From positions 1 through 22,236 of the IMG/VR virus record IMGVR_UViG_3300007540_000129: a stretch of 22,236 bases of DNA. One strand, given 5' to 3'. The notes beneath the pieces are model-generated. The model was not told the DNA's origin. It made no database searches and saw only the letters and a program-made list of their open reading frames with translations. A program made the position numbers and the translations under genes. The DNA is from a virus. Below, piece after piece: positions 1-22,236 of the stretch; the stretch's first letter is position 1; each line of letters opens with the position of its first letter.

Positions 1-837
1 TTGACAGTAGCATCAAACAGTATTTATGGGGATTTAAAACTTGGTTCAGGTTCTACAGTTAGCGGCTCTGGCACGCTAGTTTTTAATAAACGCGGAACAC
101 AAACTATTACTTCTGCGGGTAAGACGCTTAGTGGGTTTTCGATTCAAGTCGCTGGGCTTAATGGCACGGTACAGCTTGCAGATGCACTTAGTACGTCAGT
201 AGCATTTTTGCACACACAGGGCACTTTTGATGCGGTTTCATACAACGTAACGGCGACAACAATAACTTCCAGCGGTGGTAGGGTTAGAACACTTTCAATG
301 GGGTCAGGCACATGGACGGCTACAGCCTCTGGTACTGCATGGAACGTATCGGGTAGTAATCTCACGCTTAACAAAGGTACAAGTAATATTCTGCTGTCAA
401 ATATATCCTTAAATGCAAGAACTTTTGCAGGGGCGGGGCGGACATACAGCAAGTTGACTATTGGCGGTGCGACAGGTATCAGTACAACTACCATCACGGG
501 CAATAACACGTTTGACGAATTGGCTTCAACCAAGACAGTAGCAGCGACATTAGCGCTTGACTCAACAATTCAAACAGTTGCCGTGTGGTCAATCTCTGGT
601 ACGGCAGGAAACTTGTTCTCTGTTACGGGAACTTCAGCAACAGCCCCGGCATACCTGATATCAACAGCCACCCCTGAATCGGCTGACTACTTGAGCATTT
701 CTAACGTCCGTGCTACTCCACTTATTGATACATGGTATGCAGGGGCAAACTCGGTCAATGGTGGCTCATTGGGTTGGATATTTTCAGTGTATCCAAATAT
801 AATCACGGCTAATAGCAATTTCTTTGTATTTTTCTAA
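1..837 (+). CDS. Partial phage tail/adhesin protein, C-terminal part
   Basis: The reading frame is open to the left edge, so the first codon (TTG) is probably internal and the gene continues upstream. The 278 visible residues are almost entirely Ser, Thr, Gly, Ala, Asn and Val in short alternating stretches, with no Cys and few charged residues, typical of beta-helical or beta-sandwich tail fibre and adhesin proteins. The end has a NGGSLGWIF motif of a kind often seen near the end of such repetitive phage proteins. It sits just before a tail-hub-like gene, which supports a virion surface role. Base use looks richer in G and C than the next two genes. Specific receptor or enzymatic function cannot be read. 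Tail role is inference from composition and context. Confidence 0.55.
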   Translation: MTVASNSIYGDLKLGSGSTVSGSGTLVFNKRGTQTITSAGKTLSGFSIQVAGLNGTVQLADALSTSVAFLHTQGTFDAVSYNVTATTITSSGGRVRTLSMGSGTWTATASGTAWNVSGSNLTLNKGTSNILLSNISLNARTFAGAGRTYSKLTIGGATGISTTTITGNNTFDELASTKTVAATLALDSTIQTVAVWSISGTAGNLFSVTGTSATAPAYLISTATPESADYLSISNVRATPLIDTWYAGANSVNGGSLGWIFSVYPNIITANSNFFVFF

Positions 838-863
838 AACACAATTTTTACAAGAAAGCTTTT

Positions 864-2468
864 ATGTCTGATTACCAAAGATTAAGAACACCTTTTTCGC
901 AAATGAGTTTTACTCCTGATGTTCCATCTAATGCTTTGGGAGTCAATGAATACAATAATGGCAAAAATATTGAATGTGATGTTCGTGGCATTAAAAAAAT
1001 ATCAGGAGAAGAAGAATTACTTTCTGCTATACCCGGTAATGTTGTCTTTATGGACGCAGGTTTTCGTAATGAAGTAACTTGGGTTTATATTGTTGCAACA
1101 CGAGAAGGAAAATGGTATTTAATTAATACTTCTGGTATTTCTAATATTACTCCGGGGGTTGGCGCAAATCCTAGTGTGTCTTTATCTGGATATAGTGATG
1201 ATGTAAATATTACTTCATCATGGGTAGGGAATGTATTTTTTATCAATGATGGTTTAAGAAATCCAATGTATTTCTTGGCTACAAATACTGAGATTTCAAT
1301 TACTGCCGATGCACAATGGAATTACACGCCCGGAGTTACATCAACTCGCGCAGGTTTTTTGCGTAATTATTGTTCTCCCAATGTAGGTAATATTTTAATT
1401 GCTGGAAATCTTACTGAAAATTTAACAACTGGAGTTACTGTTAATTACCCAACAACAGTACGTTGGTCTCAAGCATTTGCAAATACTGGTATTCCCGGAA
1501 CATGGATGCCAACATTAAGTAACATTGCTAATGAACAAGAAGTTCCTGTGCGAGGCCCCATTATTGATGGCTTTTTTCTAGGTAGTAATTTTTATGTTTG
1601 TTCATATTGGGATACTGTAGTTTTTTCTCCAATTGCTTATCAAAATAGTACAACGCCAGTTTTTGGTGTTCGATTGTTTAATCAAGGTAGAGGATTGATT
1701 AATAACAATTGTTGGTCAAATACTGATACAAACGTATATGGTGTTGATAGTCGAGATATTTGGATTTTTAATGGTTCTGATTTTTCCCCATTGGGAAATC
1801 AAAAAGTACGAGATTATTTTTTTGCAAATTTAAGTGCAACTTATTCAACTCGGCTTTTTATGGTTAACAATACCCAAAAAAACCAAATTGAGATTTATTA
1901 CCCAGATTTAACTTCTACTGGCTGGTGCAACAAAATGTTGTCATGGCGTTATGATTTAAATTTATGGAATGCTCCAAAAGATATTGCAAATGCTTGTCAT
2001 GCAACAGAAGCTCCTAAATTAGTTGATGGAGTTTTTAAATACGCATCTAGAACGGTCACATACGCTCGTGGTGGCGTTCCATCATCCAAGTTGATACAGA
2101 CAGGTGTTGGTAACTCTTTTATCAACTCACAGCCTATTCCTGCTTTGTTTGAACGTAACAATGTTGTTCTTCAAACCCAAAAAGGCCCAGTTCCTTATTC
2201 GTCAAAAGTTTATATTCATAGATTGCTTCCTGAGATTGCGGGAACAGGTACTATAAATATTACTGTTGGTGGATCTAATTCAACGGCCCAACCTGCTACT
2301 TATGGTCAAACAGGCAATGTTTCGATTGTTACCGACAATCCTTGGGTAACAACTCAACAAAATAGCTTTAGAACTACATCTATTAAGATTGAATCTAATG
2401 ATGCAACTGACTCATGGAATATTACTGCTTTAAACTGGCAAGCATCTATTACTGAGGACGCATTTTAA
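864..2468 (+). CDS. Tail hub / packaged-DNA stabilisation-like virion protein
   Basis: The 534-residue protein opens with an N-terminal segment (GVNEYNNGKN, residues 26-35) and has the block YPTTVRWS at 195-202 followed by EVPVRGPIIDGFF and DIWIFNGSDFSPLG at 298-311, then KVRDYFF. This pattern of repeated beta-strand blades with a 'flag, instrument, graphic' layout is what I associate with podovirus tail-tube/tail-hub proteins (P22 gp10-like stabilisation proteins and T7 gp12-like proteins). Such proteins close the portal and attach fibres. An AAGAAAG Shine-Dalgarno lies upstream of the ATG. The stop overlaps the next start as TAATG, so the two are probably co-translated. Strongly A/T-rich codons. 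Family-level assignment is likely, exact role less so. Confidence 0.6.
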   Translation: MSDYQRLRTPFSQMSFTPDVPSNALGVNEYNNGKNIECDVRGIKKISGEEELLSAIPGNVVFMDAGFRNEVTWVYIVATREGKWYLINTSGISNITPGVGANPSVSLSGYSDDVNITSSWVGNVFFINDGLRNPMYFLATNTEISITADAQWNYTPGVTSTRAGFLRNYCSPNVGNILIAGNLTENLTTGVTVNYPTTVRWSQAFANTGIPGTWMPTLSNIANEQEVPVRGPIIDGFFLGSNFYVCSYWDTVVFSPIAYQNSTTPVFGVRLFNQGRGLINNNCWSNTDTNVYGVDSRDIWIFNGSDFSPLGNQKVRDYFFANLSATYSTRLFMVNNTQKNQIEIYYPDLTSTGWCNKMLSWRYDLNLWNAPKDIANACHATEAPKLVDGVFKYASRTVTYARGGVPSSKLIQTGVGNSFINSQPIPALFERNNVVLQTQKGPVPYSSKVYIHRLLPEIAGTGTINITVGGSNSTAQPATYGQTGNVSIVTDNPWVTTQQNSFRTTSIKIESNDATDSWNITALNWQASITEDAF

Positions 2469-4456
2469 TGCCATATATTTTAGACATTGATCCTTCGCAA
2501 TCAGAAATATCGGAAGCTGTTAATTATTTATTGAGTAACTTTTCTCAAGGATTAACTTCAAATCCAAATTCTGGAGAGGTTACAGGACCAGCCGGTAATG
2601 TTCTTGGATATTTGTATAAATATATTGCTGTCAAATATGCTGATAGCCAAGATGGTTCTGTTAATTTTAGTGATGTTCCAACCAATAGACTTTACTATGG
2701 CGTTAGAAATACTAATAGTTTTGTTGAATCAACTAATCCTACTGATTACGTTTGGAATTTAGTTACTGGTGGTTTTGGAACTACTAAATTTTTGTGGTAT
2801 TCGGTAACTGGTGGTCGTCAAATTCAGTTTGCTATTTCTACGTCAATTTATGCTTTGGGTTATGTTTTAGAAAATGGAGCATCTATTGATTTAGATGTTA
2901 TTACATCATCTTTAACTAATGATTCTTTTGCAACAATTTTTAGCCCAGCAACTCTTCAAGTTCCTTATACAACTGTTCCAGTTTTTACTGGAGTTATACC
3001 TGTTCTTTATGGTACTAATGCTTATGGTGCGGTTGATTTTGTAGCCTCTCAAACAGATAGTGATATTGCGTTTATTAACAATACTTGGCGCATTGGTAAT
3101 AGCTCAACTACAGGATATGCTTCTATTGTAAAAACCGGAATTACTATTGCAGATCCTATAGATGGTGGATCTTTTGCAATTTGGCCTATTCCAACTGCAA
3201 TGCCTACAAACAGCGCAAAAATAGAAGTTCCTATTCGCTATAAAGATAATGCTGGAACAATTCGTCAGGCTGCTGTTAGCTCTCTTCAATTTGTATTTAA
3301 TTATGGTGGAAAAAATTCCGTTATTTGTTATGCGTTATATGCCGGTAATCCAACAGTTACTGGTGCTGCAATAGTTACTTCTGGAACAAATCTTCCTTCT
3401 ACAACATCATTTGCGCCTACATCTGCTTCCACTTTTACATATACAGTACAAAATCCCGGATCAGAACAAGCAATGTTCCAATCTGATGGATCTTATGATC
3501 CAGTTTCCAATACAACAACTTGGAATACACCTTATTTATCTAATTTAAAAGTTGGAAAATTATCTGCAATTACAGCAGATTTAGGCACAATTAATGCTGG
3601 TGTAATTAATGGCATTGCTATTAATGGCGGCACTATAAAAATAGGAACTGGTCATACAGTTTCTAACAACGCTTTTGAAATAAGTTCTGCTGGTGTTGTT
3701 TTTGCAGACAATATATTTGGAGGAAATTGTTATTTTGAAAACTTTTTCTATCCAACAATAATTCCTCTAAAGTCAACTACTAGGGCTAATACAGAAGCAA
3801 TTCGTGGATTAGTATCAACTACTTCAGGAATGAGTGGTACAGATTCACATGGTATTCGTGGCGTAAGTGTTGACAATGGAACTGCTGGATTAATTGCAAC
3901 GGCTAATGGATATGATTTTTATGCAGAAGGATCTGGAACCAATTATGGGCCATTTACTGGAACTCACGATTCATTAGTAATTATTGGGTCTACATTTACA
4001 ATAGGTGATATTGTTATTGACCAACAAATTATTGAACGTAACGGCATTTCTTCTACAATTTCACTGGTTGGTGTTTCAACTATTGCAAATCAACCTGCTG
4101 CACTTGGTGTAGTTTGTGCAGTTCCATATTTACTTTCTTCTGCTCAACCGGCTGTTTACATTGACTATTACGACAAAGAAACCAACAAAAATGTAATGAA
4201 ACCCAGTTACTACACAGACATTTCTTTGTATGACTTGATGGCAGTCAATGCGGTTGGTGAGGGTCAAATAAATGTTTGTGGAGAAGGTGGAAACATACAG
4301 GCAGGAGATTTAATCTGTACGTCTTCCGTATTGGGCAAAGGAATGAGACAATCGGACGATCTTGTACATAGTTACACAGTTGCAAAAGCAAGAGAAACTG
4401 TAACTTTTACCGGGTCGGAATTTAAACAAATTGCCTGCATATATTTGTGCGGTTAA
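2468..4456 (+). CDS. Tail fibre with C-terminal autoprocessing/chaperone-type domain
   Basis: The 662-residue protein has three visible parts. Residues about 47-130 hold a beta-rich segment (KYIAVKYADS, PTNRLYYGVRNT). Residues 360-395 hold the fibre-like block LKVGKLSAITADLGTINAG followed by INGGTIKIGTG, as in central regions of lambda J-type and other tail fibres. The C-terminus from about 450 has HGIRGVS, NYGPFTGTHD (492-501), GDIVID, and then INVCGEGGNIQAGDL (601-615) and KGMRQSDD, ending in IACIYLCG. That last part resembles C-terminal domains of many phage fibres related to Peptidase_G2-type intramolecular chaperones that trimerise and may be cleaved off. Receptor binding or fibre anchoring is inferred. 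Start codon overlaps the preceding stop (TAATG). Confidence 0.65.
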   Translation: MPYILDIDPSQSEISEAVNYLLSNFSQGLTSNPNSGEVTGPAGNVLGYLYKYIAVKYADSQDGSVNFSDVPTNRLYYGVRNTNSFVESTNPTDYVWNLVTGGFGTTKFLWYSVTGGRQIQFAISTSIYALGYVLENGASIDLDVITSSLTNDSFATIFSPATLQVPYTTVPVFTGVIPVLYGTNAYGAVDFVASQTDSDIAFINNTWRIGNSSTTGYASIVKTGITIADPIDGGSFAIWPIPTAMPTNSAKIEVPIRYKDNAGTIRQAAVSSLQFVFNYGGKNSVICYALYAGNPTVTGAAIVTSGTNLPSTTSFAPTSASTFTYTVQNPGSEQAMFQSDGSYDPVSNTTTWNTPYLSNLKVGKLSAITADLGTINAGVINGIAINGGTIKIGTGHTVSNNAFEISSAGVVFADNIFGGNCYFENFFYPTIIPLKSTTRANTEAIRGLVSTTSGMSGTDSHGIRGVSVDNGTAGLIATANGYDFYAEGSGTNYGPFTGTHDSLVIIGSTFTIGDIVIDQQIIERNGISSTISLVGVSTIANQPAALGVVCAVPYLLSSAQPAVYIDYYDKETNKNVMKPSYYTDISLYDLMAVNAVGEGQINVCGEGGNIQAGDLICTSSVLGKGMRQSDDLVHSYTVAKARETVTFTGSEFKQIACIYLCG

Positions 4457-4465
4457 AGGATACAT

Positions 4466-4951
4466 ATGGGAGCCACGTCAGCGGCATCGCAAAGTTCTGC
4501 TTTTCAAGGACAGTCTTCATCTGGCAAAAGTAGTTCACCAATTTACAATCAAGCAAGTGGATTACCTCAACCAATAGTGGCTAATGGTGGTAAATATCAA
4601 TCATTGGGAAATGTGCAGCAACCTGAAGCATTGGATCAAAATGATTTAATAAGTTCAAATTCCATGAATAAAGATCAAAAAGATATTTCATCCCAATCTT
4701 TAGGGATAAATAATGCTAAAAATCAAGTTCAAACTGCTCAGCCATTAACTCAACCGCAAAGCCAAAGCGATCTGATGAATAATACACAATTACGTCAAGA
4801 TCAAAGAGTCGGCAATAAAATCACATATCCGACTACCTCTGGTCAACAGCAATTTGGAAAACCTATGCAAAATTCTGCGGATTTTAATCCTTATGCTAAT
4901 ACAAGTAATCAAAAATTAAACCAGTTTATTGGTAAAAATCAAGGGGCATAA
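4466..4951 (+). CDS. Gln/Asn/Ser-rich virion-associated protein, unknown
   Basis: A 161-residue low-complexity protein, very rich in Gln, Asn and Ser and without Cys or Trp. No catalytic motif or membrane segment is visible. An AAAGGA ribosome binding site lies seven bases before the ATG, and only two bases separate its stop from the next gene. Its position between the tail fibre and an Ala/Gln-rich protein fits a small internal virion or tail-accessory protein. I do not recognise a family. Disorder is likely along most of its length. The function is unknown, and the virion link is context only. Confidence 0.6.
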   Translation: MGATSAASQSSAFQGQSSSGKSSSPIYNQASGLPQPIVANGGKYQSLGNVQQPEALDQNDLISSNSMNKDQKDISSQSLGINNAKNQVQTAQPLTQPQSQSDLMNNTQLRQDQRVGNKITYPTTSGQQQFGKPMQNSADFNPYANTSNQKLNQFIGKNQGA

Positions 4952-4953
4952 TT

Positions 4954-5658
4954 ATGGGCGGTGGAAAAGGTTCAAGTTCAAGTCAAGTTGAGATGACGCC
5001 TGAACAACGGGCACTTCTTGCAGAACAAACTAAGTTTCTGACGGAAACAGCATATCCTGCATATGAAAAAACATTGCAAGGTGCTGGTGATGTTTATGGT
5101 CAGACTTCTGGCGCTACTGGTGCTGCCTCTACAAATGCGACTAATGTTGCACAAAGAACTGGGGCTTTGCAAGAACGTATAGGCGGTCAAAATCTTGCTA
5201 CTGGTTCTGCCGGTCTTGCTTCATTGTTTACCCCTGAATATGAAGAACAACAAGTTCAAGCCGCATTGCAAGCAGGCCGTGAATCTGCTCGTGAGTCACA
5301 GGCTGGTCAAAATGCTATGTACGGTGCTGCTGGTGGTCTTGGTAGTGCTCGTATGGCCTTGGCAGACGCCAATTTAGAATCATTAAATGCTCAACGTCAA
5401 GCAACTGCTGCTGCTGCTGCTCGTGCTGGTGTACAGCAAAACAAAGCTGCTGCTGCTAGTGCATTGATGACGGGTGGTCAGGCTGGACTTACTGGTGCTC
5501 AACAATCTGCTGCATCTCAAATTGGTTACGCTGGCGCTCCACAAGATTTGTATAGCAAATACGCTTCTGTTGTGTTTGGCACTCCACAGGCATCTACTAC
5601 ACCTAACTTTACTGGTACTCAAGGCGGTACGTCTTCCAGCAAGGGCTTTAAAATTTAA
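4954..5658 (+). CDS. Ala/Gln/Gly-rich internal virion (ejection) protein candidate
   Basis: The 234-residue protein starts MGGGKGSSSSQ, a glycine/serine opening common in phage internal virion proteins, and continues with an Ala, Gln and Gly-rich helical body. Residues about 129-140 read GSARMALADANL, and 147-165 contain runs of alanine (QATAAAAARAG, NKAAAASA) coded partly by repeated GCT codons. Long amphipathic Ala/Gln helices are typical of small ejection proteins that enter the host envelope with the DNA, such as P22 gp7 and T7 gp14. It precedes a transglycosylase-bearing protein, a usual partner. Homology is suspected, not shown. No signal peptide is visible. Confidence 0.55.
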   Translation: MGGGKGSSSSQVEMTPEQRALLAEQTKFLTETAYPAYEKTLQGAGDVYGQTSGATGAASTNATNVAQRTGALQERIGGQNLATGSAGLASLFTPEYEEQQVQAALQAGRESARESQAGQNAMYGAAGGLGSARMALADANLESLNAQRQATAAAAARAGVQQNKAAAASALMTGGQAGLTGAQQSAASQIGYAGAPQDLYSKYASVVFGTPQASTTPNFTGTQGGTSSSKGFKI

Positions 5659-5667
5659 GGCTTAATC

Positions 5668-6147
5668 ATGGCAAATATGGAATCTTTAGGGGCGCAGCGA
5701 GCTGATTGGAACCAATATGGAAGTGGTTCTAGCGGAGGATTAGGTGCTGTATTGGGTGCTTATATTGCTGATAAAACAGGTCTTATTGATTTAAAAGATC
5801 AGGCTCAACAAGCTAATTTTCAAAAAAATGGCTTGATGAGTACGATGATTGGCAACCAGTTTGCTCCCGCTGGTTCTGTTCCTCCTACGCCTACTGATAT
5901 GACAGGCTTTCAGCAAAAAAGCGTTGGTGGTGCGTATCCATTGCAAATGGTAGCTCCTCCGGGACAGTTGGGAAGCGGTACATTTTCTGTTCCTGAATCA
6001 GTAAACCCTCAAGCTTCTAGAGATACACCAGTGTCTCAATTTGGTGGAAACAATCAATCAACTCCTACTGGTAATGAATGGGATCAATATCCCGGTTCTG
6101 GCTTTTCTGATAAGTTGAAAAACTTTGCTTCAATGTTTGGACAATAA
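5668..6147 (+). CDS. Hypothetical virion-module protein
   Basis: A 159-residue protein with an N-terminal glycine-rich hydrophobic stretch (GGLGAVLGAYIADKTGLIDL, about residues 23-42) that could be an amphipathic or membrane-active helix. The rest is Gly, Pro, Ser and Gln-rich and probably disordered. It starts nine bases after the upstream gene and its stop directly abuts the ATG of the transglycosylase gene. I do not recognise a family. Its place among the internal-virion candidates suggests an ejected or structural component. That is inference from context alone. Confidence 0.55.
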   Translation: MANMESLGAQRADWNQYGSGSSGGLGAVLGAYIADKTGLIDLKDQAQQANFQKNGLMSTMIGNQFAPAGSVPPTPTDMTGFQQKSVGGAYPLQMVAPPGQLGSGTFSVPESVNPQASRDTPVSQFGGNNQSTPTGNEWDQYPGSGFSDKLKNFASMFGQ

Positions 6148-7797
6148 ATGGCTACAACTAATATAGACCCAACTGATGCAGGAATGGCTAAATTGGAAAG
6201 TGGTGGAAATTACTCTGCTGCTAATCCCGAGTCTAGTGCTCGTGGAAAATATCAATTTATGCCAGACACATTTGCTGGTGTACAACGAAACAATCCTGAC
6301 TTGCCAAAAGTAACTTGGGAGCAGTTTCAAGCCGATCCATCTGCTCAAGAGCAATATCAAAAAGCTTTGCGGGTAGAAAATGAAACTACTCTAAAAAGAA
6401 ATGGGTTACCTCAGACTCCTGCTAATGCCTACTTTACTCATCAATTTGGTGCGCCTACTGGTGTAGCAATGCTTCAAGCAGATGAGGATATGGGTATTGA
6501 TAAGTTTCTTTCGGCAGATACTATTCGTAAAAATCGTCTTGATCCAAATATGACGGTTGGTGATCTTCGTTCATTTACTAATCAAAAAATGGATGAGGCA
6601 ATGGGCGTTGAGCCACAACCTTATCGCGTATCAGTATCTGGTGTTGGTGAGACTCCGGGGTTTTCAGGTCAAGGTCTTCAAACGCCAAAGAACCCGTTTG
6701 AAAATATTGGAAAAGATCAGCAAAAAACCTTAGATGCTCTTGATGAAAGTTTGAAATCAGTTCGTCAGCATAAAGAAGGAACGCCACAATTCAATATTGC
6801 TGTTGCTGATGCCTTTAAAAAGGACATGGGCCCCAATTGGCAGAAGGCTTTTATCTCTGCTTTGTTTGGCAATAAGCAAGAAGCTTTGAACCAAATTACT
6901 GGTGGTGCAATTGCTCCTGCTCAAATGGGTGAAGCTTTTGTTGATGGCAAACTTAAACGAGTAATGATTAACTCAAACGCTCGTGGAGACAAATGGATTA
7001 CAGATGCCTCTACAGGTGGTCGGCTTCCTGATAACACTGAACTTACTGCCAGTGCTCCTGAGTCTGCAATTTCAACAACTCGTATTGCACAGCAAGCAAG
7101 GGCTGGGTTAGCTCCAACTACAAATATTGCTGATAGAAGCATGAATCAAATTAGAGCCTATGAAGACACAACTAATGTTGTTAACTCATGGACAACACAA
7201 TTACCTACTAATGGTGGTTTGATTGAGCAGATTCAGAACAGGACTAAACAATTTGCTCCTGCATTGGATAACATTACCAAGAGTGCTGAAGGTCGAACTT
7301 TGCTTGACACTATTAAAGCCTTTACTGGTGGCTTGGTTGATCGCAAAGCATTAGAAAGTGCTGCTATTAACTTCAACATTCCAAAAGAACAGCTTGGTGA
7401 CTTTATTACCTATGTTCGTGATATTGGAGTTATTACAAAACGAGATAGTTCAATGGCTGGTCTTCATGCACCGGGTTCAGGAACTGCTGGTGAAGTAACT
7501 TTTGAAGGTGGATCTAAAAATATTGCCAACTGGTTAAACAGCAGAATCCATGATCAAGCTATGCAGTCGGCATACAACACATTTTTTGAAAAAGAAAAGG
7601 CTGGATCTATCAGCCCTTCTGAATTAAATCGTTCTTTTGTTAAATCTGCTGAATTTGCAGCAGTAAAGAATATGCAAAAATATAAGAATGAAGGACGAAA
7701 CGCCAACTTAAAAGATGGCGCTCCAATTGCTAACTTTGATAAAAATGGCGAATTGATTATTCAAAAATGGAACTCAAACACAAAGCGGGGTGAATAA
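6148..7797 (+). CDS. Internal virion protein with N-terminal lytic transglycosylase domain
   Basis: Residues about 10-130 form a lysozyme-like (SLT/transglycosylase) domain. The likely catalytic Glu17 is in KLESGGNY, followed by ARGKYQFMPDTF (31-42) and the later motif NAYFTHQFG, in the usual order of this family. Residues 160-549 are long, helical and without a recognised domain. A peptidoglycan-cleaving head fused to a long body is characteristic of large podovirus ejection proteins such as T7 gp16, which open the cell wall during DNA entry. The 549-residue length is shorter than T7 gp16. The gene directly follows the previous stop and its own stop overlaps the next ATG (TAATG). The domain call is strong. 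The ejection role is inferred. Confidence 0.75.
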   Translation: MATTNIDPTDAGMAKLESGGNYSAANPESSARGKYQFMPDTFAGVQRNNPDLPKVTWEQFQADPSAQEQYQKALRVENETTLKRNGLPQTPANAYFTHQFGAPTGVAMLQADEDMGIDKFLSADTIRKNRLDPNMTVGDLRSFTNQKMDEAMGVEPQPYRVSVSGVGETPGFSGQGLQTPKNPFENIGKDQQKTLDALDESLKSVRQHKEGTPQFNIAVADAFKKDMGPNWQKAFISALFGNKQEALNQITGGAIAPAQMGEAFVDGKLKRVMINSNARGDKWITDASTGGRLPDNTELTASAPESAISTTRIAQQARAGLAPTTNIADRSMNQIRAYEDTTNVVNSWTTQLPTNGGLIEQIQNRTKQFAPALDNITKSAEGRTLLDTIKAFTGGLVDRKALESAAINFNIPKEQLGDFITYVRDIGVITKRDSSMAGLHAPGSGTAGEVTFEGGSKNIANWLNSRIHDQAMQSAYNTFFEKEKAGSISPSELNRSFVKSAEFAAVKNMQKYKNEGRNANLKDGAPIANFDKNGELIIQKWNSNTKRGE

Positions 7798-9473
7798 TGG
7801 CTTTAGGTATTAACTGGGATGATGAAGATGCCCTATACAACCCTCCTAAAGTTGAGAAATCAATTGCTCAGGAAACTAAGGTAGATGCAGCAGGTGGTAT
7901 AGCTCCTCAAGTATTAAAAGATACAACTCCTGCTTCTGCGGTTGGGCAAGCGGCTGTTCCTCCTTCCGTTTCTACACCTCAATCTACTGGTAGTCCACTG
8001 AATCCAACGGCTGCGTCTACACCGCCTTGGGTGACTAATGCTGCATCTTCTGGTGGCTCTTTTATAAAGTCAATGCTTCCAATAATTGATCCTCGTCATT
8101 ACGATCAAAATGGTCAGCTTGATCAGGCCGCTACTGCTGCTCATACTGCTGCTGATGTTGCCGCTGGGTACACTGCATTAAAAACAGTTCAAGGTGTTGG
8201 TAGTGGCATTAGCCGTAGAATTTCTAACGTTATTGGTGGCATTGATCCAACAATTCAGGCTCAAATTAATCAGTCTGAAAAGCAGGCTGCTCGTGCTGCT
8301 AGTCAGCCACAAGGTCGTATGCCAGACCCTATTGCCACACCAAGGGGTCGTATTGAGCCTACGATGGCTCCAGAACCTACTCCACCTCCTGCTGCACCAG
8401 AAGTACCAAAGCCGCCTGTAACACCTGCTGAGAAAGCTGCATTGGCTGTTGCTGAACCAACACCATTGCAACAAGCGCCTTGGGTGGCTAATGCAAAGGC
8501 AGAAGCTGCTGAGTTTGATTTATTGAGAAAACAGCAAGCAGGAAAAGCTAATGTTCCAACTCCTCAAGCTACGGTAATTCCTGAAGCTGGTCGAACTTTG
8601 GAGCAAACTGCTGCTTTGGGTAAAACTCTTACTCCTTCCGTGTCTCCATCTACTCCAGTTGTTACACCGCTTCCAATTGAACCTACTCCAGTAACGGCTC
8701 CTACTCAGATAGCACCTGCCGTTTCTCAGCCGCCTACTGTTACTCAAGCTCCTACGGTTACTCAAGCTCCCGAGATTACAGGTAAAGCTGGTGCTGCTGC
8801 ACAACCACCAAAAGTTAAAAATGTTCTTGAGTTTCCTAATGTTTTAGAACCTGTAATTCCTCGAAGTGGCGCAGAACGTAGAACAGGTATAACCAAAGAA
8901 ATTGCTGTTGAAGAAGGAAAGTTAAATGCTGCTCAGCGTCAATTGGCTACAGCAGTTGGTGGCCCTAAAGTTCCTGAAACCGAATGGCGTTCATTCCAAG
9001 ATGAAGTATATGGAAAGAATCCACCAAAAAGTGGTGCCAAAGGTGGTGGTGTACCAGAGTGGGATAGCGTAGTTAAAACTGCCAAAGAAAATCCTAAAAA
9101 GTATCCAGCTATTCTTACTGCTATTGAAAATATTGAGAAAAAATATCCAAAACAAAGTGGCAAAGCTAATATCAATATGTTGATGGGCCTTGCTGGGAAC
9201 TTACTTGGTGGTCTTGGTATCGCTAAAGCTCTTAAAGAGGGTGATACTGCTACAGCGGGTCTAGGAGCCATTGATCAGATATTGGCTAATACTGCCATGC
9301 TTGCTGGTAAAAAAGGAGCCTTGGGCGCTATTGGCTCAGCAGCAGGACGTTTATCCCCCTTTATGCTTGGAATGACTCCTACTGCTGTGTCATCAGGTAC
9401 ACTTAATAGTCCAGAAGCTCAAGCATTATTTAGAAATGCACGGCCTACTGGCGCAATACCTCCACCACGTTAA
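7797..9473 (+). CDS. Pro/Ala-rich virion protein with glycine-rich C-terminal hydrophobic region
   Basis: The 558-residue protein begins with a charged head (LGINWDDEDALYNPPK), then a long Pro, Ala, Thr and Val-rich region (about residues 60-340) that looks like a flexible linker with an internal tandem repeat. A lysine-rich segment follows (about 400-455). The last 100 residues include glycine and alanine-rich hydrophobic stretches (LMGLAGNLLGGLGIAKAL, MLAGKKGALGAIGSAAG) that could insert into or cross a membrane. This layout fits a large ejection protein that helps form a channel, but I recognise no family. It is the last gene of the virion block, 14 bases before the lysis cassette. Confidence 0.55.
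   Translation: MALGINWDDEDALYNPPKVEKSIAQETKVDAAGGIAPQVLKDTTPASAVGQAAVPPSVSTPQSTGSPLNPTAASTPPWVTNAASSGGSFIKSMLPIIDPRHYDQNGQLDQAATAAHTAADVAAGYTALKTVQGVGSGISRRISNVIGGIDPTIQAQINQSEKQAARAASQPQGRMPDPIATPRGRIEPTMAPEPTPPPAAPEVPKPPVTPAEKAALAVAEPTPLQQAPWVANAKAEAAEFDLLRKQQAGKANVPTPQATVIPEAGRTLEQTAALGKTLTPSVSPSTPVVTPLPIEPTPVTAPTQIAPAVSQPPTVTQAPTVTQAPEITGKAGAAAQPPKVKNVLEFPNVLEPVIPRSGAERRTGITKEIAVEEGKLNAAQRQLATAVGGPKVPETEWRSFQDEVYGKNPPKSGAKGGGVPEWDSVVKTAKENPKKYPAILTAIENIEKKYPKQSGKANINMLMGLAGNLLGGLGIAKALKEGDTATAGLGAIDQILANTAMLAGKKGALGAIGSAAGRLSPFMLGMTPTAVSSGTLNSPEAQALFRNARPTGAIPPPR
8733..8768 (+). repeat. Two-copy 18-bp tandem repeat inside the Pro-rich gene
   Basis: The 18-base unit starting CCTACTGTTAC at 8733 is followed at once by a copy differing at one base (17/18). 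It encodes PTVTQA twice, in frame, and a shorter degenerate third copy (PEITGKA) follows. The repeat lies in the flexible linker region and probably changes length by slippage. Confidence 0.8.
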
Positions 9474-9487
9474 CTTGGCATTTCAAC

Positions 9488-9727
9488 ATGACTCCTCAAG
9501 AACGCGCTCTTCTTATCTCAGAATTTACTGTTGCGATTAAGGAAATGCCTGTTACCTTATCTGATGATGAACAGCGTTGGGTTCGAATGGCTATAAAGAA
9601 AGAAGCGCAATCTATTGCGTTTCGTACAGCCATTATTGAAAAGTCGTTTTTAGGTGTCATTACAATGATGGGTGCTGGAGTGCTTTATGTTGTTGCTGAT
9701 TTCTTTAAGAATCACGGTTTCAAATAA
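9488..9727 (+). CDS. Small one-TM protein at head of lysis cassette
   Basis: A 79-residue protein with a charged helical N-terminus (LSDDEQRWVRMAIKKEAQS, about 24-42) and one hydrophobic segment at about 53-71 (FLGVITMMGAGVLYVVADF), ending KNHGFK. The charged helix plus single C-terminal membrane span is common in small phage proteins placed just before holins, where they may be holins, antiholins or membrane anchors. No strong Shine-Dalgarno is visible upstream. It is 8 bases from the holin start, so they are co-transcribed. The precise role is inferred from position. Confidence 0.55.
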   Translation: MTPQERALLISEFTVAIKEMPVTLSDDEQRWVRMAIKKEAQSIAFRTAIIEKSFLGVITMMGAGVLYVVADFFKNHGFK

Positions 9728-9735
9728 GGATTTAT

Positions 9736-10125
9736 ATGGCAGACATTACTGGACTTGGAGCCATTTCCGACCTTGCATCTACCGTTATTAATAAAATCTG
9801 GCCTGATAAAAGTGAGGCAGAAAAACAACAGCTTGCAGCAGCAGTAATGGTTGTCCAAGGACAAATGGACATTAACAAAGTAGAAGCAGCCAATCCATCT
9901 GTCTTTGTATCTGGATGGCGTCCGTTTATCGGCTGGGTGTGCGGCGCGGCCTGCGCTTGGAACTGGATTGGTTTACCCATTGGCAAAGCTGTATTGTTGT
10001 TTATGGGTTATTCAATTACTCTATCTCCTGCTGACATATCTGAAATGATGCCTGTTCTTTTGGGAATGTTGGGATTAGGAACATTAAGAACAGTTGAGAA
10101 AATTAAAAACGTAGCTGCTAAATGA
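9736..10125 (+). CDS. Three-TM holin (GTA/3TM holin family)
   Basis: The 129-residue protein has a soluble N-terminus (KSEAEKQQLAAAV) and then the signature SVFVSGWRPFIGWVCGAA (55-72), followed by hydrophobic spans at about 58-80, 83-94 and 104-117 and a basic end. This matches the three-TM phage holin family named for gene-transfer-agent release (PF11351-like). It would form lesions in the inner membrane so that the endolysin reaches the wall. An AAGGA site sits before the ATG. The stop overlaps the endolysin start by four bases (ATGA), consistent with coupled translation of holin and lysin. Confidence 0.85.
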   Translation: MADITGLGAISDLASTVINKIWPDKSEAEKQQLAAAVMVVQGQMDINKVEAANPSVFVSGWRPFIGWVCGAACAWNWIGLPIGKAVLLFMGYSITLSPADISEMMPVLLGMLGLGTLRTVEKIKNVAAK

Positions 10126-10637
10126 AAATTAACTTTGAAAAAGCATTGCAATTAATATTGAAGTCGGAGGGGGGGTATGTCAATCATCCAGAAGACCCCG
10201 GTGGTATTACAAATCTTGGAGTCACCAAAAGAGTATGGGAGGAGTGGGTAGGGCATGAAGTCGCAGAACAGGTCATGCGCGATCTAACGCCATCCATTGT
10301 TGGCCCCATGTACAAAGCCAAATATTGGGAAAAAGTACGTGGTGACGATCTACCTTCAGGGGTTGATTACTGCGTCTTTGATGCTGCTGTCAACAGTGGC
10401 CCCGGCAGAGCCGTTAAATGGCTTCAAGCTTGCGTCAAAGTAGAAGTTGATGGGGTCATAGGCCCAAAGACTTTAGACGCTGTAACAGCCTTCAGTGATA
10501 TTGAGCTAATTTCTGATTACAACAAGCGGCGTTTGTCGTTTTTGCTTGATCTAAGCACATGGGAAACGTTTGGTAAAGGTTGGACAAACAGAGTCTATGC
10601 CGTTGAGAACTCTGCCGCCAAAATGGTTACTGCTTAA
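10122..10637 (+). CDS. Endolysin, glycoside hydrolase 108 family
   Basis: The 171-residue protein shows the GH108 signature: SEGGYVNHPEDPGGITNLG, with the probable catalytic Glu16, then the fold-typical VDYCVFDAAVNSGPGRAVKWLQ (about 85-105), and a C-terminal peptidoglycan-binding-3 type segment (VDGVIGPKTLDAV). It cleaves glycan strands in the wall. No signal peptide or N-terminal membrane anchor is seen, so release depends on the holin. It overlaps the holin gene by ATGA at the start. Its last 11 bases overlap, on the opposite strand, the end of the MazG-like gene (10627-10637), so the two operons converge. No spanin gene is visible nearby. Confidence 0.85.
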   Translation: MKINFEKALQLILKSEGGYVNHPEDPGGITNLGVTKRVWEEWVGHEVAEQVMRDLTPSIVGPMYKAKYWEKVRGDDLPSGVDYCVFDAAVNSGPGRAVKWLQACVKVEVDGVIGPKTLDAVTAFSDIELISDYNKRRLSFLLDLSTWETFGKGWTNRVYAVENSAAKMVTA

Positions 10638-10929
10638 GAAAAACACCGCTTGGGAGTAACTCTCCTTTGCGGTCTTTGATCTCTGAGTAAGCTCCTTTAA
10701 GGCATTGCACGAGGCTAATGTCTCGCAAAGCACAATAATTGATTAAGCAAACCATGATGTCTCCTACGGCATCTTTGATTTCTGGCAGATCATTCTTCAT
10801 TTCTGCATCAACCAATTCACCAACTTCAGTGATGGCTTTCATCAGTTGAGCAGTTGATGTTGAATTAAAAATAATGCGTCTTGCTTCTGACCAACGGATG
10901 ACTTCAATTTCTACTGCTTCGTAGCTCAT
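10627..10929 (-). CDS. MazG-like nucleotide pyrophosphohydrolase
   Basis: The 100-residue protein has the metal-binding pattern ExxE (Glu35-Glu38 in EVGE), ExxD (Glu50-Asp53) and a further aspartate (Asp57) in DAVGD, which fits the MazG/all-alpha NTP-PPase family. Those enzymes hydrolyse NTPs to NMPs and pyrophosphate with Mg2+, and phage versions are thought to adjust host nucleotide or ppGpp pools. Length suits a single-domain phage copy. Its ATG overlaps the upstream DUF3310 stop as ATGA (10926-10929). The 3' end overlaps the convergent endolysin by 11 bp. The family call is good. The in vivo substrate is unknown. Confidence 0.75.
   Translation of the reverse strand: MSYEAVEIEVIRWSEARRIIFNSTSTAQLMKAITEVGELVDAEMKNDLPEIKDAVGDIMVCLINYCALRDISLVQCLKGAYSEIKDRKGELLPSGVFLKQ
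10639..10673 (-). terminator. Candidate leftward rho-independent terminator inside the MazG 3' end
   Basis: On the minus strand, ACCGC (10673-10669) pairs with GCGGT (10649-10645), and inside it GGAG pairs with CTCC around a five-base loop, with small internal loops between. A GTTTTTC tract follows at 10644-10638. The structure overlaps the end of the MazG coding sequence and ends just before its stop at 10627. The plus-strand reading of the same hairpin is followed only by CTTTGAT, so any effect on lysis transcripts would be weaker. Folding was done by eye. Confidence 0.45.
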
Positions 10930-11138
10930 TTTTTACTTTCTAGTTCAATTAAAAGATCAATGTAATGTGCTGCTTTTTCTAAGTCAGCAATGCCATTTTT
11001 TTGTCTCCAGCGAGAAACGTATTTGATGACGTTTCCTTCGAAGAACCCAATGTTGTTTGCATGAATGTATTCAGCAGGTTGGATTGGTAGATTCTTGTAA
11101 TGGTCACCACCAACTTGTATGTTTAATGATGATTCCAT
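10926..11138 (-). CDS. DUF3310 protein
   Basis: I take the start at 11138 (70 residues) rather than an upstream Met that would add a hydrophobic extension reading through the neighbouring gene. The sequence has GGDHYK (10-15), IQPAEYIH (19-26), NNIGFFEGNVIKYVSRW (28-44) and a helical end (DLEKAAHYIDLLI), the pattern of DUF3310, a small phage family often next to nucleotide-metabolism genes. It has been linked to nucleotide kinase-like activity, but the reaction is not established. The start overlaps the upstream stop as TAATG and the stop overlaps MazG as ATGA, which supports this choice. Confidence 0.8.
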   Translation of the reverse strand: MESSLNIQVGGDHYKNLPIQPAEYIHANNIGFFEGNVIKYVSRWRQKNGIADLEKAAHYIDLLIELESKK

Positions 11139-11302
11139 TAAAACAATCCAAACCAAATACCAGTTCCATGAAACCAAGCAATTGGAAACACAATTGCTCC
11201 TGCTATCAGAAATCCCCATGATGCTGTTGATAAACACACATAAATATGTGTAAACCAAGCTGCGATAAACCAGATAAGAAGTGTTAAAGGTAAAAAGTTC
11301 AT
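11138..11302 (-). CDS. Small membrane protein, two probable TM helices
   Basis: A 54-residue protein with two hydrophobic stretches, FLPLTLLIWFIAAWF (about 3-17) and WGFLIAGAIVFPIAWF (29-44), joined by a short polar loop, and rich in Trp and Phe. I choose the ATG at 11302, which has a GGAA-type site seven to ten bases upstream, over an in-frame Met 24 codons earlier that lies in the structured gap. Its stop overlaps the DUF3310 start (TAATG). Function unknown. It lies far from the lysis cassette, so a holin role is not suggested. Confidence 0.55.
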   Translation of the reverse strand: MNFLPLTLLIWFIAAWFTHIYVCLSTASWGFLIAGAIVFPIAWFHGTGIWFGLF

Positions 11303-11402
11303 TTCAATATTTCCAAATAAAAAGGCGGGGGTACTCGCTGCACTGGACTGACGCAAGGGTTTATCAAAACCCATAAAACAGCATCCGCTTTCCCCTTGAA
11401 AA
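11303..11402 (-). other. Non-coding leader-like gap with hairpin
   Basis: Between two leftward genes is a 100-base stretch with no good coding. On either strand GGGTTT and AAACCC at 11357-11362 and 11367-11372 form a six-bp perfect stem with a four-base loop. On the minus strand G-rich bases upstream (GGGGAAAGCGG) and a C-rich run (CCCCCGCC) followed by TTTTT downstream could close a larger structure. This may be an attenuator or processing site ahead of the membrane gene. Folding was done by eye. Confidence 0.35.
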
Positions 11403-11714
11403 TTACTCTGCCAAACTTTTCAAATCAGCAGGAATCAATTCACCAAGCTTTAAATAAAGATTACAAATAGCTTGTGCCATGATTGCTTCATTTGTTTTTG
11501 CAATTTGACTACGTGCATTTTTTGCACCAATCAAAATTCCCAAAGTTTTTGCAGCATTAATAAGATTTGGTGTTGTTACACGAAATCCCATTACAGAACA
11601 CGCAGCATTAGCAATTTGGTCTTGAGTAAGATTAGAAAAAGAAGAATGAGCTTCTTTTAGCCAATTTGTTAACTTATACATTTCAGCAAAACTTAAGGTA
11701 TTAATAGTAGACAT
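11403..11714 (-). CDS. Small helical phage protein, HTH-like, unknown
   Basis: The start at 11714 is chosen because AAAGGAC precedes it at good spacing. The Met ten codons upstream lacks such a site. The 103-residue protein is mainly helical, with SFAEMYKLTNWLKEAH at 8-23 and a possible helix-turn-helix stretch at 31-60 (QDQIANAACSVMGF, then TPNLINAAKTLG). No catalytic residues are seen. The gap of 32 bases upstream separates it from the SpoVG-like gene. Position in a leftward early operon suggests a regulator or DNA-associated accessory, which is inference. Confidence 0.5.
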   Translation of the reverse strand: MSTINTLSFAEMYKLTNWLKEAHSSFSNLTQDQIANAACSVMGFRVTTPNLINAAKTLGILIGAKNARSQIAKTNEAIMAQAICNLYLKLGELIPADLKSLAE

Positions 11715-11746
11715 AGAGTGTCCTTTGTTATGCTTTACTTGCATGA

Positions 11747-12031
11747 TTAAAAATCCAAATCGTCTAAAGTTTCTTTCTTTACGACTTTTGCTGGTGCAGT
11801 GTTCTGGGCTTTCTTAATGATGGACGCATTGAACTTGTCATTGCCCCATACGTGCTTCCACCAAGTACCGTCATCCTTCTTACGTGCTGGATAACTGATG
11901 AATGGGCCTTTAGCACTGTCTTTAATCGAACATCCTTTGATAGACAAAAAGGCTTCTGCACCTTCCTCACTATGAATGTTGATGTTGAATGACGGGTACT
12001 TACCTTCGTGGTGCTCAATACTGATAAACAT
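11747..12031 (-). CDS. SpoVG-like small DNA-binding protein with acidic C-terminal tip
   Basis: The 94-residue protein has a central block at 31-52 (IKGCSIKD, GPFISYPARKKDDG) that resembles the SpoVG-type or related fold in which a strand is followed by 'G-[FL]-[FI]-x-x-P-[AS]-R-K'. WWKHVWGNDKF follows. The C-terminus reads ETLDDLDF, acidic with a terminal Phe, much like the C-terminal tip of single-stranded DNA-binding proteins that recruits partner proteins. It lies directly downstream of the annealing-protein gene (three-base gap). A role in ssDNA handling or protein recruitment is an inference. The SpoVG resemblance is from motif memory. Confidence 0.5.
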   Translation of the reverse strand: MFISIEHHEGKYPSFNINIHSEEGAEAFLSIKGCSIKDSAKGPFISYPARKKDDGTWWKHVWGNDKFNASIIKKAQNTAPAKVVKKETLDDLDF

Positions 12032-12034
12032 AAA

Positions 12035-12697
12035 TTAACTTTCTGTGGGTTTAATTTGAGCCTTTTTCAAAGCTCCTCGTGTACTGGCCGACATCTGCGA
12101 TGCCAACCAAACTCTTTGATCAGCTTCTAGTGCTGCTGCATTGATCATTTCAAGGGCTTGTACTGCTTTGCCAGCTTGAACAAGCTCTTCAGTAGCATTT
12201 GCCATGTCTAGCAAATAGTCCTTGGTGTCTTGCGGGAGGTCGTCACCAATTCCACCACGGGGGGTGTGTTTCATGTGACCTGTTTCAGCATAAGAGCTAC
12301 TATCTTTTTCATTCTCTTTGGCTGGCTTCTGTGGAATGTCTTCACCAGAATAAATGTACAAGCCCAATCCATGCAATGCTAATGCTTTGGTCATGCAACG
12401 CATGATGGCTGTATTGACTGCAAATGCATCAGGATTAGGAATAGGTTTATTCCGGTAATCCATCACTGGAAGCATACAAGTCATTGGTTTGTTGAACATG
12501 GTTACAGTCACCCAAACCATGCCTGTACCGTTAACGTCCATGTAGCATTTACCGTCAAACAGTTCTACTTTAAAAGTAGCTGCTTCATCTGCTTTTAGAG
12601 CTTCTGCCCATGCCCAAGCCCATGATAAATAGGTAAGGTTGTTCTTCTTTTCTGTATGCTCATTAACATTGAGCGATAGTAAAAAATTTACTGTCAT
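12035..12697 (-). CDS. DUF1071/Sak3-like single-strand annealing protein
   Basis: Start is set at 12697, where AAGGATC lies six bases upstream and the ATG overlaps the previous stop (ATGA). This gives 220 residues. Residues 9-120 match DUF1071/Sak3 proteins: NVNEHTEKKNNLTYLSWAWA, then the YMDVNGTGMVWVTV strand block, NPDAFAVNTAIMRCMTKALA and HGLGLYIYSGEDI. These phage recombinases anneal complementary single strands during recombination and replication, and belong to the Rad52/Sak-type group. Residues 121-220 are a charged helical tail. Partner genes nearby (SpoVG-like protein, RusA on the other strand) fit a recombination module. Family assignment is good. Confidence 0.75.
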   Translation of the reverse strand: MTVNFLLSLNVNEHTEKKNNLTYLSWAWAWAEALKADEAATFKVELFDGKCYMDVNGTGMVWVTVTMFNKPMTCMLPVMDYRNKPIPNPDAFAVNTAIMRCMTKALALHGLGLYIYSGEDIPQKPAKENEKDSSSYAETGHMKHTPRGGIGDDLPQDTKDYLLDMANATEELVQAGKAVQALEMINAAALEADQRVWLASQMSASTRGALKKAQIKPTES

Positions 12698-12894
12698 TTT
12701 TGATCCTTGTGGTTGTTCCATTCGTATTCTTCTTGAGCAATGCGCTGCTGAGTGTCATCATCCAAGTCTTTGTATTGAACAAAGTGATTTTCAGAACAGC
12801 ATGAGCGTTGATCACCGCGAATAGAAAAGCAGTAGCAGCAGTACTCAACATTGGCTTGTTCAGCTTTAAAACCGTCCATAAAGTGGTTCATCAT
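12694..12894 (-). CDS. Small Cys-rich protein, possible zinc-binding
   Basis: A 66-residue protein with five cysteines and a histidine close together (Cys19, Cys20, Cys22, Cys32, Cys33, His37), then an acidic, glutamine-rich C-terminus. The cluster could bind one zinc ion, though the spacing is not a standard finger. AAAGGA precedes the first ATG, and a second Met follows at once. The start overlaps the upstream stop (ATGA) and the stop overlaps the annealing-protein start (ATGA), so it sits inside a coupled series. Function unknown. I do not recognise a family. Confidence 0.6.
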   Translation of the reverse strand: MMNHFMDGFKAEQANVEYCCYCFSIRGDQRSCCSENHFVQYKDLDDDTQQRIAQEEYEWNNHKDQK

Positions 12895-13205
12895 TTTTCC
12901 TTTGCAACGTAGAAAATGCTAGCTTTACCAGCCGATGGATGGTGGCTGAAAGCTCGTACTGCTCCAGCTTTTTTGTACTTTTTAATGTGGCCTCTAAGGG
13001 CTTGAGCAACCTTGTCTAATTCGTCTACTGGAACAATTAGGCTTTCGCCAACTGACAGCTTGGATAGAAGGCCATAATATTTCCCAATTGTTTGCCGTGT
13101 CTTGGGCATTTTCTGGGTGCTGACTACGATGGAGGCTGGGTCAAACTCATTCACTGAAATGCCAGTAAACGGATTTTTACCCAAAAATGTGGTTTTAGCT
13201 TGCAT
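12891..13205 (-). CDS. Basic helical phage early protein
   Basis: I prefer the ATG at 13205 (104 residues) with TTGGAA about nine bases upstream. An in-frame ATG at 13241 would place the start on top of a possible -10 box. The C-terminal half (SVGESLIVPVDELDKVAQALRG, then IKKYKKAGAVRAF, about 63-102) has the strand-helix-basic strand pattern seen in small phage proteins that resemble nucleic-acid-binding modules. It is the first gene of the leftward operon and couples by ATGA to the Cys-rich gene. Function is not known. Confidence 0.6.
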   Translation of the reverse strand: MQAKTTFLGKNPFTGISVNEFDPASIVVSTQKMPKTRQTIGKYYGLLSKLSVGESLIVPVDELDKVAQALRGHIKKYKKAGAVRAFSHHPSAGKASIFYVAKEK

Positions 13206-13247
13206 ACAATTAAATTCCAATACACCGCGAAACAGCGGCATGGAAGA

Positions 13248-13253
13248 ACTATA
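13248..13253 (-). promoter_or_regulatory. Candidate leftward -10 box (TATAGT)
   Basis: TATAGT on the minus strand lies in the divergent control region between the two early operons, about 43 bases before the preferred start at 13205. The -35 region is not convincing (GAAAAT at 17-bp spacing). It is the best promoter-like hexamer for the leftward operon seen by eye. No good matching -10 is found for the rightward genes. Confidence 0.3.
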
Positions 13254-13274
13254 GACGATCTTTCACCGAAATTT

Positions 13275-13295
13275 TCTAGGTGTTTTCCCTAATGG
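13275..13295 (+). promoter_or_regulatory. 21-bp element, copy A: SD, possible hairpin and start codon
   Basis: This copy begins TCTAGGTG and ends CCCTAATGG. It matches copy B at 16579-16599 at 18 of 21 bases. Both contain a Shine-Dalgarno-like stretch (AGGTG here, AAGGG in copy B), then a T-rich and C-rich spacer and ATG. The C-run can pair back on the G-run, which would hide the ribosome binding site. Here it starts a 12-codon leader peptide. The regulatory role is inference. Confidence 0.5.
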
Positions 13296-13330
13296 TTTTT
13301 TTGTTTTCGACTGTTAGTCTTATGGCATGA
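13292..13330 (+). CDS. Putative 12-residue hydrophobic leader peptide
   Basis: ATG at 13292 in copy A of the 21-bp element opens a short ORF encoding MVFLFSTVSLMA. Its TGA (13328-13330) overlaps the ATG of the next gene at 13327 by four bases (ATGA). The next gene has no Shine-Dalgarno of its own, so it may depend on translation of this leader. AGGTG lies about nine bases before the leader ATG. A random short ORF is possible. The overlap and the repeated element raise the chance that it is used. Confidence 0.4.
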   Translation: MVFLFSTVSLMA

Positions 13331-13521
13331 ACAACGAACTTATTGAACAAGAATTGGCCTACTTGCTTACCGTACACGCTACGGAAATGCTTGAAGGTAT
13401 GACGCATCCTGATGATCTAGATGCTGCTGTATGCGCTGTGCTGGCTCGTGCAATGGAAGTTGCCAGCAACAAAAAACTTAGACCTATTGATGAAATCTTC
13501 CAAGCAACCAAGCCCCTTTGA
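13327..13521 (+). CDS. Small helical early protein, unknown
   Basis: A 64-residue acidic, helical protein, first full gene of the rightward operon. Two helices are likely (about 2-22 and 28-46, rich in Leu, Ala and Glu). No known motif. It lacks its own ribosome binding site and starts in ATGA overlap with the 12-residue leader ORF, so translation may be coupled. Function unknown. Confidence 0.55.
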   Translation: MNNELIEQELAYLLTVHATEMLEGMTHPDDLDAAVCAVLARAMEVASNKKLRPIDEIFQATKPL

Positions 13522-13567
13522 CATCAAGCAACCTTCTGTGTTGTTCAGCAAGCATGAGTAAGTTACT

Positions 13568-13660
13568 ATGAACAAATATGCAGTCGCTAAGAAGGACTTG
13601 AAGCCATCGGTTTTTTCGATGTACCAAAAAGCAAAACGCTACAACCCAACTGAGGAATGA
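13568..13660 (+). CDS. Very small basic protein, 30 residues
   Basis: ATG at 13568 opens a 30-residue ORF (MNKYAVAKKDLKPSVFSMYQ then KAKRYNPTEE). Lysine-rich and probably helical. The upstream GAGTAAG is only a weak ribosome site. Its composition looks coding and it fills the gap between two likely genes, with its stop two bases before the next ATG. It might be chance. No function can be given. Confidence 0.4.
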   Translation: MNKYAVAKKDLKPSVFSMYQKAKRYNPTEE

Positions 13661-13662
13661 CA

Positions 13663-13833
13663 ATGGACTTTTCTACACTTTTTAACCTGTTTACCAAGTC
13701 TGGTATGCAGCAAGATCCTGAGACTCACCAGTTTACAGGCGGCATCTCTGAGATGGCTCGTTTAGCTCACAACATTGCAGAGCAACGTGAAGATGACGCA
13801 TTTTTTAATCGCAACCGTAATGAGGACTTCTGA
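13663..13833 (+). CDS. Small hypothetical early protein, 56 residues
   Basis: GAGGA lies about eight bases before this ATG. The 56-residue product (MDFSTLFNLFTKSGMQ at the start, ending NRNRNEDF) is mixed polar and helical. Its TGA overlaps the next ATG as TGATG at 13831-13835, which argues that both are expressed together. I do not recognise a family. Confidence 0.55.
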   Translation: MDFSTLFNLFTKSGMQQDPETHQFTGGISEMARLAHNIAEQREDDAFFNRNRNEDF

Positions 13834-14027
13834 TGAGCAAAGGTAGCGCCCCTCGTCCTATTGCTGATCGTCAGTCGTTTGTTGAACGATGGGATGCAAT
13901 CTTTAAAGAAAAGTGTCCTGAATGCCAGTCACCGAATTGGTGGCTCAAGGAAGGTGCTAGTGCTTGCGGCATGGAAGCACATTGCAAGGTTTGTGACTCT
14001 TGCGGTCACCAGTGGGATATAGGCTAG
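13833..14027 (+). CDS. Phage KGSxxRP-type protein fused to a zinc ribbon
   Basis: The 64-residue protein has an N-terminal MSKGSAPRPI and FVERWDAIF (residues 16-24), a short conserved motif I know from many small phage proteins ending with WDxIF. It continues with CPEC (28-31) and CKVCDSC (51-57), with Trp at 36, 37 and 61, which form a likely zinc ribbon. Metal binding would explain the cysteines. A nucleic-acid role is plausible but unproven. It overlaps the previous stop (TGATG) and is followed by a short non-coding stretch and the HNH gene. Confidence 0.65.
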   Translation: MSKGSAPRPIADRQSFVERWDAIFKEKCPECQSPNWWLKEGASACGMEAHCKVCDSCGHQWDIG

Positions 14028-14068
14028 AATTTATGAAACCCGGCTAGATCTGAAGTCATGAGCAGATC

Positions 14069-14079
14069 GAAAAGTGAAC
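14069..14079 (+). repeat. 11-bp direct repeat, left copy (GAAAAGTGAAC)
   Basis: GAAAAGTGAAC here is identical to 14470-14480. The two copies are 401 bases apart and flank the HNH gene. The right copy contains the GTG start of the replication gene. The left copy contains the same GTGAAC at 14074. See the insertion note for the meaning. Confidence 0.8.
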
Positions 14080-14127
14080 TCTGCACCTGCCGTTGTTTCT
14101 TTCATCAGAGTGTACAGAAAGAAAATT

Positions 14128-14478
14128 ATGACTTTACTTGTCAGTAAAAAACGCATTTCTATATTTGAGCGTGATAAATATTTATGCCAATATTGTGGAA
14201 AGCTTTTAACTTTAGAGCAATGTTCTATTGATCACAAAATAGCAACCTCTAGAAAAGGTACTAATGGGTCTTTAAATCTTGTAACTTGTTGCAGTTCATG
14301 TAATTCAAGTAAGGGGCCAAGATCAATAGAAGCATTCAGGCTGACTTGTAGAGTTAAAAAGTCTCCTTATGCGTCTGTAGTTCAAGGTCATACAGTTAAA
14401 AAATTAATAAATTTAGGAATTGAATTTTCGTTATTGGAAGAACATCTTTTCTTTTTTGAACAAAGAGAAGAAAAGTGA
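14128..14478 (+). CDS. HNH endonuclease
   Basis: Start at 14128 is chosen for the AGAAAG site before it. The GTG at 14074 lies in the left direct repeat and has no good site. The 116-residue protein has FERDKYLCQYCGK (13-25), the catalytic-type ASP-His pair IDH (34-36), Asn50 in NLVTCCSSCNSSKG (50-63) and a second CxxC pair, giving the HNH fold with a Zn ion held by Cys20, Cys23, Cys55 and Cys58. Free-standing HNH genes in phages are often homing endonucleases. The gene is clearly AT-richer than its neighbours, which suggests recent arrival. Its TGA overlaps the GTG start of the replication gene. Confidence 0.8.
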   Translation: MTLLVSKKRISIFERDKYLCQYCGKLLTLEQCSIDHKIATSRKGTNGSLNLVTCCSSCNSSKGPRSIEAFRLTCRVKKSPYASVVQGHTVKKLINLGIEFSLLEEHLFFFEQREEK

Positions 14479-14480
14479 AC
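14470..14480 (+). repeat. 11-bp direct repeat, right copy (GAAAAGTGAAC)
   Basis: Second copy of GAAAAGTGAAC, identical to 14069-14079. It contains both the HNH stop (TGA, 14476-14478) and the GTG start of the replication gene (14475-14477). An 11-base identity beginning exactly at a gene start is unlikely by chance in this short distance. Confidence 0.8.
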
Positions 14481-15125
14481 CATTCATTTGACGTAAATAT
14501 TGCCGTTCGTCACGGTATTCAAGCCGCTGTTCTCATTGAAAACTTGCGTTTTTGGTTGCTTAAAAACATAGCAAACAAGAAGAACTTTCATGAGGGTCAC
14601 TACTGGACATACAACTCTGTTAAAGCATTTGCAGAACTGTTTCCGTATATGTCTGAAGACTCTATTCAGCGAGTTTTAAAGAAGCTTGAAGTTGAAGGAA
14701 TTTTGTTTACAGGAAGCTTTAATCACAACTCACATGATCGAACCAAATGGTATCGTTTAAGTGAGGATTTCCTTTCCGCAGAATCTTTGATTGCATTCCG
14801 CAAAAACGCGGAATCAATAAGTACAGATATAAAACCAAATAAAAACACTATCTCCAGCGGAAATGCTGGATTATTTGAGAAATTCTGGGATGCCTATCCT
14901 CGCAAGATCAATAAAGGCGGTACTCGTACAGTCTTTGCCAAGATCAAACCTTCTGAAGAAACGCTTCAAAAGATGATTTCTGCCATTGACAAACAAAAAA
15001 GATCCGATCAATGGAAAGACCCCAAATACATTCCACATCCTTCGTCTTGGCTTAACGGTGAGCGTTGGGAAGATGAGGACTCTACGGGTAAACCCTCTTT
15101 TAATCCGCTTGCAGGAGCTATCTAA
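14475..15125 (+). CDS. Winged-helix phage replication protein
   Basis: The 216-residue protein starts with GTG inside the HNH stop. Residues 1-100 contain a probable winged-helix domain (HYWTYNSVKAFAELFPYMSE, then IQRVLKKLEVEGIL). After a polar linker, residues 133-205 read FEKFWDAYPRKINKGGTR, then YIPHPSSWLNGERWED, a C-terminal pattern of phage replication initiators/helicase loaders. It would bind origin DNA and load the helicase. The DnaB-like ATPase follows two genes on. Its stop overlaps the next start as TAATG. Replication role rests on this pattern and context. Confidence 0.65.
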   Translation: MNHSFDVNIAVRHGIQAAVLIENLRFWLLKNIANKKNFHEGHYWTYNSVKAFAELFPYMSEDSIQRVLKKLEVEGILFTGSFNHNSHDRTKWYRLSEDFLSAESLIAFRKNAESISTDIKPNKNTISSGNAGLFEKFWDAYPRKINKGGTRTVFAKIKPSEETLQKMISAIDKQKRSDQWKDPKYIPHPSSWLNGERWEDEDSTGKPSFNPLAGAI

Positions 15126-15460
15126 TGAAGGGTCAGGACGAGATCATCCGAATGAGGATGAGCGGTCTGAAGCCTGAGTGGGTTCACATCTATGACTTTC
15201 CCTATCCAACAGATTGGGCTGAACAAGGAATGATCCCATCGATATGCACTGACAACGATCTGATTAAAACGCTCGACATGAGGTTTTTGGTCAATTTGAA
15301 GGTCTGTGTATCCTCATGCTCCGAAAAACGCGCTATGGCCCTTTTTGAGGCTTGTAAACAGGCAAAGGTTGCACTTGTTGCCGCAGCTTATGTACAAACT
15401 GATAAACCGACATGGAAACAAGATGGATGGACAGGAATCTACAATGCAACTGCTAACTGA
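15125..15460 (+). CDS. Conserved phage hypothetical next to helicase
   Basis: The 111-residue protein (MKGQDEIIRMRMSGLKPEWVH at the start) has an alternating strand-helix pattern with a mid stretch (LDMRFLVNLKVCVSSCSEKRA, 50-70) and a Trp-rich end. A similar small protein commonly precedes the ATPase in related phages, as I recall. Its start overlaps the previous stop (TAATG) and its 3' end overlaps the ATPase start by 17 bp. No enzymatic motif is visible. Confidence 0.6.
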   Translation: MKGQDEIIRMRMSGLKPEWVHIYDFPYPTDWAEQGMIPSICTDNDLIKTLDMRFLVNLKVCVSSCSEKRAMALFEACKQAKVALVAAAYVQTDKPTWKQDGWTGIYNATAN

Positions 15461-16424
15461 TGAAATTGACTTTCGGATTTACATGAAGGAAACAGATGCC
15501 CAGACTAAGGTCAAACGGGCATCTGACTACATCGAAGCAATCAAGGAGCGTTTGAGAGGACGTAAAACTGAGATTGGGACAATGCTTCCTTGGCCTAAAA
15601 CCCATGAAAACTTTGAGTTTCGTAAGGGTGAAGTCACTCTATGGTCTGGTCAGAATGGTCATGGGAAGTCACTGATGACAACTCAGATTGCCTTGTCTCT
15701 CATTGGACAGGGTCAAAAGGTCTGCATTGCATCCTTTGAAATGAAGCCTGCAACCACTATGCAACGTGCTGCTCGTATGTGGGTTGGATTGAATCCTTTT
15801 TGCCCTGAATTTCAAGAGGAAAAAGGTCTGGCAATGCTAGACGATCTGTATGAGCAATTTGGCGATTGGACTGATGATTTTTTGTGGCTGTATGACCAGA
15901 TGGGAACGGCAAATAGTGAAACCATCATTGGTATGGTTCGCTACTGTGCCAAGGTCTTGAACATTGATCACATTTTCATTGACAACCTCGCCAAATGCGT
16001 CAAGGGTGAGGATGACTATAACGGTCAGAAGCTTTTTGTTGATGAACTGACGGCTGTTGCCCGTGATTACAACATCCACATTCATTTGGTTCACCACCTG
16101 AAGAAGCCAGCCAATGAGTACGCCATTCCTGATAAACATGACAACAAGGGTTCAGGATCGATTACCGACCAAGTAGACAACGTTATGTTGGTTTTTCGCA
16201 ACAAGACAAAAGAAGATGATGTGAAAGCAAACGGATCTTTTGGAAAGAACAATGCTGAACCAGATCACTATTTGTTGTGCCGTAAGCAGAGGAACTATGA
16301 AGGCTCTGGTGAGGGTGAACCAACGATCAAGCTGTGGTTTCATCGTGATGCCCAACAGTACATTGCAGAGGCTGGTGATATGCCTCAGTGGTTCCCGGCA
16401 TGGCCTCACGTGGCTACACCATGA
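15444..16424 (+). CDS. DnaB-like RecA-fold helicase/ATPase
   Basis: Start at 15444 is chosen because AGGA precedes this ATG by nine bases. The open frame upstream is the overlap with the preceding gene. The 326-residue protein has a Walker A motif GQNGHGKS (69-76), a Walker B-like HIFIDNL (176-182), the histidine block HIHLVHHLKKP (212-222) and a GSGSITDQVDNV motif (236-247), as in DnaB/Twinkle C-terminal helicase domains. No primase domain is present. It would be the replicative helicase. The stop overlaps the next ATG as ATGA. Confidence 0.8.
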   Translation: MQLLTDEIDFRIYMKETDAQTKVKRASDYIEAIKERLRGRKTEIGTMLPWPKTHENFEFRKGEVTLWSGQNGHGKSLMTTQIALSLIGQGQKVCIASFEMKPATTMQRAARMWVGLNPFCPEFQEEKGLAMLDDLYEQFGDWTDDFLWLYDQMGTANSETIIGMVRYCAKVLNIDHIFIDNLAKCVKGEDDYNGQKLFVDELTAVARDYNIHIHLVHHLKKPANEYAIPDKHDNKGSGSITDQVDNVMLVFRNKTKEDDVKANGSFGKNNAEPDHYLLCRKQRNYEGSGEGEPTIKLWFHRDAQQYIAEAGDMPQWFPAWPHVATP

Positions 16425-16609
16425 CCCGGTCTTATGCGCTCATTCAGCTACTGAAACACGGTGGTCTGACACGGTCTGAGATCAGGGACATCACGGGATG
16501 GCCTAGCAACACAGTCAACAGCGTCATGCTGTCTTTACGTCAAACAAACCAAATTTTGCTTTCAGAAAGAATTTGGAATCTAAGGGTTTCCCCTAATGGC
16601 ATATCATAA
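16421..16609 (+). CDS. Small helix-turn-helix regulator
   Basis: I take ATG 16421, which overlaps the helicase stop (ATGA), rather than a Met 11 codons upstream within that gene. The 62-residue protein contains a winged-helix/HTH unit, LKHGGLTRSEIRDITGWPSN followed by TVNSVMLSLRQ (about 10-41), typical of small DNA-binding regulators. It ends on top of copy B of the 21-bp element and the start of the next gene (14-bp overlap). Autoregulation is plausible but is inference. Confidence 0.6.
   Translation: MTRSYALIQLLKHGGLTRSEIRDITGWPSNTVNSVMLSLRQTNQILLSERIWNLRVSPNGIS
16579..16599 (+). promoter_or_regulatory. 21-bp element, copy B: SD, hairpin and start codon
   Basis: Begins TCTAAGGG and ends CCCTAATGG, matching copy A at 13275-13295 at 18 of 21 positions. 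The AAGGG Shine-Dalgarno and the CCCCT run can form a four-bp G/C stem with a short loop immediately before the ATG at 16596. This sits inside the end of the HTH gene. A translation control role, or a binding site for a phage regulator, is inferred. Confidence 0.5.
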
Positions 16610-16805
16610 ATATTCAAATAAAATTCCTCCTAACAGTCAGCTAGAGATGGCAAGGGCCAGAGAGATTTTTTATACGTGGGAGACTCTTCAGAACAAAGAA
16701 AACCTGATGTTGCAAGTGAAGTCTTCAATCAAGTGGTTTGATGAAGATGGTGTCAGAAGAATTATGAATTACATAAAGGAAATGCGTGATGGAAACCTTG
16801 ATTGA
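16596..16805 (+). CDS. Small helical hypothetical protein
   Basis: A 69-residue basic-acidic protein, probably helical (EMARAREIFYTWETLQNKEN, 17-36; RRIMNYIKEMRD near the end). Its ATG lies in copy B of the 21-bp element, with AAGGG upstream as ribosome binding site, and it overlaps the HTH gene by 14 bp and the next gene by 17 bp. I know no family for it. Confidence 0.55.
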   Translation: MAYHKYSNKIPPNSQLEMARAREIFYTWETLQNKENLMLQVKSSIKWFDEDGVRRIMNYIKEMRDGNLD

Positions 16806-17010
16806 AACTGAACAAGAAATTGAAGCACAAATTGCAATTTTGAAATTTTTTGAAAAACGCTCACGGCCATCAAGGGTGATGAATTTGGTGTTATGTCTTG
16901 AACAAGCTGTGGAGTGTTTGGAAGCTATTGCAAGGGTCACTACACCCAACCAATACATGATGGATTCGATCAACTCAGGCAATGCTGCCCTTCAGGAATT
17001 TTTGAAATGA
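16789..17010 (+). CDS. Small helical hypothetical protein
   Basis: I choose ATG at 16789 (AAAGGA eight bases upstream), not the GTG at 16786. The 73-residue product is helical with many Glu, Leu and Ile (EIEAQIAILKFFEKR, 10-24) and a coiled-coil-like middle. Its stop overlaps the next ATG (ATGA). Function unknown. Confidence 0.55.
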   Translation: METLIETEQEIEAQIAILKFFEKRSRPSRVMNLVLCLEQAVECLEAIARVTTPNQYMMDSINSGNAALQEFLK

Positions 17011-17210
17011 ACTTTTATACCGAACTTAAACAAGTGTTCAAGATACCTACTCCGATGGAAGTTGCAGCTACTCAATTGGCTACTGCTGAACTGGAGCTTT
17101 TGAAAGCTGAAACAGGTGTGGAGTTTGCTTCTTCACTTGTAACGTTTAACAAAAATCAAATTAAACGATTGAAAATTTACATTACAGCTAAAGCATTGGA
17201 ATCAGAATGA
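17007..17210 (+). CDS. Small conserved phage protein, coiled-coil type
   Basis: Start at 17007 (ATGA overlap) is preferred to an in-frame Met 31 codons upstream. The 67-residue product opens MNFYTELKQVFKIPTPMEVA, then a long helix with heptad-like Leu/Ala (TAELELLKAETGVEFA) and a basic end. I recall similar small proteins in Burkholderiales phages, which would support the host guess, though this is not verifiable here. It overlaps the next start by ATGA. Confidence 0.55.
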   Translation: MNFYTELKQVFKIPTPMEVAATQLATAELELLKAETGVEFASSLVTFNKNQIKRLKIYITAKALESE

Positions 17211-17455
17211 TTAAAGAACAAGCCCTAGAAATTATCAAACGCACCGTCGACGTAGCCACAGTCCGAGGTGGGCGTGGGTACAACAGGCCGGGTGAGGTGC
17301 TCTGTGCGTTAAAGAATACAGGCAATGGATACATCGCACACTTCCCTTCTCACTCAAGCTGCCATCAAGACCACTACGTCTGCTTAGACTACGCACAGGC
17401 ATATGACTTGGTGCTTGCACTATCAGCATTTAAAAAAGAATTGGGGTTCGTATGA
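17207..17455 (+). CDS. Small hypothetical with Cys/His cluster
   Basis: The 82-residue protein has an N-terminal helix (EQALEIIKRTVDVATVRGGR) and a middle with His and Cys residues (AHFPSHSSCHQDHYVCLDYA, 44-63) that might bind a metal. The gene is visibly richer in G and C than the ones before it. ATGA overlaps at both ends. No known family. Confidence 0.5.
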   Translation: MIKEQALEIIKRTVDVATVRGGRGYNRPGEVLCALKNTGNGYIAHFPSHSSCHQDHYVCLDYAQAYDLVLALSAFKKELGFV

Positions 17456-17730
17456 AAACACCACACAAACACGCAGCATTTATTCACGCATGGGCTGACG
17501 GCGCTGAGATTGAAGTGCGGATAAGAAATGATGATGTTTGGCTGAAGCTGACCCCGCACCCCGCTTGGGACTCAACTGAATATCGAATCAAGCCGACACC
17601 GAAGCCTGATGTTGTTAGTAAGTTTGAAATACGTTCAGATGGGATAGTGTGGCGCAACACACCAAACATTAACATCAAACTCACCTTTGATGGCAAGTCA
17701 GGTGATCTTAAATCAGCGGAGGTGCTATGA
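17452..17730 (+). CDS. Small phage protein with AWADGAEI motif
   Basis: The 92-residue protein contains FIHAWADGAEIEVRIRND (10-27) then WLKLTPHP and WDSTEYRIKP (40-49), a pattern I recognise from many small phage proteins of unknown function. The C-terminal half looks like a beta-rich add-on (WRNTPNINIKLTFDG). It starts in ATGA overlap with its neighbour and its own stop overlaps the next ATG. The role is unknown. Confidence 0.6.
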   Translation: MKTPHKHAAFIHAWADGAEIEVRIRNDDVWLKLTPHPAWDSTEYRIKPTPKPDVVSKFEIRSDGIVWRNTPNINIKLTFDGKSGDLKSAEVL

Positions 17731-18074
17731 CTAAAGACGAAGTATTGAAGCAGGCGCTTGAGGCGTTGGAAGAACCCCATCCCGGTGTTCGCACAAGTTT
17801 TACCGATGCAATTACGTATCGAGAAAAGATAGAGAAAGCAGTCATTGCAATCAAAGAAGCCTTGGCACAGCCAGAGCAGGAGCCTCCCAAAAACTGGACG
17901 AAAGAGGCATTACGTCGAGCAGGGTTTGATCGACCAGCGCGGACACCAAAGCGCCAGCCGCTTAGCGATGAACTGATTGACCATCTTGGCTATGTGTACG
18001 ACGTTCCGTCATCTTTACGAAGCCCGTTTGCCCGAGCCATCGAACTGCACCACGGCATAGGAGATAAGACATGA
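17727..18074 (+). CDS. Small helical phage protein, paralogue A
   Basis: The 115-residue protein has an N-terminal unit MTKDEVLKQALEALEEP and a repeat-like second helix (KIEKAVIAIKEALAQPEQEP, 34-53), a layout seen in many early phage proteins. The first 16 bases of the gene are identical to those of the gene at 18566 and both encode MTKDE, with the same ALE placement, so the two share ancestry at least at their N-termini. The C-terminal 60 residues (LRRAGFDRPART and further) are not in the second copy. ATGA links on both sides. Confidence 0.6.
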   Translation: MTKDEVLKQALEALEEPHPGVRTSFTDAITYREKIEKAVIAIKEALAQPEQEPPKNWTKEALRRAGFDRPARTPKRQPLSDELIDHLGYVYDVPSSLRSPFARAIELHHGIGDKT

Positions 18075-18322
18075 AGTACAAAGACATTAAAGACTTCAAC
18101 GCACGCTGCGACGATCACCCCGCGCATCAAGAGGGGATGGTCAGTAACGGAATGCTGATTGACCGCTTGATGGAAGAAGTCGAAGAGCTACGTGCGTACA
18201 TTGAAAAGTGCGAATGGGTAGGGCTATATTGGGGAGAGACAGAAAGCGAATGGATTGACCGCATTGAGTTTTTAGCTGGGGCTGAATGGGCAGAAGCCAA
18301 GCTAAAGGAGAAGAACGCATGA
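18071..18322 (+). CDS. Small acidic hypothetical protein
   Basis: An 83-residue acidic protein with a likely helical centre (MLIDRLMEEVEELRAYIEK, 28-46) and Trp/Glu-rich end (WIDRIEFLAGAEWAEAKL). No motif is recognised. Its start overlaps the previous stop (ATGA) and its stop overlaps the start of a tiny membrane protein gene (ATGA). Confidence 0.55.
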   Translation: MKYKDIKDFNARCDDHPAHQEGMVSNGMLIDRLMEEVEELRAYIEKCEWVGLYWGETESEWIDRIEFLAGAEWAEAKLKEKNA

Positions 18323-18459
18323 CAGAATTACTTATTGGTATCTTCATTGGCTACGCTGTAGGCAGTCTTATTGTTTTGGCTTTCTACCGCATGCAAGACG
18401 GCTTCTGGTCTTTTCAGTGGATGCAAAACCTAGAAAACAAACTGAAGGAGAAGACATGA
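18319..18459 (+). CDS. Tiny one-TM protein, 46 residues
   Basis: ATG at 18319 opens a 46-residue ORF with a hydrophobic N-terminal helix (LLIGIFIGYAVGSLIVLAF, about 4-22), then an amphipathic polar tail ending KLKEKT. This predicts a single membrane span with a cytoplasmic C-terminus. It is linked by ATGA to both neighbours. Function unknown. Small membrane proteins in phage early operons are often host-directed, but nothing here shows that. Confidence 0.55.
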   Translation: MTELLIGIFIGYAVGSLIVLAFYRMQDGFWSFQWMQNLENKLKEKT

Positions 18460-18569
18460 CTAAAAACTGGCCTTTTCCTCAATACGATAAACATGGAGTA
18501 ATCATTATTCCTGTTGCACAACCTAAACCTGTTTTTGATTTAACTAAATGTGAGGATGCTTTGTTATGA
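18456..18569 (+). CDS. Tiny hypothetical protein, 37 residues
   Basis: The ATG at 18456 overlaps the preceding stop (ATGA), with AAGGAG close upstream. The 37-residue product (MTKNWPFPQYDKHGVIIIPV, then AQPKPVFDL) is Pro-rich with a short hydrophobic core. It starts with MTK like its neighbours, which all use ATGACTAAA. Coding is supported by the unbroken series of ATGA overlaps. No function can be assigned. Confidence 0.5.
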   Translation: MTKNWPFPQYDKHGVIIIPVAQPKPVFDLTKCEDALL

Positions 18570-18727
18570 CTAAAGACGAAGCAATAAAAGTAGCGCTTGA
18601 ATGGGACGTTCGTCGAAATTTTGTTATGCCTTACAAGGTGCGTGATGCCTTACGTAAAGCTTTGGAACAGCCAAAATATGAAAACATATTAGAAATTGAT
18701 GTTCGACAATTAAAATTAAATGTATGA
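18566..18727 (+). CDS. Small helical protein, shortened paralogue of the gene at 17727
   Basis: A 53-residue ORF starting MTKDEAIKVALEW. Its first 16 bases match the 17727 gene exactly, and the C-terminal KVRDALRKALEQP parallels the second helix of that protein. It lacks the C-terminal 60-residue extension. I read it as a short paralogue or decayed copy. ATGA links join it to both neighbours. Confidence 0.55.
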   Translation: MTKDEAIKVALEWDVRRNFVMPYKVRDALRKALEQPKYENILEIDVRQLKLNV

Positions 18728-18918
18728 CTAAAAAACCTGAAATCTTATTTGCTCCCGGTTGCTTTGATAACTTTGACGGCACTCAAGAGGAATTAGATGA
18801 AATGATTGCTGTATTTAAGGCAATGGTTGAGGACGGCACATTTATGGAAAATGCAGAACAGTTAACAGAGGAAGAAATAGAGGATTACATGACTAAATCA
18901 GGAAATACATTGCAATGA
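18724..18918 (+). CDS. Small conserved acidic phage protein
   Basis: The 64-residue protein has FAPGCFDNFDGTQEELDEM (9-27), a motif I recognise from small conserved phage and prophage proteins of unknown function, and an acidic helical end. ATGA overlaps at both ends. Gene start again reads ATGACTAAA. The role is not known. Confidence 0.6.
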   Translation: MTKKPEILFAPGCFDNFDGTQEELDEMIAVFKAMVEDGTFMENAEQLTEEEIEDYMTKSGNTLQ

Positions 18919-19118
18919 GCTACTTACCTTCATACGCTTTAAACAGTGCAAAAACTGTTGCTGTTGCTACTGATGTCTTTTGGAATCCTATCGATACCGC
19001 TCCACGAAGCGTAAAGATCCAGCTTCTTGGCAAAGGCAATGTAGCTACTTACGGTCTTTATAACGGTGACAAGTTTTGGACTCACTGGGCCCCTTTACCA
19101 AAAATGCCAAATGTTTGA
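18915..19118 (+). CDS. DUF551-like small protein
   Basis: The 67-residue protein contains WNPIDTAPRSVKIQLLGKGN (23-42) and ends WTHWAPLPKMPN, with the Trp-x-x-Ile-x-x-x-Pro start and THWxPLPxxP end typical of DUF551 proteins. The function of this family is unknown. It is joined to its upstream neighbour by ATGA and overlaps the RusA start by eight bases. Confidence 0.65.
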   Translation: MSYLPSYALNSAKTVAVATDVFWNPIDTAPRSVKIQLLGKGNVATYGLYNGDKFWTHWAPLPKMPNV

Positions 19119-19542
19119 TGTTTCTTTCATTATTGAAGGTGATCCAGTAGCCAAGGGTCGCCCTAAGTTTGCTAGACGCGGAAAGTTTGTCAGTGTCTAC
19201 ACCCCTAAAAAGACAAAGACTTATGAAGACAAGGTTGCAGAGGTTGCAAGAATCGCTATGGGTGATCAGGAGCCACTAGAAACGCCTGTAACGGTGTCAA
19301 TCATGATTTACTTCCCTGTACCAGCATCCTACTCAAAGAAACGCCGTGAAGCCTGTTTAAACCAAACTGAAATGCACCTGAAACGTCCAGACATGGACAA
19401 TGTTTACAAAGCAATAACTGATGCGATGAATGGTATTGTTTATCAAGATGACTGTCAGATTGTTTCCATGCACGTAGATAAGGTTTACGCCGATGTTGGG
19501 TCTGTAAGTGTCTATGTTTATGAAAAATTAGCATTAAAATAA
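19111..19542 (+). CDS. rusA: RusA-type Holliday junction resolvase
   Basis: I start at ATG 19111. The longer frame upstream is in the preceding gene. The 143-residue protein has GDPVAKGRPKFARRGKFV (10-27), then YTPKKTKTYED (30-40), and the acidic catalytic block PDMDNVYKAITDAMNG (93-108) with YQDDCQIV (111-118), so Asp94, Asp96 and Asp113 or 114 take the metal-binding places seen in E. coli RusA (Asp70, Asp72, Asp91). RusA cuts four-way junctions with Mg2+ during replication and recombination. Together with the annealing protein on the other strand it would form the recombination set. Confidence 0.85.
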   Translation: MFDVSFIIEGDPVAKGRPKFARRGKFVSVYTPKKTKTYEDKVAEVARIAMGDQEPLETPVTVSIMIYFPVPASYSKKRREACLNQTEMHLKRPDMDNVYKAITDAMNGIVYQDDCQIVSMHVDKVYADVGSVSVYVYEKLALK

Positions 19543-19546
19543 TCAA

Positions 19547-20005
19547 ATGAAAAAACATTGCAAACGTAAAGTACGAATAGCCGTTAACCCTATTGAGATT
19601 GCTATTTCTGGTGCTAGATTGGTCGATCAAAAGGCTTTGAACTATTTAAGACAACGGGAATTGAGCAGTTTGGAGTCAATTGTCAAAGGCAAGGGAACCC
19701 GTCAAGATTGGCAAGAACTGGCTGATGTGATGAATATCACACAAATGATGGCCTTGAACGGCATTGGGCCAGAGGCTTTGGAATGTTGTGATCTTGCATC
19801 TGTTGCACTGGTTGAGGCAAAGGAGCGGTTTGATAAGACAGGAAAGATGGGATTGTCTGGCATTGGATTGACTGCTATTCGGGATGTCTTGGAGTACGCC
19901 CAGCTTCAGCAGTCGAGCATTGCACGGTCTAAGTTTGAAGAAATGATAGATAAAACCCTGAATCATTTAAAGAGTAAGTCACCACTGGTCAAGGTGTTGA
20001 CATGA
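19547..20005 (+). CDS. Conserved phage hypothetical, helical
   Basis: The 152-residue protein reads VNPIEIAISGARLVDQKALN (13-32), RELSSLESIVKGKGT, DWQELADVMNITQMMAL, and a long helical C-terminus. I remember similar proteins in phages near the end of replication operons, but not their function. There is no clear Shine-Dalgarno. The stop overlaps the next start by ATGA. I would not call it a nuclease or regulator on what can be seen. Confidence 0.55.
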   Translation: MKKHCKRKVRIAVNPIEIAISGARLVDQKALNYLRQRELSSLESIVKGKGTRQDWQELADVMNITQMMALNGIGPEALECCDLASVALVEAKERFDKTGKMGLSGIGLTAIRDVLEYAQLQQSSIARSKFEEMIDKTLNHLKSKSPLVKVLT

Positions 20006-20277
20006 ATGAAATCATTGAAGATCAGTTTGTTTATGAGAAACCTGAGTGGTTGATTCTTAAGCTAAGAGAGGCCAGACGATCTAAGAGAGAAAAGAAGTTA
20101 GGCAGAACGGTGGGCAAATGGGGTGGTAGACGTACAGGAGCAGGACGCCCAAAGGTAAAGACGTTTGACTATACGATTGGCATTAATGTCTCTAATTTAC
20201 AACACAAGATGTTATTGGAGATGGGTAATGGTGATTTAAGTGAAGGTGTAATTGCATTGATAAAGGAATATATTTAA
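20002..20277 (+). CDS. Small DNA-binding protein candidate (RHH-like, AT-hook-like)
   Basis: The 91-residue protein has a basic middle (EARRSKREKKLGRT, then GGRRTGAGRP at 41-50), an AT-hook-like Gly-Arg-Pro motif, and a C-terminus with a short strand and two helices (YTIGINVSNLQHKMLLEM, then LSEGVIALIKEYI), as in ribbon-helix-helix proteins. It may bind DNA as a dimer. It overlaps the previous stop (ATGA), and its stop overlaps the next ATG (TAATG). Role unproven. Confidence 0.55.
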   Translation: MNEIIEDQFVYEKPEWLILKLREARRSKREKKLGRTVGKWGGRRTGAGRPKVKTFDYTIGINVSNLQHKMLLEMGNGDLSEGVIALIKEYI

Positions 20278-20600
20278 TGGAAATCGACCCACTATTGGCA
20301 GTTGAGTTCATTCAGAAGAATGCAGGGATATTTAGTCAGGCCAAGGCTGACAGGTTGTTTATTGAGAACTATCTAAAGACTGTGAAGTCTCGTTTGATGG
20401 GGCAATCTGACAGTAAATCATTGGGTGACCGTGAGGCTTATGCCTATGCTCATGCGGATTATGTTGAACAGTTGCATGGATTACGTGAGGCTGTAGAGGC
20501 TGAAGAGCGTATTAAGTGGTTGATGACTGCTGCACAGGCCAAGATAGATGTGTGGAAGACTTTGGAATACACAAAACGTGCAGAGATGAAAAACCTGTGA
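20277..20600 (+). CDS. Conserved phage helical protein
   Basis: The 107-residue protein is nearly all helical, with SQAKADRLFIENYLKTVKSR (20-39), then DREAYAYAHADYVEQLHGLR (51-70) and an Ala/Glu-rich end. I recognise a similar conserved phage protein of unknown function often seen near the terminase region. It starts in TAATG overlap and is the last gene before a 350-base non-coding region. Confidence 0.6.
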   Translation: MEIDPLLAVEFIQKNAGIFSQAKADRLFIENYLKTVKSRLMGQSDSKSLGDREAYAYAHADYVEQLHGLREAVEAEERIKWLMTAAQAKIDVWKTLEYTKRAEMKNL

Positions 20601-20606
20601 TATAGT
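20598..20606 (+). promoter_or_regulatory. Candidate extended -10 promoter (TGATATAGT)
   Basis: TG-A-TATAGT overlaps the stop codon of the previous gene. TATAGT differs from the consensus -10 at one base, and the preceding TG with one spacer base makes an extended -10. No good -35 is found (GTGCAG at 17-bp spacing), which is acceptable for extended -10 promoters. Transcription would start near 20613 and run into the strong terminator that ends at 20713. Confidence 0.4.
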
Positions 20607-20612
20607 AAATGC

Positions 20613-20713
20613 GTTGTCGTGATATTCAACAAAGTTTTAAGCCATTTAGTCATGCACCTGAGACCCTTAAAAAAGGTCTTTTATCACCGGATGCATGATT
20701 AAGTGGCTTTTTT
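20613..20713 (+). ncRNA. Candidate small RNA ending in a long-stem terminator
   Basis: The 5' arm at 20639-20656 and the 3' arm at 20692-20709 pair over 18 positions, with only two G-U wobbles. A nested hairpin (AGACC 20661-20665 with GGTCT 20675-20679) lies in the loop and is itself followed by TTTT. Six T close the unit at 20708-20713. A good extended -10 sits just upstream. This could be a discrete RNA of about 100 nt, or just an unusually long terminator of the preceding operon. The start is a guess. Confidence 0.45.
20639..20713 (+). terminator. Rho-independent terminator with 18-bp stem
   Basis: Long inverted repeat (arms 20639-20656 and 20692-20709, 16 Watson-Crick plus 2 wobble pairs) followed by TTTTTT. 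Much longer than typical intrinsic terminators, and with a second hairpin inside. It would end rightward transcription after the gene finishing at 20600. Confidence 0.7.
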
Positions 20714-20951
20714 CATTCACGGCAACCGTCAGGGCGCGTTAGCTGATGGTCTGCATGGACTGAACCCAATAAACACCGCATATCGATACACCCCGATACA
20801 GTGACCAGCGTTGATTAACCGACTGGTAAAGCACAAAGTAACTCAGGTGGACAACTAGGCTTTGTGTATAAGTGAATTAATCCCTCATGGGCACTTGGTC
20901 TGTACTTCAACAGATGGAGCGGGTAGGATCTAATCCACCCTAGCTAAACCT
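20714..20951 (+). other. Structured non-coding region before the YbcO-like gene
   Basis: No convincing coding is present. Visible elements: an eight-bp stem with one wobble (20725-20732 with 20743-20750); a direct repeat CGATACA at 20784 and 20794, ten bases apart; an eight-bp stem with one wobble (20831-20838 with 20860-20867) around a 21-base loop; CCC-TCAT-GGG and TCTGT-ACAGA hairpins (about 20882-20914); and a GGGT/ACCC plus GGAT/ATCC hairpin (20921-20940) just before the next ATG. Together this looks like a structured leader or RNA. It could also carry a promoter and operators. Confidence 0.4.
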
Positions 20952-21248
20952 ATGTCTAAAATTACCCAATCTGCACGTAATGAGAACTGCACTATCAATC
21001 TGATAGGAGTCTGTAGTTTCAATCCTGATACTGTTGTGTGGGCGCATAGTAATAAAGGCATTCATGGCAAAGGTTTGGGTTTAAAGGCCAAGGATGAGAA
21101 TGGAGCGTATGCCTGTTATCAGTGTCACATGACCTATGACAGACAATTAAAAAGACCTAAAAACCTATCGTTGGAAGATGTAGAAGCAGCATTTACAATA
21201 GCCATGCTGAAATCACAACAGATACTGAAAGACAAAGGATTGATATGA
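20952..21248 (+). CDS. YbcO-like / DUF1364 nuclease-fold protein
   Basis: The 98-residue protein starts MSKITQSARNENCTINLIGV and has CSFNPDTVVWAHSNKG (21-36), then GAYACYQCHMTYDRQ (51-65). This matches the DUF1364/YbcO family of small phage proteins with an HNH-like, zinc-binding core (His32, Cys55, Cys58, His59, Asp63). The family is proposed to cut DNA, but activity is not certain. It follows the structured non-coding region and its stop overlaps the next ATG (ATGA). The family call is good. Confidence 0.8.
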   Translation: MSKITQSARNENCTINLIGVCSFNPDTVVWAHSNKGIHGKGLGLKAKDENGAYACYQCHMTYDRQLKRPKNLSLEDVEAAFTIAMLKSQQILKDKGLI

Positions 21249-21607
21249 GTAACGAAATAGGCGAGTTCCTTCTAATACTCATGCACTCCTCGACTAACAC
21301 TCAGATCTTGCATCGTCAAAGCCGTTCATATTCTGAGCACATGGCATTGGGTGCTTACTATGAAGCCATCATTCCATTGGTAGACGGTCTTACAGAAGCC
21401 ATCCAAGGTCTTCAAGAAGAAATCATCCAATACCCTGCTGATTACTATTCACCAGCAGCTACAGGTCTAGAGGAACTTCAATCCTTGAAAGACTATGTAA
21501 GGGAAGAACGCAATGAGCTTCCAAAAGACACTGAAATCCAAAACATGATTGATGAAATCTCAGGACTCATTGACTCTACGATTTATAAGCTCAAATTTTT
21601 AAAATAG
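21245..21607 (+). CDS. DUF5856 protein, ferritin/Dps-like helices
   Basis: The 120-residue protein has the DUF5856 pattern: LLILMHSSTNTQILHRQSRS (9-28), SEHMALGAYYEAIIPLVDGL (30-49), EAIQGLQEEI, and a last helix (NMIDEISGLIDSTIYKLKFL). The set of His, Glu and Asp residues at helical spacing (His14, His23, His32, Glu40, Asp47) recalls four-helix ferritin-like or Dps-like folds. Its role in phages is not known. It starts in ATGA overlap and is the last clear rightward gene. Confidence 0.7.
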   Translation: MSNEIGEFLLILMHSSTNTQILHRQSRSYSEHMALGAYYEAIIPLVDGLTEAIQGLQEEIIQYPADYYSPAATGLEELQSLKDYVREERNELPKDTEIQNMIDEISGLIDSTIYKLKFLK

Positions 21608-21921
21608 CCAAATTTAAAAACAAAGGGGTGGGGTATAAAAATACCGACCTCTAGATTCTTTAGGGGGGGGTCTTTTCTTTTTACAGGAAATTGACCCTGA
21701 AATGCGTTTTTTGGCGACTGAAGTGAGCGCACACTAACCCAAAACCCCCTCGGCTTACCAAAACCCTATGTCGGATTGCGTTCGTCGGCATCCCGTAGGC
21801 ATAGCGGCCAGAGCCTCTAGGATGCGTCAGAATCGCATGGATTTTTCAGTTGATACGGTTGCCGCCTGATTCGGTTTAACGCCTTAAATCGCTTCTAGTT
21901 TTTTAGGCTTGAACGGTCGTT

Positions 21922-21941
21922 TATACGCTCTGCAGCGTATA
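21922..21941. repeat. 20-bp inverted repeat, 8-bp arms
   Basis: TATACGCT at 21922-21929 is the exact reverse complement of AGCGTATA at 21934-21941, with a CTGC spacer. Both arms match over all eight bases. It lies three bases before the first TTCTAT repeat, so the two could form one protein-binding site. Confidence 0.8.
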
Positions 21942-21944
21942 CGT

Positions 21945-21991
21945 TTCTATAAATTTCTATGCGCTTTATATGCACTTCTATGCGCTTCTAT
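21945..21991 (+). repeat. TTCTAT repeats at ~10-bp spacing
   Basis: TTCTAT begins at 21945, 21955, 21976 and 21986, and a variant TTTATAT occurs at 21966-21971. Steps are 10, about 11, about 10 and 10 bases, close to one helical turn, with GCGC or GCAC between them. Such phased short repeats are often binding sites for a protein that bends or melts DNA. The copies also produce the repetitive FYKFLCALYALL-like translation in frame, so a gene here is unlikely. Confidence 0.7.
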
Positions 21992-22041
21992 GAGTTTTCT
22001 CCTCATTTGTAAGTTAGCACTCACTTCAAAAGCAAAGCCAA

Positions 22042-22062
22042 AAAAACGCGGGAATAGCCCGC
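22042..22062 (-). terminator. Leftward rho-independent terminator
   Basis: On the minus strand GCGGG and CCCGC (22062-22058 and 22052-22048) pair around a five-base loop and run into GTTTTTT (22047-22041). It lies about 20 bases after the stop of the leftward gene at 22081. On the plus strand the hairpin is followed by ATTCTTTT, so it may also end rightward transcription. Confidence 0.7.
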
Positions 22063-22080
22063 ATTCTTTTGGATTGACTT

Positions 22081-22236
22081 TTAAGGCATAGCGTCCAATA
22101 TAGGCCATACCTCCCACGACCAAACGCCAAACGCCGGCGACTGATCGAATGGCTCAATTAAAAGCCAGTCATTAAAAACGCCTACAACTGTGCATAAGTA
22201 ATCGCCAGTGACAGCAACCACGTTTCCTACTTTAAA
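22081..22236 (-). CDS. Partial leftward gene cut by the right edge, unknown
   Basis: The minus-strand frame from base 22236 is open for 51 residues to a TAA at 22083-22081. It reads FKVGNVVAVTGDYLCTVVGV, then FNDWLLIEPFDQSPAFGVWS and WEVWPILDAMP. The strand-rich, Trp and Gly pattern could be an SH3- or KOW-like barrel, but no family is recognised. The N-terminus lies beyond the window. A terminator follows, which supports a real transcript. Confidence 0.55.
   Translation of the reverse strand, partial: FKVGNVVAVTGDYLCTVVGVFNDWLLIEPFDQSPAFGVWSWEVWPILDAMP

Follow-up and report, generated by a model that had tools for sequence, protein, structure and literature searches.

The window analysed here, the whole 22,236-nt stretch of the IMG/VR virus record IMGVR_UViG_3300007540_000129 (positions 1-22,236), contains a replication operon that, in our preferred reading (probability roughly 0.7), is headed by a folded leader RNA, with a small HNH endonuclease gene in the first-gene slot behind the leader and the replication gene second. 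In this same reading the leader would control translation of whichever gene comes first, and the right-hand copy of an 11-nt repeat that brackets most of the HNH gene would be a product of chance. The mRNA of the operon would start with a compact fold made of three helices (P1, P2 and P3) and a pseudoknot, and the constant GAAAAGUG linker of this fold is what was noticed as the left copy of the repeat. In relatives some 36 nt separate the leader core from the start of the replication gene; here the AT-rich HNH gene holds that position at the same spacing, making use of the leader's own start region, and the replication gene follows through a 4-nt overlap, presumably by translational coupling. 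A conserved, strongly covarying RNA, which marks the start of phage replication operons and of diverse homing endonuclease genes, thus replaces an account in terms of a transposition scar.

The leader RNA and its conservation

The leader lies on the + strand at approximately 14035..14111, and its identification comes from a match to the Rfam family RF02996 (int-alpA), from a match to a model of our own and from covariation. P1 is formed by 14035-14039 with 14095-14099 and by 14041-14044 with 14089-14092, P2 by 14047-14052 with 14063-14068, and P3 by 14074-14076 with 14084-14086. The pseudoknot is predicted between the P3 loop (ACUCUG, 14078-14083) and CAGAGU at 14106-14111, upstream of the start codon. 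Two motif-pattern scans yielded 35 and 116 viral stretches, and the loci provided 96 distinct leaders, nearly all of them from uncultured viruses; 48 class I leaders make up alignment A2 and 23 class II leaders alignment A3. DNA matches in isolated phages were found neither for window positions 13300-16500 nor for the window leader. The sole contig that a scan of bacterial genomes with the strict leader pattern returned (L124) was rejected, as it lacks the promoter and RNA features and its genome holds no RF02996 match.

In the class I alignment, P1, P2 and P3 are paired in 99.2% of cells, as against 78.4% after shuffling and at most 52.5% when the alignment is slid, and changes on both sides occur in all six of the six P2 pairs. 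The class II alignment gives 88.8% against 70.7% in shuffles, with P1 covarying outward. The inner pairs of P3 are invariant, and only its outer pair changes on both sides, in class II. For the pseudoknot, the 41 distinct loops form a helix with a mean length of 5.93 nt, compared with 4.41 nt for permuted tails (maximum 4.85 in 500 permutations). On this comparative evidence, covariation supports P1, P2 and the pseudoknot. Folding of the window leader as a single sequence gave no excess stability (z 0.40). Because most of the loci were collected by exact motif patterns, which inflates invariance, the constancy of GGCTA, GAAAAGTG and CCTGCC is partly a matter of selection; this bias does not extend in the same manner to the pair counts at variable positions or to the test with model R2, which was built from class II leaders alone with the window excluded. 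This model finds the window leader with 40.6 bits (E 1.2e-7), and it is for this reason that class I and class II are taken as one family.

A -10-like hexamer, TAGAAT, stands on the + strand at 14025..14030, 17 nt upstream of the GGCTA motif. Most of 82 leaders have such a hexamer 17-19 nt ahead of GGCTA, and in 59 of the 82 it has at most one mismatch to TATAAT, as against 31% in shuffles. Its position suggests that the RNA begins at the transcription start. The P2 loops of class I (14053-14062 in the window) fall into a few recurring forms that are freely combined with different P2 stems, and several of these forms have palindromic cores (UCAUGA, GUAGCUAC, UAAUUA); such loops could possibly serve as a receptor or as a dimer contact.

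The first-gene slot and the arrival of the HNH gene

The HNH gene (116 aa, 14128..14478, +) matches the Pfam HNH domain (PF01844, 6e-10), HNH_5 and the HNH endonuclease family PHROG 2118 (E 4e-25). Its nuclease motif, HNH with Cys pairs, is intact, with C20, C23, D35, H36, N50, C55, C58, N59 and K62 invariant across six relatives, and we infer from the sequence that the protein may act in homing. NCBIfam matches to IscB and Cas9d fall far below cut-off and reflect the shared HNH domain only, so that neither identity was retained; a search of IMG/VR for close relatives of the HNH gene gave a single weak match. The AT-richness attributed to the gene by a reading of the sequence alone (the sequence-only reading) is borne out. 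Its GC content is 31.3%, while the 351 nt upstream have 46.2%, the replication gene 39.7% and the window as a whole 41.3%, and no more than 0.9% of 351-nt windows reach so high an AT content.

Among 92 leaders the first start codon follows CCTGCC at a narrowly set distance, with a median of 36 nt and an interquartile range of 35-37; in the window this distance is 36 nt, measured to the ATG of the HNH gene. The HNH gene is therefore the first gene behind the leader and the replication gene the second. The latter (216 aa, 14475..15125, +) has a GTG start that overlaps the HNH stop by 4 nt (GTGA) and encodes a replication initiation protein (PHROG 11233 and 270) with 33% identity to the replication protein of BcepMigl over 97% of the query. 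Other recognisable features of the window are a Sak-type annealing protein (12035-12721, -), a glycosyl hydrolase 108 endolysin (10122-10637, +), a RusA resolvase (19120-19542, +) and a second small nuclease gene, the putative nuclease YbcO (20952-21248, +). Between 19600 and 20650 the GC skew climbs sharply to about +0.3 over 1 kb.

As would be expected of a free-standing homing endonuclease gene, the HNH gene is either present or absent at this one site: in six relatives (L001, L002, L004, L006, L008 and L194) the leader is followed by no HNH gene. The proposal that the gene was inserted at the start of the replication gene thus holds in so far as it is extra relative to these genomes, lies between leader and replication gene and leaves the downstream gene intact; the repeat as the mark of that event does not hold. 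No relative is close enough in DNA to fix the right boundary of the gain exactly. Such a site had been thought an unusual target, a view that does not fit the recurrence of HNH genes directly before a replication initiator in unrelated phages. In Pseudomonas phage AF, Burkholderia phage BcepMigl and Vibrio phage 1.247.A a small HNH gene likewise lies immediately before the initiator gene, with its stop overlapping the replication start, and their HNH domains are 40-44% identical to that of the window over 55-73 residues (in phage AF the HNH protein is 41% and the replication protein 32% identical). Unlike the window, these three phages yielded no leader RNA of this type and lack the 11-bp repeat. 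L182 and L197 have the order leader, HNH gene, replication gene as well, and their HNH protein is a different one. These pairs in several phages mark the site as a recurrent one for HNH genes.

The same pairs can be read as a sign that the HNH gene arrived together with the N-terminal domain of the replication protein in a single cassette exchange, with recombination taking place between two conserved flanks, the leader and the C-terminal domain of the replication gene. Such an exchange concerns the route of arrival only and is compatible with the role given to the leader; we regard it as possible, while leaning against it. The alignment with L008 agrees with it, as homology between this genome and the window extends over window positions 13216-14131, ending at the leader's ATG, and resumes at 14874, in the C-terminal domain; what lies between is an N-terminal domain that is unrelated, without an HNH gene. 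Against a single block stand four relatives (L001, L002, L004 and L006) with the same type of N-terminal domain directly after the leader and no HNH gene, and the base composition, the HNH gene being more AT-rich than the N-terminal part of the replication gene (31.3% as against 37.9% GC). The stretch 14874-16420, which comprises the C-terminal domain and the downstream helicase genes, shows 69-73% DNA identity with L002 and L008, and the exchange of the N-terminal domain beside this conserved stretch points to modular replication genes.

Distribution and probable role of the leader

When the first genes behind 92 leaders were clustered by single linkage, on which the cluster sizes hinge, 68 fell into a single linked cluster of replication proteins, which includes DUF1376, HTH_36 and Phage_rep_O, and at least 18, the window included, into two endonuclease clusters. 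The endonucleases are of several types, namely HNH_3 with AP2, GIY-YIG with NUMOD3, PHROG 374 HNH and endonuclease VII. A 124-kb contig (IMGVR_UViG_3300037487_001184) holds three leaders (L159, L167 and L169), which precede endonuclease-cluster members, one of them a short ORF; L143 has two leaders, and L113 has, besides its replication leader, a class II leader on the opposite strand (2921-3014, -), found by the model only, before an HNH endonuclease gene. In MW202520, a published genome of an uncultured phage, the RNA precedes a gene annotated as endonuclease. Where a phage carries several leaders of this type, mostly ahead of homing endonuclease genes, these have the appearance of mobile RNA-endonuclease modules.

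We tentatively propose, at somewhat less than even odds, that int-alpA-type RNA is a portable promoter-proximal leader common to the replication operons and the homing endonucleases of environmental phages, and that the endonucleases either travel with their own copy or, as in the window, take the first-gene slot of a replication leader. With the leader in common, replication genes and selfish endonucleases may be governed by a single regulatory device. If this is true, the int-alpA family would gain a concrete genomic context.

Control in cis of first-gene translation appears the most likely role of the leader, and we favour it because of the fixed spacing across unrelated genes, the nearness of a pseudoknot strand to the start and the precedent of phage T4. 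From the end of the pseudoknot's 3' strand, next to the Shine-Dalgarno region, the median distance to the start codon is 16 nt, a value that depends in some leaders on which of two possible strands is chosen. In many leaders the Shine-Dalgarno sequence lies beside the pseudoknot and not inside it, so that occlusion of the ribosome site by the pseudoknot is only a possibility. Transcription might be the target instead, with the leader serving at the head of the early transcript as an attenuator or a put-like antiterminator. This would suit an RNA that seems to begin at the transcription start, with a promoter at a fixed position, and the U-rich stretch that follows P1 in class I; we hold it to be unlikely, since a spacing that stays fixed at 35-37 nt when the first genes are unrelated suggests an action on the start codon. 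Still less probable is that the RNA works as a free small RNA and stands before these genes by accident: Rfam does class int-alpA as Gene; sRNA, but in nearly all loci the RNA lies on the same strand as the first gene and at a fixed distance from its start codon.

The 11-nt repeat and comparison with known systems

The sequence-only reading had rightly noted that GAAAAGTGAAC occurs exactly at 14069-14079 and again at 14470-14480, and that the right copy covers both the HNH stop (TGA, 14476-14478) and the GTG start of the replication gene (14475-14477); the 11-mer occurs nowhere else in the window, even at one mismatch. The window is rich in exact direct repeats of 11 nt or more spaced within 500 nt (14, where Markov shuffles give 3.7). 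For any one start codon, the 11-mer lying over it would recur in the 500 nt upstream with a probability of about 0.005, and over some 25 genes the chance of such a match at some start codon is about 10%. The repeat is therefore notable, and taken alone it is not strong evidence.

The left copy (14069..14079, +) consists of the invariant linker and the 5' strand of P3, followed by AAC, which enters the pseudoknot strand. As GAAAAGTG is invariant in both leader alignments (whose loci were chosen by patterns containing the motif), this copy is part of the leader. The exact 11-mer is present in 38 viral leaders, mostly without an HNH gene, and among these 38 the window is the only one with a second copy within 700 nt. 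The right copy (14470..14480, +) is made up of the 3' end of the HNH gene (GAAAAG) and the start of the replication gene (GTGAAC, Met-Asn). Within it, TGAACCATTC is native replication-gene sequence, found also in BcepMigl, a phage with an HNH gene at the same place, which reads ATGAACCATTC at this point with no GAAAAG ahead. In L136, GAAAAG occurs shortly before the start codon, within the region of the ribosome site. We infer that the right copy probably arose by chance, where the 3' end of the HNH gene meets a conserved replication start.

Replication-protein relatives, taken from IMG/VR, show what the site looks like when the HNH gene is absent. Five of them (L001, L002, L004, L005 and L006) and the more divergent L003 have the leader in common with the window, in the form GAAACCCGGCTAG...GAAAAGTG...CACCTGCCG...GTTTC followed by the ATG of the replication gene. 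In all the HNH-less genomes L001-L006, L008 and L194, GAAAAGTG is present (as a variant in L003) and the leader runs on for some 50-60 nt to this ATG; the whole leader is kept, and the replication gene starts 33-42 nt after it. The leader most similar around the left copy, that of L194 (GAAAAGTGAACTCTGCACCTGCCGTTG), likewise continues through the pseudoknot strand to the ATG. Since these relatives keep the entire leader before the replication gene, the predicted junction, a single GAAAAGTGAAC joined directly to that gene, is absent from every one of the HNH-less relatives examined. The sequence-only reading had said beforehand that relatives without this junction, or HNH carriers without the repeat at the same site, would speak against an insertion marked by the repeat, and both were found, the second copy being absent from BcepMigl, Vibrio phage 1.247.A, Pseudomonas phage AF and L182/L197. 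Nor would deletion of one copy with the intervening unit be harmless, as had been supposed, for the ribosome site would be lost, and with it the 3' half of an RNA that is structured and conserved. A target-site duplication or recombination scar left at the replication start by the HNH gene is thus highly improbable, for although the repeat is exact, with its right copy over the start codon and so near in only about 0.5% of shuffles, its left copy is integral to an RNA that HNH-less relatives also possess, the empty site that such a scar predicts is seen nowhere, and the HNH-replication junctions of other phages lack the repeat.

With the repeat assigned to the leader, the nearest known RNA is int-alpA. 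Positions 14037-14110 of the window align end to end with RF02996 (positions 1-71) with a score of 25.5 bits (E 0.0076), where the curated cut-off is 35.8 bits; class II leaders exceed this cut-off ahead of endonuclease genes in L143 (50.4 and 43.8 bits), L140 (45.5), L151 (41.2), L159 (41.0) and L198 (39.7), and likewise in L154 (38.9), L193 (38.8), L223 (38.5) and L142 (38.2). The two RNAs agree in architecture, with P1 enclosing P2, the GAAAAG linker, P3 and CCUG, while the window leader differs in its longer P2 and in the added pseudoknot to the start-codon region. By these sequence comparisons the window leader is a divergent relative of int-alpA RNA. The contexts also differ: the leader stands before replication or homing endonuclease genes, and int-alpA, judging by the family name, between int and alpA; the genes scanned on either side of the window leader are neither integrase nor alpA. 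No int-alpA match was found in the int/alpA region of CP4-57 in E. coli K-12 or in a DNA search of E. coli genomes, and the literature on int-alpA gave incidental mention only. To our knowledge, the family is catalogued with no known role.

A close parallel is found in phage T4, where RNA structures control the translation of homing endonucleases (I-TevI, segB, mobE and seg43(25); PMC2988022). As with the leader described here, the structured RNA lies just upstream of the ribosome site of the endonuclease gene, and in seg43(25), too, a stable hairpin leaves the ribosome site uncovered (PMC2988022). The T4-type structures are individual hairpins, whereas here a single conserved, pseudoknotted family is common to several types of endonuclease and to replication genes.
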